Below, in pieces: positions 1 to 64,000 of a DNA stretch of 64,000 nucleotides. Positions within the stretch are counted from its first letter, which is position 1, and the number at the start of each line of letters is the position of its first letter. Source of the DNA: Terrimicrobiaceae bacterium (GTDB taxonomy: Bacteria; Verrucomicrobiota; Verrucomicrobiia; Chthoniobacterales; Terrimicrobiaceae). The notes under the pieces are model-generated. The model saw only the letters and a program-made list of their open reading frames with translations, was not told the origin of the DNA and did no database searches. Where the stretch lies: assembly GCA_018402345.1 (NCBI GenBank), contig JAGYIV010000008.1, forward strand, positions 124,001-188,000, written 5' to 3'. A program made the translations under genes and the position numbers.

Positions 1-585
1 CTGGAAGCCGAGCAGGTCTTTGCCATCGCCGGTCGGGCTTTTGGAAGGATTGCCATGGCAGGCCATGCAGCTTTTCGACATGATCACCGGGCGGGCGTAG
101 GCGATGACCCCGGCTTCGCGGTCAACAACAAAGACTTCCGGCTTGCCGTCTTTTTCCACGGCGTTCAGCAACTCGCGGTCGAGGTTGCTTTTGGGCGAAT
201 TCTCCTTGTTGCGTGGATTGTCGCGGACGATGCGGAACTCGGTGGAGGTTCCCTCGATGGATTTGCGGACGGCGGCCCAAGCGGCAACGACCGGAACGGT
301 TTTGTAGAAGGTGGTCTCGCGGTAGTTTTCCTTGCCCTTGTATTGGAGTTCGTTTGAAAGCTGCGCGTAGTTGAACGCTCCTGCTTCCGCAAGATCGCCG
401 ATCGAGTCGGTGGTGCTCTCCGCTTGGATGAGCGTGGCACGCATATTGGACTCAATGTCGTGATAGATGATGGTGGTAACCCTGTCGTAGATGACGTAAA
501 GGGACGCGCCGAGGGTCAGGATAATCCCAAGAGCGACAATCAGAAGGATGCGCCCACCAAGTGAGCTGAAAGGGTTTTTAAACAT
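1..585 (-). CDS. Methyl-accepting chemotaxis protein, N-terminal part (runs off the left edge), with periplasmic c-heme motif
   Basis: The first 195 codons are present; the gene continues beyond base 1. Residues about 7-30 form a membrane anchor (RILLIVALGIILTLGASL), followed by a periplasmic region. Near residue 180 is CMACHG, a covalent c-type heme attachment motif, in a context (MSKSCMACHGNPSKSPTGDG) typical of DUF3365/Tll0287-like sensor domains. In that family the domain senses redox or small ligands and is followed by HAMP and signalling domains. Those are outside the window, so the chemoreceptor call is inferred from the heme domain and from the CheX-type and response-regulator genes directly upstream on the same strand. 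A sensor histidine kinase or adenylate cyclase with the same input domain is possible. Confidence 0.65.
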   Translation of the reverse strand, partial: MFKNPFSSLGGRILLIVALGIILTLGASLYVIYDRVTTIIYHDIESNMRATLIQAESTTDSIGDLAEAGAFNYAQLSNELQYKGKENYRETTFYKTVPVVAAWAAVRKSIEGTSTEFRIVRDNPRNKENSPKSNLDRELLNAVEKDGKPEVFVVDREAGVIAYARPVIMSKSCMACHGNPSKSPTGDGKDLLGFQ

Positions 586-641
586 GGTGGAGAGTATTTA
601 AGGAGTTCGCCGCTTTTGGAGGAAGCGAAATGTGCCGGGGG

Positions 642-1883
642 TTAGAATGACGCGCTGGCTGCCGCGCGCGTCGGGTGGATATCGATGGTGTTTTTGCCCT
701 TGAAAGGATTCGGGAGGCTCTTGAGCGAGGCGATCTTGAGGTTCGTCTCGACGATGGTCGGGAGGTTCGGGAGGTTGTCCAGGTCACTGCCGACGATGCG
801 CCATTGGAGGCCGACATTTTCGCATTCCTGCACGATCGAAGTGACCGCGCGGATGATCGGGACTTTGACATCCGAGACGCCGGTGAGATCGATGATGAGC
901 TTGGAGTGCCCGGCATTCACGAAATCGGGGACCTTCGTGCGGGATTGGCGCGCAAGGTCGATCGAACCGACCTCGGAGAGATCAGGAGGAATCGTGACCA
1001 TTTGAACATCCCCTTCGGCGCTGTAAAACACTGGGGTGATATCGAGATCCATGGCGCGGGCGATACGATCGGCGATCTCCGAGGCGTCAAGCGGCTTGGT
1101 GAGCACGCCGGCGAAACCGACATCCTTGGCGTCGTTTTGCTCGAAGGTGGCAGTTTTGACGCACAGCCCGAGGAATGGAATGTTCTTCAGCGCGGGATGC
1201 GAGCGGGCGATGGCGAAAAACTTGAGCGCCGCCTTGTTCGGATAAGCAAGGCTGATCATGACAATGTCGGGCGTCTCCTCGGCGGGAACGTTGCCTGCCA
1301 CCTGTGCCTGCGCAGCCTCGGGACTCGGACAGGAGACGACCTTCCATCCGCGCTTGTCGATTGCCTTCTGGATCGACTCGATAATCGCGGGATGCTCGTC
1401 GACCACGAGCACTTTCAGGGCATCGGTGACCACTCGGGCTTTCTTGTTGGCTGTGGCAACGGGGGCGACCGGTGCCGCCGCGGGCGCTGCGGGAGCGGCT
1501 CCGGACTTCGGCTTGAGGTCGACGATGCGACTCACACGGTCGATCACCGCGGCCTCGGAGAAGGGCTTCACGATATAGTCGCGCACTCCCATCTTGGCGA
1601 TTTTCAGGACGTTCTCCTTGCCGGCCTCGGCGGTGAGCATGATGACGGGGATGTCCTTCAAGGCGGCGTCGGCCTTGAGCTTCGACAGGCACTCCACGCC
1701 GTCCATGACAGGCATGGTCACATCGAGAAGAATGACATCGGGTTTTTCCCTGGCCGCGACCTCGAGACCCTCGGCGCCGTTGCTGGCGAAGACCATCTGG
1801 ACATCATAGGAGCTGAATCCTTTATTAATAAGGGTGTGGATCATGCGACTGTCGTCCACACTGAGAATTTTTGGTGCGCTCAT
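642..1883 (-). CDS. Double-receiver response regulator with C-terminal STAS-like domain
   Basis: 413 residues. Residues 1-130 are a complete CheY-like receiver: acidic pair D10/D11, phospho-acceptor D54 (ILLDVTMPVMDG), T84 and K106 (VKPF). An Ala/Pro-rich linker (about 131-150) leads to a second receiver (about 155-280). In the second, the acceptor Asp is replaced by Ser (DIVMISLAYP) although the TKP lysine is kept, so it is probably a non-phosphorylatable pseudo-receiver. The last ~120 residues resemble a STAS/anti-sigma-antagonist fold (KLIIDLTGVSDVKVPIIRAV). It sits 15 bp downstream of the CheX-type gene on the same strand, suggesting a chemotaxis or motility signalling operon. The C-terminal assignment is the least certain part. 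Confidence 0.75.
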   Translation of the reverse strand: MSAPKILSVDDSRMIHTLINKGFSSYDVQMVFASNGAEGLEVAAREKPDVILLDVTMPVMDGVECLSKLKADAALKDIPVIMLTAEAGKENVLKIAKMGVRDYIVKPFSEAAVIDRVSRIVDLKPKSGAAPAAPAAAPVAPVATANKKARVVTDALKVLVVDEHPAIIESIQKAIDKRGWKVVSCPSPEAAQAQVAGNVPAEETPDIVMISLAYPNKAALKFFAIARSHPALKNIPFLGLCVKTATFEQNDAKDVGFAGVLTKPLDASEIADRIARAMDLDITPVFYSAEGDVQMVTIPPDLSEVGSIDLARQSRTKVPDFVNAGHSKLIIDLTGVSDVKVPIIRAVTSIVQECENVGLQWRIVGSDLDNLPNLPTIVETNLKIASLKSLPNPFKGKNTIDIHPTRAAASASF

Positions 1884-1898
1884 GGTATTTGCTGCTGG

Positions 1899-2384
1899 TT
1901 ATTGAAGAACTGCGAAGACGTGAAGGATAAGGGGGTCCGGGTGGCCTTCCACGGCGAACGAGTTGTTGACACTGATGGTGGCGGACTTTGCGGAAATGGT
2001 GATTTTATCGCCCCGGACCACGGTGGGGATGGTGAGCGAGCAGTTGTAGCCGCGATCGCAGAGCACGGATTTGAGGTTTCCGGTGAACATGTTTGTGAGT
2101 TCCGCAACCACGTCGTTCACATCCTGCTCGCCGGCAGCGCCTCCGAAGATTTTCTCCGTGACCATCTGGCCCAGTGAGGGGGAAAAGGCGGTGTAGACTA
2201 CTCCGTGGACCCGACCGCCGAGGCCGATCGAACCTGAGATCCCCGCGAGCACAGAGGGTTGCGGTGCATGGGCATTCCCTTTGCCGGGAACGGCACCCAA
2301 TCCGGCCATGGTCTGGAGGACTGTGGGAACAAAGTGGTTGATGATCTCGAGGAACATCGTGCTGTCTGGCGTGGGTTGGCTCAT
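1899..2384 (-). CDS. cheX: CheX-type chemotaxis phosphatase
   Basis: 161 residues, the usual length for CheX. It contains the E-x2-N signature of CheC/CheX/FliY phosphatases (E95 and N98 in VVAELTNMFTGNLKSVL), and the preceding GSIGLGGRVHGVVYTAF strand matches the family core. CheX dephosphorylates CheY-P in the cytoplasm and dimerises in characterised homologues. Its partner here is plausibly the receiver protein encoded 15 bp downstream. No CheA or CheW is visible in this window, so the rest of the pathway lies elsewhere. Confidence 0.75.
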   Translation of the reverse strand: MSQPTPDSTMFLEIINHFVPTVLQTMAGLGAVPGKGNAHAPQPSVLAGISGSIGLGGRVHGVVYTAFSPSLGQMVTEKIFGGAAGEQDVNDVVAELTNMFTGNLKSVLCDRGYNCSLTIPTVVRGDKITISAKSATISVNNSFAVEGHPDPLILHVFAVLQ

Positions 2385-2486
2385 CTGGATTTGTGGGTGA
2401 AGTGATAGACCGCAAGCGGACGTCGAAACGGATTGGGGTATAATCCAAAGCCCACCGAACGAGTCAACCCTGATTCCAGACGCCTG

Positions 2487-3128
2487 CTAATCGAGTTCCG
2501 CCGTGTCCACCTGGGCGACGGAGCCATTGAAAAACCACGCCATGCGCTTTCCGTGGACAGGCTCCGCAGGGGTATTGGCCGACCAAGGGGCGCCCGAGAC
2601 GCGGGGGTGCAACCGGTCGGCATCGGAAAATGCCCACGCCGATGGCGGCACCATGGCCAACCGAAGAGGGGAGGATGCCGCGGCGCCGGCGAGGGAGCCC
2701 CATGGATTCAATGTGGCGGCACCGTCCACGACCGCCATGTTCATGACAAAGGTGCGCGAGGTGGCAAGGGCGGCAGCCCCCATGGCCTTGCGGTAGGCCG
2801 GAGGCACAAAGAGGCCGATTGTTTCGGGTTGCGACGGCGTTTCGATCCCGAGATACGGCGCGAGTTCTCGGACCATGCGACCGCTGCGCGCGGGGTCGAG
2901 TTCGGGCAACTGGCCTGGCCAGAGCGGGCCCGGCAGGCTGCCGTTGTGATCGGCGGCATAAGCTGGAATCGCGCTGCCGATGGCGCGCATGTTGCCCATG
3001 GCCTTCGAGCGGTCTGCGGAGGCGCTTGCAATCCCGAAGCCCGCGAGAGCAAGCGCCGCGAGAATGCCGACAATCGCGAGCACGACCAACAACTCGACAA
3101 GAGTGAATGCGGCGCGGCGGCGTGTCAT
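2487..3128 (-). CDS. Type II secretion/type IV pilus-like pseudopilin
   Basis: 213 residues starting MTRRRAAFTLVELLVVLAIVGIL, a prepilin leader and hydrophobic N-methylation helix (the position before Phe is Ala rather than the usual Gly). The remainder has the GNMRAIGSAIPAYAADHNGSLPGP region typical of verrucomicrobial and planctomycetal 'prepilin-type N-terminal cleavage/methylation domain' proteins, which occur in dozens of paralogues per genome. The chosen start overlaps the stop of the dehydrogenase gene by 4 bp (ATGA). The longer upstream reading frame would put 31 residues before the leader and is rejected. Role beyond pseudopilin is unknown. Confidence 0.8.
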   Translation of the reverse strand: MTRRRAAFTLVELLVVLAIVGILAALALAGFGIASASADRSKAMGNMRAIGSAIPAYAADHNGSLPGPLWPGQLPELDPARSGRMVRELAPYLGIETPSQPETIGLFVPPAYRKAMGAAALATSRTFVMNMAVVDGAATLNPWGSLAGAAASSPLRLAMVPPSAWAFSDADRLHPRVSGAPWSANTPAEPVHGKRMAWFFNGSVAQVDTAELD

Positions 3129-4570
3129 TTCACTGCATCCGCCACGCCACCGGCAGGAACAAGCCGAATGATGCGGTCGGGCTGGTTCAGCACGACGTAA
3201 ATGAAGCCATCCGGCCCGCAACGCACATCGCGCACGCGTCCCACCGAACTGTCAAAAACCACCTCATCCTCGACCACCCTGCCCTCGCGCAAGCGCAGGC
3301 GGTGGAGCCCGCCCTTCAGACCGCCAACGAAGAAATCGCGGCTCCATGCGGGAAATTTGTCGCCGTTGTAAAACGCGAGCCCACAGGTCGCGATCGAGGG
3401 GGTCCAGTGGTGCAGCGGCGCATCGATGCCCTCCATTTCAGTCTTCGCCGTGAGAGGCGATCCGTCGTAATTCATGCCAAAACAGACGAGCGGCCAACCG
3501 AAATTCGCACCGTTTCGGATCAAGTTGAACTCATCCCCTCCGCGCGGCCCGTGCTCGGTGGCGTAGATCGCATGGGTTTGCGGATCGACCACGAGCCCCT
3601 GCGGGTTCCTGTGGCCGTAGCTCCAGATCGCCGGGTGGGCGTCGCTCCGGCCTGCAAACGGATTGTCGTCGGGGACACGACCGTCGGGGTGCAATCTGAG
3701 GATCTTGCCGATTGGGACCGAAAGATTCTGGGCTTTCGCGGCGTCTCCTCGGTCGCCGATCGAGAAATACAGGTATCCGCGGTCGAAAACGATACGCGAT
3801 CCGAAATGGACTCCGCGCGTGGTGTGGGTGTCGGGATCGCCCTCGAAGACGGTCTCGCCGTCCACCCAGGCATTGCCGCTCAATCGCCCGCGCGTGACTT
3901 TTGTCATGCTGGTTTTCGTGTCGGGAGAGTCTCCGGGCAGCGGTGCGGAATAGGTGAGATAAATCCAGCCGCTGGTATCAAAGTCCGGCGCTGGCACGAC
4001 ATCGAGCAACCCGCCCTGGCCGTTCGGAACAACCGATGGGGTTCCGGAAACCGGCTCTGGCAGTGGCTTCCAGGCTTCATCGAGAATCTTGAGGCGACCG
4101 CCGCGCTCGGTGACAAGCTTGCGGCCGTCCGGCAGGAAAGCGAGCGCCCAGGGAGTCTCCAATCCGCCGTCGAGCATGGTCTCAAGCAGATAGGATTCAT
4201 GGGTTGTTTTTACAGGAACAGTCGAGGCAGCGGCGGGAACGGGCCTCGCCGCGGGCCGATTTGAGGATTCCTTTTCGCGGATATAGACGACGAGCGAGCG
4301 AATGACCTCCGGCGATAGCGCGCGCTTGAAGCCAGGCATGCCCGCATCGGGAATCCCCTCGGCGATCGCCTGCGAAATGGCCTGGTCAGTGGATCCGTGG
4401 TTCCACAGCCCGTCAGCGAGGCTCCCCCCGGATCCTCCCTGCATGGCGGCGCCGTGACAGGAGGCACAATGCTCCCGGTAAACTTCCTCGACTTTCGTTT
4501 TCACGGCGTGGGCAGGCGCTGCAACAACGCAACAGGCGGCGACGAATGAAAAAAAACGAAGTGCTGGCAT
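3125..4570 (-). CDS. Cytochrome c-fused PQQ-dependent sugar dehydrogenase-type protein
   Basis: 481 residues. A signal peptide (about 1-22, ending AAPAHA) precedes a mono-heme cytochrome c domain with CASCHG (about residues 35-40) and a Met ligand candidate in DAGMPGF. Residues from about 120 form a glucose/sorbosone dehydrogenase (GSDH) six-bladed propeller with the usual landmarks: PWALAFLPDGRKLVTER, GQGGLLDVVPAPDF, SIGDRGD, SYGHRNPQGLVVDP, TEHGPRGGDEFN. The family oxidises aldoses in the periplasm; the fused cytochrome would take the electrons. The substrate cannot be read from sequence, and PQQ dependence is assumed from the family. It is followed by the pseudopilin gene with a 4-bp overlap. 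Confidence 0.85.
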   Translation of the reverse strand: MPALRFFSFVAACCVVAAPAHAVKTKVEEVYREHCASCHGAAMQGGSGGSLADGLWNHGSTDQAISQAIAEGIPDAGMPGFKRALSPEVIRSLVVYIREKESSNRPAARPVPAAASTVPVKTTHESYLLETMLDGGLETPWALAFLPDGRKLVTERGGRLKILDEAWKPLPEPVSGTPSVVPNGQGGLLDVVPAPDFDTSGWIYLTYSAPLPGDSPDTKTSMTKVTRGRLSGNAWVDGETVFEGDPDTHTTRGVHFGSRIVFDRGYLYFSIGDRGDAAKAQNLSVPIGKILRLHPDGRVPDDNPFAGRSDAHPAIWSYGHRNPQGLVVDPQTHAIYATEHGPRGGDEFNLIRNGANFGWPLVCFGMNYDGSPLTAKTEMEGIDAPLHHWTPSIATCGLAFYNGDKFPAWSRDFFVGGLKGGLHRLRLREGRVVEDEVVFDSSVGRVRDVRCGPDGFIYVVLNQPDRIIRLVPAGGVADAVK

Positions 4571-4688
4571 TGCCCCCTGTTACCAAGAACCGGCCCGCTC
4601 TGGCATGGGAAAACAGCCGCGCCGACGCAATTGCCTTCAACTCGATCGGCTCAAGCCGCGGACTTCCCCTGCGATTGTCACGCTTGGA

Positions 4689-5138
4689 TCACAAGCGATT
4701 CACCGTCCAGCGCACGGCGCCGCGCGCACCGATCTCAAGCCACGCCCAACTCGCAGGCGCTCCCTTGTTGGGTTTGCCGACCGTGCCTGGGTTGAGCACG
4801 CGGCACCCCTCCACCATTTCATCCCTCGGCACATGGGTATGTCCGTAAAGCATCACATCGCACGGCGGCAGCCTTCTTGGAGGGATGTGCACCAGATGAA
4901 ACCTCTTCCCGCCGCGCTCGAGATCCAGCGTTTCCGGCAGATCGAGGCCGCAATCGTTGTTGCCAAGCACCGCAAGAAACGGCCTGCCGATCGCGCGGCA
5001 CGCCGCAAGCGTGTCGAGATTGCAAAAATCACCCAAGTGCCAAATCTCATCCGCCTCGCGCAACAACGAGACCAACCCCTCAGGCAGGCGACCATGAGTG
5101 TCGGCGATGACAGCGATGCGGTGCGCCGCGGCTTTCAC
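4689..5138 (-). CDS. YfcE/MJ0936-family metallophosphoesterase
   Basis: 149 residues carrying the calcineurin-like metal-binding motifs: ADTHG (D12, H14), LGDF, GNND and GHTH, ending with the NPGTVGKPNKG segment typical of YfcE-type phosphodiesterases. These cleave phosphodiesters such as bis-pNPP and cyclic nucleotides in vitro; the physiological substrate is unknown. The start overlaps the stop of the upstream hypothetical gene by 4 bp, so the two are probably cotranscribed. Confidence 0.85.
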   Translation of the reverse strand: MKAAAHRIAVIADTHGRLPEGLVSLLREADEIWHLGDFCNLDTLAACRAIGRPFLAVLGNNDCGLDLPETLDLERGGKRFHLVHIPPRRLPPCDVMLYGHTHVPRDEMVEGCRVLNPGTVGKPNKGAPASWAWLEIGARGAVRWTVNRL

Positions 5139-5548
5139 ATCTCGCCGCGCAATGTTTCCAGCGCCATGCGCGCCGCCTCAGCCGGCGCCATGCCATCCAC
5201 ACTGCCGCTCTCGATCCACGCCTCGGTTTTCTTGAATGCCAACTCGACCGCCGGCGCCAACCGCTTCACCTTCGCGACCACAACCGCAGGTTGCACCGGG
5301 CTTCTCAAGGGCGCGGCGGGCTCGGGTTCGCCGTTCAACCAAGCCTCCAACAACGGCCCGATGTCGGCGGGATCCTGGAACTTCTGCCACACTGCATCCT
5401 CGCGACCGGGGTCAATGCTTGCCACAAACTCCTCGGCAAGCGCGAAGCTTGGAGCGTGTCCGTGAATGAATTCGCGGCACTGGTCGCTGTGCATTTTCAA
5501 GCGGCCTTTCGTGCCTGTGCTGTATTTGCGCCCTTCCATACCACTCAT
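5135..5548 (-). CDS. Hypothetical protein, coupled to metallophosphoesterase
   Basis: 137 residues, not recognised. No signal peptide or membrane segment. It has a Pro-rich centre (NGEPEPAAPLRSPVQP) and an amphipathic C-terminal half (KVKRLAPAVELAFKKTEAWIE). The 4-bp overlap with the downstream phosphoesterase and the good codon usage argue that it is real. The start could instead be Met4 or Met19. It is divergent from carB, with only 73 bp between the two starts, so that short gap must hold both promoters. Confidence 0.55.
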   Translation of the reverse strand: MSGMEGRKYSTGTKGRLKMHSDQCREFIHGHAPSFALAEEFVASIDPGREDAVWQKFQDPADIGPLLEAWLNGEPEPAAPLRSPVQPAVVVAKVKRLAPAVELAFKKTEAWIESGSVDGMAPAEAARMALETLRGEM

Positions 5549-5621
5549 CTCATCCGCCGCGCATTTTTAGTCCAACCATTTCGTTGCCCGGCGCGAGGCG
5601 GTTCGCATAGTCTCCCGCCCC

Positions 5622-8830
<3,209 letters not shown>

Positions 8831-8836
8831 CGCCCC

Positions 8837-8938
8837 CGGCGGTCATAGACCGCCGCTACAGACCCACCCGCCTAGGCGCGCCGACGTCCTCGTCGGCACC
8901 TGAATCAATCCTCCGAAGCGGAACCTGGAACAGGTTTA
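8837..8938 (+). repeat. Dispersed modular repeat, copy 1 (modules B+C)
   Basis: Module B is the palindrome GGCGGTCATAGACCGCCGC followed by TACAG. Module C follows: GCGCGCCGACGTCCTCGTCG, then a CCTCCGAAGCGGAACC stretch. The same ~100-bp arrangement recurs at 19600-19702 with only a few differences. The remainder of the 8831-9113 gap shows nothing else apart from the promoter-like sequence just before 9114. Confidence 0.8.
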
Positions 8939-9077
8939 GAGCAACGGCCCTGAGGTTGAGTCGGAATGCGGTCCAAATCACTCTGATTTCCACTACATGC
9001 GCGCCGCGCTGTTGCGCCCCGCCCGGCAAAGCCCATTTGACAATCGCACCCTTTTCATAAGGGCGAAAAACCATGCT

Positions 9078-9107
9078 TTGCATTTTTATCAACTATTTGC
9101 ATAGTAT
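9078..9107 (+). promoter_or_regulatory. Possible sigma-70-type promoter giving a leaderless transcript
   Basis: TTGCAT (9078-9083), 18 bp, then TAGTAT (9102-9107). The -10 ends seven bases before the ATG at 9114, and no Shine-Dalgarno sequence is visible, so transcription would begin at or next to the start codon. TTTGCAT occurs twice (9077-9083 and 9096-9102). Prediction from sequence only. Confidence 0.4.
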
Positions 9108-9113
9108 GGTTAC

Positions 9114-10244
9114 ATGATTGACCGCCCTTTCTGGACCCGCCGCATCGAATCCTCGTGGCGGGAGGCACCGATTGTTTGGCTCAGCGGGGTCCGTCGCTCC
9201 GGCAAAACCACCCTCGCGCAATCCCTCGGAGCGGGCGAATCCCTCTTCGTGAATTGCGATATCCCCGCCGTCGAGGGCATGGTGCGCGATCCCGTGCTGT
9301 TCTTCCAAAACTGCGGTTCCCGGATCGTGGTCTTCGATGAAATCCACCAACTCCGCGATCCCGCCAGACTCCTCAAAATCGGCGCGGACATGTTTCCAAA
9401 AATCAAAATCCTCGCCACCGGATCCTCGACGCTCGCCGCCGGGAAAAAATTCCGCGACACCCTTGCCGGTCGCAAGCGCACCATCCACCTCGTCCCCGTC
9501 ATGCTCGAGGAACTGCCCGATTTCGGAACCACACTCGAGCGCCGATTGTTTCACGGCGGGTTGCCCCAGGCGCTTTTGGCCGAATCCAAAAGCCCGGCAT
9601 TCTATCGCGAGTGGATGGACTCTTTTTTCGCACGCGACATCCAGCGCCTCTTTGGCTTTCGCGACATCAACCGCTTCACCGCGTTCCTCGAATATGTGTT
9701 GCGGCAAAGCGGAGGCCAGTTCGATGTCTCCAAAACCGCCTCGGAACTCGGCATCGCCCGGGCCACGGTGGAAAGCCACCTCCGCGCCCTCGAGACCACC
9801 CACGCCGCCACCTGCGTGCGCCCGTTCCACCGTGGCTCCAGCACGGAACTCGTCAAGCAACCCAAGGTCTATGGATTCGACACCGGCTTCGTGTCCTTCG
9901 TGCGGGGCTGGAATCCCCTCCGCTCGGAGGATCTTGGCGATCTCTGGGAGCATGTGGTTCTCGAAACGCTGCAAGCCCGCCTGCCCGAAACGCCCCCGCT
10001 CTACTGGCGGGACAAACGCGGACGCGAAATCGATTTCGTCATCCCCCGCAACCGCGACGCCGTCGATGCCATCGAGTGCAAATGGAATCCCGACGCGTTC
10101 GATGCCGACGCGCTGGCTGCATTCCGGGCCATCCACCCACGAGGCCGAAACTACCTCGTCAGCCCCGGCACCACGCACCCGCATGTGCGCTCTTCAAAAG
10201 GCTTCGAAATCGAAGTCGTCGATCCCGCAGGAATCCCTGTTTGA
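9114..10244 (+). CDS. AAA ATPase with C-terminal DUF4143-type nuclease-like domain
   Basis: 376 residues. Walker A is SGVRRSGKTT (about 24-33), Walker B is RIVVFDEIHQL (about 70-80), and a sensor-like ATGSS follows. A winged-helix segment (TASELGIARATVESHLRALE) lies near residues 212-232. The C-terminus has a PD-(D/E)XK-like pattern (WRDKRGREIDFVI...AIECKW), as in the DUF4143 family of bacterial and archaeal ATPases. Members are common, mobile and of unknown function. Flanked by dispersed repeats on both sides. Probably monocistronic. Confidence 0.8.
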   Translation: MIDRPFWTRRIESSWREAPIVWLSGVRRSGKTTLAQSLGAGESLFVNCDIPAVEGMVRDPVLFFQNCGSRIVVFDEIHQLRDPARLLKIGADMFPKIKILATGSSTLAAGKKFRDTLAGRKRTIHLVPVMLEELPDFGTTLERRLFHGGLPQALLAESKSPAFYREWMDSFFARDIQRLFGFRDINRFTAFLEYVLRQSGGQFDVSKTASELGIARATVESHLRALETTHAATCVRPFHRGSSTELVKQPKVYGFDTGFVSFVRGWNPLRSEDLGDLWEHVVLETLQARLPETPPLYWRDKRGREIDFVIPRNRDAVDAIECKWNPDAFDADALAAFRAIHPRGRNYLVSPGTTHPHVRSSKGFEIEVVDPAGIPV

Positions 10245-10366
10245 AGTCCCGGACAGCGCACGCGATCCGCAGGGCTTTCTTATTTGGAAATAGATAAGGC
10301 CATGCTGCTCGCCAATGTAGCGAAGCCCGAACAGGCCATCAAATCAACCACCGTCGCCACGCCCTC

Positions 10367-10460
10367 TGTCGCGGCGTCTCTATGAGCGCCGTTCTGCAGA
10401 CTCCCCCCCGACATTCTGCCGCCGTCCTGCCGGCGGTCATAGACCGCCGCGACAGGGGGA
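10367..10460 (+). repeat. Dispersed modular repeat, copy 2 (modules A+B)
   Basis: Module A (TGTCGCGGCGTCTCTATGAG then CGCCGTTC) is followed by module B (CGGCGGTCATAGACCGCCGC). The ATG inside module A opens a reading frame into the downstream ATPase, but that N-terminus would be encoded by a repeat. The 10245-10546 gap otherwise holds only an AT-rich, promoter-like stretch at about 10485-10530. Confidence 0.8.
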
Positions 10461-10546
10461 GGCGCGCTATCGCGCAGACACCAGAAAAATACATTTTATG
10501 GAACATTATTATTGATACTCATAATTATTGGGACAAATTTGCGGGC

Positions 10547-11848
10547 GTGAGGCTGGCTTTTACAAATCGGGTGCGGGAATTGGAGGCGCTGGATGCCTCG
10601 GCGCGAGTGGGCGGGTTGGTGGTGCTTTTTGGACGTCGGCGCGTGGGAAAGACGCGCCTGCTCACGCATTGGCTGGAAAACCGGAGCGGGTTTTATAGTC
10701 AGGCCATCGAAGCAGCCGTGCCGATGCAGATCGAGCAAACCGTGCGCGATATCGGCTCCGCCCTTCCGCAAGGCATCCAACCGAAGACTTGGATGGAGTT
10801 TTTTGAACTCCTGCGTTACGGACCGGCGGAAACCGTGCTGTGTCTGGATGAATTTCCCTATCTGGTGGCCTCGGACCCTTCGTTACCGAGTGTGGCGCAG
10901 CGTTGGCTCGACCATCACAGGCCGCAGGGATTCACGCTGGTGCTGTCGGGATCCAGCACGGGGGCGATGAACGATTGTTTCCTGAACCGCGCGGCGCCGC
11001 TTTACCAGAGGGCGCGCAAGCTCATTCACCTGGAGCCGATGGACTACGCCGCCTTCTGCGGAGCGTGTGGACTCGATCGCTCGTGCGAAGAATCCTTTAC
11101 CCGCTATGCGCTGGTTGGCGGCATTCCGAAATACTGGGAATTTATCGAAGCGGGCGCCACAGCGTTGGATCTGGCGGAGGAGCTCTTCTTCGGGCGTTCG
11201 GCGTTTCTGGAGGATGAGCCGGTGCGCATCCTGCGCGAGGAGCGGATCGCCGGCCTGGCTCCCCTCTCCGTGCTGGAGGCCGTGGGTCGCGGCGCATCAA
11301 AGACCTCGGAAATCGCCGCCCGGCTCGGAACCGCCCAAACAAACCTCGGGCGCACGCTGCAACAACTCCTCGACGCGTCCCTGCTCGAGCGCGAAATCCC
11401 TTATGGCGAAAGCCTGCGAACGACCAAGAAGACGCACTACCGCATCGGCGATCCGGCACTGCGTTTTTGGTTCCGGGTTTACTCCCCGCAAAGAAGCCTC
11501 TGGCACCGCCTCGCGATTGAGGAAAAAACCAAGCTCCTGCACGACCATGCGGCGACGGTTTTCGAAGACTACTGCAGGGCGCGGCATCCCGATGCGGCGC
11601 GCTATTGGGAGGCAAAAGCGGAATTTGATTTCGTGCGGCGGGAGGGTGACCGACTGATTGTATCCGAAGTGAAATTCAAAGCCCTCACAGCCTCGGATCG
11701 CGAAGGGTTGAAAAAAATGGTCATCGGCAAGTGGCAGGGTAGCCATCTCGGCCGAAAGCACCCTGATGCCGAAATCGAAATCCTCGACACCTCCGTGCTG
11801 GCCGCAGATTTGCCTGACCACGCAGAGGCTCTCGGAGAAGGATTTTAG
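10547..11848 (+). CDS. AAA ATPase of the archaeal-type/DUF234 family
   Basis: About 433 residues from the GTG at 10547. An ATG at 10382 is in frame but lies in a dispersed repeat, and an AT-rich promoter-like region (CATAAT at 10520-10525) separates the two, so the later start is preferred. Walker A is FGRRRVGKTRLL and Walker B is VLCLDEFPYLV. A winged helix follows (TSEIAARLGTAQTNLGRTLQ). The C-terminus has a restriction-endonuclease-like pattern (EAKAEFDFVRREGDRLIVSEVKFK). Members resemble archaeal plasmid-type ATPases; the role is unknown. It is unrelated in detail to the ATPase upstream but has the same domain plan. Confidence 0.78.
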   Translation: MRLAFTNRVRELEALDASARVGGLVVLFGRRRVGKTRLLTHWLENRSGFYSQAIEAAVPMQIEQTVRDIGSALPQGIQPKTWMEFFELLRYGPAETVLCLDEFPYLVASDPSLPSVAQRWLDHHRPQGFTLVLSGSSTGAMNDCFLNRAAPLYQRARKLIHLEPMDYAAFCGACGLDRSCEESFTRYALVGGIPKYWEFIEAGATALDLAEELFFGRSAFLEDEPVRILREERIAGLAPLSVLEAVGRGASKTSEIAARLGTAQTNLGRTLQQLLDASLLEREIPYGESLRTTKKTHYRIGDPALRFWFRVYSPQRSLWHRLAIEEKTKLLHDHAATVFEDYCRARHPDAARYWEAKAEFDFVRREGDRLIVSEVKFKALTASDREGLKKMVIGKWQGSHLGRKHPDAEIEILDTSVLAADLPDHAEALGEGF

Positions 11849-11878
11849 CGCCCCTTCGCGCCGGGTTGATTTTCTATT

Positions 11879-11902
11879 CGGCGGTCATAGACCGCCGCTA
11901 CT
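11879..11902 (+). repeat. Dispersed repeat, copy 3 (module B only)
   Basis: CGGCGGTCATAGACCGCCGC plus TACT: the isolated palindromic module between the ATPase stop and the convergent RCC1 gene. It could form a hairpin serving either transcript, but no T-run follows. Confidence 0.7.
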
Positions 11903-11928
11903 GGACTTGACTCCACACCCCGCCAAAG

Positions 11929-13590
11929 TCACTTTTTCTTCTTCTTACCACCGCTAGAGGATTTTTTGACAGACGACTTCTTCGAACCACCCCCAGACTT
12001 CTTCGCCGAGGACTTTTTGGAACCAGCGAATTTTTTAGCGGACGACTTTTTCGATCCGCCGCTGGACTTCTTCTTCGCCGAAGAAGATTTGCCTCCGCCT
12101 TTTTTGGATTTTTGCACCTGCGACGATCCCCCGCCACTTGGCGAACCTCCGCCACCTCCTCCGCCTCCGCCACCGTTGTTAACTCCGGACTTTGCGTCCG
12201 ATCCTTCGTCTGGGAATGCTTCAACAGATGGACCCCAAGCAATAACCGAACCATCATTTTTAATAGCATAAAAACCCTCCGAGCCTTCATGTATTGACAT
12301 TACGCCTGAGGCCAGCTTACTGGAAACCTCGCTTGAGACACCAAAAAGGCCACTGCTGCCCCAAGTTATTACTGAACCATCATCCTTAAGAGCAGCAAAT
12401 GCATCAGAATTTGCAAATATATTAACAACGCCTGAGGTGAGCTTATCAGACACATTGCTTGAATCTCCTCCATTCGCTTTATCACCCCATGTTATGACTG
12501 ATCCATTAACAGTCAGTGCGGCAAATCCTGGGGGAGCAGGCGTTTTCGTTATTTTAATTTTAGTAATGTTATTTAATTTACTTTTAATTTCTGTGTAATT
12601 TTCTGAAGGCACACTCTCACCCCACGCAACAATCGAACCGTCGTTTTTGCGAGCAAGAAACGAATGCTTATCCGCAATTATTTCAACAACTTCAGCGTTC
12701 AACTCGTTAGCAAGTAAACTTGAATTCGCACCTGCGCCAAGCCCCCATGTTACAACAGAACCATCTTCCTTCAAAGCAGCAAAAGCCCAGTAGGAACTCC
12801 ATAAAGACTTTACTCCAGAATTCAATAAGCCTTGCACATTACTAAATGGAACATCATCACGCAGCCCAGCGCCAGGCGTTTCGGACACCAATTGAACTGA
12901 GCCATCAGAGTTTAATTGATATGAACCAACTAATCGACTTGCAATCACTTCTGCACTATCGTAAAGACTTTTATTTCTAAAAACCCATGTTTTGCCAGAT
13001 TCATCTTCAGCATAGATTTTCCAATAAACTATTTCTTCGCCTTCTCTTCTATAGTTTTTATAATTATATGATTTAAGGACTTCCTCACGATCATCTCCAT
13101 AGATTTCTTTGATTTTAGGCATCTGTGCACTTTTTTGAGTATTCCAAAAGTTTACTTGATCTTGTTGACCCCAATATGAAATAGACCCATCCTCAAGAAG
13201 GACGAAAAAACAATTATGGAAGGCAACGAGTTGAGATACTTTGGAGGAAAAATTAACGTTTGAGACATCACCACCAAATTCAGGGTCACCCCACGCAACA
13301 ATCGATCCATCATTTTTTAATGCTACAAACGCACCAACATTACTAACAATATCAACAATCCCAGAGGAAAGAGATGACTTTGTATCAGAACTAATAAAAG
13401 AATCATCTCCCCATATAACAACGGAACCATTATCTTTCAGCGCAGAAAAACTTGTATCAGCATCATTTGAACAAATCTTCACAACCCCTGAAGACAATAG
13501 ATTGGAAACACTACTATATTCACTAAAACTAGCAAATGAAGAGTTTGATATTATTATTAAATAAATAAAATATGCGGTTATTTTTTTCAT
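11929..13590 (-). CDS. Secreted RCC1-repeat protein with Gly-rich linker and Ser/Lys histone-like tail
   Basis: 553 residues. A signal peptide (about 1-21: MKKITAYFIYLIIISNSSFA) precedes about eight degenerate RCC1-type blades of the form 'FxALKDDGSVITWG'. A run of 11 Gly (about 485) leads to a C-terminal tail of ~60 residues built from KKSSA, KKSGG and SKKSS units, ending in KKKKK. RCC1 blades form beta-propellers; secreted bacterial examples are of unknown function. The body of the gene is visibly AT-rich compared with its neighbours, suggesting separate ancestry. The start is 41 bp after the stop of the larger relative, so the two probably form an operon. Confidence 0.75.
   Translation of the reverse strand: MKKITAYFIYLIIISNSSFASFSEYSSVSNLLSSGVVKICSNDADTSFSALKDNGSVVIWGDDSFISSDTKSSLSSGIVDIVSNVGAFVALKNDGSIVAWGDPEFGGDVSNVNFSSKVSQLVAFHNCFFVLLEDGSISYWGQQDQVNFWNTQKSAQMPKIKEIYGDDREEVLKSYNYKNYRREGEEIVYWKIYAEDESGKTWVFRNKSLYDSAEVIASRLVGSYQLNSDGSVQLVSETPGAGLRDDVPFSNVQGLLNSGVKSLWSSYWAFAALKEDGSVVTWGLGAGANSSLLANELNAEVVEIIADKHSFLARKNDGSIVAWGESVPSENYTEIKSKLNNITKIKITKTPAPPGFAALTVNGSVITWGDKANGGDSSNVSDKLTSGVVNIFANSDAFAALKDDGSVITWGSSGLFGVSSEVSSKLASGVMSIHEGSEGFYAIKNDGSVIAWGPSVEAFPDEGSDAKSGVNNGGGGGGGGGGSPSGGGSSQVQKSKKGGGKSSSAKKKSSGGSKKSSAKKFAGSKKSSAKKSGGGSKKSSVKKSSSGGKKKKK
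11938..12110 (-). repeat. Coding tandem repeat for the Ser/Lys tail
   Basis: Imperfect ~30-60 bp units (plus-strand wording GACTTCTTCG, GCCGAGGACTTTTTGGA) encode SSAKK/SGGSKK units. Nearly the same units recur at 13635-13910, giving two homologous direct-repeat tracts 1.7 kb apart that could recombine and delete the 553-residue gene. Confidence 0.75.
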
Positions 13591-13631
13591 TGTTAAATTT
13601 TTTATTGTTTTACTCTATATTTAAATATCAT

Positions 13632-16600
13632 TTAGTTCTTCGTCTTCTTCCCGCCGGATTTTTTCTTTCCACCGCCAGAGGGTTTCTTGGCGGACGACTT
13701 CTTCGATCCGCCACTGGACTGCTTTGCCGAGGACTTTTTGGATCCGGAGGATTTTTTAGCAGACGACTTCTTCGATCCGCCACCAGACTTCTTCGCCGAG
13801 GACTTCTTGGATCCGGATGACTTGTTGGCACTCGATTTCTTAGATCCGCCGCTGGATTTCTTGGCCGAAGAGGATTTGCCTCCACCTTTTTTGGATTTCT
13901 TGACCTGTGGGGCACCAACACCGCCACCGCCGCTTGGCGCAGTTCCTCCAGCACCGCCACCTCCATTAAAAGTTGGAGATGATGGCACCACACCACCGGA
14001 TACCAGAGCCAAAGTATAACCAAAGCCCCCTGAGACTTGGTGATACTTGTAGGGGGTGACCGGAACGTCTGTCTGCCCGGAGCCATTACTACCCCAAGCA
14101 AGCACACCATCCTGACTTGTAATTGCAAGAGAGTGATAAAAACCTGTTCCAATCTGCTTGATATTTGCGCTTTCGGGGTTGTTTTTAAGTGACGCCGACC
14201 TGTTTTCACTTCCCCATGTGACGATCGTATTATTCATGGTAAGTCCCACGGCATGGGAAACTCCGACCGCGATCTCTTTAAGGTTCGGCACATTTTGGGG
14301 AATTGTCGCAGGATCGTTGACATTCAAATCCCAAAATCCCCAAGAGACTACTGATCCATCGTCCTTCAATGCCAGTGTGTTATTCGAGCAAGCAGCAATT
14401 TGGGACACTCCAGTCAGGTTTTCTGGAACGCTAGTTTTGTTCCCAAAGTCGGTGCCCCAAGCCACAACGGTGCCGTCATTTTTAAGTGCGACACAAAAGT
14501 TCGCTCCTGCGGCCACTTGAACGACATTTTTTAGATTCTCAGGGACATCTGTCTGACCCGATTCGTTCGCTCCCCATGCTGCCACAGTGCCATCCCCCCG
14601 GAGAGCAATTGATACGCTTGAACCTGCAGCGACTTGCACAACTTTTTCAAGCCCAAGCGGCACGGTTGCCTGCCCACGGTTGTTTTCTCCTTCCCCGCCT
14701 CCCCACGCGATCACTGATCCATCTTTTTTGAGGGCAAGACTGTGATCCCAACCGGCAGCTACTTGGATCACATCTTGCAGGCCGCTTGGTGTTGTGGAGG
14801 CACCGAATGGATTGTTTCCCCATGAGATAACACTGTATCCTTGCCTTAACGTATTAGGTGTTTGAGCCGCATCGACGAGCGAGGAACCGAAATAATGCTC
14901 CACCGCATCGGAAAACCCATCTCCATCGGTATCAACAAGCAATGGATTCGAGCCCAATGCACTTTCCTCACCATTCGTCAGCCCATCACCGTCTTCATCA
15001 GCATCCGGGTCGAGTGCCACCCTGACGACACGGGTAACAGGGCTCGCTTCCAGTCCGGATAAATCCTGAGCCGCATAGATTAGTTCGTAATCCCCAAGTT
15101 GGGCCGTATTCACAACTCCAGTTCCAACGATTGTCCTAAGCGCATCGTAATCATCAGTCACAACAGCGCCCGGATCTGTAAAAGGTGCACCTTTAAAAAT
15201 CAAAAGCGGGTTTTGCCCGATGATCGTGATCACTGGAGGGGTGTTTGTGAGTGTGGATGCTGCAATCCGGTTATTCCCCGAATCCGCCACAATCAATCGC
15301 CCCGAGGGAGGCACCGCGATATCCAGGGGGAGTCGGAAAAAGCCCTCTGGCGTGTGAGCAACGGTTGTCACTACCCCCGCAGGCGAGATTTTCCGAATTT
15401 TGCCCGAACCACTATCTACTACAAAGATGTTTCCCTGAGCATCGACCTCGACATCCGTGGGAAAACTGAACCGCGCTTGATCTCCTGTCCCATCCACACT
15501 TTCAGGCCAACCCAAGTCGCTGCTGCCCGAGAATGCCGCTGCAGATCCGGTAAAGCTATAAGGTGAATCTATTTCGACCTCTGTAAACGTTGTGAAATAA
15601 TCAGTAAAAATGCCAGAATAACTTTTAACACTAGAACCGTTTGTGATTTCATAAACGAAAGGCTTACCTTCTCTGGCTGCTGTATACTCTACTTCAGCTA
15701 CAATAGTATTTTCGATGTTAATGATCATATATTTAGTTGCATACTCTAGTGGATCATACGCAGTATTATCATAAATAATTTTATGACATTCCCCTGATGG
15801 GAGAGTTTTTAATACATTGAAAACTAATTGATCTGCTGCTTTCGCAACAAGTTCATTAATACAGGTTGAAATTTCTAAAGGCGTAGCTGTAGTGGTATCC
15901 GCTGACCCATTGAATCCATCCATGCTTCCGGTAAAGAAATCCCTTGCCTTACCAACCAGACCGGACCTCCCGCCTTCCCCTTTGCTGCCAGTAAATGCCG
16001 CCCCACCGCTCCCCTCAAATGCCGCCCCGCCGTTTGTGGTAAATAAAGCACCTGCGATCGTGGAGACAACTCCCTGCGAAGTGATCTTTCGAATGATTCC
16101 ATTTGTTGTATCTGCAACTATGATATTTCCTTCCGCATCGATTGCGATGCCTTGCGGAGAATTGAACTTCGCTTCTGAAGCACCCGCATTCACGCTTCCC
16201 GATTGGCCCAAGATCCCAGCCAGCGTCGTGACATTACCACTCGAGTCGATTTTGCGAATCGCATGATTTCCGGAATCGGCTACGTAGATATTTCCCGTAG
16301 CATCCACCACAACATCGGAGGGGAAATTAAACCGCCCACCACCACCATCCGCGCTGCCTACAAGCGCCGGTCCATCAGAACTTCCGATCAACCCACCGGT
16401 TCCACTGCCAGTGAAGCTACCCGCAATCGTGCTCACAACACCCTCGGGCGTCACCTTGCGGATCGCGTGGTTTTTACGGTCCGCGACAAGGATATTACCC
16501 TCCCGATCAAGAGATAATCCTTGTGGGTTTTTGAAACGCGCAGCGTTTCCGGCTCCATCTGAACTTCCCGAAAAAATCCCGTCGCTGCTACCAAGGAAAT

Positions 16601-17102
16601 TGCCATCGGCACTTCCAACAAAATTGCCCGCCAGTTTCGTTACTGAGCCATCGGGCGCGATTTTACGGATCGCATTGTTGCTCGTGTCACTCACATAAAC
16701 AGTCCCATCCTCCGCAACAGCGACTCCCCCCGGTCGATAAAACATCGCTTCACCACCGATCCCATCCTTGTTGCCGATCCAACCTCCACCTGCGCCGCTT
16801 CCCGAAAATCCTTCCGAACTCCCACCAAACCCCTCGCCACTTCCACTAAATCCAGCATCACTCCCGCTGAAAAATCCATCTCCGCTTCCGGAATACCCAT
16901 CACTGCTTCCAGAGAATGATTCAACCAACCACCCAGCAAGATTTTTGAAGACATACCCCCCGCCATTTGCTGTTTCAGGGATAACTTGCGCTGGCACCCA
17001 TGCGATTGTTCCAGCAAAAATAAACATGCTCGCCAAAAGCCGCCTCGGCATCACCGCACTTATTAAATTTGCCGGGGAGTAAGTAGAATGATGGTTTTTC
17101 AT
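13632..17102 (-). CDS. Large secreted NHL/RCC1 double-propeller protein with Ser/Lys histone-like tail
   Basis: 1156 residues. Signal peptide near 18-40 (Met18, at 17051, is an equally good start). A Gly/Ser/Asp repeat (FSGSSDG-type, about 62-105 with later islands) precedes NHL blades (GVAVAEDGTVYVSDTSNNAIRKI and similar, about 110-350 and 540-610). An Ig-like DUF5011-type domain (about 630-700) is followed by a calcium-binding type-3 segment (DPDADEDGDGL, DTDGDGFSD), then about seven RCC1 blades (VISWGNN..., SLALKKDGSVIAWG), a Gly-rich linker and a ~85-residue SSAKK/SGGSKK tail. Extracellular or cell-surface location is inferred. Function unknown; carbohydrate binding or adhesion is a guess. 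Residues about 400-515 come from an AT-rich insert. Confidence 0.8.
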   Translation of the reverse strand: MKNHHSTYSPANLISAVMPRRLLASMFIFAGTIAWVPAQVIPETANGGGYVFKNLAGWLVESFSGSSDGYSGSGDGFFSGSDAGFSGSGEGFGGSSEGFSGSGAGGGWIGNKDGIGGEAMFYRPGGVAVAEDGTVYVSDTSNNAIRKIAPDGSVTKLAGNFVGSADGNFLGSSDGIFSGSSDGAGNAARFKNPQGLSLDREGNILVADRKNHAIRKVTPEGVVSTIAGSFTGSGTGGLIGSSDGPALVGSADGGGGRFNFPSDVVVDATGNIYVADSGNHAIRKIDSSGNVTTLAGILGQSGSVNAGASEAKFNSPQGIAIDAEGNIIVADTTNGIIRKITSQGVVSTIAGALFTTNGGAAFEGSGGAAFTGSKGEGGRSGLVGKARDFFTGSMDGFNGSADTTTATPLEISTCINELVAKAADQLVFNVLKTLPSGECHKIIYDNTAYDPLEYATKYMIINIENTIVAEVEYTAAREGKPFVYEITNGSSVKSYSGIFTDYFTTFTEVEIDSPYSFTGSAAAFSGSSDLGWPESVDGTGDQARFSFPTDVEVDAQGNIFVVDSGSGKIRKISPAGVVTTVAHTPEGFFRLPLDIAVPPSGRLIVADSGNNRIAASTLTNTPPVITIIGQNPLLIFKGAPFTDPGAVVTDDYDALRTIVGTGVVNTAQLGDYELIYAAQDLSGLEASPVTRVVRVALDPDADEDGDGLTNGEESALGSNPLLVDTDGDGFSDAVEHYFGSSLVDAAQTPNTLRQGYSVISWGNNPFGASTTPSGLQDVIQVAAGWDHSLALKKDGSVIAWGGGEGENNRGQATVPLGLEKVVQVAAGSSVSIALRGDGTVAAWGANESGQTDVPENLKNVVQVAAGANFCVALKNDGTVVAWGTDFGNKTSVPENLTGVSQIAACSNNTLALKDDGSVVSWGFWDLNVNDPATIPQNVPNLKEIAVGVSHAVGLTMNNTIVTWGSENRSASLKNNPESANIKQIGTGFYHSLAITSQDGVLAWGSNGSGQTDVPVTPYKYHQVSGGFGYTLALVSGGVVPSSPTFNGGGGAGGTAPSGGGGVGAPQVKKSKKGGGKSSSAKKSSGGSKKSSANKSSGSKKSSAKKSGGGSKKSSAKKSSGSKKSSAKQSSGGSKKSSAKKPSGGGKKKSGGKKTKN
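13635..13910 (-). repeat. Coding tandem repeat for the Ser/Lys tail of the large protein
   Basis: Longer version of the tract at 11938-12110, with alternating units encoding SKKSSAKK and SGGSKKSSAKK. Units differ mainly at third positions and by Gly/Ser swaps, consistent with unit gain and loss. Confidence 0.75.
16788..16920 (-). repeat. Coding repeat for FSGSSDG-type motifs
   Basis: Six or more copies of a roughly 21-bp unit encode (F)SGSSDG, SGSGDG, SGSDAG, SGSGEG, GGSSEG and SGSGAG. Isolated copies follow at about 16550-16620 (FVGSADG, FLGSSDG, FSGSSDG), about 16350-16420, about 15920-16010 and about 15530. They fall in loops between NHL blades. Confidence 0.7.
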
Positions 17103-17366
17103 GGGTCCAAAAAATCAATGAGTCGAAATGTGGAATGGACTTTCCAAAAGGGAGCCCTGTTGGTCGGGGGAGGCTTTGCGATCCGGGGAGTATCGGGAAA
17201 TCATGCGGTTCCGAAATGAAAAGGAGCACCCACTCTCGGGTAGCAGGATTTGATGGCAACAAAAAAAATGTGAAATTTTTTCGCGCATCATCAATCCCCT
17301 ATGCGCCCCCCCGCATTGATCCCATACGCCGGTCGAATCATAGTCCCTTTTTCGAAACGCGGCCCC

Positions 17367-17432
17367 TGTAGCGGTGCTCTATGAGCGCCGTTCCGCCGTC
17401 TTCCCCCCGACGGTCGCAGACCGCCGCTACAG
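17367..17432 (+). repeat. Dispersed modular repeat, copy 4 (modules A+B)
   Basis: TGTAGCGGTGCTCTATGAGC...GACGGTCGCAGACCGCCGCTACAG. Same A+B arrangement as at 10367 and 19561. The rest of the 17103-17544 gap (17103-17366 and 17433-17544) shows no gene, RNA or clear promoter that I can support. Confidence 0.75.
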
Positions 17433-17544
17433 GGATTGCCTCCCGTTACACATCACATGCCTCAAGTTCTCCACCAGCGCGAAGATCCGCACCAGACGCG
17501 GGTGCCCTTTCCAAAATGAACTCCCGGGGCTTATTCTGCGCCGC

Positions 17545-19473
17545 GTGATAGAATCTTCGACGACCCGGCAATCCACAAATCATCGCGCCCAAGCTGTGAT
17601 TTGGTGGATGGCCCTGTTGGCTGCGACGCTACCCATCGCCTACCGCCAAGTCACGGTCTCGGACGCCTGGTGGCATGCGGCTCTGGGGAAGTGGATGGTT
17701 GAAATGCGCACTATCCCCGACCTTTCGCGCTTTTATTTTTCTCCGGCAAATCCAGCCCCGCTCCTGAGTGAACTCCGCTGGGAATGGCTCGGCGATATCC
17801 TGCTGTATCTGGCCCACGCGCTCGGCGGCGCGGCAGGCATCCAATGGCTCGTCGTGGCCTGCCTTCTCGCCGGCCTGGCCTTTCTTTCAAAAGGCACCAC
17901 CACCTCTCGAGGCCCATGGCTGCTTCTTCTGCTGGCTGCCGTATGTCTCGGAACCTACCAACTCCAACTCGCACGCAACTCCGTTTACTCCCTCGCGTTT
18001 TACCCCGCACTCCTCTGGCTCGGCACGCGCAAATCCACCACCCCCGACTGGCGGGAATACGCCTGGCTTCTGGCCCTGCTCGCCCTCTGGAGCTGTCTGC
18101 ATGGGAGCTGCGCGCTCGGCTGGGTCACCGCATGCGCCTTGTATGGGCCGCGCGCTCTGGGCGCATTTCGACCCACTCCACCCACCGCAAATGATTCCGG
18201 AAAAATCCGCTCCGCGTCGCGAAAAAAATCCAACCCCTCCAGCCAACCTCCCGCACTGAAATCACCCATCCGCTGGCGGGCGGGGGTGCGATCCATGGCC
18301 CTCTACACCGCTGCGATGCTCCTCTGCCTGCTTGTCATCTCCGCCGGACGACGCGATGCGATGCATTTCCTCGGACTTCCCTTCCGGCACCTCGCCACCA
18401 CAGCCAGCGAGCGAGTCGAATCAACGCTCTCCACCACTCAACCTGCTTCCAAGCCCACCACCGACGCCGCCAAGAACCCATCAACCACGCCGAAATCCCT
18501 CAAAGAGTGGCTCAACTCCTCGATCTGGAAGCGGGACCCCTCCGTGCCGTGGTCGAACGACTACTGGTCCCCGATCGACATGCTCCCCGGCATGCGCCCG
18601 ATCGAGGTCGCCTACGCGCTCGCCGCGTTGGCTGCAGTATCTGCCATTGTGTTTCGAAATGTCCCCGCCGGCCTGCTTCTGGCCTGGCTCGGCGCGATTT
18701 TCCTCGGTCTCGGCTATGTCCGCATGTTCGGCTACACCGCCCTCGCCTCCGCTGCGATCCTCATCGCCGCCACACGCCACCTCCCCCGCAGACCCGCCTT
18801 GCAAGCGGCAGCATGGCTTCTTCTCGCCGCATGGACCGGCGGGGCATGGTGGATGGTTTCCAAAGGAAAAATCGATGCCTTCATTCCAGACGGCCAGCAT
18901 GTCTCGAGGAGCGGGCAGGTGCCGATCTACGACGCCGCCACCGCCGACTGGGTGAAACGCGAATTTCCCGACACACCCGTCTTCACCACCATCGAAACAG
19001 GCAGTTACTGTGTCCTGCGATGGAACTTCGAGAAACAAGTCTTCCTCGACGGATTCTTCGCGCCTCACCCACCCGAGGTCTGGAACGCCTACCACGCCGC
19101 CATGCGGCTAGGCGACCTCCGCCCGCTCGAGGAAAAATTCGGCATCCGCCTCGCCATCATCCCCACCACCTCCAAAGGGTGGGTAGACCGCTTCCTCCGA
19201 GCCAAAGACTGGGCGCCCATAGCCCTCGGCAACGGCACCGTTGTCTTCGCCCACCGCTCCATCGACCTCTCAAACAAATCCCCCGCTCTTCTCGCCTCCG
19301 CACCCGCCCTTCGACAAACCACCCACTTCTACCGCGAGGCCACCCTCCGCTCCCTCTTCAAAATCATCGCCGCCTCTTCGCCCGACAAAGGCTTCCGCCC
19401 CGACCAATGGACCTCCCAATCCGCCTTCGAACCCCTCCGCAACATGGCTGCCTGGGTCTTCCCGAAACTCTGA
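17545..19473 (+). CDS. Large multi-pass membrane protein, possibly glycosyltransferase-like
   Basis: About 642 residues from the GTG at 17545. The frame is open from 17374, but its first part is repeat DNA; starting at 17545 keeps the first helix (IWWMALLAATLPIAY) whole. Roughly ten hydrophobic segments are followed by a soluble C-terminal domain (about 470-640: YDAATADWVKREFPDTPVF...). The layout (acidic VSDAWWHAALGKWM after TM1, membrane core, C-terminal soluble domain) resembles GT-C-fold or uncharacterised PVC membrane proteins, but no family motif is decisive. A hydrophilic Ser/Pro/Thr-rich loop (FRPTPPTANDSGK...) lies mid-protein. Flanked by dispersed repeats. Confidence 0.6.
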   Translation: MIESSTTRQSTNHRAQAVIWWMALLAATLPIAYRQVTVSDAWWHAALGKWMVEMRTIPDLSRFYFSPANPAPLLSELRWEWLGDILLYLAHALGGAAGIQWLVVACLLAGLAFLSKGTTTSRGPWLLLLLAAVCLGTYQLQLARNSVYSLAFYPALLWLGTRKSTTPDWREYAWLLALLALWSCLHGSCALGWVTACALYGPRALGAFRPTPPTANDSGKIRSASRKKSNPSSQPPALKSPIRWRAGVRSMALYTAAMLLCLLVISAGRRDAMHFLGLPFRHLATTASERVESTLSTTQPASKPTTDAAKNPSTTPKSLKEWLNSSIWKRDPSVPWSNDYWSPIDMLPGMRPIEVAYALAALAAVSAIVFRNVPAGLLLAWLGAIFLGLGYVRMFGYTALASAAILIAATRHLPRRPALQAAAWLLLAAWTGGAWWMVSKGKIDAFIPDGQHVSRSGQVPIYDAATADWVKREFPDTPVFTTIETGSYCVLRWNFEKQVFLDGFFAPHPPEVWNAYHAAMRLGDLRPLEEKFGIRLAIIPTTSKGWVDRFLRAKDWAPIALGNGTVVFAHRSIDLSNKSPALLASAPALRQTTHFYREATLRSLFKIIAASSPDKGFRPDQWTSQSAFEPLRNMAAWVFPKL

Positions 19474-19477
19474 CTGT

Positions 19478-19500
19478 AGCGGAACCCGGAACGGGTTTAA
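19478..19500 (+). repeat. Fragment of dispersed repeat module C
   Basis: GTAGCGGAACCCGGAACGGG then TTTA matches the end of module C (AGCGGAACCTGGAACAGGTT at 8918-8937). It starts five bases after the membrane-protein stop and contains the small palindrome AACCCGGAACGGGTT. Confidence 0.6.
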
Positions 19501-19560
19501 AATCTCCGCAGCACCACCCCGCTCCCTCCCCTTGAAAAATGTTCCATTTTCCAGGCCACC

Positions 19561-19702
19561 TGTCGCGGCGTCTCTATAAGCGCCGTTCCGCCGCCCCTCG
19601 GCGGTCGCAGACCGCCGCTACAGACCCACCCGCCCAGGCGCGCCGACGTCCCCGTCGGCACCTGAATCAATCCTCCGAAGCGGAGCCCGGAACGGGGTTC
19701 GA
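19561..19702 (+). repeat. Dispersed modular repeat, copy 5 (modules A+B+C, fullest copy)
   Basis: Modules A (TGTCGCGGCGTCTCTATAAG), B (GGCGGTCGCAGACCGCCGCT) and C (GCGCGCCGACGTCCCCGTCG...CCTCCGAAGCGGAGCC) occur in order, making this the reference copy. The rest of the 19474-19838 gap has only a short hairpin (CCTGCCCTTGGGTGCAGG, about 19801-19818). Confidence 0.8.
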
Positions 19703-19838
19703 TTCGGCGACTGAGGCACTGAACACTTCAACCTGAAAACTGAAAACCCTGTCTTTTCTGCCCGCAGAGCGCGCATCCTCCCTTTTTCTGATTGCAACCC
19801 CCTGCCCTTGGGTGCAGGTTGACGCCTCTGTTTTTTTT

Positions 19839-19912
<74 letters not shown>

Positions 19913-19922
19913 TTTTTTGTCG

Positions 19923-20474
19923 TCAATTTCCCCTCAGGAAAAACCACCCAACGATACCGCCGACAAGCATCAGCAAGGCCGGGTTGATGTGTTTGGCAAA
20001 GAGGATCACTGTCACCGCAAGGCCGATGCCCGCGGTGACCAGATTGTGGTGCAGGCTGTGCGAGGGGTTGATGCAGGCGGTCTTCCCGACGGCGTGGACC
20101 CCGGCGAGCATGAGGCCGATCGTGATCGGGGCCATGCCGCGCTGCACTGCTTCGCGCCAGGGGTTGTCCTTGAAGTAGTCCCACGCGTAGCTGCAGCCGT
20201 AGGCGAGAAAACTGGAGGGCAGGTAAAACGCCACGAGTGTCACCAGCAACCCGGCGACTCCGGCGGCCTGCCATCCGATCAAGACAACCATCGACATGTT
20301 CGGCCCGGGGGCCATTTGCCCCAGACTGTAAATGGTGGCGAACTGTGTCTCGGTCACCCAGTGGTTTTCCCCCACCGCCTCGTGCTGCATCTGCGGAAGC
20401 ACCGCCGTGCCGCCCCCCACAGCCATGAGGGAGAGCAGACAGAACACATTCAGGAGCCGGACAAGATCACTCAT
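19923..20474 (-). CDS. chrA: Chromate transporter subunit, second half-gene
   Basis: 183 residues from ATG 20474. A short-chain CHR protein with GGGTAVLPQMQ and GQMAPGPNMSMVVLIGW, the conserved CHR motifs, and about six hydrophobic segments in the inner membrane. Short-chain ChrA proteins work as pairs of half-size subunits with opposite topology; the partner is directly upstream with an 8-bp overlap. The family is annotated for chromate efflux, but many members have unknown anion substrates. Convergent with tRNA-Pro. Confidence 0.85.
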   Translation of the reverse strand: MSDLVRLLNVFCLLSLMAVGGGTAVLPQMQHEAVGENHWVTETQFATIYSLGQMAPGPNMSMVVLIGWQAAGVAGLLVTLVAFYLPSSFLAYGCSYAWDYFKDNPWREAVQRGMAPITIGLMLAGVHAVGKTACINPSHSLHHNLVTAGIGLAVTVILFAKHINPALLMLVGGIVGWFFLRGN

Positions 20475-21030
20475 GGGTTGTCTTTTTGGGCGGGCGGCAG
20501 AGGGCAATGGCCACCGGCGCCACAAGAAAAAGGATCACCGGCAGCGAGGTGTGGAAAAACGCGACCAGCACAAACGTGACAAGCACAAACGCCAGATCTC
20601 GGAGGTGCAGGAATTGCTTCGCGCCGATCTTCAGCGTGACCTGCAGAAGCAGGCCCACCGCCGCAGCGGCGACTCCGGCGAGCCCGGCGGCGATATCGGG
20701 ATTGTGGTGAAAGCGCTGATACAGCAACCCGAGCACAACAAGCAACACAATGCCCGGCAGAAGCAACCCCGAGGCCGCGGCAATGGCTCCGACTGGACCT
20801 GCCAGCTTGCGCCCAGCGATGATCGAGACGTTCACCGCATTGCCGCCGGGGAGCGTCTGACCGATCTCCAGCGCGGCGAGAAACTCCTCCTCGTTCATCC
20901 ATTTTTTCTGCGTGACGATGGCATCCTGCAAATAGGCGATGAGACCGCCTCCGAAGCTCGTCACGCCGATGCGGGCGAACGCCATAAAGATGGCTCCGGC
21001 GGTGGGGGCGCTATTCGGTGCGGACAGCAT
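20467..21030 (-). CDS. chrA: Chromate transporter subunit, first half-gene
   Basis: 187 residues from ATG 21030; an upstream in-frame Met would add an unrelated Arg/Ser-rich leader and run far into the preceding gene. It contains ARIGVTSFGGGLIAYLQD and GQTLPGGNAVNVSIIAGRKLAG, the CHR-domain signature with G-N-A-V in place of the usual G-P, then 4-5 membrane helices. It overlaps the preceding gene's stop by 20 bp and the following half-gene by 8 bp, indicating translational coupling. Confidence 0.83.
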   Translation of the reverse strand: MLSAPNSAPTAGAIFMAFARIGVTSFGGGLIAYLQDAIVTQKKWMNEEEFLAALEIGQTLPGGNAVNVSIIAGRKLAGPVGAIAAASGLLLPGIVLLVVLGLLYQRFHHNPDIAAGLAGVAAAAVGLLLQVTLKIGAKQFLHLRDLAFVLVTFVLVAFFHTSLPVILFLVAPVAIALCRPPKKTTHE

Positions 21031-21877
21031 TGGATCCGAGGTTGTAGACGAGTGCTGTCTTTGTGGTGCCGAGCGAGACCCACTCGTGCGCCTCCAACTG
21101 AAGCGCCTTGTAGAAGTCATCGGCGCGGCGGAGGCTGGATTTGTGGATCTCATCCTCGCTGTCGAACCTGCACTGGAAGGCGAACTCGCCGCAGAAGGCC
21201 TTCTCGTATTTCCGCGTGCGCCAGACCGCGATCGATGTCTTCCCGTGAAATCCCTCTCCGAAATTCAACTCGCCGACATCCACCTGCACCTCCTCCACGG
21301 CCATGTCGTTCACAAGCCGAAGCGGCGCCTCGTGGTCGGCCTCGAGGCTTTTGACCGCCGGAAACGACGATGCCAGATCCTTCAACGCCAACTCGAGCCC
21401 CTCGCGCGTCTGCGCCAGCACGCAATTGTGCGAAAAAATCGACCGCACCCCGCCAAGTGCCTCCCGCACCGGCAGTAGCTCTTCCTTGAACTTGATCCGC
21501 GCGATCGCCCCGGGGATGACAGGATGCACGTTTACCACTGAGGCATGTTTGAACTCCGGATGCCTGAACTTGAACGTCAACTCGGGAATTCCATCCGGCC
21601 AACCCCCCCTGTAGCGCGTGCGCAGGCGCAGGATAAAATGGTTTTTGTAGAGGGCGAAATCCTCGGTGTCGAAAAACAGCACCTCGCGCACATGGCTCTC
21701 GAAGCCCCCCTCAGCCTCCCGGACCTTCACATCGAACTTCTTTGCTGTGTGGCGGACAATTTTCCAGAAATCCTCAAATGCCTTGGGCGTGATGAAATGC
21801 TGGGGCTGCAAAATGATTTTGTATTCCCGGTATTGAATGCGGTCTTCGGGAGTGTTGAGGATTTCGTGCTTCGACAT
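21011..21877 (-). CDS. CYTH/VTC-like hypothetical protein
   Basis: 288 residues from ATG 21877; the extra 48 upstream codons have poor codon character. The opening REYKIILQPQHF and the later ILRLRTRYR, ELTFKFRHPE, IARIKFKEELLP and FEFAFQCRF-like segments (alternating charged strands) resemble the beta-tunnel of CYTH/triphosphate tunnel proteins, which bind polyphosphates or nucleotides. The usual N-terminal E-x-E-x-K is not clear, so this is a fold-level guess. It precedes the chromate transporter half-genes on the same strand; no functional link is known. Confidence 0.5.
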   Translation of the reverse strand: MSKHEILNTPEDRIQYREYKIILQPQHFITPKAFEDFWKIVRHTAKKFDVKVREAEGGFESHVREVLFFDTEDFALYKNHFILRLRTRYRGGWPDGIPELTFKFRHPEFKHASVVNVHPVIPGAIARIKFKEELLPVREALGGVRSIFSHNCVLAQTREGLELALKDLASSFPAVKSLEADHEAPLRLVNDMAVEEVQVDVGELNFGEGFHGKTSIAVWRTRKYEKAFCGEFAFQCRFDSEDEIHKSSLRRADDFYKALQLEAHEWVSLGTTKTALVYNLGSNAVRTE

Positions 21878-22043
21878 GGCTACAATCAATGCCCCAGCGG
21901 GCACGGGATGGAAAATGGATTTTTCGGGATCTTCACTCCGTGAGGGTGCCTGACCCAGCGCCAACCCCTGCGTTTTTACTTGCGACACCCCACGGGCAAT
22001 GAGATCAGTCCTGTAAGTCACTCAACAGTGGCGCAATTCATAT

Positions 22044-22117
22044 CGGGCCGTGGCTCAGCTTGGTAGAGCGCCTCGTTCGGGACGAGGAGGCCGCGGGTTC
22101 GAATCCCGCCGGCCCGA
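22044..22117 (+). tRNA. tRNA-Pro (anticodon CGG)
   Basis: 74 nt. Acceptor CGGGCCG/CGGCCCG; D arm TGGCTCAGCTTGGTAGAGC; anticodon stem CCTCG/CGAGG with loop TTCGGGA, anticodon CGG; T arm CGCGG-TTCGAAT-CCCGC; discriminator A; no encoded CCA. Only 14 nt separate it from the next ATG. Confidence 0.95.
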
Positions 22118-22131
22118 GATTTTTTTTTCGA

Positions 22132-23016
22132 ATGGACACCACACTTCTTGTTCTGGCTGCCGGCATGGGCAGCAGGTATGGCGGATTGAAACAATTGGAC
22201 GGCCTCGGCCCCTCGGGCGAGACGATCCTCGACTACTCGGTCTTCGATGCCATCCGCTCGGGCTTCTCCCGCGTGGTGTTCGTCATCCGCCGCGATTTCG
22301 AGGCGGAGTTCCGCGAGCGTGTGGGGGCGAAATTCGAGGACCGCATCGATGTCGGATACGTCTTCCAACAACTCAACGACCTGCCGGAGGGCTTTGCTGT
22401 TCCAGCGGGCCGCGAAAAACCCTGGGGCACCGCCCATGCGATCTGGGCGGCTCGCGAGGCGGTGGATACCCCGTTCCTCGCCATCAATGCCGACGATTTC
22501 TACGGACACGGCGCGATCTCGACCGTTGCCAATTTTTTGAAAAACTCGCCCTCCAGCTTCTGCCTGGCGGGTTACCGTCTCGACTCGACCCTATCGGAAC
22601 ACGGCACCGTCTCGCGCGGCGTCTGCCGCATGGATGCCAGCAACCGGCTCTTGACCGTCCAAGAGCACACCCGCATCGGAAAAACCGCGGCGGGCATTCG
22701 AGACGAGGCGGATGGCACCATGTTCGAGGGCACGGAGCGCGTTTCGATGAACTGCTGGGGCTTCCCGCCCGACGTCTTCGGGCTGCTCGATGCCCTGCTG
22801 GTGCGCTTTCTCGAATCCCATGGCAATGAGGAAAAGTCCGAGTTTTACATCCCGGCCGCCGTCACTGCCATGATCGATGCCAAAGAGGCTTCGGTGAGCG
22901 TGCTTCCCGTGGAGAGCCGCTGGTTCGGGGTGACCTACAAAGAGGACCGGCCTGTGGTGGTGGATGCCCTTGCCTCCCTCGTGCGCGCCGGCGAATACCC
23001 TTCGCCTTTGGCTTGA
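22132..23016 (+). CDS. Sugar-nucleotidyltransferase-like protein (NTP_transferase)
   Basis: 294 residues. The N-terminal LAAGMGSRYGGLKQLDGLGP is the G-x-G-[ST]-R...K nucleotide-binding signature of NTP transferases. NADDFYG is the metal-binding D-x-D equivalent, and GTAHAI and NCWGFPPDVF are typical downstream motifs. The family transfers NMP from NTP to phosphosugars or related acceptors; the acceptor cannot be told. It starts 14 nt after tRNA-Pro(CGG) with no Shine-Dalgarno sequence, so it may be read through from the tRNA promoter. Confidence 0.8.
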   Translation: MDTTLLVLAAGMGSRYGGLKQLDGLGPSGETILDYSVFDAIRSGFSRVVFVIRRDFEAEFRERVGAKFEDRIDVGYVFQQLNDLPEGFAVPAGREKPWGTAHAIWAAREAVDTPFLAINADDFYGHGAISTVANFLKNSPSSFCLAGYRLDSTLSEHGTVSRGVCRMDASNRLLTVQEHTRIGKTAAGIRDEADGTMFEGTERVSMNCWGFPPDVFGLLDALLVRFLESHGNEEKSEFYIPAAVTAMIDAKEASVSVLPVESRWFGVTYKEDRPVVVDALASLVRAGEYPSPLA

Positions 23017-23029
23017 GCGCTGCCCGGCA

Positions 23030-23773
23030 TCACTTCGGTTTCGATTTTTTGCCAAGCGCCTTGGACAACGCGGCGCTGAGCAACTGGAGGGCCTTGACCC
23101 GCGCAAACCACTTGTAGTTTCCTGGAATGGCATGCCAGGGGGCGATATCGGTCGATGTCTTCTCGAACATGTCCTCAGCGGCGACGATATGCTCGTTCCA
23201 GCGCTTCCGGTTCCGCCAATCCTCCTCGCCGATCTTCCAGTGCTTGTAGGGATCGGCTTCCCGGCGCTTGAAACGACTCAACTGCTCGTCCTTCGTCACA
23301 TGAATCCAAATCTTCAGGAACACGGCTTCGTCATCGACGAGCATTTTTTCAAATGCGTTGATCTCGTCGTAGGCACGGCTCCACGCCGCCTTGGAGCAAA
23401 ACCCCTCGACCCGCTCGACGAGCACCCGCCCATACCAGGAGCGGTCGTAGATCGCGAGATGCCCACGCTGCGGCAACTTGCACCAGAACCGCCAAAGATA
23501 ATGTCTCGCGAACTCCTCGGGCGTGGGCTTGTTGATCGAATACACCCTCATCAATCGCGGATCGAGCTTCTCGGTGAGGCGCTTGATCACCCCGCCCTTC
23601 CCGGCGGCATCGGGCCCCTCGATCACGACCACGACTGGAATTCCCTTCTCGTGCAGCTCCAACTGCATGTTCAGCAACTCGAGTTGGAGCTGCTTGACCT
23701 GGGATTTGTATTCCTCCTGGGTCAGCGATTGGGTTTGGTCGAGGTCGTTAAGAAGAATGCGGGTGTCTGGCAT
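23030..23773 (-). CDS. ppk2: Polyphosphate kinase 2 family protein
   Basis: 247 residues. Walker A GPDAAGKGG (about 54-62), the lid region YDRSWYGRVLVERVEGF (about 110-126) and RLTEKLDPR match PPK2, which transfers phosphate between polyphosphate and nucleoside mono- or diphosphates. Length and the single domain fit class I or III PPK2; class cannot be fixed by eye. Convergent with the nucleotidyltransferase gene, 13 bp apart. Confidence 0.88.
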   Translation of the reverse strand: MPDTRILLNDLDQTQSLTQEEYKSQVKQLQLELLNMQLELHEKGIPVVVVIEGPDAAGKGGVIKRLTEKLDPRLMRVYSINKPTPEEFARHYLWRFWCKLPQRGHLAIYDRSWYGRVLVERVEGFCSKAAWSRAYDEINAFEKMLVDDEAVFLKIWIHVTKDEQLSRFKRREADPYKHWKIGEEDWRNRKRWNEHIVAAEDMFEKTSTDIAPWHAIPGNYKWFARVKALQLLSAALSKALGKKSKPK

Positions 23774-23853
23774 GGCGGCGTCCGTTTTCGGTGCTCATAA
23801 ACCGATCGCCACGGATCGAAAAGCACGGAATCCCGAATTTTCCGCGCCGGGAT

Positions 23854-24900
23854 TTACTCGCCTGCAAGACGCGTCTCCATTGGCTCGAGCGCCAGCGGCC
23901 TGTCATGGTCGAGATGCCTCGTGCAAACCGCAAAAAAATCCACCCGCGTGTCGCAGCGCCTGATCTCATGCAGGAAGCCGGCAGCATCCTCCATGCCCTC
24001 GCCGAGAAAGTTCATATACTTTTTCATCTTCTGCACCTGCATGCGCTCGGGGAACTCCGGCTGGCACACCTCGCCGTAGAGCTCATTCACATAAGCCAAC
24101 ACCTCACGACCCGTCGGCAGCACCGCCACGCGTCCCGCCAAGTCATCCCGAATCTGCGAAAACACCCACGGATTCCTGATCGCCCCACGCCCGATCATCA
24201 AGCCCGCCGCCCCCGTTGACTCCAGCACTTCCCGAGCACTCCTCGCCGAGACGATACTCCCGTTGGCCTGCACAGGACACCCAAGCCGCCGCACCGCCTG
24301 CGCGATGCGGTCGTGGTGCACCTTGGGGCCGTATTTTTCGGCCACCGTCCGCCCATGCACTGTCAACAAATCGAGGGAATGCCTCGAAAACACCTCGAGC
24401 AACGCGTCGAACTCCCCGGCGCTTTCAAAGCCCACACGCGTCTTCACTGTGAACGCCCCGCCGATCGCCTCGCGCAACCGCGCCAGCAACGCGTCGATAC
24501 GCGGCAAATCCCTCAGCAACCCGCCCCCGGCGCACTTCCTGTAAACCACAGGCGCAGGGCACCCGAGATTCAAATCAATCGCGGCGACATCATGCCGCTC
24601 CAATTCCCTCGCCACCCGCGCCATCGCCTCCATGTCATTGCCGATCATCTGCGCCACCGCAGGCCGCCCCGTGGGATTCTCGGTGATCGAGCGGAGGATG
24701 GATTTCTCGGGCCGGTAATCGGGAGTCACCCGGAAATACTCGGTGAAATACAGGTCCGCCCCGCCGCGCCGCGCCATCAAACGCCAAAACGGCAGGTCTG
24801 TGATGTCCTGCATCGGTGCCAGCGACAGCACCGGCCGCCCGCCATGGAACAAGCCCGCAAACGCCTCACGGCGCCCGCTCAGATCTTCGACTTGATCCAT
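23854..24900 (-). CDS. dus: tRNA-dihydrouridine synthase (Dus family)
   Basis: 348 residues from ATG 24900. FMN TIM-barrel enzyme that reduces uridine in tRNA D-loops. Landmarks: LSLAPMQDITDLPFWRL (N-terminal FMN site), LNLGCPAPVVYRKCAGGGLLRDLPRI (catalytic Cys region), VKTRVGFES, TVHGRTV, QANGSIVS and GAAGLMIGRGAIRNPWVF. The open frame extends far upstream but that part is antisense to the glycosyltransferase and lipoprotein region and has no Dus homology. The start overlaps the preceding lipoprotein gene by 22 bp. Confidence 0.88.
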   Translation of the reverse strand: MDQVEDLSGRREAFAGLFHGGRPVLSLAPMQDITDLPFWRLMARRGGADLYFTEYFRVTPDYRPEKSILRSITENPTGRPAVAQMIGNDMEAMARVARELERHDVAAIDLNLGCPAPVVYRKCAGGGLLRDLPRIDALLARLREAIGGAFTVKTRVGFESAGEFDALLEVFSRHSLDLLTVHGRTVAEKYGPKVHHDRIAQAVRRLGCPVQANGSIVSARSAREVLESTGAAGLMIGRGAIRNPWVFSQIRDDLAGRVAVLPTGREVLAYVNELYGEVCQPEFPERMQVQKMKKYMNFLGEGMEDAAGFLHEIRRCDTRVDFFAVCTRHLDHDRPLALEPMETRLAGE

Positions 24901-25432
24901 CGGATCACGCCTCCCAGCACCGGCAAATGCTCGTAGAATCCCGCCGAGGAGTCCCAGAAATCCTGATGCATCACCACCCGCCCCTCGCTGTCGAAGCGCA
25001 GAAGCGTCATGCCAACCGTGCGCACCGGTTCCTTCGCGCCCTTGAACCGAACATCCATCACCCAGCGCACATAGCAATTCCTGCCCGAGACGGCCGAATC
25101 CACCACCTCGGCCCGAATGAAATCCACATGCTCCGCTGTTTTTAAAAATACGCCTCCACCTCCCCTCGCCCCCGCAGCGTCTTGAGCGTGTCGTTGAACC
25201 ACACGTCCTGTGCATACAACTCCGGCCCCAACCGCCGCACCGACTCGGGTGTCACATCCGCAAAAAATTCACGAAACCTCTCCACCCCGCTCCGCGCCAT
25301 GTCGCTGTCCACCTCGACGCCGCGCACAGTGCTCTCGGCAGTCAAAAATTCCGACGCCGCCGTTTCCTTCGACACTCCGCTGCAGCCCGCCAGACAGGCG
25401 ATCACCAGCATCCCCGCGATCAAATGTTTCAT
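24879..25432 (-). CDS. SnoaL/NTF2-like lipoprotein, frameshifted
   Basis: Two consecutive frames make one protein. The first (25432-25142) has a lipoprotein signal (MLVIACLAGC, lipobox LAGC) and RFREFFADVTPESVRRL, ending in GEVEAYF. The second resumes with LKTAEHVDFIRAEVVDSAVSGRNCYVRWVMDVRF and ends WIKSKI at 24879. Together they match a SnoaL-like cone fold of 184 residues. The break lies at a T5A5 tract on the coding strand (25139-25148); one more T gives AYFLKTAEH in frame. Sequence error and real inactivation are both possible. It overlaps dus. Confidence 0.65.
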
Positions 25433-25550
25433 GGCCGCACCCTACCCCGCCCCAGCCACCGGAGAAATCCATTTTCCCACCCCGACTCAGGTGAATTTGT
25501 TTGTCCACGCCCCCGACCCCGCGTTTATTTCCACCAACCAGCAACACTTC

Positions 25551-26654
25551 ATGCGCGACGGTTCCGTCCTCATTCTCACCGCCGGCTTCGGCGAGGGTCA
25601 CAATGCCGCCGCAAGAAATCTCGCCGCCGCCCTGCGACTCGAAAGACCAGGCATCAAGGTGGCAGTGCACGACATCTTCGCCGAGTCGCTCCCCCTCATC
25701 AACCGCATCGCACGCTTCGGCTACCACTTCGCCATCAACCGCGCCCCAACTCTTTGGGCGCTGACCTACTCGCTCCTCGACCGCATTCCAGCCACATCCA
25801 CCGGCGTGAAGCTCCTCGCGCCCGCCTCCCGCCAGCTCCGCCATCTCGTGAAACGCCACGCGCCGGACGTCGTGGTGAGCGTCTTCCCAGGCTGCGGGCC
25901 GCTCGTCGACCACATCGCCCCGCCCGCCACACGCCGGTTCGCCTTTGCCACCATCATCACCGACTCGCTCACCATCAATGCCATCTGGCTCCGCTGCTCG
26001 AGCGATTGGTTCCTCACCCCGAACGAACCCACCGCACGCGTCCTGGAGGAACGCGGCATCCCCCACGAAAAAATCCGCGTCACCGGCTTTCCCGTTCCGC
26101 CTGTCTTTTCCACCCCGCCGCCAAACCGCGCAGTCCCGCCCGCCGACGGCCGCTGGCGCGTGCTCTACATGGTGAACGGCAGCCCCGCGACCGCCGTCGA
26201 TACCACACGCGCACTCCTTGGCATCGACTCGATCTCGCTCACTGTCACCTGTGGAAAAAACGAACGACTCCGCGCCGAGCTCGAAGCCCTCGCACGCGAA
26301 CTCGACCGCCCGATCGAGCTTCACGGCTGGACTCCCGAGATGCCCCAACTCATCCGCTCCCACCACATCCTCATCGGCAAGGCTGGCGGCGCCACAGTGC
26401 AAGAGGCCCTCGCCGCCCACACGCCGATGATCATCACCCAGATCGTGCCAGGCCAGGAGGAGGGCAATGCCCGTCTCCTCATTGAAAACTCCGCAGGCGA
26501 CCTCGCCACCTCCCCGCAAGCCATCGCCGATACCGTCGTGGCCCTCACTGAAAAATCCGGCGACCTCTACAAATCGCGCCTTGCCGCCACCACCCGCCTC
26601 GGCCACCCGAACGGCGCCAAGGTCACCGCCCATTTCATCACCTCGCTGTTGTAG
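25551..26654 (+). CDS. Glycosyltransferase of the MGDG synthase/MurG (GT28) type
   Basis: About 367 residues from ATG 25551; Met codons at 25431 and further upstream are in frame but antisense to the lipoprotein gene. N-terminal LILTAGFGEGHNAAARNLAAAL is the MGDG-synthase acceptor-domain motif. The C-terminal half has YMVNGSPA, LHGWTPEMPQLIRSHHILIGKAGGATVQEAL (UDP-sugar-binding loop) and QIVPGQEEGNARLL. The family makes mono- or diglycosyl-diacylglycerol from UDP-sugars at the membrane. Exact sugar and acceptor unknown. Confidence 0.82.
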   Translation: MRDGSVLILTAGFGEGHNAAARNLAAALRLERPGIKVAVHDIFAESLPLINRIARFGYHFAINRAPTLWALTYSLLDRIPATSTGVKLLAPASRQLRHLVKRHAPDVVVSVFPGCGPLVDHIAPPATRRFAFATIITDSLTINAIWLRCSSDWFLTPNEPTARVLEERGIPHEKIRVTGFPVPPVFSTPPPNRAVPPADGRWRVLYMVNGSPATAVDTTRALLGIDSISLTVTCGKNERLRAELEALARELDRPIELHGWTPEMPQLIRSHHILIGKAGGATVQEALAAHTPMIITQIVPGQEEGNARLLIENSAGDLATSPQAIADTVVALTEKSGDLYKSRLAATTRLGHPNGAKVTAHFITSLL

Positions 26655-26689
26655 GCCTTCCCCAGCCACCGCTTTAAAAGCTGAAGGCC
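26654..26689 (+). terminator. Hairpin after the glycosyltransferase gene
   Basis: GGCCTTC (26654-26660) pairs with GAAGGCC (26683-26689) around a 22-nt loop that contains GCTTTAAAAGC. No T-run follows, so a Rho-independent terminator is doubtful. Confidence 0.35.
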
Positions 26690-26716
26690 TGCCTGGTTCA
26701 TGCTTGATTCCCTGCA

Positions 26717-27883
26717 ATGACATTTTCCATTTCCTCCGTCCCCGCTCGGCTGGCAACTGCCTTCTGCGCCCTCCTGCTCTCGATCCCGACACTTCTCGCC
26801 GCCGATTCCTCCACGGAGCAATGCCTCACCCCCACCTCCCGCGCCGCCAGCCTGCTGGCAAGCAGCCAACCCGCCGCCACCACACCTCCGAAGCCGCACC
26901 CACCGGGCATGGTCTGGATTCCTGCAGGCGAATTCGATATGGGTGGCGTCGGACCCGAGGCACGGCCCGATGAATTTCCAGTCCACCGCGTGCGACTCGA
27001 CGGGTTCTGGATGGATGCCACCGAGATTTCCAACGCCGAATTCCGCCGTTTCGTCGAAGAGACCGGCTACATCACCACCGCAGAGAAAAACCCCGAGTGG
27101 GAGGAAATCAAAAAACAACTCCCCCCCGGCACCCCGAAGCCCGACGACTCTGTGCTCGTTCCAGGCTCACTCGTTTTTTCTCCCCCCGCCGGCCCCGTTC
27201 CGCTGAACAACCACTCGCTCTGGTGGCAGTGGGTCAAGGGAGCCGATTGGAAACACCCGCTCGGCCCCCACAGCAGGCTCTCCAAGGCCCACGACAGCCT
27301 CCCGGTGGTCCATGTGTCGTGGGACGACGCCGTCGCCTTCTGCCAGTGGGCTGGAAAACGCCTCCCCACCGAAGCCGAGTGGGAATACGCCTCGCTCGGC
27401 GGCGAACCCGCCCGCCGCTTCACTTGGGGCGACACCCCGCCCTCCGATTCCTTCGTGCCGGCAAACCTCTGGCAAGGCGACTTTCCCCACAACCCCAAGA
27501 CCCTCGACGGACACCTCCTCTCCGCGCCCGTCGATTCGGATACACCGAACGCCTACGGCCTCCACCACATGATCGGAAACGTCTGGGAATGGTGCGCCGA
27601 CTGGTATCGCGAGGACACCTACAAACGCCGCGCCGAGATAGATGCCGTTTCAGTCAACCCCCAAGGCCCAGACTCCAGCCTCGACCCGAGCGAACCCAGC
27701 GTTCCAAAACGCGTCAACCGTGGCGGCTCCTTCCTTTGCGACGCCTCTTACTGCGCCAGTTACCGCCCCGCCGCCCGCATGAAGACAAGCCCAGACTCCG
27801 GCATGATCCACACAGGCTTCCGCCCCGTCCTCTCCGATCCAGACTGGCGCCGCCTCCTTGAGAAAAACGAAAAGCCGGACTAA
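26717..27883 (+). CDS. Formylglycine-generating enzyme family (SUMF1/FGE-sulfatase) protein, secreted
   Basis: 388 residues. A signal peptide (about 1-29, ending LLAA) precedes a full FGE-sulfatase domain: GMVWIPAGEFDMGG, PVHRVRLDGFWMDATEISNAEFRRFVEETGY, LPTEAEWEYAS, GNVWEWCADWY and RGGSFLCDASYCASYRPAARM. The last segment keeps both cysteines (C-x4-C) that bind copper and do catalysis in SUMF1, so this is probably a true sulfatase-activating enzyme, not a generic C-type-lectin-like relative. It would convert a sulfatase Cys to formylglycine during export. No sulfatase gene is in the window. Confidence 0.88.
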   Translation: MTFSISSVPARLATAFCALLLSIPTLLAADSSTEQCLTPTSRAASLLASSQPAATTPPKPHPPGMVWIPAGEFDMGGVGPEARPDEFPVHRVRLDGFWMDATEISNAEFRRFVEETGYITTAEKNPEWEEIKKQLPPGTPKPDDSVLVPGSLVFSPPAGPVPLNNHSLWWQWVKGADWKHPLGPHSRLSKAHDSLPVVHVSWDDAVAFCQWAGKRLPTEAEWEYASLGGEPARRFTWGDTPPSDSFVPANLWQGDFPHNPKTLDGHLLSAPVDSDTPNAYGLHHMIGNVWEWCADWYREDTYKRRAEIDAVSVNPQGPDSSLDPSEPSVPKRVNRGGSFLCDASYCASYRPAARMKTSPDSGMIHTGFRPVLSDPDWRRLLEKNEKPD

Positions 27884-27908
27884 AAAACACGACCCCCTAA
27901 AAGAGTTA

Positions 27909-27940
27909 CAGCCCGCCGCAGCGATTGCTGCAGCGGGCTG
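27909..27940 (+). terminator. Strong hairpin terminator after the FGE gene
   Basis: CAGCCCGCCGCAGC (27909-27922) and GCTGCAGCGGGCTG (27927-27940) form a 14-bp stem with one mismatch and a GATT tetraloop, followed by TTGTT. The rest of the 27884-28131 gap holds the promoter candidate below. Confidence 0.7.
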
Positions 27941-28087
27941 TTGTTCCCCCCAGAACGCTGATCACCATAGTCAGGCTTTCTCATGGCACAATCTTTTTTT
28001 TCGATTTTTTTCTGGGGGATGTCCCTCGGCATGAAATCCAGTGACAGCACCGCACGACGACGACCTGCTTTCTGCTCACTCCGGGCA

Positions 28088-28117
28088 TTGAAACACGCCG
28101 GGCTTTGCGGTCATAGT
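28088..28117 (+). promoter_or_regulatory. Possible sigma-70 promoter for the heme operon
   Basis: TTGAAA (28088-28093), 18 bp, CATAGT (28112-28117), placed 15 bp before the ATG at 28132. Prediction only. Confidence 0.35.
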
Positions 28118-28131
28118 GTGCAGTCTTTCCC

Positions 28132-28917
28132 ATGGAGTTTTACCTACTGACCGGAGCCACCCTGTGTTTGATCGCGGGATTCGCGCACACGCTTGTGCGC
28201 GTGTATGCCGGCAAACTCCAGCCTGGCCGCGTGAATCTGGCATCCATGATTGGCGCGTTCGCTCTGCTCTCGGTCGATCTCTGGCTGCGCGGGCAGGTCC
28301 AACGCTCCTGCCCATTGTATTCGTTGTTCGATGTCCTGCTCTTCATGGCGTGGGCGACCTCGCTTCTTTATTTTCTGGTGGGCTCGGCCTACCGCTTGTC
28401 GCTTCTCGGCACCTTCACCTCGCCCCTTGTTCTTTTGCTTCTCCTGCTGGCCCAACTCGCCCCGCTTTCCCGCGCCCCGGTTCCGGCGGCAGCCCGCGAC
28501 CCGTGGATCGAATTCCATGCAGCCCTCTCGCTCATCGCCTATGGCGCCTTCGCTCTGGCGGGCATCGCGGGAATCATGTTTCTCGTGCAGGATCGCCAAC
28601 TCAAAAAACGCAAAGGCGGCTCCCTCCTCTACAACCTCCCGCCGATCACCGAACTCGCCGTCGCCAACACGCGCCTTATCCGCCTCGGCCTCGTCATCCT
28701 CACCGTGGCCTTTGCCGCCGGCTTCATCAGCGGCATGCAGGTCAACACCCTGAAATTCTGGACCTCCGCGGTCATTTGGGCGGCCTATGGGATTCTCGTC
28801 CTCCTCCGCCAAATCCACACGCTGGCCCCGAGAAAAACCGCCATCCTCTCCGTCGCCGCCCTCGCTTTCATCCTCGTCACCCTTCCGGCGATCCAACACC
28901 TCTCCTCCGCGAAATGA
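28132..28917 (+). CDS. CcsA/HemX-like cytochrome c assembly membrane protein
   Basis: 261 residues with about eight hydrophobic helices and conserved His/Trp positions (WIEFHAALSLIAYGAFALAGIAG, ADLWLRGQV-like loops), matching the cytochrome-c-assembly family of the HemX type. HemX homologues sit next to hemA and modulate GluTR level; CcsA relatives handle heme for cytochrome c maturation. The 4-bp overlap with hemA (ATGA) favours the HemX reading. Confidence 0.75.
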   Translation: MEFYLLTGATLCLIAGFAHTLVRVYAGKLQPGRVNLASMIGAFALLSVDLWLRGQVQRSCPLYSLFDVLLFMAWATSLLYFLVGSAYRLSLLGTFTSPLVLLLLLLAQLAPLSRAPVPAAARDPWIEFHAALSLIAYGAFALAGIAGIMFLVQDRQLKKRKGGSLLYNLPPITELAVANTRLIRLGLVILTVAFAAGFISGMQVNTLKFWTSAVIWAAYGILVLLRQIHTLAPRKTAILSVAALAFILVTLPAIQHLSSAK

Positions 28918-29936
28918 CGATCCTTTGCGCCGGTATCAACCACCGCAACGCAGCCGTCGAGGTCCGCGAGCGCTTTGCCGTGGGCACGCACGAACTCGAA
29001 GCCACTCTCGAGCGCATGCGGCTCATCGACGGATTGTTCGGTGCTGTGATCGTCTCGACCTGCAACCGCGTGGAGTTCTACGCCTCAAGCGTCTGCCCGC
29101 TCCGCGCCATGGAGGGCCTGCGCCACTTTCTGACAGAGCGCACCGGGTGCACCGACCTTCCCTTCTACAGCCACGACTCGCTCCCGAGCGTGCGCCATCT
29201 CTTCCGCGTGGCGAGCGGATTGGACTCGATGGTCATCGGGGAGACGGAAATCCTCGGCCAGCTCAAACAAGCCTACAACGCCGCCGCGGGCCATGGGGCG
29301 ACAAATTCCTACCTCAACAAACTCTTCCAGCACGCCTTTCGCGTGGCCAAGCAGGTCCGCACCGAGACACGCATCACCCGCGGCTCGACATCCGTCGGCT
29401 CTGTCGCCGTGGAACTCGCCGGAAAAATCTTCGGCGATCTCGGCGGGCGCAAGGTCATGGTCCTCGGCGCGGGCGACACCAGCGAGCGCGTGGCTCGCAG
29501 CCTGGTCTCCCGCGGTGTCCGCACAGTGATCGTCTCGAACCGCACCTTCGACCGCGCGGCGGCCCTCGCAGACTCGATCGGCGGCCTCGCCGTGCATTTC
29601 GACCACTGGCACACCGCCTTTGACGAGGTCGATATTCTCATCTGCTCGACCGCCGCACCCCACCCGATCGTCACCCGCGAGAAACTCGAAAAAATCCTCC
29701 AGTCCCACCGCGAACGCCCGCTCTTCATCATCGACCTCGCCGTGCCGCGTGATGTCGATCCCGCTGTGAACGCCATCGACAACGTCTACCTCTACGACAT
29801 GGACTCGCTGGAACAAATCGCCCGCCAATCCATCGAAGTCCGCGAAACCGAGGTCATCCGCTGCGAACAGCTCATCGAACGCCACGTGGGCGAGTTTTTG
29901 ACCTGGATGCGACACCACCCCTCCATGCCACGATGA
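28914..29936 (+). CDS. hemA: Glutamyl-tRNA reductase
   Basis: 340 residues. First committed step of the C5 heme pathway: glutamyl-tRNA to glutamate-1-semialdehyde with NADPH. The nucleophile is Cys50 in VSTCNRVEFY; GLDSMVIGETEILGQ, KLFQHAFRVAKQVRTET and the NADPH-binding VMVLGAGDTSERVARSL follow, ending in the DMDSLEQIA and EFLTWMRH dimerisation region. Shorter than the E. coli form (~418) because the C-terminal helical domain is trimmed. Overlaps both neighbours by 4 bp. Confidence 0.93.
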   Translation: MTILCAGINHRNAAVEVRERFAVGTHELEATLERMRLIDGLFGAVIVSTCNRVEFYASSVCPLRAMEGLRHFLTERTGCTDLPFYSHDSLPSVRHLFRVASGLDSMVIGETEILGQLKQAYNAAAGHGATNSYLNKLFQHAFRVAKQVRTETRITRGSTSVGSVAVELAGKIFGDLGGRKVMVLGAGDTSERVARSLVSRGVRTVIVSNRTFDRAAALADSIGGLAVHFDHWHTAFDEVDILICSTAAPHPIVTREKLEKILQSHRERPLFIIDLAVPRDVDPAVNAIDNVYLYDMDSLEQIARQSIEVRETEVIRCEQLIERHVGEFLTWMRHHPSMPR

Positions 29937-30778
29937 CCACCTTGATCCTCGGCACGCGCGGCAGCGATCTCGCCCTCGTCCAAACCCGCGAAACAGCCGC
30001 ACGCCTCCGCGCCGCCCATCCGCACCTCGCCATCGAGGAGCGCATCATCAAAACCACCGGCGACAAGCGACTGGATGTCAGCCTCACCGCCCCCGGCCCG
30101 CTGGACAAGGGGCTCTTCACAAAGGAACTCGAGGAGGCACTCCTGCGCGGTGAAATCCACGCCGCCGTTCACAGCTTGAAAGACCTGCCGACCACCCAGC
30201 CTCCGGGCCTTGTGGTCGGCGCGGTGCTCGAGCGTGCCGATACGGCGGATGCCCTTGCCTCCAAGCACAGCGGCGGCTGGCGGGGCCTTCCCGAGGGCGC
30301 GACAGTCGCCACCTGCAGCCTGCGCCGCAAAAACCAACTCGCCCACCTCCGCCCAGATCTTGCGTTTGTGGAGATCAGGGGAAACATGGCCACACGCCTG
30401 CGCAAGCTGGTCGAAACCCCAGAGATCGACGCCCTCATCCTCGCCCGCGCGGCCATTGACCGCCTCGGCGCGGCGTTGATTCCCGCCGGCATCGATGTCT
30501 CGGTGATCGAGGAAATGCTCCCCGCCCCAGGCCAAGGCGCGATCGGCATCGAGTGCCTAGAATCCGACCAAACCACCCTCGCGCTCTTGGCAGCCATCAA
30601 CCACCACGAGACCGAATTGTGCGTGAACGCCGAACGCAACCTCCTCACCGAACTCGGCGGCGGCTGCAGCATGCCCCTCGGCGCTCGGGCCACCATGGAA
30701 AACGGCAAAGTCGTTCTCGTCGCCGCGCTCTTCGAGGAATCAGGCGTCCGCTGGATTCACCCCGCCGCGTTGACTTGA
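29933..30778 (+). CDS. hemC: Hydroxymethylbilane synthase (porphobilinogen deaminase)
   Basis: 281 residues. Polymerises four porphobilinogens into hydroxymethylbilane. Motifs: LGTRGSDLALVQT, KTTGDK, KGLFTKELEEALL, AVHSLKDLPTT, CSLRRKNQL, IRGNMATRLRKL, LPAPGQGAIGIE and the dipyrromethane-attachment Cys in LGGGCSMPLGA. The protein stops about 30-40 residues earlier than most HemC, in domain 3; the other frames after the stop do not look like a continuation, so it is probably naturally short. Third gene of the operon. Confidence 0.9.
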   Translation: MTTLILGTRGSDLALVQTRETAARLRAAHPHLAIEERIIKTTGDKRLDVSLTAPGPLDKGLFTKELEEALLRGEIHAAVHSLKDLPTTQPPGLVVGAVLERADTADALASKHSGGWRGLPEGATVATCSLRRKNQLAHLRPDLAFVEIRGNMATRLRKLVETPEIDALILARAAIDRLGAALIPAGIDVSVIEEMLPAPGQGAIGIECLESDQTTLALLAAINHHETELCVNAERNLLTELGGGCSMPLGARATMENGKVVLVAALFEESGVRWIHPAALT

Positions 30779-30788
30779 TTTCAGTAGA

Positions 30789-30922
30789 ATTAACCACAGG
30801 GGACACAGAGGTCACAGAGATTCCATTGGTTGCATCTTCTGAGGATTCGACATTTGGCGCAATTTCCACCTGCCCCAAAACAATTCCTGTGAATCCTGCT
30901 CATCCTGTCATCCTGTTTAAAA
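30789..30922. repeat. Two intergenic repeat fragments (CACAGAG type and TCCTGT type)
   Basis: AACCACAGGGGACACAGAGG then TCACAGAGA (30790-30819) resembles the palindrome arm at 54528. The later stretch with three TCCTG(T/C)-type units ending GTTTAAAAC (30886-30922) matches, in opposite orientation, the ACAGGAT-rich sequences upstream of the flagellins (for example 42347-42372). The rest of 30779-30934 is featureless. Confidence 0.55.
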
Positions 30923-30934
30923 CGCTGAATCCCC

Positions 30935-32921
30935 TCAAGACCCCCGCTTGGCAGCTTGGATGATATCCACCCAGATCGGCAACGCGAGCGCCCCGCCGTA
31001 TCCGCCGGGCCGAATCGGACGCGGCTTGTCGAACCCCACCCACACCCCGCAGGTGAGATTTCTGTCGAACCCCACAAACCACGCATCGAGGTAGTTGTTG
31101 GTCGTGCCGGTTTTTCCGGCCCCATATCCCTGAAGCCCATAGGCAGGGCGCCCGCGAGGCGGTTCCACGCTCGACAACCTTCTCGAGCAATGACGTGGTC
31201 ATCTTCGCCGCCACAGGGCTCATCACAGGAATCCTCCCGCGCGTGGCCTTGTAAATGACATTTCCCGAGGCATCCAACACGCGGTCGATCAGGTAGGGTT
31301 GCAGCTTCGTGCCGCCGGTGGCGAAGACCGTGTAGGCAGCCGTGATGTTTTTCAGGCTGGTCTCGAACGCCCCAAGGCAAATCGAGGGAAAACGCGGCGG
31401 ATCGTCGGCGATGCCTGCGCGCACGATGGTGTTCGCCACACGATCCAGACCCACAGACAGCCCCACACGCACCGCCACTGTGTTGCGCGAATCGATCAAC
31501 CCCTCACCCACTGGGATCATGCCGCGGTATTCCTTGTCGGAGTTCGCCGGATCGTATTTGCCGTATTTTGAAGGAATCTCGCCGGGCCCGATCCGGTTGT
31601 CGGAGATCAACTCGTTTGGCCCCACTCCGGCATCGAACGCACTCGCGAAGACAAATGGCTTCACCACCGAACCGGCCTGCCGCACCCCGAGCAGCGCACG
31701 CTGGAATTTGCTCCGCTTGAAATCCCGCCCGCCGACAATCGCACGTATGCCCCCAGTCTTGTTGTCCAACGCAATCGCCGCCCCCTGCAAATACGGCGCC
31801 GATTTCTCGCGGTCGAGATTCGCCCCCTCAAATGCCTGCATGCCTTCGTGCGGATATCCCGGTTGCCCCTCGACCTCGGCCAACCGGTCGGACATCGACT
31901 TCTCCGCCGCGTTCTGCAGCGGCCCGTCGATTGTGGTGTAAATCTTCAATCCGCCGCCATCCATCTGCCCCTGCTCCAGCACCAGATCCAACTCGCGAAG
32001 GATCGCATCCATCGCCCAATTGTCCTCGGGCCAGGTCTTCGTCCTCGGCATGGCAAGCAGTGGCATGGCCTGCACCTCTTCGCACTCCAGCGGGGAAATC
32101 AAGCCGATGTCCCGCATCCGTCCGAGCACGACATTTCTTTCCCTGATCGACCCCTCGGGATTGTTCAACGGCGAGAACCTGTTCGGGCTGCGGATCAACC
32201 CAGCGAGCGTCGCGGCCTCCTGCAGATCCAGACGTGAAGCGGGCTTGCCAAAATACGTCTGGCTCGCCGACTCGATGCCATAGGTGCCGGAGCCGAAGTA
32301 AATCCTGTTCATATAGGCCTCGAGGATTTCCTCCTTGGTCAACTCGGTTTCGATCCGGAACGCCAAGGCGGCCTCGATGCATTTGCGGTGCAGGTTTTTT
32401 CCGCCGAGCGGAAAGCTGTTCCTCGCCAACTGCTGCGTGATCGTGCTCGCCCCCTCGCGGAAGCCGCCTAGGAGCAGATTCCTCACCACCGCGCGCGCCA
32501 CGCCGATCGGGTCCACCCCATGGTGCTGGTAGAACCGCGTGTCCTCGCGGCTGATCAACGCATTCACAAAATCGTTCGACACCTTGTCAAACGGCACCAC
32601 CTCGCGGTTCTCGCCGGCAAGGCGCGAATAGTATTTCCCCTCATGATCGAAAATCACCGACCGCTCGTTCATGTCGTGGATTTCCTTCAGGTCGAATGTC
32701 AGCGCCCAGGCGTAATAGAGCCCGCCGATCGCCGACCACAGGAGCAGCGTCACCAACCCGATCTTGAACAGCGACACCCACAGCCCCCGGCGCTTCTTCC
32801 GGCGCTGCTTGGCGAGCGGCACAGATGTCCTCCGCCGCGCGGGGGCTGCTTTGTCGGTTTGGGCTTGGGCACGTTGAGGGATTAACGCATTTTCAACCGG
32901 TTTCCCATCCGCAATCTTCAC
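30935..32921 (-). CDS. Penicillin-binding protein 1A-type transglycosylase/transpeptidase, frameshifted
   Basis: Class A PBP that polymerises and cross-links peptidoglycan. A basic cytoplasmic tail (about 1-46), one TM helix (about 47-72), then a GT51 domain (EDTRFYQHHGVDPIGVARA, REGASTITQQLARN, KEEILEAYMN) and a transpeptidase domain with catalytic S-x2-K (RQAGSVVKPF), SRN and KTG (GAGKTGTTN). The first frame leaves homology at about 31150; the correct C-terminus (AYGLQGYGAGKTGTTNNYLD...QAAKRGS) is in the adjacent frame to 30935. Removing one base from the CCC on the coding strand (31146-31148) gives 661 residues. Sequence error suspected. Start lies 5 bp from trmD's start. Confidence 0.85.
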
Positions 32922-32926
32922 CGCTC

Positions 32927-33604
32927 TTGAAAATCCAAATCCTCACCATCTTCCCGGACGTCTGCCGCGCCGTGCTCCAATCAAGCATCCTCAAACGCGC
33001 TGGTGAAAAAGGCCTCGCCAACCTCGAAGCGGTCGACCTGCGCCAGTGGACCGGCGACGCCCACCGCACGGTGGACGACGCCCCCTACGGCGGTGGGCCT
33101 GGCATGGTCATGAAAATCGAACCCATCGACAAAGCCCTCGCCGCCCTCCGCTCGCCGGACTCGAAAGTCATCCTCATGTCGCCGCAGGGCCGCAAATTCT
33201 CGGATGCCGTGGCCCGCGACCTCTCGCGCGAGCGTGACCTCATTCTGCTCTGTGGCCACTACGAGGGCATCGACCAGCGTGTGGCCGACCACTTGATCGA
33301 TGACGAGATTTCCATCGGCGACTATGTCCTCACGAGCGGCGTGCTTCCCGCGCTGGTGGTCACCGATGCCGTCGTGCGCCTCCTGCCCGGCGTGCTCGGC
33401 GATGACCAATCCGCCCAGCAGGACTCCTTCGCCCACGGCCTCTTGGACCACCCCCACTACACCCGCCCGGCGGATTACAACGGCTGGAAAGTGCCTGAGA
33501 TTCTCCTCGGTGGAAACCATGCCGCCATCGAGTCATGGCGCCATGACACTGCCCTCGAAGCCACCCGCCGCAGACGTCCCGATCTCCTCGGGGAATCCCG
33601 TTAA
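32927..33604 (+). CDS. trmD: tRNA (guanine37-N1)-methyltransferase
   Basis: 225 residues from a TTG start (32927); there is no ATG or GTG nearby that preserves the family N-terminus LKIQILTIFPDV. SPOUT-fold knot motifs: DDAPYGGGPGMVMK, LCGHYEGID and EISIGDYVLTSGVLPALVV. It methylates G37 of tRNAs reading CNN codons, preventing frameshifting. The usual rimM/rplS/rpsP neighbours are absent. Its TAA overlaps the TAA of the convergent mrp gene. Confidence 0.92.
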   Translation: MKIQILTIFPDVCRAVLQSSILKRAGEKGLANLEAVDLRQWTGDAHRTVDDAPYGGGPGMVMKIEPIDKALAALRSPDSKVILMSPQGRKFSDAVARDLSRERDLILLCGHYEGIDQRVADHLIDDEISIGDYVLTSGVLPALVVTDAVVRLLPGVLGDDQSAQQDSFAHGLLDHPHYTRPADYNGWKVPEILLGGNHAAIESWRHDTALEATRRRRPDLLGESR

Positions 33605-34650
33605 TCTCCGATTGCCTGGCGCACTCCGGCGGCGATCTCGCGGAAGACCTGCGCGGAGGCGCTCGAAGGATGCGAACCCACCACCGGCTTCCCTGTGTCT
33701 CCAGCCTCGCGCACCGCAGGCTCGATCGGCACCTCGCCGAGCAATGGCACCTTCAGCCTCGCGGCCTCGCGGCGTCCACCGCCTGTCCCGAAGATTTCAT
33801 GGCGCGTGCCGTCGGTCGGGCTGATGAAACAACTCATGTTCTCGACGATGCCGAGCACCGGCACATTTGTTTTTCCAAACATCGAGATCGCCTTCCTCGC
33901 ATCGATCAATGCCACCTCCTGCGGCGTCGTGACGATGATCGCACCGGAGAGCGCGACCGTCTGCACGATCGTCAACTGGATGTCCCCCGTTCCTGGCGGC
34001 AGGTCGAGAATCAGGCAATCCAAGTCGCCCCACGCCACCTGACGCAGAAATTGCTGGGTGTATCGAGTGACCATCGGCCCGCGAAGCACCGCAGGCGATC
34101 CGTCGTCCAAAAGAAATCCCATCGACATGAGCGAAACCCCGTAGCGCTCGATCGGGATGATCCGGTTGTCATCGTCCGCCATCGGGCGCTCGTTGCCGCC
34201 GAACATCAGCGCGATGCTCGGCCCGTGAATATCGCAATCGCACAAGCCTGTCTTGACCCCTGCCTCAGCAAGTGCCAGCGCGAGATTCGCGGCGACCGTG
34301 GATTTCCCCACCCCGCCCTTGCCGCTCGCCACGGCGATCACATGCCTCACCCCCTCGATGCGCGCCGGGCCCGCCGCAGCGCCTGCTGGAGCGGATGCCG
34401 GAGCCTGCACGTCGACCTTCACCTCCACGCGCCCGGCACCCGGAAGCGACTTCAGCGCCGCCACTGCGTCGAATTGGATTTTTTTCGCCACCGCCGTGTC
34501 GTTGGTCGATAGCACCAACTGCACCTCGATATCCCCCTCCCTCGCCACCGCCTCCTTCAACAACCCGAAGGAGACGATATCCCGCGAAAAGCCGGGGTAT
34601 TTGACTGCACGCAGCGCTTCTCGAATGGAATCTGGATTGATCGATGACAT
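33601..34650 (-). CDS. mrp: Mrp/ApbC-family Fe-S cluster carrier ATPase
   Basis: 349 residues from ATG 34650. N-terminal MIP18-like (DUF59) domain (about 1-90: IREALRAVKYPGFSRDIVSFGLLKEA), Ala/Pro linker, then a P-loop ATPase with deviant Walker A ASGKGGVGKSTVAANLA, CDCDIHGPSIALMFGG, LDLPPGTGDIQLT and VENMSCF. The C-x-x-C that normally follows VENMS (binding the bridging cluster) is replaced by SCFISPTDG with one Cys, so cluster binding may differ. The in-frame upstream extension is rejected as poor coding. Confidence 0.88.
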   Translation of the reverse strand: MSSINPDSIREALRAVKYPGFSRDIVSFGLLKEAVAREGDIEVQLVLSTNDTAVAKKIQFDAVAALKSLPGAGRVEVKVDVQAPASAPAGAAAGPARIEGVRHVIAVASGKGGVGKSTVAANLALALAEAGVKTGLCDCDIHGPSIALMFGGNERPMADDDNRIIPIERYGVSLMSMGFLLDDGSPAVLRGPMVTRYTQQFLRQVAWGDLDCLILDLPPGTGDIQLTIVQTVALSGAIIVTTPQEVALIDARKAISMFGKTNVPVLGIVENMSCFISPTDGTRHEIFGTGGGRREAARLKVPLLGEVPIEPAVREAGDTGKPVVGSHPSSASAQVFREIAAGVRQAIGD

Positions 34651-34857
34651 GGCGCAGCATTTTGCACGCCCGCCACCACGGAGCAAGAATGTTGGAGCAC
34701 CCCCTCCCGAGGAATTCATCCGAAGAGTCCGGAAAACCTGCTACGAAGGGGTCGAAGTCGCGTTGCCCGATCGCGACAAGCCTGCCGTAAATGCAGCCGA
34801 ACTCACGCTCGGAATCGCCCGTGCCCGTCACCCACATGTTCAATTCCTCGCTTCCTG

Positions 34858-34990
34858 CGGGAACGCTGAGGTCCCCCCTCGGCCCTGTCGAATAAAGATG
34901 CTCCCGCTTGGGCATTCATCGAGGATTGCAGCGAGTATGTTCCGGGAGAGAAATCCTGAAATATGTCAAGAATTCATGCCTGACCCCTCA
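34858..34990 (+). repeat. Left direct repeat flanking the MazEF-type module
   Basis: Two parts: GGGAACGCTGAGGTCCCCCC then TCGGCC (34858-34883) and a 27-bp element, GTCAAGAATTCATGCCTGAC then CCCTCAA (34964-34990). Both recur in the same order at 35843-35959; the 27-bp part differs at two positions. The gap from 34651 to 34857 shows nothing I can name. Confidence 0.65.
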
Positions 34991-35044
34991 AGCCCAACTC
35001 TTTTTTGCTTTCCAGTCGTAAGTCGCAATGCATAATTACCAATT

Positions 35045-35272
35045 ATGCGAATCACTCTTTCCATACCTGACGCATTGGCTCATCGGTTCCAATCGATTGT
35101 TCCACCTCGGCAGCGCTCGCGACATGTTAGCCGTCTCATCGAGACCAGTTTGGCAAGCCACGAGGAGGCTCTGGTCGCAGCGTGCCAGGCAGCCAATAAA
35201 GACAGCGAGTTGGAGCGCGAGATTGATGATTGGCAGGCATTCCATGATGAAATCGCGGAGGAGGCGCCGTGA
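35045..35272 (+). CDS. MazE-like/ribbon-helix-helix antitoxin
   Basis: 75 residues: MRITLSIPDALAHRF is an RHH-type N-terminal strand and helix, and the acidic C-terminus (DSELEREIDDWQAFHDEIAEEAP) is the usual toxin-neutralising tail. It is followed by the toxin with a 4-bp overlap, the classic order. Such antitoxins repress their own promoter; the palindromic AATTACCAATTATG just before the ATG (35032-35047) could be an operator. Confidence 0.75.
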   Translation: MRITLSIPDALAHRFQSIVPPRQRSRHVSRLIETSLASHEEALVAACQAANKDSELEREIDDWQAFHDEIAEEAP

Positions 35273-35592
35273 AACGAGGCGATGTTTGGTGGGTTGCACT
35301 CGACCCTGGCCAAGGCTCGGAGATCAAAAAGACCCGACCCTGCGTTGTCCTCACAAATGACATTTTGAACCGTTTGCGTAAAACCGTTGTCGTTGTGCCC
35401 CTTTCCACAGCCGCCAAGCCACATCCCCCAATCACGGTTGCTGTCAATTGCCAAGGCAGACCAGCTGTAGCCGTGATCGATCAGGTTCGAGCCGTCGCAA
35501 AGCATCGGCTACAGTCAAGAATAGAAACCGTGGATTCCAAGGACTTGAGTGCAATTACACGAGCCCTGTCAACGATTCTCGAAATCCGATAA
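35269..35592 (+). CDS. MazF/PemK-type endoribonuclease toxin
   Basis: 107 residues from GTG 35269. The start KRGDVWWVALDPGQGSEIKKTRPCVVLTNDILN is the MazF/PemK signature (GDVW...D...GSE...KTRP.VV..ND), followed by TVVVVPLSTAA and the DQVRAVAKHRL core. It cleaves single-stranded RNA at short motifs; the site cannot be predicted. Intact, in an operon with its antitoxin. Confidence 0.85.
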   Translation: MKRGDVWWVALDPGQGSEIKKTRPCVVLTNDILNRLRKTVVVVPLSTAAKPHPPITVAVNCQGRPAVAVIDQVRAVAKHRLQSRIETVDSKDLSAITRALSTILEIR

Positions 35593-35622
35593 TCCAACGG
35601 CATGCCCTCGGATTACATCGAG

Positions 35623-35733
35623 TCAAGAATTCATCACCCCGGCCTCAATCTTCCGCACCTCAAGCCAAGCAACCAATACGCGGAATTCCTGTGCCGGCAA
35701 CGCCTCAATCGCTTTCTCGATTTCCATTACCAT
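35623..35733 (-). pseudogene. Possible antitoxin remnant
   Basis: 36 codons encode MVMEIEKAIEALPAQEFRVL then VAWLEVRKIEAGVMNS. The [VI]EKAI..LP..EFR.L..WLE pattern is the start of many small antitoxins paired with RelE/ParE toxins, but the expected ~70-80 residues and a toxin are missing. Likely a leftover of a second toxin-antitoxin cassette at this site. The rest of 35593-36027 holds the right-hand repeat and the terminator. Confidence 0.4.
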
Positions 35734-35842
35734 GCAAATAGGGCTTCTAACGACTGAATCAAACGGACAGACAAGAATTTTTTTACGCCCATTCTCAGTC
35801 TTGTAGCGGCTGTCTGTGACTGCCGGGGGATTTTCCCGCGCT

Positions 35843-35959
35843 TGGGAACGCCGAGGTCCTCCTCGGCTCTGTGGAACGCAGATTACCTGAGGCGGGAATT
35901 CTCCTGCGAGCAAGGCGAGGTTATGCCTAAAAGTCAAGAATTGATTCCTGACCCCTCAA
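35843..35959 (+). repeat. Right direct repeat flanking the MazEF-type module
   Basis: GGGAACGCCGAGGTCCTCCT then CGGCTCTG (35843-35870) and the 27-bp element (35933-35959), copies of the pair at 34858-34990. The 27-bp elements are 969 bp apart. The first part also resembles module C of the dispersed repeat (CGCGCCGACGTCCTCGTCGG). Confidence 0.65.
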
Positions 35960-35973
35960 ACTTGAATGCCGAC

Positions 35974-36009
35974 AAAAAGGGGGATTCCTTCCTTGGAATC
36001 CCCCTTTTT
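35974..36009 (-). terminator. Strong bidirectional terminator at the end of the flagellin array
   Basis: A perfect 15-bp stem, AAAAAGGGGGATTCC (35974-35988) against GGAATCCCCCTTTTT (35995-36009), with a 6-nt loop. A-run and T-run flank the GC core on both strands. It lies 18 bp beyond the stop of the last flagellin copy. Confidence 0.9.
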
Positions 36010-36027
36010 TACAGAACCGATGTGCTC

Positions 36028-36838
36028 TTAGCTGATGAGCTTCAGCACACTTGTCGAGGATGAGTTCGCCTGCGCAAGCATCGCGATACTGGCCTCGCGC
36101 TGGATTGTCAGGCGGGTGTATTCGGAGCTTTCGGTGGCCATGTCGACATCCACGATGCGCCCGTTGGCCGCTTCGAGGTTGGTGACATTCACCGCCAGGA
36201 TGTTTTGGGCAAACGTCAGGCGGTTTTGCTCGGCGCCGTTTGTGGCCTCGGAGTTCACCGAGGGCGATGATTTGGGCGTCGACGGTGGTTTGAGCTGTTG
36301 CGGCGTTTCCAGCAGAACTGACCGAACGTGCGGCCACGGCGGTATTGACTGCGGCGAGGTCTGCCTGAGTCATGGCCACCGTCGAACCGGACTCGCCTGT
36401 GATGACTTCCAAGGTGTTTCCACCGGCGTCAAAGAGGGAAATCCCGTTGAATTCCTCGCTGAGAAGCGCATTCATGCTCCCTTTGAGTTCTGTGAATTCT
36501 TGGTCGTATAGGGCCAAATCATCCACTGTCTTTGTATTATCCTGCGCCAGGACGGACAATTCCGACATGCGCTCCAGAATCGAGGAGGCCGCTGTGAGAA
36601 CTCCATCCTGTGTTTGCAGGAACGAGACAGCATTTCCCACGTTGGTGGAAATGGCCTCTGTCTTGCGGATCGATGCGGACAACTTGAGTGAGACCGCGAG
36701 GCCTCCGGCGTCATCTGCCGCGGAGTTGATTCTGTAACCGCTGGAGAGTCTCGAAAGGCTCCGCTGCAGGTTGCGTTGGTTGTCGTTGAGGTTGTTGGCG
36801 GCAGACGAGGCTGCAGCGACCGAGTTGATGTTTATCAT
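36028..36838 (-). CDS. Flagellin copy 1 (last of array), one frameshift
   Basis: N-terminus MININSVAAASSAANNLNDN...SLSRLSSGYRINSAADDAGGLAVS is the flagellin D0/D1 coiled segment. The C-terminal D1/D0 (NGAEQNRLTFAQNILAVNVT...SSTSVLKLIS) is in the next frame. The break is at a GG on the coding strand (36258-36259); dropping one G gives 269 residues. Most diverged copy: it lacks the standard leader and has its own Shine-Dalgarno AAGGAAG. A short flagellin with almost no D2/D3. Structural subunit of the filament if expressed. Confidence 0.85.
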
Positions 36839-36939
36839 AACTTACTTCCTTTTATTTATATTTGCGACTTCCGTGCCGCTTCCGGGCATATGAATTGGGC
36901 CACATGCCAAGCCATTAGGGTTGTTCCTAAATTGTTTTG

Positions 36940-37756
36940 TTAACTGATCAATCGCAGCACGGATTGGCCGGATTGGTTTGCCTGCGCCAGGATGGCAGTG
37001 CCTGCCTGATACAAGATATTTTGCCGAGCGAGGTTGGCACTCTCGCTGGCGATATCGACATCGACGATCCGCCCGTGGGCGGCCTCCAGATTGGCTTGGT
37101 TGACCTCGAGCATATCGATGGCGAAGCTCAAGCGTTGTTGCTCGGCGCCGTTGGTCGCGCGGTAGGTCGCACAGTTCTTGAATCGCGGTGTCCAATGTCG
37201 CCACAGCGGATATCGCCTGGGCTGAGCCGGAACTAAGATCGATGCCGGAAATGGTGGTATTCACCAAGTTGTCCAGATCCGTTCTTGTGATGCCCACGGT
37301 GCCGCCGTCTTCAGTGACGACTACTCCCAAGCTGGCGCCACCAGCTGTAAACACATCGGTTCCATTGAATTCCACCGCAAGCAATGAGGAAATCGAATCG
37401 TTCAATGCATCTAATTCAGTCTGATACAACGCGGTGTCGTTGGTCGTTTTCGTCTCATCCGTCGCCAATGTGGCCAACTCGGACATCCTGGTGAGGATAC
37501 TGGATGCCGATTTCAGCGCCCCGTCCTGAACTTGCAGGAGGGACATCGCATTGGAGACACCAATTTTGGTGGCCTCCGTGCGCCGGATCGCCGCGCTCAA
37601 TTTCATGGAAACAGCCAAACCGCCGGCATCATCCACGGAACTATTGATTCGCTTTCCGCTCGAGAGTCTTGTGAGACTTTTTTGCAGATTGCTGTGCGTG
37701 TTGTTTAAGTTATATGACGCCGACATCGACGCCATGTTAGTAAGCATACTAATCAT
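36940..37756 (-). CDS. Flagellin copy 2, one frameshift
   Basis: MASMSASYNLNNTHSNLQKS...RLSSGKRINSSVDDAGGLAVSM at the N-terminus; the C-terminal FAIDMLEVNQANLEAAHGRIVDVD...QSGQSVLRLIS is in the adjacent frame. The extra base is in CTACCGCGCG (coding strand CC, 37161-37162); CTACGCGCG gives LRATNGAEQQRLSF and a 271-residue protein. The start codon context has a Met-rich leader (MISMLTNMASM); the usual 'M-x-x-x-N-T' start may be one of the internal Met codons. Confidence 0.85.
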
Positions 37757-37780
37757 TTGATATGTCCTTTATGTTTTATA

Positions 37781-37868
37781 TTACAGCTTCCGCGCTGACC
37801 TCGGGCCGGTTTGCTTTCAGGTGTTCGACCCCACCTTCTCCAGTGATTCCGGAAAAATTGTTTTAGAC
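37781..37868 (-). repeat. Flagellin leader repeat before copy 2
   Basis: Contains the conserved blocks (plus-strand wording) TTACAGCTTCCGCGCTGACC, TCGGGCCGG and AGGTGTTCGACC, but the CGGGG...CCCGG hairpin is degraded to CCAGTGATTCCGG. The 37869-37925 remainder leads to the insertion sequence. Confidence 0.75.
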
Positions 37869-37925
37869 TATCGTTATTCCAAAGGTTTTCGGTTTTTGTC
37901 TTCTGTAGTGTGGCATTAGATTCTA

Positions 37926-39042
37926 GTGCTTAATTGCATAAATTAACGATAGTATTTTTGAGTTGCGCTCCCTTGACCTCGCGCTTGCGCCATTTGAAGG
38001 GTTTGGCGGTGGGGTTGTAGGCGGCGATGAAGGCATCAATGGCTCGACCCAGCTCCTCGACATTCTTGAAACTCGCCCCGCGTAAGGCTTTTCTGGACAT
38101 GATTCCAAACCAGATTTCGACTTGGTTGAGCCAACTCGCAGACGTCGGGGTAAAATGAAAATGCACGTGCGGGTTTTCGGCCAGCCATGCATCGCATTTT
38201 TTGTGGGTGCAGTAGTTGTCGAGAATGACGTGCAACTCCCGATCCGGCGGCGACGAATCCGCCACAATCTGGTCCATGAACTCCAGAAACTCCTCCCGGC
38301 GTTTCAAGACGGTCTTGCTCGTTTTGATCTGGCCGGTGGCGACATTCAAGGCAGCAAACAAATTCAGCGTGCCGTGCCGCTTGTAGGTGCTCTTGAAGCC
38401 GCGCACGATCTTGCCGTTGTCGGTTTCCACATAGCCGGTGGCGCGCTCCAAGGCTTGAATGCTCGGCTTTTCATCCACGCTGATGATCAAAGCTTTTTCC
38501 GGAGGATTCAGATACAGGCCGACAATATCGGCCGCCTTGGCGGCGAACTCCTTGTCTGTGCTCACGCACCAGGATCGCTGGCGCTGAAGACAGATGCCTT
38601 CCTTGCGAAGCACCCGCCAGACCGCATGGACCGAACCGCCCGCCACGGCTGCCAATCCCGGACCATCCCATGTCGCTTGACCCGGCGGAGGAGGCGATTC
38701 CAATGTCGCTAGAACTCGGTTGCGAAAACTCTCGCCATAGATCGGCTTGGCTCCCGGGCGCGGAGAGTCCTTCAACCCGTTCAGGCCATCGGCGACGAAA
38801 CGTTGCCGCCATTTGATCACGGTGTTGGGGCGGGTGTGACAGCGCTCGGCGATTTGAATCACAGGCAATCCATCGAGACAGCCAAGAATCATCTGCGCTC
38901 TTTCCGAGTCTTGCTTGGCCTCGGTTCGACTCGCCGCTCGCTGCTCAAGAATCTTTCGGTCGTTGTCATCGCATGAGATAAGGGGTGTAGTTCGAGGCAT
39001 ACCAGATTTTGGCATATATCGCTTAACATTGCAAGTAAGCAC
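37926..39042 (-). mobile_element. IS630-type insertion sequence, 1117 bp, TA target duplication
   Basis: Imperfect ~26-bp terminal inverted repeats begin GTGCTTAATTGCA (left, 37926) and, on the other strand, GTGCTTACTTGCA (right, from 39042). TA dinucleotides at 37924-37925 and 39043-39044 fit IS630/Tc1-mariner insertion at TA. A single intact transposase fills the element, and its stop lies inside the left repeat. It sits between the leader of flagellin 2 and the stop of flagellin 3. Confidence 0.85.
37930..39000 (-). CDS. IS630-family transposase
   Basis: 356 residues from ATG 39000 (or ATG 39015). N-terminal helix-turn-helix (GLPVIQIAERCHTRPNTVIKWRQRF) and a winged-helix region, then a DDE_3 catalytic core with D176 (IISVDEKPS), D261 (VILDNYCTHK) and E295 (TSASWLNQVEIWF), spaced D-84-D-33-E, near the D-D34-E pattern of IS630/Tc1. 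The in-frame extension to 39126 runs outside the inverted repeat and is not used. All catalytic residues are present, so it may be active. Confidence 0.9.
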   Translation of the reverse strand: MPRTTPLISCDDNDRKILEQRAASRTEAKQDSERAQMILGCLDGLPVIQIAERCHTRPNTVIKWRQRFVADGLNGLKDSPRPGAKPIYGESFRNRVLATLESPPPPGQATWDGPGLAAVAGGSVHAVWRVLRKEGICLQRQRSWCVSTDKEFAAKAADIVGLYLNPPEKALIISVDEKPSIQALERATGYVETDNGKIVRGFKSTYKRHGTLNLFAALNVATGQIKTSKTVLKRREEFLEFMDQIVADSSPPDRELHVILDNYCTHKKCDAWLAENPHVHFHFTPTSASWLNQVEIWFGIMSRKALRGASFKNVEELGRAIDAFIAAYNPTAKPFKWRKREVKGAQLKNTIVNLCN

Positions 39043-39160
39043 TAGCTGCGGGCGGAAACCGCCCGGTGTCAGAGCGGGACTCATTGCTACATGGGGCGAG
39101 TCGCTCAAAGACCGCCGCGATACCACAGATTTTTCATTAGAAATGTCCGATACTATTTGT

Positions 39161-39981
39161 TTACTCCAATAGCCTTAGGATCACACGACTGGATTGGTTT
39201 GCCTGACTCAACATGGCCAATCCTGTTTGGTTCATGATGCTGCTCTTGGCTTGCTTCGCGCTTTCGGTGGCCAAATCGACGTCGAGAATGCGACTGTTTG
39301 CCGCTTCGATGGAATTTCGATTCACCGTTAATGCATCCAACGCGAACCCAAGGCGGACTTGTTCGGATCCATTTTGCGCGCGGAGTGTCGCAAGATCCTC
39401 CATGGCGGTATTCAGCCTGCCGATCGTTGTGGTGATCGTGGAGACATCGGTAAGATCGATCGATCCAAGGTTGTTATCCACATAGACACCTGCCAGGTTC
39501 GATTGGGTGATCCCGATCGTCTGCGTGCCATCCTCGGAGGCGACGACGGTGTTGACTGCGCCATCCGTCGTAAACATCGCGTTGCCATTGAATTCCACCG
39601 CAGAGATTTCAACCAGTGCGGAGTGTCAGTGCATTGAACTCTGTCTGGTAGAGGGATGTGTCGTTTGTCGACTTCGGAGACATCCGCCGCCATCTGAGCC
39701 AATTCCGACATGCGGGTGAGCACTTTTTGAGCACTTTCCAGTGCACCGTCTTGTGTTTGCAAGCCTGAGATGGCGTTGTTGATGTTTGCCTGGGTGGCTT
39801 CGGAGCGCCGGATCGAGGCGGCGAGTTTCATTGAAACCGCCAGCCCACCGGCGTCATCCACCGAATTGTTGATCCTCAATCCGCTCGAGAGCCTGGTGAG
39901 GCTCTTTTGCATGCTTGCAGTCGTGTTACCCAACGTATATGCAGCCCATGTGGATGCTATATTAGTGTTCAGCGTAACCAT
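39161..39981 (-). CDS. Flagellin copy 3, two frameshifts
   Basis: N-terminus MVTLNTNIASTWAAYTLGNT...KSLTRLSSGLRINNSVDDAGG; C-terminus FALDALTVNRNSIEAANSRILDVDL...SSRVILRLLE. Two +1 indels lie in the middle: GTCTCCGAAG (coding CC, 39676-39677) and CACTCCGCAC (coding CC, 39620-39621). Correcting both restores ADVSKSTNDTSLYQTEFNAL and LALVEISAVEFNGNAMF, 272 residues. Its downstream flank was separated from copy 2 by the insertion sequence. Confidence 0.83.
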
Positions 39982-40011
39982 TTTGTATTCCTTTACATAA
40001 TCTTACAGCTT

Positions 40012-40069
40012 CCGCGCTGACCTCAGGCCGCTTTTTTACCGGGTGTCCGACCTCACCTTTTTTGAATTG
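40012..40069 (-). repeat. Flagellin leader repeat before copy 3 (partial)
   Basis: TTACAGCTTCCGCGCTGACC, TCAGGCCGC and GGGTGTCCGACCTCACC match the common leader; the CGGGG/CCCGG hairpin is missing, replaced by a T-run. The sequence from 40070 to 40203 is unrelated to the other spacers. Confidence 0.75.
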
Positions 40070-40203
40070 CGAACTAAAACTGAACAATTCGCTTTCCTAG
40101 AATGTCTTAAAGAATATAGAAAACACACAACTTCTTCTCGGGCAGGCAGAAGGTTCAAACCCTCTCTACCCACCCGCAAGAAATTAGGCCGAAGCTTTTT
40201 GCC

Positions 40204-41016
40204 TTACATCAACAACCGGAGAACCGATTGGCTCGACATATTAGCCTGGGCAAGCATCGACGTTCCTGCCTGTTGCAGGATATTTTGCTTGGCAAGGTTG
40301 GCGCTTTCCGATGCGACATCGACGTCGAGAATCCGGCTGTTGGCCGCCTCCAACGTGTTGCGATTGATCGCCAGCATGTCGGCTGCGAAGGTCAATCTGA
40401 CTTGCTCAGAGCCATTGGTTGCCCGCAATTCCGCAAGCGTTTGGATGGCTGTATTGATAGTATCAATACTTGTGCTAACTGCTCCTGTGGTTAAATTAAT
40501 ACTATCCAATTCATCCAGAATATCCGTATTTATATCTGCACGCGATATCCCCACCGATTGCGAACCATCTTGAGATGTGACAACGTTTAAGGTTGCGCCA
40601 CCACTTGTAAACAATACAATTCCGTTGAACTCTTCAGCACTAATTTGATCAAGCGCTGCAGTTAAACTCGCGAACTCAGTTTGATAAAGTGCTTTATCTT
40701 CGTCAGATTTGGTAACGTCTGCGGATAACTGCGCAAGCTCTGACATCCTTACCAAAACCTTTTCAGCTGATTTCAGCACTCCGTCCTGGGTTTGTAGAAG
40801 CGAGATGGCGTTATTGACATTGGCTTGCGTTGCTTCCGTCCGTCGAATTGCCGCAGACATTTTCATCGACACCGCCAGGCCACCGGCATCGTCATAAGAC
40901 GAGTTGATTCGCGATCCGCTTGAGAGGCGCGTGAGGCTCCTCTGCAGATTGGTGTTTGTGTTGTTCAGGTTATATGCTGCCCAAGTGGACACCGTATTCG
41001 TATTTACTGTGATCAT
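40204..41016 (-). CDS. fliC: Flagellin copy 4, intact
   Basis: 270 residues, uninterrupted. N-terminal D0/D1 (MITVNTNTVSTWAAYNLNNTNTNLQRSL...RINSSYDDAGGLAVSMKMSA) and C-terminal D1/D0 (NGSEQVRLTFAADMLAINRN...QQAGTSMLAQANMSSQSVLRLLM) are complete, with only ~100 residues between them, so D2/D3 are nearly absent. AAAGGA sits 7-8 bases before the ATG. Exported through the flagellar type III system to form the filament. One of two apparently functional copies. Confidence 0.95.
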   Translation of the reverse strand: MITVNTNTVSTWAAYNLNNTNTNLQRSLTRLSSGSRINSSYDDAGGLAVSMKMSAAIRRTEATQANVNNAISLLQTQDGVLKSAEKVLVRMSELAQLSADVTKSDEDKALYQTEFASLTAALDQISAEEFNGIVLFTSGGATLNVVTSQDGSQSVGISRADINTDILDELDSINLTTGAVSTSIDTINTAIQTLAELRATNGSEQVRLTFAADMLAINRNTLEAANSRILDVDVASESANLAKQNILQQAGTSMLAQANMSSQSVLRLLM

Positions 41017-41037
41017 TTGTATTCCTTTACTTCTTGT

Positions 41038-41145
41038 TACAGCTTCCGCGCTGACCTCGGGCCGCTTTGTATCTCAGGTGTTCGACCTCACCTTTCGGGT
41101 AAATCCCGGAAATTTCGTTAGACAAGATGACAGGAGTTACAGGAT
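41038..41145 (-). repeat. Flagellin leader repeat before copy 4
   Basis: Blocks on the plus strand: TTACAGCTTCCGCGCTGACC, TCGGGCCGC, CAGGTGTTCGACCTCACC, TTTCGGGTAAATCCCGGAAA (hairpin), then GTTAGACAAG and ACAGGAGTTACAGGATG. Read in the gene's direction the hairpin comes first and the AGCGCGGAAGCT inverted repeat is nearest the ATG. Confidence 0.85.
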
Positions 41146-41417
41146 GTAGCGCAGGCGTCCCGCTTTCCGAGGCGTAGGCTGAAAGCCGAAGGCCTGCGGG
41201 GTTGTGGGTTTCGATGGCAGGCGAGACGCCTGCCCTACAATTTGGGCTTGCGCTGCGCCAACGGTCTTCTGTGTTTTTCCCATGTAACCTTTTGGGCTCA
41301 TGATTTTCCTTTCGGATTCTGACTTATCTCATCCGTCTTGTTTGCGAGTTGATCCTTTCCCGTGCGGCAGGAGGGATTTACCTCCCACCGCATGCGGGGT
41401 TGATCCGCTGCCTGCGA
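41146..41417 (-). repeat. Spacer between flagellins 4 and 5 (homologous to the 5/6 spacer)
   Basis: No gene. It shares long stretches with 42373-42646: GTAGGCTGA(A/T)AGCCG, GATGGCAGGCG(A/G)GACGCCTGCC (palindrome), TTTGGGCTTGCGCT, GTGTTTTTCCCATGTAACC and CCTTTCGGATTCTGA. GGAGG...CCTCC near 41370 could be a weak hairpin after flagellin 5. Confidence 0.75.
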
Positions 41418-42231
41418 TTAGGAAATCAGGCGAAGCACCGATTGGCTGGACATGTTTGCCTGGGCAAGCATGGATGTGCCTGCTTGTTGCAGGATATTTT
41501 GCTTCGCTAGGTTGGCGCTTTCCGATGCGACATCGACGTCGAGAATCCGGCTGTTGGCCGCCTCCAACGTGTTGCGATTGATCGCCAGCATGTCGGCAGC
41601 AAATGTCAAACGGACCTGCTCGGAACCATTCACTGCTCGAAGCTCTGCCAGTGATTGGATTGCCGTATCAATTGTCTCGATATGGGTCGAGATACTCCCT
41701 GTTGTAAGCGTGATACCCAGAGCATCAATGATGTTGGTATTCAAATCGGCACGCGATACTCCCACAGTTCTGAGAGCCATCTTCGGGATGTCGCCACGCC
41801 GAGCGTGGCTCCCTCCACTGGTCATCAAACGAATTCCATTGAATTCTTCCGCGTTCATGGCAACCAATGTGGCTGGTGAGATTATTAAACTCCGTCTGAT
41901 ACAGGCTCTTGTCTGCGTCTGACTTGGTGACATCAGCCGAGAGTTGCGCTAATTCCGCCAAGCGTATCAGCACCTTTTCCGCCGACTTCAGCACACCGTC
42001 CTGCGTCTGCAACAATGAGAGTGCATTGTTCACATTCGCTTGTGTGGCTTCAGTCCGCCGGATTGCTGCAGAGAGCTTCATCGAGACAGCCAAGCCGCCG
42101 GCATCGTCCATGGATGAGTTGATGCGAGACCCGCTTGAGAGCCTGGTCAAGCTTTTTTGCAGGTTCGAGTTTGTGTTGCTCAGGTTATATGCTGCCCAAG
42201 TGGACACCATATTTGTGTTTACAGTGATCAT
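41418..42231 (-). CDS. Flagellin copy 5, four single-base insertions
   Basis: N-terminus MITVNTNMVSTWAAYNLSNTNSNLQKSL; C-terminus as in copy 4, ending SSQSVLRLIS. Extra bases at CTCACCAGCC (41875-41876), GGAGGGAGCC (41811-41813), ATCCCGAAG (41785-41787) and CAGAACTG (41768-41769) on the coding strand; each lies in a 2-3 base homopolymer. Removing one base from each restores YQTEFNNLTATLVAMNAEEF and TSEDGSQTVGVSRADL, giving 269 residues. The last three insertions cancel in frame and change about 18 residues. Confidence 0.83.
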
Positions 42232-42252
42232 TTGTATTCCTTTACTTTTCTT

Positions 42253-42372
42253 TTTACAGCTTCCGCGCTGTCCTCGGGCCGCTTTATCTCAGGTGTTCGA
42301 CCTCACCTTTTCGGGGAAATCCCGGAAAATTTAGGTTAGTTTTTAGACAGGATTGCAGGAGTTACAGGATGG
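42253..42372 (-). repeat. Flagellin leader repeat before copy 5
   Basis: Same blocks as at 41038: TTACAGCTTCCGCGCTGTCC, TCGGGCCGC, CAGGTGTTCGACCTCACC, TTTTCGGGGAAATCCCGGAA (hairpin), TTAGTTTTTAGACAGGATTG and AGGAGTTACAGGATGGAGCG. Nearly identical to the copy at 43877. Confidence 0.85.
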
Positions 42373-42646
42373 AGCGCAGGCGGGGTGCTTTCCGAGGCGT
42401 AGGCTGATAGCCGTGGGCCTGCGGAATTGTAGGTTTTCGATGGCAGGCGGGACGCCTGCCCTACGATTTGGGCTTGCGCTACGCCACCATTCTGCTGTGT
42501 TTTTCCCATGTAACCATCTGGTTTCATGATTTTTCCTTTCGGATTCTGATTAGCTCATCTGTCGTTCTTGCACTTTTATTCTTTTCCACTCGGCGGCGGG
42601 AGGACTTTCCCCCCACCGCTGGTGGGTTTGATTCGTTTGCCTGCGA
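42373..42646 (-). repeat. Spacer between flagellins 5 and 6 (homologous to the 4/5 spacer)
   Basis: No gene. Contains the palindrome GGCAGGCGGGACGCCTGCC and, next to the flagellin 6 stop, CCCACCGCTGGTGGG (42612-42626), a possible mRNA-end hairpin without a clear T-run. CACTCGGCGGCGGGAGG is shared with the 6/7 spacer. Confidence 0.75.
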
Positions 42647-43855
42647 TTAGGAGATCAGTCGAAGGATCGACTGGGTCGACATGTTCGCCTGGGCGAGCAT
42701 TGCCGTGCCGGCTTGCTGGAGGATATTGAGCCTCGCAAGGTTCGCGCTCTCGCTGGCCACGTCCACATCCGAGATTCGGCTGTTTGCCGACTCAAGGTTC
42801 GTCTTGTTGATCGCCAGCATATCGGCTGCGAAGGTCAGGCGGGTTTGTTCGGAGCCGTTGGTGGCTCGCATGGTTGCAAGACTCTGAATCGCAAAACTTG
42901 ATAGATTTGCATAGTCAAGCATATTATCCTGATTCAAATTAGTTTGTCGAATAGAACTTTCATACACGCCATTTCCAATCAAATCATCTAATGATACATC
43001 GATTGATGGTGCGGCTGATGTGCTTTGTCCAGTCAATGTATAGTTAGCCTGAAATGTTCCCGCCGCACCGTGGAGATTTCCATCAGTGTCATAAAGCTGA
43101 TAATTAACTGTGTGCACTGTCACATATGTTCCGGGAGGATTACCTGGAGCTGGAGGAACGGTCCCAGTTGCAGCTACATGCGGCCCATCCGTATTCATTA
43201 TAAACTCTTCACCGGTTGATAAACTATAAATACTTACGCCATTAGAGTTAGAGCTTTGCATAACCCCGTTATTTATATCTGTCCTGGCTATATAGGTTTC
43301 TCCACCTAAAACAAATTTATTGAAACCATTAATCATCATGTTCATGAATGGGTTTTCAGTCAAAGCAGTTTGAGTAACTTGAAAATCTTGATCGCCACTT
43401 TGAGAAGTCACCACGGTTAAGTTAGCTCCAGTCTCGGAATCTGACGAAAATAGAGAAATACCATTAAATTTCTCCAAGAACATGCTTTGAAGCTGTGCTT
43501 TGAGTGTTGCATGCTCAGAATTATAGAGGCTAATATCACTGCTATTTTTCGTTACATCCCCGGCAAGTGTCGCCAATTCAGACATGCGGGTCAGCACTTT
43601 GTCGGCACTTTTCAGCACGCCGTCCTGGGTTTGAAGCAACGACAGCGCGTTGTTTACGTTGGACTGGGTCGCTTCGGTCCGGCGGATCGCCGCAGAGAGC
43701 TTCATTGAAACAGCCAGCCCGCCGGCGTCGTCGTAGGATGAATTGATGCGGGATCCGCTCGAGAGCCTTTGCAGGCTCCGTTGCAGGTTCGCGTTGGTGT
43801 TGTTCAGGTTGTAGGCAGCCGCCATCGACGCCGTATTGGTATTGATCGTGATCAT
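42647..43855 (-). CDS. fliC: Flagellin copy 6, intact, with enlarged AT-rich central domain
   Basis: 402 residues, uninterrupted. Standard D0/D1 ends (MITINTNTASMAAAYNLNNTNANLQRSLQRL... and ...FAADMLAINKTNLESANSRISDVDVASESANLARLN...SILRLIS). The centre (about residues 145-325) is ~130 residues longer than in copy 4, with Asn/Thr/Tyr-rich sequence (NNGVMQSSNSNGVSIYSLST, NYQLYDTDGNLHG). Its DNA (about 42890-43480) is much more AT-rich than both ends. This domain would be surface-exposed on the filament. Candidate major or antigenically distinct flagellin. Confidence 0.95.
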   Translation of the reverse strand: MITINTNTASMAAAYNLNNTNANLQRSLQRLSSGSRINSSYDDAGGLAVSMKLSAAIRRTEATQSNVNNALSLLQTQDGVLKSADKVLTRMSELATLAGDVTKNSSDISLYNSEHATLKAQLQSMFLEKFNGISLFSSDSETGANLTVVTSQSGDQDFQVTQTALTENPFMNMMINGFNKFVLGGETYIARTDINNGVMQSSNSNGVSIYSLSTGEEFIMNTDGPHVAATGTVPPAPGNPPGTYVTVHTVNYQLYDTDGNLHGAAGTFQANYTLTGQSTSAAPSIDVSLDDLIGNGVYESSIRQTNLNQDNMLDYANLSSFAIQSLATMRATNGSEQTRLTFAADMLAINKTNLESANSRISDVDVASESANLARLNILQQAGTAMLAQANMSTQSILRLIS

Positions 43856-43876
43856 TTTGTATTCCTTTACTTCTTA

Positions 43877-43995
43877 TTACAGCTTCCGCGCTGTCCTCGG
43901 GCCGCTTTGTATCAGGTGTTCGACCTCACCTTTTCGGGGAAATCCCGGAAAATTTTGGTTAGTTTTTAGACAGGATTGCAGGAGTTACAGGATGG
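43877..43995 (-). repeat. Flagellin leader repeat before copy 6
   Basis: TTACAGCTTCCGCGCTGTCC ... TTTTCGGGGAAATCCCGGAA ... TTAGTTTTTAGACAGGATTG, followed by AGGAGTTACAGGATGGAGCG. The Shine-Dalgarno GTAAAGGAATAC lies between the leader and the ATG, as in copies 4, 5 and 7. Confidence 0.85.
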
Positions 43996-44267
43996 AGCGC
44001 AGGCGGGGTTGCACTTGCGGGTTGAGGTTGATGGCAGAGCTGGAGCGTAGTTTTACGAATGGCCGGCGTCACTTGAACCTGCGATTCTGCTGTTTTATTA
44101 GCCTGTATCCTTTTGGTGCTTGGGGTTTTCATATTCCTCAATTCCGTGAATTTGTTCACTTCTAGTCTACACTCCATGCCGTTGCCTTGCAGCTTGTTAT
44201 TGTGTTCTCCACTCGGCGGCGGGAGGGCTTTCCCCACCGCTGGTGGGTTTGATTCGTCTGCCTGCGA
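43996..44267 (-). repeat. Spacer between flagellins 6 and 7 (homologous to the 7/8 spacer)
   Basis: No gene. Shared with 45279-45527: GGCGTCACTTGAAC, TTTTATTAGCCT, TATCCTTTTGGTGCTTGGGG, TTTTCATATTCCTCAATTC and CTACACTCCATGCCGTTGCC. It ends in CCCACCGCTGGTGGG before the flagellin 7 stop. Confidence 0.75.
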
Positions 44268-45146
44268 TTAGGAAATCAGGCGCAGGATCGACTGGGTCGA
44301 GCATGTTCGCCTGGGCGAGCATCGCCGTGCCGGCTTGTTGCAAGATGTTGAGCTTCGCAAGGTTCGCGCTCTCGCTGGCTACGTCCACGTCCGAGATTCG
44401 GCTATTTGCCGACTCGAGGTTGTTTTTGTTGATCGCCAGCATGTCGGCCGCGAAGGTCAACCTCACTTGCTCGGAGCCATTGCTGGCACGCAGGGTGGCC
44501 AGATTTTGGATCGCCGTGTCGATCACCGCGATGGCCGCTGTTGCCGCTTCCACGCTGCTGACTTGGATGCCACTTGCTGTGGTAACCGTTGTGCCAATAC
44601 CGCTCGTGTGCGAGAGATCCGCGAGGTTCGCCTGGGCGATTCCGATCGTTTGACCTCCGTCCTGGAAGTCACCACTGTCAGCGAGGCCGTATTGGCTGTG
44701 CCTGTCGGGACTGAACCGCTTGTGTGGACTCCGCCGCCGAACAGCGAGACTCCATTGAATTCCTCGGTCAGCATGGAGCCGAGTTGTTGTTTCAATGAAT
44801 TGACCTCTGTCTGGTAGAGCGCCAAGTCATCGGTGCTCTTGGTCACATCCGTCGCCAATTGCGCCAATTCCGCCATGCGGGTCAGCACCTTGTCGGCGCT
44901 TTTCAGCACACCGTCTTGGGTTTGCAACAACGACAGCGCGTTGTTTACATTGGCCTGGGTCGCCTCGGTCCGGCGGATCGCAGCAGAGAGTTTCATCGAC
45001 ACTGCCAAACCGCCGGCGTCGTCGTAGGAGGAGTTGATGCGGGAACCGCTCGAGAGCCGGTTCAGGCTCCGCTGCAGGTTCACGTTGGTGTTGTTAAGAT
45101 TATACGCCGCCGACATCGACGCCGTATTGGTATTGATCGTGATCAT
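44268..45146 (-). CDS. Flagellin copy 7, two frameshifts
   Basis: N-terminus MITINTNTASMSAAYNLNNTNVNLQRSLNRL; C-terminus FAADMLAINKNNLESANSRISDVDV. One base is missing in GACTTCCAGG (coding CC, 44664-44665; CCC gives TVVTSQDGGQTIGIAQANL). One is extra after AACATG (44301; removal gives NMSTQSILRLIS and a TAA at 44268). Corrected length 292. The second indel is not in a homopolymer. Middle region has a short insert GGGVHTSGSVPTGTANTASL. Confidence 0.83.
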
Positions 45147-45169
45147 GTTGTATTCCTTTACTTTTTCTG

Positions 45170-45278
45170 TTGCAGCTTCCGCGCTGCCTTCGGGCCGCTT
45201 TTAGCTCAGGTGTTCGACCTCACCTTTCGGGGAAATCCCGGAAATTTCTTTAGACAGGATGGCAGGAGTTACAGGCTG
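45170..45278 (-). repeat. Flagellin leader repeat before copy 7
   Basis: TTGCAGCTTCCGCGCTGCCT, TCGGGCCGC, CAGGTGTTCGACCTCACC, TTTCGGGGAAATCCCGGAAA (hairpin), TTTAGACAGGATGGCAGGAG. A change in the first block (GCTGCCTTCGGG) keeps its inverted repeat. Confidence 0.85.
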
Positions 45279-45527
45279 TGAACTTGGGATTGGACAGAGC
45301 TGAGGGAGTTTGAAAATGACCGGCGTCACTTGAACGCAGGATCAGCTTTTTTATTAGCCTTATCCTTTTGGTGCTTGGGGTTTTCATATTCCTCAATTCT
45401 GTGAATTTTGTTCATTCTGTCTACACTCCATGCCGTTGCCTATGAGTTGTTATGTGTGTTCGTCCACCCCCGCGGTAGGAGGGCTTTTACCTCCTACCGC
45501 TGGTGGGTTTGATTCGTTTGCCTGCGA
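45279..45527 (-). repeat. Spacer between flagellins 7 and 8 (homologous to the 6/7 spacer)
   Basis: No gene. Same ordered blocks as 43996-44267, plus GGTAGGAGG...CCTCCTACC (about 45474-45499), a stronger hairpin than in the other spacers. Confidence 0.75.
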
Positions 45528-46402
45528 TTAGGAAATCAGGCGCAGGATCGACTGGGTCGAGCTGTTGGCCCGGGCGAGCATTGCCGTGCCGGCTTGCTGC
45601 AGGATATTGAAGCGGGCGAGGCTGCGGAGCTTTCGGTTGCGACGTCCACGTCGATGATCCGGCTGTTGGCCGACTCGAGGTTCACTTTGTTCACCGCGAG
45701 CATGTCCGCCGCGAAGCTCAACCGGCTCTGCTCGGCGCCGTTGTTGGCGCGGAGGGTGGCGAGGTTTTGGATCGCTGTCTGGATGGCTTCCACGGCCGCC
45801 GTTGCGCCAGCATTGGTGCCGATGTTCATGAAGCTCCCCGAGGCGGTGTCGGTGACACTGTAGACAATTGCATTGAGGTCAGCGCGGGTGATGTCGATCG
45901 TTTGATCTCCATCGTGGGAGGTGACCACGGTTAGTGTGCTCGCATTGGTGCCCACTGTGTCCATTGCGCCTCCTGTGCTGGAGCCTTCGTTGAACAACGT
46001 GATCCCATTGAACCTCTCGGTCAGCATCAGGTTGAGCTGGCCTTGGAGTTGGTTCAATTCGGTGTTGTAGAGCGCGAGGTCGTCTGTGGACTTGGTCACG
46101 TCTTGGGCCAGGGTGGCGAGTTCCGACATGCGGTTCAGAACCTTGTCGGCGCTTTTCATGACGCCGTCTTGGGTCTGAAGGAACGCAAGGGCGTTGCCCA
46201 CGTTGGCTTGGGTCGCTTCGGTCCGGCGGATCGAGGCGCTGAGTTTCATCGACACGGCGAGGCCGCCGGCGTCGTCGGAGGAAGAGTTGATGCGTGAACC
46301 GCTGGAGAGCCGGTTGAGGCTCCGCTGCAGGTTCACGTTGGTGTTGTTGAGGTTGTAGGACGCCAGCGAAGCCGACGTGTTGGTGTTGATTACTACTGAC
46401 AT
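45528..46402 (-). CDS. Flagellin copy 8 (first of array), one frameshift near the end
   Basis: N-terminus MSVVINTNTSASLASYNLNNTNVNLQRSLNRL. The frame is correct to VDVATESSA; then one A is missing in TCCGCAGCC (around 45623). GCAAGCC gives ESSASLARFNILQQAGTAML...STQSILRLIS and 291 residues. As given, the terminal D0 helix would be replaced by an unrelated Ser/Pro-rich tail, which should prevent polymerisation. Its leader (46412-46480) is diverged from the others. Confidence 0.85.
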
Positions 46403-46564
46403 ATCCGTTGTCTTTCTTGTGCGAAGTCCGTCTCGCTGGCGGGCCGTTTTGGATCACTGTTCGACCTCAGTGTTTGGAGATTTTCTCCTTGGTTGAATGA
46501 ATCGTCCGGCCAAAAAAAACCTTTAGCGTTTTTTTAAATCTTTTCCTTGGCCGCTAAAAAGCTG

Positions 46565-47689
46565 ATGGATTTGAAACCGCCCACCATGAATTACCCCCCA
46601 CGTCACGGTGTCACCCTCGCCCTCATCGCGCGTGATGAGGCATCCGTCATCGCGCGCTGTTTGGAGTCCGCGAAATCAATCGCGGATGAATTGATCGTCG
46701 TGGACACGGGATCCAAGGATGCCACCCGTGAGATCGCCCGGAATGCCGGAGCCAGCGTGATCGACTTTCCTTGGGTGGATGACTTCAGTGCCGCTCGCAA
46801 TGCGGCTCTGGAGGCGGCGACCGGCCGTTGGATTCTGGTGCTGGACGCCGATGAATACTTACCAGCGTCAAGCGCCCGCGCGATCCGTGACCTCCTTGCA
46901 GAGACCGGCGACGCACCACGGGCATTCCACCTTTTAAACAAAAGCAGTTCCGATGACGGCAGGACTGGGGTGGTCGGAAAAATCGTGCGCCTGTTCCCGA
47001 ACCGCCCCGATGTGCGCTATGCATGGCCCGTGCACGAGCAGGTTGTCACGAGCCTGCGGCGAGCAAACATTCCGATCCACGACACAGAGATTGAAATCAT
47101 CCACACCGGCTACACAAACGCCGAGGTCAACCTGAAAAAACAAACCCGCAATCTCCGGATTCTGGACTCGTTTATCTCCTCGACCGCGACACCCCTTCCC
47201 ATGGCGCATTTTCTTCGCGGAGGCGCCCTCCTGGATCTTGGGCGGACCGCGGAAGCGCTTGAATGCTACACACACTGCCAGTCCATGCTGTTCTCCGGCG
47301 AAGCACTGCACGAGGCAGCGATGGTTCGGCGCGCCACATGCCTGGCGGACTTGCACCGCTTCGCGGACATCCTCCTCTTGCACCCCGCATCGCCACAGCA
47401 GCAGTGGCACCCCGAGCTTCTTGTTCTTCGCGGCCAGGCGGAACTCATGCTTGGCGATCCCAAATCTGCCGTCACGCACCTGAACCTCGTCTTCGAGTCC
47501 CCCGATGCACCATCCATCCCCGCCTACGACCCGGTCCGCGTGCGCGCTCGCGCTATTTTATTGCTCGCCGAAATCTTCAAACAATCGGCCCCGTCAGCCT
47601 CCATCGCCATGCTGCGACTCGTAAAGGAGTCACTGACCAGCGGCTGCAAAATCACATTGCCGGATGTGCTCGCACTCCCGTTCCCTTGA
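46565..47689 (+). CDS. Family-2 glycosyltransferase with C-terminal TPR-like region
   Basis: 374 residues from ATG 46565 (ATG 46586 also possible). GT2 domain about 1-220: TLALIARDEASVIARCLESA, ADELIVVDTGSKDATREIA, DFSAARNAALEAATGRWILVLDADEYL (D-x-D) and YAWPVHEQV. The C-terminal half has helical pairs (RGGALLDLGRTAEALECYTHC...) like SunS/TPR glycosyltransferases acting on peptides. It lies 160 bp from the first flagellin, divergently transcribed, so flagellin glycosylation is a reasonable inference but unproven. Confidence 0.82.
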   Translation: MDLKPPTMNYPPRHGVTLALIARDEASVIARCLESAKSIADELIVVDTGSKDATREIARNAGASVIDFPWVDDFSAARNAALEAATGRWILVLDADEYLPASSARAIRDLLAETGDAPRAFHLLNKSSSDDGRTGVVGKIVRLFPNRPDVRYAWPVHEQVVTSLRRANIPIHDTEIEIIHTGYTNAEVNLKKQTRNLRILDSFISSTATPLPMAHFLRGGALLDLGRTAEALECYTHCQSMLFSGEALHEAAMVRRATCLADLHRFADILLLHPASPQQQWHPELLVLRGQAELMLGDPKSAVTHLNLVFESPDAPSIPAYDPVRVRARAILLLAEIFKQSAPSASIAMLRLVKESLTSGCKITLPDVLALPFP

Positions 47690-47837
47690 GCCAATCACCC
47701 TCCGGCTAAAAAATTTGAAAAATTTGTTGACATATTTGCCTGACGTTCAATGTTCTGAGCAGAAAATTTTCCCACCCTTCCTTGAATGGGTGCTGTAAAT
47801 CAATAACAATTTTGAAAAAAAAGCGTATTGTTAATTT

Positions 47838-48161
47838 GTGGGTGATAATCTCCTAAGCAAACGTCTCCGTAACCTCCGTCGCTCCCTCGGTCTCTCCCAA
47901 GAAGCCATGGGGATGCAGGGTTTCGTATCCACACCCGGTTGGGTGAAAATCGAAAATGGAACCCGGCATCCCAGCGACGAACTCATCAAAAAAATTGTCG
48001 ATTGGCTCGTCCGTGATGGCTATCTCAAACCGAACGAAAAAGACTCCATGCTCGATGAATTTCTCACCTTGAAATACATGAGCCACCTGTCGCCATTCGT
48101 CCGCAAATTGGCCAGCGACTACCATAGCGGTCAAGGAACCCAGCCTGCTCAAAGTAGCTGA
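47838..48161 (+). CDS. XRE-type helix-turn-helix DNA-binding protein
   Basis: 107 residues from GTG 47838. KRLRNLRRSLGLSQEAMGMQGFVSTPGWVKIENGTRHPS is a lambda-repressor-like HTH with the usual LSQ...KIENG pattern. The C-terminal ~45 residues (KYMSHLSPFVRKLASDYHS) are unassigned. TTGACA at 47727-47732 lies upstream without a convincing -10. Target genes unknown; no partner toxin adjoins it. Confidence 0.7.
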   Translation: MGDNLLSKRLRNLRRSLGLSQEAMGMQGFVSTPGWVKIENGTRHPSDELIKKIVDWLVRDGYLKPNEKDSMLDEFLTLKYMSHLSPFVRKLASDYHSGQGTQPAQSS

Positions 48162-48226
48162 GGATCCCACGCCCTACGGACAAAAACGCTGATCTGTCAT
48201 TCGCTACCCGTTTTTCGGACGCGACA

Positions 48227-48874
48227 TCACCGGACTTCTGAGACTTCTGGAAACTCCAGAATCTTTGAAATGATTCCAACCGCGTTGCGACTCCGCAGTG
48301 GAGAATGAATCGTGACCGATGAGATTCCATTGCGAAATGCAACTTCTGCCTTTTGCCGCTCATCGGAGGAGCGAACAAGCGCCCTGAGTTCACCGAGCAC
48401 AATTGCCTCTTCAAAAAGCGGCAGCGGTTCATTCATAGGATTGGTTCGCGAGACAATCAATGTCCCGGGACTGGGTTGGCTCACAGCCACGCCGGTCCCC
48501 AATTGACCAGCCAGCCACTCCTCCAAGCCCAGAGCTTTCGGCTCGCTTGAGGGCTTCCCACCCCGTCGGTTCCGGTCGATCGGCGAGGCCACGGCCGGCG
48601 TGCTCTGATCGGTGCGCGGAGAACTTGAAATGCCCGCCGCCGTAAGCGAATCGTATCTTTGTGTTGTGGCATCCCTTTTCGGAGCATCCATGGCAGCTTG
48701 CACCAAAGGAAGATTCTTTGCAGCAGGCAAATCTGCCTCACGGCGTGTCGCACACGAGGAAAAGGTGAGCACACACAGACAAACAGCACCGGCAGCAACA
48801 CCGGGCTTGTTCGTCCACGAAAATTGTCCTGCCAAGATGGGTTGTGCGACAAACGGGAACATAGATCGGTTCAA
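48227..48874 (-). CDS. Hypothetical lipoprotein/secreted protein
   Basis: 215 residues, not recognised. A hydrophobic segment near residues 25-40 ends in SSCATRR; with Met1 far upstream the lipobox (TFSSC) would be at Cys41, long for a signal peptide, so the real start may be internal. Low-complexity Ser/Pro middle; the C-terminus (LEEWLAGQLGTGVAVSQPSPGTLIVSRTNPM...) looks folded. Convergent with the XRE gene, 65 bp apart. Confidence 0.5.
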   Translation of the reverse strand: MNRSMFPFVAQPILAGQFSWTNKPGVAAGAVCLCVLTFSSCATRREADLPAAKNLPLVQAAMDAPKRDATTQRYDSLTAAGISSSPRTDQSTPAVASPIDRNRRGGKPSSEPKALGLEEWLAGQLGTGVAVSQPSPGTLIVSRTNPMNEPLPLFEEAIVLGELRALVRSSDERQKAEVAFRNGISSVTIHSPLRSRNAVGIISKILEFPEVSEVR

Positions 48875-48959
48875 GGCACCACCTTGGGACGAAAAACGAC
48901 CGTCTGCAACACACCGAAAGGCAGTGCAAAAATAAATCCCGCCCTTGCGGGAACAATCT

Positions 48960-49064
48960 CTACGACTTGTAGCGCAGGCGCTTCTTGTGGCGGTTTTCCT
49001 TCATGCGCTTGCGCCGTTTGTGTTTTGCAATCTTCGTTTTTCTTTTCTTTTTTAATGAACCCAT
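48960..49064 (-). CDS. COX24/AURKAIP1-domain small basic protein
   Basis: 34 residues: MGSLKKKRKTKIAKHKRRKR then MKENRHKKRLRYKS, with more than half Lys or Arg. The K-x-R-[KR]-x-K-[IM]-x-K-H-[KR]-x-[KR]-[KR] core is that of bacterial COX24/AURKAIP1-domain proteins, homologous to mitochondrial mS38, which binds the small ribosomal subunit. Most gene callers miss it for length. A ribosomal role is inferred from the mitochondrial homologue. It lies 20 bp downstream of hisG. Confidence 0.8.
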   Translation of the reverse strand: MGSLKKKRKTKIAKHKRRKRMKENRHKKRLRYKS

Positions 49065-49084
49065 GTGATGCGGGATTTCCTAAA

Positions 49085-49964
49085 TCAATGAACAACTTTG
49101 TTGAGCGGATACTCGATGATTCCCTCCGCGCCGAGTGATTTCAGGCTGGGAATAATCTCGCGGACGATTTTCTCTTCGATCACCGTTTCGATGGCGACCC
49201 ATCCGGGTTGGGCCAAAGGCGAAACGGTAGGATTTCTTAATGCGGGCAATGTCTCAAGCAAATTCTTCAAGCCAGCTTCGGGAAGATTCATCTTCAACCC
49301 CACCAGAGTCGCGCGCGGCGAGGGCGGCCTTGAGCAAGATCGAGACACGCTCGATTTTTGCACGCTTCCACTCGGACGCCCACGCGGCGTGATTCGCGAA
49401 CAGCGCCGGATACGACTCCATGAGCGTGTCGACGATGCGAAGCTTGTTTGCGCGGAGCGACGAGCCCGTCTCGGTGATGTCCACGATCGCATCCACCAGA
49501 TCGGGCACCTTCACCTCGGTCGCACCCCATGAGAACTCGACCTCAGCACACACGCCGGCGCGCTCGAAAAAACGCTTTGTGATTCCCACCGCCTCGGTGG
49601 CGACCCGCTTGCCTGCGAGATCCGCCGTGCACTTGATCGGCGAGGCCTCGGGCACCACCAGCACCCAGCGCGTGGGATTCGAACTCGCCTTGCTGTAGGG
49701 CAACTGCACCACCTCATGAATGTCGGAATCGTTCTCCTCGACCCAATCGCGGCCCGTGATGCCGCAATCAAGATAGCCGTGCTCGATATAGCGGCTGATT
49801 TCCTGGGCCCTCAGCAACCGAATCCTCAACTCGGGATCATCCACCGAGGGCCGATACGAGCGACTCGAACCGGAAATCGAAAACCCCGCCTTCGCAAAGA
49901 GGGCGATCGTGGGCTCCATCAAACTGCCGGATGGCAACCCGATTGTCAGAATATTGTCTTCCAT
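49085..49964 (-). CDS. hisG: ATP phosphoribosyltransferase (long form), frameshifted
   Basis: First enzyme of histidine synthesis (ATP + PRPP). Frame 1 (from 49964): LTIGLPSGSLMEPTIALFAKAG, GITGRDWVEEN, EVKVPDLVDAIVDITETGSSLRANKLRIV. It then leaves homology after LKAALAAR. The continuation GLKMNLPEAGLKNLLETLPALRNPTVSPL and the C-terminal regulatory domain (GWVAIETVIEEKIVREIIPSLKSLGAEGIIEYPL) are in the next frame. The shift is in GCGCGCGAC (49309-49318): one extra base or a lost GC dinucleotide. Corrected length ~292, the long HisG form with a histidine-binding domain. Confidence 0.87.
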
Positions 49965-50045
49965 GTGAATCGTGGACTCTAACCAGACACCCCTCCCCCC
50001 GCGCAGAAAAAAATTTCCGCATCGTCGGGACGAGGCATCGGATTG

Positions 50046-51341
50046 CTACTCGATCCCCACCGCGCGGAGCTTGGCCTCGACATGGTGGAAATGCCGCTCG
50101 GGCGAGCAGGCCTTGTCGATCTCCTCCGCGGACAGGCGCGCCGCCACATCGGGTTCCTCCGCGAGATTTTTCGGCAGGCCGTCCCTGTTCCTCCACGTCT
50201 TCATCGCCGCCCGCTGCACAGCCTCGTAGGCGTCTTTGCGCTCCATGCCCTTCTCGGTGAGCATGAGCAATGCCGCCTGGCTCGCATACAGTCCACCGGT
50301 CAATTCCATGTTCCGCCGCATGTTCTCGGGATACACGATCAGCTTCGCGACGAGCTTCCGGAGCGTCACCAGCATGTAATCCACCAGCGTGCAACTATCG
50401 GGCAGAATGATTCGCTCCACAGAACTGTGGCTGATGTCCCGCTCGTGCCAGAGCGCGACATTTTCCAGCGCCGCCATGGCATTTCCACGAATCACACGCG
50501 CCAGACCGCTGAGGCGCTCGCCGGTGATCGGGTTGCGCTTGTGCGGCATCGCGCTGCTCCCCTTCTGCCCCTCGCTGAAATACTCCTCCACCTCGAGCAC
50601 CTCGGTCCGCTGCAAATGGCGGAACTCCGTCGCCCAGCGGTCGATGCTCGACGCGATCAACGCGAGTGTCGTCATGAACTCCGCGTGGCGGTCGCGTTGC
50701 AAAATCTGCGTGGACAACGGCGCTGCCTTCAGCCCCAGACGGCGACAGACAAATTCCTCCACCCGCGGGTCCAGGTGCGCATGCGTCCCCACGGCACCGC
50801 TGATCTTGCCGACCTCCACCCGCTTGCGCATCTCGCGAAGCCTCTCCAACGCCCGCGTGAACTCGTCATACATCAATCCCATTTTCAACCCGAAGGTGAT
50901 CGGCTCGGCATGAATCCCATGGCTGCGTCCGATCATCGGAGTGAGCTTGTGCTCACGCGCCCGCTCCGCCACTGCCTCGCGCAATTCGAGGATGTCCTTT
51001 TCCAAAATCGCGCACGACTCCGACATCTGCACCGCAAGCGTCGTGTCGAGTAAATCCGAAGACGTCAATCCTTGGTGGATCCACCGCGCGGCCGGCCCCA
51101 CCCGCGAGGCCACATCCTCGAGAAACGCGATCACATCGTGGTTCGTGCGCTTTTCGATCTCCTTGATCTTTTCAATGTCGAACGCCCCCTTCGCACGAAT
51201 CTCCGCGGCATCGGCGGCGGGAATCGTCCCCAGCTCGGCCATCGCCTCGCACGCGAGCGTTTCGATCTCGAGCCAGATTTCCAATTTTCTCTTCTCGGTC
51301 CACACGGACCTCATTCCAGGCAATGAATAGCGTTCAATCAT
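50046..51341 (-). CDS. purB: Adenylosuccinate lyase
   Basis: 431 residues from ATG 51341 (MIERYSLPGMRSVWTEKRKLEIWLEIE). Acts twice in purine synthesis (SAICAR and adenylosuccinate cleavage). Key motifs: TNHDVIAFLEDVA, HQGLTSSDLLDTTLAVQM, GRSHGIHAEPITFGLK and the fumarase/aspartase signature GSSAMPHKRNP with the catalytic Ser loop. Ends in the C-terminal helical cap. The 13-codon upstream extension is not needed. Confidence 0.95.
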   Translation of the reverse strand: MIERYSLPGMRSVWTEKRKLEIWLEIETLACEAMAELGTIPAADAAEIRAKGAFDIEKIKEIEKRTNHDVIAFLEDVASRVGPAARWIHQGLTSSDLLDTTLAVQMSESCAILEKDILELREAVAERAREHKLTPMIGRSHGIHAEPITFGLKMGLMYDEFTRALERLREMRKRVEVGKISGAVGTHAHLDPRVEEFVCRRLGLKAAPLSTQILQRDRHAEFMTTLALIASSIDRWATEFRHLQRTEVLEVEEYFSEGQKGSSAMPHKRNPITGERLSGLARVIRGNAMAALENVALWHERDISHSSVERIILPDSCTLVDYMLVTLRKLVAKLIVYPENMRRNMELTGGLYASQAALLMLTEKGMERKDAYEAVQRAAMKTWRNRDGLPKNLAEEPDVAARLSAEEIDKACSPERHFHHVEAKLRAVGIE

Positions 51342-51461
51342 GAGGGCGCAGATCAAACCACTCCCCACCCCCTCCGCCAACTCCGGATTCGGAAAATTCC
51401 CTGCCTTTTCCCGCAGGCAAATCGATTCGGTAAGCCGCCACCGGGCCTGCCCGAAGCGCGC

Positions 51462-52439
51462 TCAATAAGGCCCGCGAATGTGCTGCCGGACCCTCTCGCC
51501 GTAAAACGCAGCCATCTTGGCTTGCAACTCCGGCGCTAGCGGCGGCAAAGCCGATGCCGCAGCGTTCGCCCGTGCCTGCTCCGGAGAACTGGCTCCGGGA
51601 ATGACCACTGTCACCGCGTCATGATCGAGAATCCAACGCAGGCTCATTGCCGCCATGTCCATGCCACCAGGCAGGTCGGCCTTCAACGCATCAGCCAACT
51701 CGACCCCGGTCGCGTAGGGAAGCCCAGCGAAGGTTTCGCCCACATTGAACTGCGCCCCGTCGCGGTTGAAGTGCCTGTGGTCGCCTTCCACAAACCGAGT
51801 CTCCAACCTCAACTTCCCGCTCAGCAACCCGCTGGCCAGCGGCAATCTCACGATGACCGCTACCCCGAGCGCCTTCGCCCTCGGCAGCAACTCCTCCAGC
51901 GGCTTCTGGCGAAAAATATTGAAGATCACCTGCAATGACGACACCCCCTCCTGTTCGAGGCAGATCAACCCCTCCTCGACACTCTCCACACTTGCCCCGA
52001 AATGCTCGATGAGCCCCTCGCGCTGCTGCTCGCGCAGCCAGTCAAAGACCTTCCCCTCGCGCAATACCGCAGAAGGCACGCAGTGAAGTTGCGTCAGGTT
52101 CAACCGCTCGACCCCGAGACGCGACAACGAAGCCTGCGTCGCCGCAAGCAATGACTCGCGCGAATACCCGTCCGGATAAATCCCCGCGCGCCCGAGCTTC
52201 GTTGCCACAACGCAATCGCCATGCGTTTTCAAAAACCGCCCGATCGACCGCTCGCTCTCCCCGCCGCCATAGACATCCGCCGTGTCAATAAACCGCACCC
52301 CCGAGTCATACGCGGCCTGCAAAATTTCCTGTGCCACGCCGTCATCCCATGGCTTTCCCCACCCCCCGCCAAGCTGCCAGCAGCCAAGGCCAATTTCAGT
52401 CCATGAAAAACCGTGGTTGGGAAGAGTGCGAATGTTCAT
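51462..52439 (-). CDS. Aldo/keto reductase
   Basis: 325 residues. TIM-barrel NADPH-dependent oxidoreductase: GLGCWQLGGGWG, FIDTADVYGGGESERSIGRFL (catalytic Asp and Tyr), VATKLGR (catalytic Lys) and LTQLHCVP (catalytic His); the C-terminal MSLRWILDHDAVTVVIPGASSPEQARAN is the cofactor-binding end. Resembles the AKR11/12 general-stress type; the substrate is unknown. Confidence 0.88.
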   Translation of the reverse strand: MNIRTLPNHGFSWTEIGLGCWQLGGGWGKPWDDGVAQEILQAAYDSGVRFIDTADVYGGGESERSIGRFLKTHGDCVVATKLGRAGIYPDGYSRESLLAATQASLSRLGVERLNLTQLHCVPSAVLREGKVFDWLREQQREGLIEHFGASVESVEEGLICLEQEGVSSLQVIFNIFRQKPLEELLPRAKALGVAVIVRLPLASGLLSGKLRLETRFVEGDHRHFNRDGAQFNVGETFAGLPYATGVELADALKADLPGGMDMAAMSLRWILDHDAVTVVIPGASSPEQARANAAASALPPLAPELQAKMAAFYGERVRQHIRGPY

Positions 52440-52519
52440 GAATTTTTAATACCCGATCCTATGCAAGCGGGATACGCGAGAGAATTGGATGACCTCTAAA
52501 ATGAGTCAGAGGAGTAATA

Positions 52520-52945
52520 TTAGAAGTCCGATCCGAAAAACGGGTTGCTGACTTGGACTCCGCCGTAGTCTTGGCCGTGCTTGAGGTCTTCAGCAAAAAG
52601 GACGGGGCAACCAGCGGCAGAGGCAGCGCTCACGATGGCGGCATCCCAGCAGGAAATCGGGTGAAGCGATTTCAAGTTGAGGGCGTTTTGCAGGACCGCG
52701 ACAGTGAGGGGAACAACTTGGAATCGAAGCCAATTTGAAATGAGAGCGCTGGCTTCCTCATGGCTTAAAGGATCGGGCCGACTCGATCGAGTGGCTTGGA
52801 CATAAAACTCCTGCAAGACTTGAACAGAGACAACCAGTTGATCTCTCCGCAGGATGGCGCGTGCCGTGTTTCGTTTTTCCTCCTCCTCCGGGGCACTGCT
52901 AATTGCGTAGAGCAGGATATTCGTATCAAGGAAGGTCATCAGCAT
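52520..52945 (-). CDS. vapC: VapC-type PIN-domain toxin
   Basis: 141 residues. FLDTNILLYA (first Asp), VLQEFYVQA (Glu), SCWDAAIVSAA (Asp/Asp) and LFAEDLKHGQ supply the acidic triad or tetrad of a PIN ribonuclease. These toxins cut tRNA or rRNA. It overlaps the antitoxin by 7 bp. Confidence 0.87.
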   Translation of the reverse strand: MLMTFLDTNILLYAISSAPEEEEKRNTARAILRRDQLVVSVQVLQEFYVQATRSSRPDPLSHEEASALISNWLRFQVVPLTVAVLQNALNLKSLHPISCWDAAIVSAASAAGCPVLFAEDLKHGQDYGGVQVSNPFFGSDF

Positions 52946-53181
52946 TGATAAATCTCTTCGCGGGAAAGGTTGTCTGCGGCCTTGAACTGGGGATGCCGCC
53001 GGGCGATACGATCAAGCAAATCCTCTTGCTCCTTTTTCAAATCACGGGGTGCCGAAGTCTCCTCGGTCAGTGAACAGAGGTATTTTTTCACCAGAGCAGA
53101 AATAGATGCATCCCGCTGAGCGGCAATCACACGGGCTCGGCGGTATGTTTCATCATCAATCGCGACTGTAATGTTTTTCAC
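52939..53181 (-). CDS. vapB: VapB-type ribbon-helix-helix antitoxin
   Basis: 80 residues: MKNITVAIDDETYRRARVIAAQRDASISALVKKYL is a standard RHH domain; the C-terminal part (EDLLDRIARRHPQFKAADNLSREEIY) would wrap the toxin. It precedes vapC in a coupled operon, which it probably represses. Confidence 0.85.
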   Translation of the reverse strand: MKNITVAIDDETYRRARVIAAQRDASISALVKKYLCSLTEETSAPRDLKKEQEDLLDRIARRHPQFKAADNLSREEIYQC

Positions 53182-53257
53182 ATTTTCACAGCATCACAGG
53201 CGGAAGACCACTGAAATACCCTTTTGCTATCGAATCGTAGCGAATTTTATTAGCCGC

Positions 53258-54496
53258 TTACTTCTCATCCAGCGCCGCAACTCCCGGAAGCGCTTTTCCT
53301 TCCAGAAGCTCGAGCGAGGCGCCACCGCCTGTGCTGCAGTGGGTCACCTTGTCGGCGACTCCGAATTTTTTCGCGGCGGTGGCGGTATCGCCTCCGCCGA
53401 CGACAGTGATGGCGCCGTTCGCGGTGGATTGGGCCACGGCGGCGGCCATGGATTTCGTGCCCTCGGCGAATTTCTCGAATTCAAACACGCCGGCCGGGCC
53501 ATTCCAAATGATGGTCTGCGCGCGGGCGATGGCGTCGGCGAAGATTTGGCGGGACTTGGGTCCACAATCGAGACCCTCAAGACCGTCGGGGATGCCGGCG
53601 TTGTCGTCGGCTTCGCCGGTGGTGGCATCGGGGGCGAATTTGTCGGCGGTGATGAAGTCGACGGGCAGATGAATCTTCACGCCGCGCGCGTTGGCTTTTT
53701 CCATCAACTCACTGACGATCTTGGCGCCCTCGGCATCAAAGAGGCTGTTCCCGATCGGCATGTTGTTCAGAACCTTCTTGAAGGTGTAGGCCATGCCTCC
53801 GCCGATGATGATTTCGTCGGCAGTCTCGATGAGGTTGCGGATGAGCGGGATTTTGTCGGCGATCTTCGCGCCGCCGAGGATGGCGAGGAGCGGGCGTTTC
53901 GGGTTGTCGAGCACGGCGGAGAAGGCGTCGAGTTCTTTCTGCATGAGGAAGCCGGCGACTTTTGGAAGATCGACTCCGACGACGGAGGAATGCGCGCGAT
54001 GGGCGGTGCCGAAAGCATCGGAAACAAACACATCGCCGAGCTTGGTGAGGCTGGCGCGGAAGGTTTCGATATCGTGTGGGGCGGCCTTGGTGGAGGTGCC
54101 GTCCTCGTTTTTGGCTTTGCCTTCCTCTTCGATGTGGAAGCGGAGGTTTTCGAGGAGGGTGACTTCGCCGGGCTTCATGTGCGCGCAGGCGGTTTCGACT
54201 TCGAGGCCCACGCAGTCATCAAGAAAACGAACGGGGCGGCCGAGGAGTTCGGAGAGTTTTTCGGCGACGGGTTGGAGGGAGTATTTGGGCACACGGCTGC
54301 CATTCGGGCGGCCGAGGTGGCTCATCAGGACAACGCTGGCTCCTTGGTCGAGCGCGTGCTGGATGGTGGGCAGGGCGGCAACGATGCGTTGGGTGTTCGT
54401 GATGGCACCGGTGGTTTTGTCTTGGGGAACATTGAAATCGACGCGGATGAGAACGCGTTTGCCGGAGAGGGAGATGTCTTTGATGGATTTTTTCAT
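53258..54496 (-). CDS. pgk: Phosphoglycerate kinase
   Basis: 412 residues. Glycolytic/gluconeogenic enzyme (1,3-BPG + ADP). [73 protein letters not shown] and [13 protein letters not shown]...[21 protein letters not shown] match PGK throughout. Lies downstream of gap on the same strand, separated by 116 bp holding a large palindrome. Confidence 0.97.
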
Positions 54497-54527
54497 AGCG
54501 GGTCTTGGGTTGGGTGTTTCAAAAAAA

Positions 54528-54596
54528 TGACCACAGAGTTCACAGAGCGCACGGAGGTTTTAAATTCCTCCGTGGTCTCTGTGTCCTCTGTGGTCA
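54528..54596. repeat. 69-bp palindromic repeat of the CACAGAG type between gap and pgk
   Basis: TGACCACAGAGTTCACAGAG... is mirrored by ...CTCTGTGTCCTCTGTGGTCA, with CACGGAGG/CCTCCGTG near the centre and a TTTTAAATT loop. Near-perfect stem of about 28 bp. One arm matches 30790-30819. It would form a strong hairpin in a gap-pgk transcript. Confidence 0.85.
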
Positions 54597-54612
54597 ATCA
54601 GTAATCGTTTCG

Positions 54613-55665
<1,053 letters not shown>

Positions 55666-55711
55666 TCAGGCTGGGTCGTCAATGAGGAAGCAGGGAAACG
55701 AGCAGCACCGC

Positions 55712-56728
55712 TCACTTCGCGGAGCCCGGAATCGCTCGAGAGATGCCCGCTTTGATCCACCGGCCCAATCCCGAGCGCGATTTGGCGTCTGCGGCGACAT
55801 TTTTTTCAGGAAGGATTCTTCCATCCAAAGCCGCACGCAGATGCTCAATCAACTCCTCGTAGGAGGCGAAACGATCTGCGGGATCGGGTGCCACCATGCG
55901 GTTGATCACAAGCACCGTCGAGGCGGAAACACCCGGAGCAAGCGTTGCCAAATCCATCTGCTCTGCTTTTTGCTTTTTCAACTTTTCGTAAGGCGGCCAC
56001 TCCTCGTCGAGCGGCGGCACCTTGGAGATGGCATGCACCAGCGACATGCCGAGGCTGTAAATGTCGCTGCGCAAATCCTCCGGCAACTGGTCGAGACGCT
56101 CGGGGGCGATATAATACGGCGTGCCCAAGACAGCATCGCCATGCCCTCCCTCACCCCCCAGCGCGGTTGCCAACCCGAAATCCACAAGCTTCGCCGTGGT
56201 GTCGTCCGCAAAAAGAATGTTCGCTGGCTTGATATCGCGGTGGACCAATCCCTTCCTCAACGCCGCCTCCAACCCCTCGGCCACGTCGATGCCGGCCCTC
56301 AAGGCCTGCTGTTCCGTGATACCACCCTCCTGATGCATGCGATCGTGCAACGACCCTCCAGGAATTAACTCCATCGCGACATAGAATTCCCCCTTCGACT
56401 CGCCGAAATCATAAATCTTCACGATGTTCGGATGCTCGACCAAGGCCGTCATCCGGGCCTCCTGCGCGAGCTTTTCACTTTCCTCGGGAGCGCCCTCACC
56501 CTCCAAGCGAAGGACTTTCAGCGCCACATTCCGCCGCAAATATTTATCACGAGCCAGATACACCGTGCCCATCCCCCCCTGCCCGAGCGTGTCGAGAATC
56601 TCATACTGGTTCCAAACGGAACGCGCCCAAATAGGCACCCCGCAGGACGGACAACTCACCTCGTCCAACGGCGAAAGCCCGCTCATATCGAGCGGCGCGG
56701 AGCACAATGGACAATCTTCGACAATCAT
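55712..56728 (-). CDS. Hanks-type serine/threonine protein kinase with N-terminal zinc ribbon
   Basis: 338 residues from ATG 56728 (MIVEDCPLCSAPLDMS). CPLC...CPSC (about residues 6-32) is a zinc ribbon. The kinase domain follows: LGQGGMGTVYLARD, VALKVL (Lys), HRDIKPANILF, VDFGLA, GTPYYIAPERL and DIYSLGMSLVHAI. No transmembrane helix and no PASTA domains, so cytoplasmic. Substrates unknown. Confidence 0.88.
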   Translation of the reverse strand: MIVEDCPLCSAPLDMSGLSPLDEVSCPSCGVPIWARSVWNQYEILDTLGQGGMGTVYLARDKYLRRNVALKVLRLEGEGAPEESEKLAQEARMTALVEHPNIVKIYDFGESKGEFYVAMELIPGGSLHDRMHQEGGITEQQALRAGIDVAEGLEAALRKGLVHRDIKPANILFADDTTAKLVDFGLATALGGEGGHGDAVLGTPYYIAPERLDQLPEDLRSDIYSLGMSLVHAISKVPPLDEEWPPYEKLKKQKAEQMDLATLAPGVSASTVLVINRMVAPDPADRFASYEELIEHLRAALDGRILPEKNVAADAKSRSGLGRWIKAGISRAIPGSAK

Positions 56729-56842
56729 GGAGGGCGATGAAAGCACGCACACATACCGGCCACCTTCCAGGTGAACAACTCCAAATCTCGCCCACAGGAG
56801 TTTGATTTACCCCACGCCCGCGAGCGCGTATCACCACCCGCA

Positions 56843-57766
56843 ATGACCTCATCCGCCGAGCCCCCCCAGCGACACTTCACCGCCGCCGCGGAGGATTCCA
56901 ACATGCGCTTGGACCGCTTTCTCGGCCGCGAATGCCCCGACTTTTCCCGCGCCCGCCTCCAGGAATTCATTAAAACCGGGCGCGTGCTGGTGAATTCCTC
57001 ACCCGCGAAACCCTCGCTGCCGCTCCGCGCGGGCGATGTGATCACGCTCGACATCCCCCAAGACACCGCCCCCTCGCCGCTCGCCGCCGAGGAGATTCCC
57101 CTCGAGATTCTCTTCGAGGACGACACGCTCCTCGTGCTTAACAAACCCGCCGGCCTCGTGGTTCATCCCGGAGCCGGCAACCGCGAGGGCACCATGGCAA
57201 ACGCCCTCCTCCACCACTGCCCCGGCATCGCCGTGGCTGGCGGCACGGAGCGGCCGGGCATCGTCCACCGCCTCGACAAGGAGACATCGGGCTGCATCGT
57301 GGCGGTCAAAACAGAAGCTGCCCACCTCGCGCTCTCGACACAATTCGCCTCGCGTGCCGTCGAGAAAACCTACCTCGCCCTCGTCGATGGAGTCCTCCGC
57401 ATGCCGCACGGCAAAATCGAGGCTCCCATCGGTCGCCACCCCGTCCACCGCCAGAAAATGGCAATCGTCGAGCGTGGCCGAGAGTCGCTCACCCGCTACC
57501 GCCTCCGCGCCTCGCAGGAGGGAAAATCCCTCGTCGAGTGCCATCCCCTCACCGGCCGCACCCACCAGATTCGCGTCCACTTGAAGCACCTCGGCCACCC
57601 AGTCACCGGCGATCCCGTCTATGGTCGCCGGGGCACCCACACGCGCCACTTCCTCCACGCCTGGAAAATCTCCTTCATCCACCCCTCCACAAAAAAACGC
57701 CTCTCCTTCACCGCCCCGCCCGGCACCGATTTTCCCGCATGGGCGCTGGCGGCGCTTCAAGACTGA
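56843..57766 (+). CDS. RluA/RluD-family pseudouridine synthase
   Basis: 307 residues from ATG 56843 (an in-frame ATG at 56771 would add 24 residues). S4 RNA-binding domain (MRLDRFLGRECPDFSRARLQEFIKTGRVLVN), then the catalytic domain with HRLDKETSGCIVAVKT (catalytic Asp), LNKPAGLVVHPGAGN and HPLTGRTHQIRVHLKHLGHPVTGDPVYG. Most like RluD, which modifies 23S rRNA helix 69; the exact target is not readable. Confidence 0.88.
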   Translation: MTSSAEPPQRHFTAAAEDSNMRLDRFLGRECPDFSRARLQEFIKTGRVLVNSSPAKPSLPLRAGDVITLDIPQDTAPSPLAAEEIPLEILFEDDTLLVLNKPAGLVVHPGAGNREGTMANALLHHCPGIAVAGGTERPGIVHRLDKETSGCIVAVKTEAAHLALSTQFASRAVEKTYLALVDGVLRMPHGKIEAPIGRHPVHRQKMAIVERGRESLTRYRLRASQEGKSLVECHPLTGRTHQIRVHLKHLGHPVTGDPVYGRRGTHTRHFLHAWKISFIHPSTKKRLSFTAPPGTDFPAWALAALQD

Positions 57767-57821
57767 GGCCATTCGACACTTTACAACCCCGCCGCCACGC
57801 ACGGATGCTCATCCGCTCGAA

Positions 57822-58589
57822 ATGACAACGCTCGACAACTTGGAAAAACACCTCGGCCGCTTTGCCATCCCTGGACTCATCCGCTACATCGTGGCGCTGA
57901 ACGCCCTCGTGTTCATTCTCGTCACCCTCCTGCCGGAATACGCCAACGTCCTCTCCCTGAACCGTGGCGCGGTGCTCCAAGGCGAGGTCTGGAGGCTCGT
58001 GAGCTGGATTTTCATCCCGAACACCATGAGCCCGTTCTGGGTGCTTTTTTACCTCATCTTCACATGGTGGATCGGCGACATGCTCGAGGGCCAGTGGGGT
58101 GCCTTTCGCCTCAACGCCTACTACTTTCTCGGCATGCTCCTCTGCATCCTCTCAGCCCTCGTCTTCGGCGCCTCGGGCGGAAATTTCTTCCTCAACCTCT
58201 CGCTCTTCCTCGCAGTCGCGACCCTCGCGCCGAATTTCGAGATCATGCTCTTTCTTGTCATTCCGGTGAAAATGAAATGGGTCGCCCTCTTCAGCCTTCT
58301 CCTCCCGGCCCTCTACCTGATCACCGGCCCGCTCAGCATCAAAATGATGGTTGTCATGTGCCTCGGAAATTACCTTCTGTTCTTCGGCCCGGGCTTCCTG
58401 CAGGGCCGCATGGAATCACGCAAAAACACCCAACGCCGCGAGCGTTTTAAAGCCGCTTCCACCTCCGACACCCTCCACCGCTGCGAACAGTGCGGCGCCA
58501 CCGAGGGCTCCCACCCCGAGAAAGAATTCCGGGTTACCGCGGACGGCAGGGAATTCTGCACCGACCACCTCCCGGCAAAAACCGCCTGA
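57822..58589 (+). CDS. Rhomboid-like membrane protein, probably without protease activity
   Basis: 255 residues with about six helices. WRLVSWIFIPNTMSPFWVLFYLIFTWWIGDMLEGQWGAFRLNAYYFLG and VFGASGGNFF fit a rhomboid fold including a GxSG-like GASG, but the catalytic His of TM6 is missing (IKMMVVMCLGNYLLFFG), so a pseudoprotease is likely. A C-terminal zinc-binding motif (HRCEQCGATEGSH...CTDHL) follows. Starts 55 bp after the pseudouridine synthase stop and may be cotranscribed. Confidence 0.65.
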   Translation: MTTLDNLEKHLGRFAIPGLIRYIVALNALVFILVTLLPEYANVLSLNRGAVLQGEVWRLVSWIFIPNTMSPFWVLFYLIFTWWIGDMLEGQWGAFRLNAYYFLGMLLCILSALVFGASGGNFFLNLSLFLAVATLAPNFEIMLFLVIPVKMKWVALFSLLLPALYLITGPLSIKMMVVMCLGNYLLFFGPGFLQGRMESRKNTQRRERFKAASTSDTLHRCEQCGATEGSHPEKEFRVTADGREFCTDHLPAKTA

Positions 58590-58592
58590 GGC

Positions 58593-59384
58593 TCACGCCA
58601 TCGCCTCGACCAGCGGCGGCACCTCGTGCAACCCGCGCACCGTGTGGTGCGGCTTCACATCGTCGTGCTCCTCGGATCCCGGCACCTGCAGCCAAATCGC
58701 CGCCGCAAGCTCGGCGTTCAACGCCCCGGCGATATCGCGCTCGAGACTGTTGCCGACCATCACCGCCGCCCCGGGAGCGACTCCGAGGTCTTTCAGCAAC
58801 AGATGGAATATCTCGGGCCTCGGCTTACCGATCCCGCGCTCGCCGGAAACCGCAATCGCATCGAAATGCTTCCCCAACCCCGATGCGGCGATTTTTTCCC
58901 TCTGCAAATCCGGAGCACCATTCGTCAGCAACGCGACCTTGTGATTCGCCTTCAAACGCACCAGCGTCTCGACCGCATCGGGCATGAGGCGCTGAAGTTG
59001 ACGCCGCACCGTGCTGAAATGTTCGGCCAACTGCTCGGCGACGTCCTCGTCGCTCACCTCCTGCGCCCGCAACGCACCGGCGAAGACCGCCTCACGATAG
59101 TCAAGCGCCCATGCGCGCAGCGCCTGCAACTCGGGCGTCTCTCCATGGAATTCTCCCCAGAGGCATTCGTTGAAGCTGATGCCGATCGATTTCGTGTAGG
59201 CATGGCAGGCCCCCTCGCGCCACAGCGCGGCACCTGTCTTCCTCGCCTGCTCCACAAACAACGGCGCGGACACCCCGGCGAGCTTGGCGGCAAAGTCCGC
59301 CGTTGATTTCATCGCCTCCATCGAGACTGCCTCGTCGACAATCAACGTGTCGTCCAAATCAAAAAGAATCGCTTCGATAACCAT
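58593..59384 (-). CDS. HAD-family hydrolase
   Basis: 263 residues. Motif I LFDLDDTL (nucleophile Asp), motif II LLTNG, motif III KPRPEIF and motif IV MVGNSLERDI; a helical cap at about 20-130. Resembles YjjG/HAD-IA phosphatases, with pyrimidine nucleotide or small phosphometabolite as typical substrates. Its start overlaps the end of recD2 by 26 bp. Confidence 0.88.
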   Translation of the reverse strand: MVIEAILFDLDDTLIVDEAVSMEAMKSTADFAAKLAGVSAPLFVEQARKTGAALWREGACHAYTKSIGISFNECLWGEFHGETPELQALRAWALDYREAVFAGALRAQEVSDEDVAEQLAEHFSTVRRQLQRLMPDAVETLVRLKANHKVALLTNGAPDLQREKIAASGLGKHFDAIAVSGERGIGKPRPEIFHLLLKDLGVAPGAAVMVGNSLERDIAGALNAELAAAIWLQVPGSEEHDDVKPHHTVRGLHEVPPLVEAMA

Positions 59385-61575
59385 CCCCTACCCGTTTCAT
59401 ATCCGGCGCCGCCGTGTCTATGGGATTTCTCGGAAAATCCCGTCGCAACCGCTCCTCGAGCCCGGTGAATCGTCTCTTGGCATCCGCATTCCTCACAGCC
59501 GTCCTCACAGCCTTTCCCTCCCCGACCAGCACCACAAGCCGCCGCCCGCGCGTCACACCGGTGTAAAGAAGGTTCCGCTGCAACAGCAAAAAATGCTGCA
59601 TCGCCAGCGGCATCACCACCACCGGAAATTCCGACCCCTGGCTCTTGTGGATCGTGATCGCATACGCCGGAGCGACCTCGTCGAGTTCGTTGAAATCGTA
59701 GACCACCTCGCGCCCGTCATAGACCACCACCAACTCGCGCTCCATCGGGTCGATCGCCCCCACCCTCCCGATATCGCCGTTGAACACATCCTTGTCGTAG
59801 TTGTTCCGCGACTGGATCACCTTGTCGCCTCGGCGGAATTCCCAGCCGAACCGCTCGACCACCGCCTCGCCGCTCCGCGCTGGGTTCAATGCCTGCTGCA
59901 ACAGCCGGTTCATCGCCGTCGTGCCAAGCGAACTCCTGTTCATCGGGCACAACACCTGCACGTCACCCCGCGCATCGACCCCCCACTTTTTCGGAATCCG
60001 CCGCGCGACCAACTCGAGCACCGTAGCGGCGATCTTCTCGGGATCGTCCCGCTCGATCAGATAAAAATCGGTGTCCTTCTCGGACTCGGGCATCTCGCCA
60101 CTGTTGATACGGTGGGCATTCACGATGATCCTGCTCGTTGCCGCCTGGCGGAACACCTCGATCAACCGCACCACCGGCACCCGACCGCTCCGGATCACAT
60201 CCCCCAGCACCACACCGGCTCCCACACTGGGCAACTGGTCGACATCCCCGACCAACAGCAAATGACCCCGCTCGGGCAATGCCCTCAACAGCCGATCCAT
60301 TAGCAGCGTGTCGATCATCGAACTCTCGTCGACCACCAACAAATCACAATCCAGCGGGTTCTTTTCGTTTCGCGAAAACCCTCCCCCCTGGAACTCGAGC
60401 AGCCGGTGGATCGTCTTCGCCTCGAGGCCTGTGGACTCCGACAAACGCTTCGCCGCACGACCGGTCGGAGCACACAGGAGGCATTTCACGCCCTTCGCTC
60501 GCAGCACGGCGAGAATCGCGTTCACCAGCGTGGTCTTCCCCACCCCCGGCCCGCCGGTCAGCACAAGCACGCGGGAAACAAGCGCCTGCCTCAAGGCCGT
60601 TTCCTGGCTGGGCGCGAGCTCGATGCCGTTTCGCTCGGCAAGCCAAGCGATCGCCTTTCCGGCGTCGATCTCAGGATACATCGCAGGCAATGCCACCAAC
60701 CGCCTCAAGGCCGCCGCGATTCCCTCCTCGGCGCGCCTCAACGCGGGTTGGAAAACCAATTCCTCTCCGCCGATCAATTCCTCCGTCACCTCCCCTCGCT
60801 CGAGCATGCCGCCGAGCACCTCGCCAACTCGCCCCTCGTCGACCTCGAGGAGCGCCTTCGCATGCTCGACAAGCCTGCCGCGCGGCAACGCGCAATGTCC
60901 GCTCCCGCCTGCCTCCAACAGCACATGGCAAATCCCCGCCTCGATCCGGATCAACGAATCCCGTCCGATCCCGAGCTTCGCAGCAACGGCATCTGAGGTC
61001 TTGAATCCAATCCCGCTGATATCGCGCGCGAGCAAATACGGGTTGCCCCGCACCCGCTCGACGGACTCCTCGCCGTAGGTCTTGTAAATCCTCACCGCTC
61101 GGCTGGTGCCAACCCCGTGGGAATGCAAAAACACCATGATGTCGCGCACCACTTTCTGCTCGGCCCAAGCGGCCTTGATGACTTTTCGCCGCTCCCGCCC
61201 GATGCCACGCACATCCTCGAGGCGGGCGGATTGTTCTTCGATGATCGTGAAGACCTGCTCGCCGAATTTCTCGACGAGCTTCTTCGCATACACCGGCCCG
61301 ATCCCTTTGATCAGCCCGCTTCCGAGGTATTTCTCGATCCCCTCGCGCGAGGTCGGGGCGCTGGTGCGCAGCGTGTCGGCCTTGAATTGCATCCCATGCT
61401 CGGGATCCCGCACCCACACCCCCTCGGCCTGGATCCACTCGCCGGCATTGATGTCCGGCGCACTCCCTAGCACCGTGACCAAGTCGCGGCTCCCCTCGGC
61501 CTTCACCCGCACCACAAAAAAGCCGGTCTCGGCGTTGTGATACGTCACCCGCTCGATCAAGCCCGTCAGCGTCAT
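59359..61575 (-). CDS. recD2: RecD2-type 5'-3' DNA helicase
   Basis: 738 residues from ATG 61575 (MTLTGLIERVTYHNAETGFFVVRV); an ATG at 61611 is also in frame. The N-terminal OB-like region and tandem HhH (GIGPVYAKKLVEKFGEQ, VRGIGRERRKVI, GIGFKTSDAVAAKLG) separate RecD2 from RecBCD RecD. Helicase motifs: GGPGVGKTT, CAPTGRAAKRL, VDESSMIDTLLMD, LVGDVDQLPSVGAG, EVFRQA and YAITIHKSQGSEFPVV. Acts in DNA repair and recombination. Confidence 0.93.
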   Translation of the reverse strand: MTLTGLIERVTYHNAETGFFVVRVKAEGSRDLVTVLGSAPDINAGEWIQAEGVWVRDPEHGMQFKADTLRTSAPTSREGIEKYLGSGLIKGIGPVYAKKLVEKFGEQVFTIIEEQSARLEDVRGIGRERRKVIKAAWAEQKVVRDIMVFLHSHGVGTSRAVRIYKTYGEESVERVRGNPYLLARDISGIGFKTSDAVAAKLGIGRDSLIRIEAGICHVLLEAGGSGHCALPRGRLVEHAKALLEVDEGRVGEVLGGMLERGEVTEELIGGEELVFQPALRRAEEGIAAALRRLVALPAMYPEIDAGKAIAWLAERNGIELAPSQETALRQALVSRVLVLTGGPGVGKTTLVNAILAVLRAKGVKCLLCAPTGRAAKRLSESTGLEAKTIHRLLEFQGGGFSRNEKNPLDCDLLVVDESSMIDTLLMDRLLRALPERGHLLLVGDVDQLPSVGAGVVLGDVIRSGRVPVVRLIEVFRQAATSRIIVNAHRINSGEMPESEKDTDFYLIERDDPEKIAATVLELVARRIPKKWGVDARGDVQVLCPMNRSSLGTTAMNRLLQQALNPARSGEAVVERFGWEFRRGDKVIQSRNNYDKDVFNGDIGRVGAIDPMERELVVVYDGREVVYDFNELDEVAPAYAITIHKSQGSEFPVVVMPLAMQHFLLLQRNLLYTGVTRGRRLVVLVGEGKAVRTAVRNADAKRRFTGLEERLRRDFPRNPIDTAAPDMKRVGDGYRSDSF

Positions 61576-61721
61576 CGCTTTTCCCTCCGCGACAAGATCG
61601 CCGCCCGCCACGCGTCATCGGGAACCATGAGCACGAATAGCCACCAATCCACAAACGGCGAAGCGTCAAGGACCGAATCGACAGGTGTGGTCGCCATGTC
61701 CAATGCGCGCCTCTGCGCTTC

Positions 61722-62528
61722 CTACGCGGTCGCCAGCGTCGTTGTCTCCCTCACCCCGCGCGGCGGCTTGCCGAACAACAGCAACCTTCCCGGAATCACC
61801 TGCTCAATCCAACCCAGATGCCCCGGCACCACCCGATGGCGGCTTTTCCACTCCGACTCGACGAGGATGAAATCCGGCGCTGCGTCTTGAAGGATGTCGC
61901 ACAACACAAATCCCGTGTTCGTCTTCACGACGCGGACATCCACCTCGGGCGTTATCTCCCCGAGGATTTCCGCGATTTCGTCGAGCGTCTCGCCCTCGCT
62001 TCCACGCCCTTTTGCCGAGGCGAATGGACTGTCCGCCGCGAGGATCGAGATTTTATTGGGTTTCATGAGCCTCAACGACTCCTCGGCAGCACGCCAACGG
62101 GGCGCGTGGGCCTCAAGCAGTAGACAGACGCTTGTTTCCTCGCCGGCCTCCTCCTTGGGGTCGGGGATCAGCAACAAATCGCATGGCGTGCGGGTGATGA
62201 GTTCCCGCACGATCGAGCCGGTGAAATTCCGGTAATCATCCGCCTTTGCAATCGTTCCGGCGATGAAGAGATCGAAATCCTCGCTCGCCGCCGCATCGAC
62301 CAGCGCCTCGACGGGCGTCGCCCCCTCACACCAGAAAATCTCCACATCCTTCCTGCCCAAATCCGAAAAAACCTCACCGAATGTGGCAATCTTTTCATCT
62401 GTTCTTTCCCCCGCGTGAAGCACGCTCAACCGCGCGTCAAAACGGCGCGCCACTCGATCCGCTTCCATGATGACCCCCCGGAAGCGGGGCGAGAATGTCG
62501 AGGCGACGGCGAAGTGGAGCTGTCCCAT
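61722..62528 (-). CDS. Universal stress protein (tandem UspA domains)
   Basis: 268 residues from ATG 62528 (MGQLHFAVASTFSPRF). Domain 1 has GATPVEALVDAAASEDFDLFIAGTIAK and GSIVRELITRTPCDLLLIP, the UspA end (G-S-[IV]-x-x-x...P-[CV]-[DP]-[LV]). Domain 2 is more degenerate, lacking the ATP loop. Likely a stress-response protein; in the same direction as recD2, 110 bp upstream. Confidence 0.75.
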   Translation of the reverse strand: MGQLHFAVASTFSPRFRGVIMEADRVARRFDARLSVLHAGERTDEKIATFGEVFSDLGRKDVEIFWCEGATPVEALVDAAASEDFDLFIAGTIAKADDYRNFTGSIVRELITRTPCDLLLIPDPKEEAGEETSVCLLLEAHAPRWRAAEESLRLMKPNKISILAADSPFASAKGRGSEGETLDEIAEILGEITPEVDVRVVKTNTGFVLCDILQDAAPDFILVESEWKSRHRVVPGHLGWIEQVIPGRLLLFGKPPRGVRETTTLATA

Positions 62529-62573
62529 GCAAATCAAACGTCCACCCAAACTTCCCGGAGCGCGAGAGGAATT

Positions 62574-62981
62574 TCACCCGCCCCCGAGTTTTACGATCCT
62601 CGCAAACTCGGCGGGCTTCAGCGGCATCACGCTCAACCGCGACTGGCGAAGCAAGCCGATCTCCGCCAACGCCGCATCGGCCTTGATGACATCAAGCGAC
62701 ACCGGCGTTTTCAACGCCCCCACCGGCTTGAGGTCCACGCACGACCAGTCGCCCTCCTCCGCCGTGGGGTCCGGATACGCCTCGCGCACCACCTTCGAGA
62801 TGCCCACCACCGCCTTGCCGGTCACGCTGTGGTAGAAGAGCACCTCATCGCCGCGCTTCATGGCTCGCAGGTGGTTCCTCGCCTGGAAATTTCGCACCCC
62901 GGTCCACGCCGTGCCGCCGTCCTTCACAAATTGCTCCCACGAATACGCCGTGGGCTCCTGTTTCACGAGCCAGTGGTTCAT
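62574..62981 (-). CDS. EVE-domain protein
   Basis: 135 residues. MNHWLVKQEPTAYSWEQFVKDGGTAWTGVRNFQARNHLRAMKRGDEVLFYHS is the PUA-like EVE fold with W-x-G-V-R-N-x-x-A-R-N-x-[LM]. EVE domains bind modified bases in DNA or RNA; stand-alone versions (thymocyte-protein-like) are widespread and of unknown role. Confidence 0.88.
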   Translation of the reverse strand: MNHWLVKQEPTAYSWEQFVKDGGTAWTGVRNFQARNHLRAMKRGDEVLFYHSVTGKAVVGISKVVREAYPDPTAEEGDWSCVDLKPVGALKTPVSLDVIKADAALAEIGLLRQSRLSVMPLKPAEFARIVKLGGG

Positions 62982-63031
62982 TCCTGCTTTGCTTAGCTCG
63001 ATTTTCAGGGAAGATCAAAACCCTTCGCTTC

Positions 63032-63703
63032 ATGTCGCACTCAGGTTTTTTCATCACATTCGAAGGCTCCGAGGGCTGCGGGAAATCCACCCAGATCCGC
63101 CTCCTTGCCGACCACCTGCGCGCCTCGGGCATCGATCCACTCCTTCTCCGCGAGCCGGGCGGCACCCCGTCGGGAGAGGCCATCCGTCATCTTCTCCAAC
63201 ACGCGCCGGAGGGCGAGGCACTCACCGCGGAGGCCGAACTCCTCCTCTTCGCCGCGAGCCGCGCCCAACTCGTGCGCGAAGTCGTCCAGCCAGCCCTCGC
63301 CGCCGGGCGCATTGTGATCAGTGACCGCTTCATGGACTCGACCACCGTCTACCAAGGCGTGGCTCGACGCATCGATCCGGCACACACCGCCCAGATCAAC
63401 GGCTTTGCCGTGGGATCCACCCTGCCGGATCTCACATTCGTTCTCGATGTGGACCGCGCGACCGCCCGCCGCCGCATGAGCGCCTCCCGAGACAAACTCG
63501 ACCGCATCGAGCGCGAACCGGAGGCGTTTTTCGATGCCGTTCGCCAAGGCTACCTCGCCCTCGCCAAAGAAACCCCTGGCCGCATCGTGCTCATCGATGC
63601 CTCGCAATTGGTCGAGGACACATCCCGCGCCATTCTCGAAGCAATCACCGCTAAACGCCCGAACCTCATCCGCACACCACCAGCGGATGCTTGCCCGCCC
63701 TGA
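63032..63703 (+). CDS. tmk: Thymidylate kinase
   Basis: 223 residues. FFITFEGSEGCGKSTQIRLLADHL (Walker A), LLREPGGTPSGEAIR (the DR(E)P-type loop), VISDRFMDSTTVYQG (DR-S/T motif) and the lid with RRRMSASRDKLDRIE. Phosphorylates dTMP to dTDP for DNA synthesis. Divergent from the EVE gene, 50 bp apart. Confidence 0.95.
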   Translation: MSHSGFFITFEGSEGCGKSTQIRLLADHLRASGIDPLLLREPGGTPSGEAIRHLLQHAPEGEALTAEAELLLFAASRAQLVREVVQPALAAGRIVISDRFMDSTTVYQGVARRIDPAHTAQINGFAVGSTLPDLTFVLDVDRATARRRMSASRDKLDRIEREPEAFFDAVRQGYLALAKETPGRIVLIDASQLVEDTSRAILEAITAKRPNLIRTPPADACPP

Positions 63704-63730
63704 AAAACTCGGCATATTTGGCCCAGCGTC

Positions 63731-63803
63731 GGGGGCATAGCTCAACGGTCAGAGCAGGCGGCTCATAACCGCTTGGTTGTCGGTTCGAATCCGGCTGCCC
63801 CCA
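63731..63803 (+). tRNA. tRNA with CAT anticodon (elongator tRNA-Met or tRNA-Ile2)
   Basis: 73 nt. Acceptor GGGGGCA/TGCCCCC; D arm TAGCTCAACGGTCAGAGC; anticodon stem GGCGG/CCGCT with loop CTCATAA, anticodon CAT; T arm GTCGG-TTCGAAT-CCGGC; discriminator A. The AGCAGGCG...CTCATAA...CGCTTGGT core resembles lysidine-modified tRNA-Ile2 (CAT) more than typical tRNA-Met. Not the initiator, because the acceptor starts with a G-C pair. Confidence 0.88.
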
Positions 63804-63806
63804 CAC

Positions 63807-64000
63807 TCACTTCACCGAGGGACAAAAATCCCGTAGTTCGCACCCCCCGCAGTCTGGCTTCCGCGCCGCACAACGCCGCCTGCCGTGGAAAATCAGCCAG
63901 TGGCTCAGATCCGTCCACGTATCGCGCGGGAAAAGTTTTATCAAATCCTTCTCGATCCGCACCGGATCGCTGAATTTCGTCAACCCCAACCGCTGCGCCA
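63807..64000 (-). CDS. nth: Endonuclease III, C-terminal end (runs off the right edge)
   Basis: About 64 codons are visible. WTDLSHWLIFHGRRRCAARKPDCGGCELRDFCPSVK carries the C-x6-C-x2-C-x5-C [4Fe-4S] cluster of Nth, and the preceding TKFSDPVRIEKDLIKLFPRDTW fits the family. Base-excision-repair glycosylase/lyase for oxidised pyrimidines; the catalytic Lys/Asp lie outside the window. Stops 4 bp beyond the tRNA. Confidence 0.88.
   Translation of the reverse strand, partial: AQRLGLTKFSDPVRIEKDLIKLFPRDTWTDLSHWLIFHGRRRCAARKPDCGGCELRDFCPSVK

Follow-up and report, generated by a model that had tools for sequence, protein, structure and literature searches.

A lysine- and serine-rich C-terminal tail on unrelated exported-type proteins of a Terrimicrobiaceae bacterium and a sister species

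Described C-terminal anchors and basic tails

Known bacterial C-terminal anchors mostly depend on one of two devices: a membrane helix that a sortase-like enzyme cuts, or a folded secretion domain. PEP-CTERM, which in the genus studied here is found on choice-of-anchor-I relatives, is a short C-terminal module with a basic end that occurs on unrelated exported proteins and is more alike within than between genomes. The Lys/Ser tail described below resembles it in these respects; however, the tail is much longer and repetitive, and has neither a PEP motif nor a transmembrane helix.

A repetitive Lys-rich tail at the C-terminus of a surface protein is also known from HBHA of Mycobacterium, in which the Lys-rich repeats alone bind sulfated polysaccharide and confer full heparin affinity when grafted on MalE (PMC3293801). 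The HBHA tail is rich in Ala, Pro and Lys (KKAAPA/KKAAAKK) and belongs to a coiled-coil protein, whereas the present tail consists of Ser, Gly and Lys and is spread over several unrelated proteins with signal peptides. Given this precedent, the claim of the preliminary description that no such system had been described is too strong. In S. aureus biofilms, according to the electrostatic-net model, basic exported proteins bind extracellular DNA (PMC6593408). Linker histone H1 tails and chlamydial Hc1-Hc2-like proteins are similar as Lys/Ser/Ala-rich basic low-complexity sequences, but those are cytoplasmic or nuclear, while the Lys/Ser tails belong to proteins that have signal peptides and exported domains. 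The gene B product described below matches, in its RCC1 part, the secreted bacterial propeller BLIP-II (E ~1e-33), the chains of which (273-287 aa) are propeller only, with no NHL repeats, Ig-like part or Lys/Ser tail. The tail probably belongs, as a variant, with the known modular C-terminal anchors and polycationic adhesive tails.

The diatom silaffin Sil1p is built in a similar way: it has a signal peptide, and its C-terminal part is repetitive and contains lysine clusters (PMC4557024). Sil1p, however, is a eukaryotic precursor that is processed and modified, and the likeness is one of architecture, with no sequence homology claimed. A silaffin-like template, in which the Ser/Lys repeats would be phosphorylated on Ser and condense silica or phosphate on the bacterial surface, seems very improbable: the partners of the tail (propeller, protease, Ig-like) do not point to mineral templating, and to our knowledge no silica biology is described for this bacterial group.

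Two adjacent propeller genes and their tails

The window, i.e. the whole stretch of 64,000 nucleotides analysed, contains two adjacent genes with the following features.

11929..13590, minus strand: gene A, exported 553-aa RCC1-repeat protein with a C-terminal Lys/Ser tail
13528..13590 (end approximate), minus strand: gene A signal peptide MKKITAYFIYLIIISNSSFAS (sequence; hydropathy and heuristic)
12226..13485 (extent approximate), minus strand: gene A RCC1-type repeats, degenerate in the middle part (PF13540/PF25390; blade-like strands in a low-confidence model)
12121..12180, minus strand: gene A Gly-rich linker NNGGGGGGGGGGSPSGGGSS
11932..12120, minus strand: gene A Lys/Ser tail QVQKSKKGGGKSSSAKK...KKKKK, 63 aa
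13632..17102, minus strand: gene B, exported 1156-aa NHL / Ig-like / TSP3 / RCC1 protein with a C-terminal Lys/Ser tail
16986..17051, minus strand: gene B signal peptide MPRRLLASMFIFAGTIAWVPAQ, from Met18, the likely start (sequence)
15261..16751, minus strand: gene B NHL propeller repeats, broken up by GSxDGF repeats (PF01436)
15018..15230, minus strand: gene B bacterial surface Ig-like domain (PF16403)
14940..14999, minus strand: gene B TSP3-like repeat (PF18884)
13998..14801, minus strand: gene B RCC1 propeller, ~7 repeats counted by eye (PF13540; BLIP-II relatives)
13908..13970, minus strand: gene B Gly-rich linker FNGGGGAGGTAPSGGGGVGAP
13635..13907, minus strand: gene B Lys/Ser tail, QVKKSKKGGGKSSSAKK followed by SSGGSKKSSAKK-type repeats, ending KKTKN, 91 aa

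Both open reading frames are present at these coordinates, and the earlier account of two adjacent exported propeller genes with a Gly linker and a Lys/Ser tail is confirmed in its reading frames, domains, signal-peptide-like N-termini (for gene A, MKKITAYFIYLIIISNSSFASF) and tails. The Ig-like domain (Bact_surface_Ig-like, E 1e-11) and TSP3_bac (E 4e-10) of gene B extend its list of domains. According to profile scores, gene A (RCC1_2, E 9e-18, 64.0 bits) and gene B (E 1.4e-41, 139.6 bits) both encode RCC1 repeat proteins, the cut-off being 22 bits. Gene B is also an NHL repeat protein (E 1.5e-43, 145 bits against a cut-off of 20), and the solved sequences nearest to this part are teneurin-like and TRIM71 NHL; gene A has no NHL repeats. 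A PF00415 search of the own genome gave no match anywhere, controls included, and is hence uninformative.

Tail and Gly linker together comprise 83 aa in gene A and 112 aa in gene B, with a net charge of +24 over the last 85 and +31 over the last 114 residues, respectively. In gene B the tail passes from its opening block into SKKSSAKK repeats, and its DNA consists of imperfect tandem repeats (36/69 bases). Structure predictions made without an alignment are of low confidence (mean pLDDT 49 for A and 44 for the RCC1 half of B) and leave the tails unstructured.

As for known sorting signals, the preliminary description considered that identity with one of them would speak against polymer binding, and neither the PEP-CTERM nor the LPXTG type fits. 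In genes A and B there is no PEP motif, and the maximal hydropathy of the last 40 residues is −0.93 and −1.20, respectively; across the Lys/Ser tails the same region contains no hydrophobic segment (maximum at most −0.69, compared with +1.66 in a PEP-CTERM relative). PEP-CTERM identity is therefore rejected, as is a sortase substrate, the tail having neither an LPXTG-like motif nor a helix. As for a Type IX secretion C-terminal domain, NCBIfam reports no sorting-domain match for A or B. Exosortase PF09721 occurs twice in the own genome and in 14 of the 16 genus genomes, so the lineage has a PEP-CTERM system in addition, which is uninformative on the Lys/Ser tails. A histone H1-like cytoplasmic DNA-binding protein is rejected too, since the carriers have signal peptides and exported-type domains, with no histone family match for A or B.

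The body of gene A (window 12181-13590) is strongly AT-rich, with GC of 0.39 overall and 0.27 at the third position against 58-60% GC for the genome, which suggests a recent acquisition of this gene. Two adjoining ATPase genes on the plus strand (AAA_14/DUF4143 at window 9114-10244; ATPase_2/DUF234-like at 10382-11848) have no evident link to the propeller genes.

Distribution and history of the tail

Homologues of the tail (PSGGG..QVQKSKKGGGKSSSAKK..KKKKK) terminate at least four further exported-type proteins with unrelated domains, encoded at three other places in the own genome, a count that comes from searches and a limited sample of genome stretches and is a lower bound. These proteins and a carrier from a sister species, all ending in a Lys/Ser tail, are as follows.

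C (C3:85.1k, own genome): NHL protein
D (C2:88.2k, own genome): MBG/Big_2-like protein
E (C2:86.5k, own genome): 537-aa exported protein with no Pfam match
F (G008:C23, sister species): S8 subtilase
G (C2:79.5k, own genome): 281-aa exported protein

By a crude rule, all 7 tail-bearing genes have a signal-peptide-like N-terminus, while the background rate of this rule is 23/212 ORFs (11%) in a sample of ~355 kb from the own genome. In C and D, however, signal peptide and tail lie in different frames, with breaks in or near repeats. Errors of assembly or gene damage may account for these breaks, which weaken the signal-peptide evidence for the two genes. A wrong-frame artefact is rejected, as tail and signal peptide share one frame in A, B, E, F and G. 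At G000:C3 ~8800-9200, G000:C2:846500-854500 and L026 ~6944, exported genes have frame breaks within or close to linkers made of tandem repeats (GASSGGD, PEPQPEP), for which assembly errors, damage and phase variation are all possible causes.

None of the 212 background ORFs (at least 200 aa, ~355 kb sampled from other genome parts) carries the tail, so it is not a chance occurrence. A profile search of 147 genomes of the order finds real tails in the own genome and in the sister species G008 only; weaker matches were dropped on reading as out-of-frame, cytoplasmic or chance. Scanning the GTDB contig collection, from which own-genome records are possibly absent, for QVxxxKKxGxKSS gives a sole match, in G008 contig VFJO01000191 (labelled Verrucomicrobia bacterium Bin_73_16). 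The motif KKSSAKK likewise identifies true tails in the own genome and chance or cytoplasmic matches elsewhere. The KKK-stop pattern, which is blind to tails with other ends, reveals no further exported Lys/Ser carrier in the own genome, the other sites being ordinary proteins and short or chance frames. BLAST-like tail queries missed members. The phylogenetic range of the tail is thus narrow, and its presence in two species only gives no phylogenetic depth.

Judged by sequence, the tail is a module, homologous across unrelated exported proteins. In the NHL and RCC1 relatives of the sister species it is missing, and their C-termini are of other kinds, e.g. FFRLQAR and FFRLISP; its absence there together with its presence on unrelated proteins indicates swapping, and a propeller-specific tail is rejected. 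The preliminary description had taken the tail for a possible anchor of the propellers at the surface or in a matrix, an idea to be abandoned if homologues systematically lacked it. The exported polycationic tail is real and anchoring is still its best explanation, but the restriction to propellers does not hold; the lack in homologues is true of the sister-species propellers and does not refute the idea. The observation itself is real, unusual and wider than first seen.

Tails range from ~57 to 114 aa including the linker, with a different number of repeats among carriers. Several share a conserved start, QVQKSKKGG, and the end KKKKK, which, along with the C-terminal position, the modular spread over unrelated exported proteins and a within-genome similarity as in PEP-CTERM (Haft and co-workers, PMC1569441), could indicate a true sorting signal, i.e. 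one recognized by a dedicated secretion or processing machine and cut or coupled by an enzyme, instead of a polymer anchor. We consider this unlikely, given the variable length and repeat number, the lack of a hydrophobic helix, tails E and G without the QVQ start, and no shared neighbouring gene noticed across the tail loci.

Four tails contain the QV block, and their DNA is 78-86% identical over it, across genes and species. When only codons for K, S, G and A are compared, gene A has a third-position GC of 0.55 in the tail against 0.30 in the body (p=0.0004); B (p=0.018) as well as E (p=0.02) show a weaker difference, and none is found in D, G or F. All pairwise comparisons of 14 SKKSSAKK-like octamers give 343 synonymous and 107 nonsynonymous codon differences, while random single changes would be 22% synonymous; these values are a description and not a formal test, since pairs are non-independent and the octamers were chosen by peptide pattern, which favours synonymous differences. 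The codon pattern is compatible with constraint on the protein, and together with the unlike codon composition of tail and body in gene A it points to a copied tail kept at the protein level.

It is quite unlikely, in our view, that the tail is a low-complexity sequence of little function that was copied from a gene for a cytoplasmic histone-like protein and expanded almost neutrally. Slippage-prone repeats are able to spread under weak selection, the tail is present in two species only, and two basic frames exist elsewhere in the genome, a short Lys/Ser ORF that stands alone and an H1-like one with KPAAKK. However, changes between repeats are mostly synonymous, the tail always stands at the C-terminus of exported-type proteins, and independent loci retain the basic end, most of them also the linker and the start block.

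Possible retention function and a second basic module

The reading we lean towards, as on balance probable, is a lineage-specific polycationic C-terminal retention tail that holds secreted proteins on anionic polymers (extracellular DNA, exopolysaccharide, LPS). Carriers would be made with cleavable signal peptides, and the Gly-rich linker would display the disordered Lys/Ser tail, whose charge is about +16 to +31. Outside the cytoplasm the tail would stick electrostatically to extracellular DNA, acidic exopolysaccharide or LPS, so that propellers and further exoproteins would stay close to the cell or within its matrix. Charge and the absence of structure or helix suggest electrostatic binding, for which the HBHA tail and the electrostatic net of S. 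aureus biofilms are precedents; since polycationic tails bind many things, no specific ligand is predicted. Apart from the tail itself, the sequences show that it is homologous across unrelated exported proteins, varies mostly synonymously between repeats, is missing from related propellers and contains no membrane helix; from this we infer a retention function and an anionic ligand. If this is correct, a purely polycationic tail that can be swapped among a protease, propellers and Ig-like proteins would offer a second, simple means of keeping exoproteins in the matrix.

In the same lineage, a related exoenzyme family trades PEP-CTERM for another basic C-terminus. This second module, traced from a choice-of-anchor-I protein ending GGSKKSTAKK, is a domain of ~70 aa whose core resembles a helix-turn-helix and whose end is short and basic; in the genus it is present on exoenzymes. 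The carriers are choice-of-anchor-I proteins in the own genome (two, one with frame breaks) and in G011, three neighbouring exported proteins in G014 (one TIGR02597-like) and a GH8-like protein in G008; one carrier is a PhoD + 5'-nucleotidase + choice-of-anchor-I gene. Among 388 genomes drawn from the phylum, strong matches occur in the own genome only, and a genus-wide search gave the remaining carriers. The following loci were delimited.

G014:C46, 536-5876, minus strand: second-module locus
G008:C263, 1371-3179: second-module locus
G000:C2:744000-752500, 303-6583: second-module locus

In G006, G008 and G012, by contrast, the choice-of-anchor-I relatives have PEP-CTERM as their C-terminus, and two tandem paralogues in G014 differ by the presence of the second module. 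That it stands where these relatives carry PEP-CTERM suggests that basic C-termini serve as anchors; the swap is seen only for the second module, and is extended to the Lys/Ser tail by analogy. On the simplest reading, exoproteins of this genus are retained by means of basic C-terminal modules. In a broader proposal, which we hold to be fairly unlikely, the Lys/Ser tail and the HTH-like + poly-Lys module, both polycationic and helix-free, would be interchangeable substitutes for PEP-CTERM; secreted enzymes and propellers would be bound by them, without a covalent link, to a polyanion such as extracellular DNA, which would amount to a new kind of surface-anchoring system.

Matches to HTH families are found in all 7 copies of the second module (MarR_2 7/7, HTH_20 6/7), all of them weak and none above curated cut-offs. 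They raise a narrower variant of retention, a rather doubtful one, in which both modules would be specific for nucleic acids and hold phosphatase/5'-nucleotidase, protease, glucanase and propellers on an extracellular DNA matrix. The PhoD/5'-nucleotidase and GH8 carriers agree with it, as do the DNA-binding exported proteins of S. aureus (PMC6593408); the Lys/Ser tail, however, has no HTH.

As for basic frames elsewhere in the genome, an H1/Hc2-like KPAAKK-rich frame at G000:C2:888112, interrupted by frame breaks, seems to be an ordinary gene for a histone-like protein of the cytoplasm. On the minus strand of G000:C2:68000-82000, 9573 to ~9750, lies a possible standalone Lys/Ser-rich protein of ~59 aa, which has no signal peptide and is tail-like throughout.
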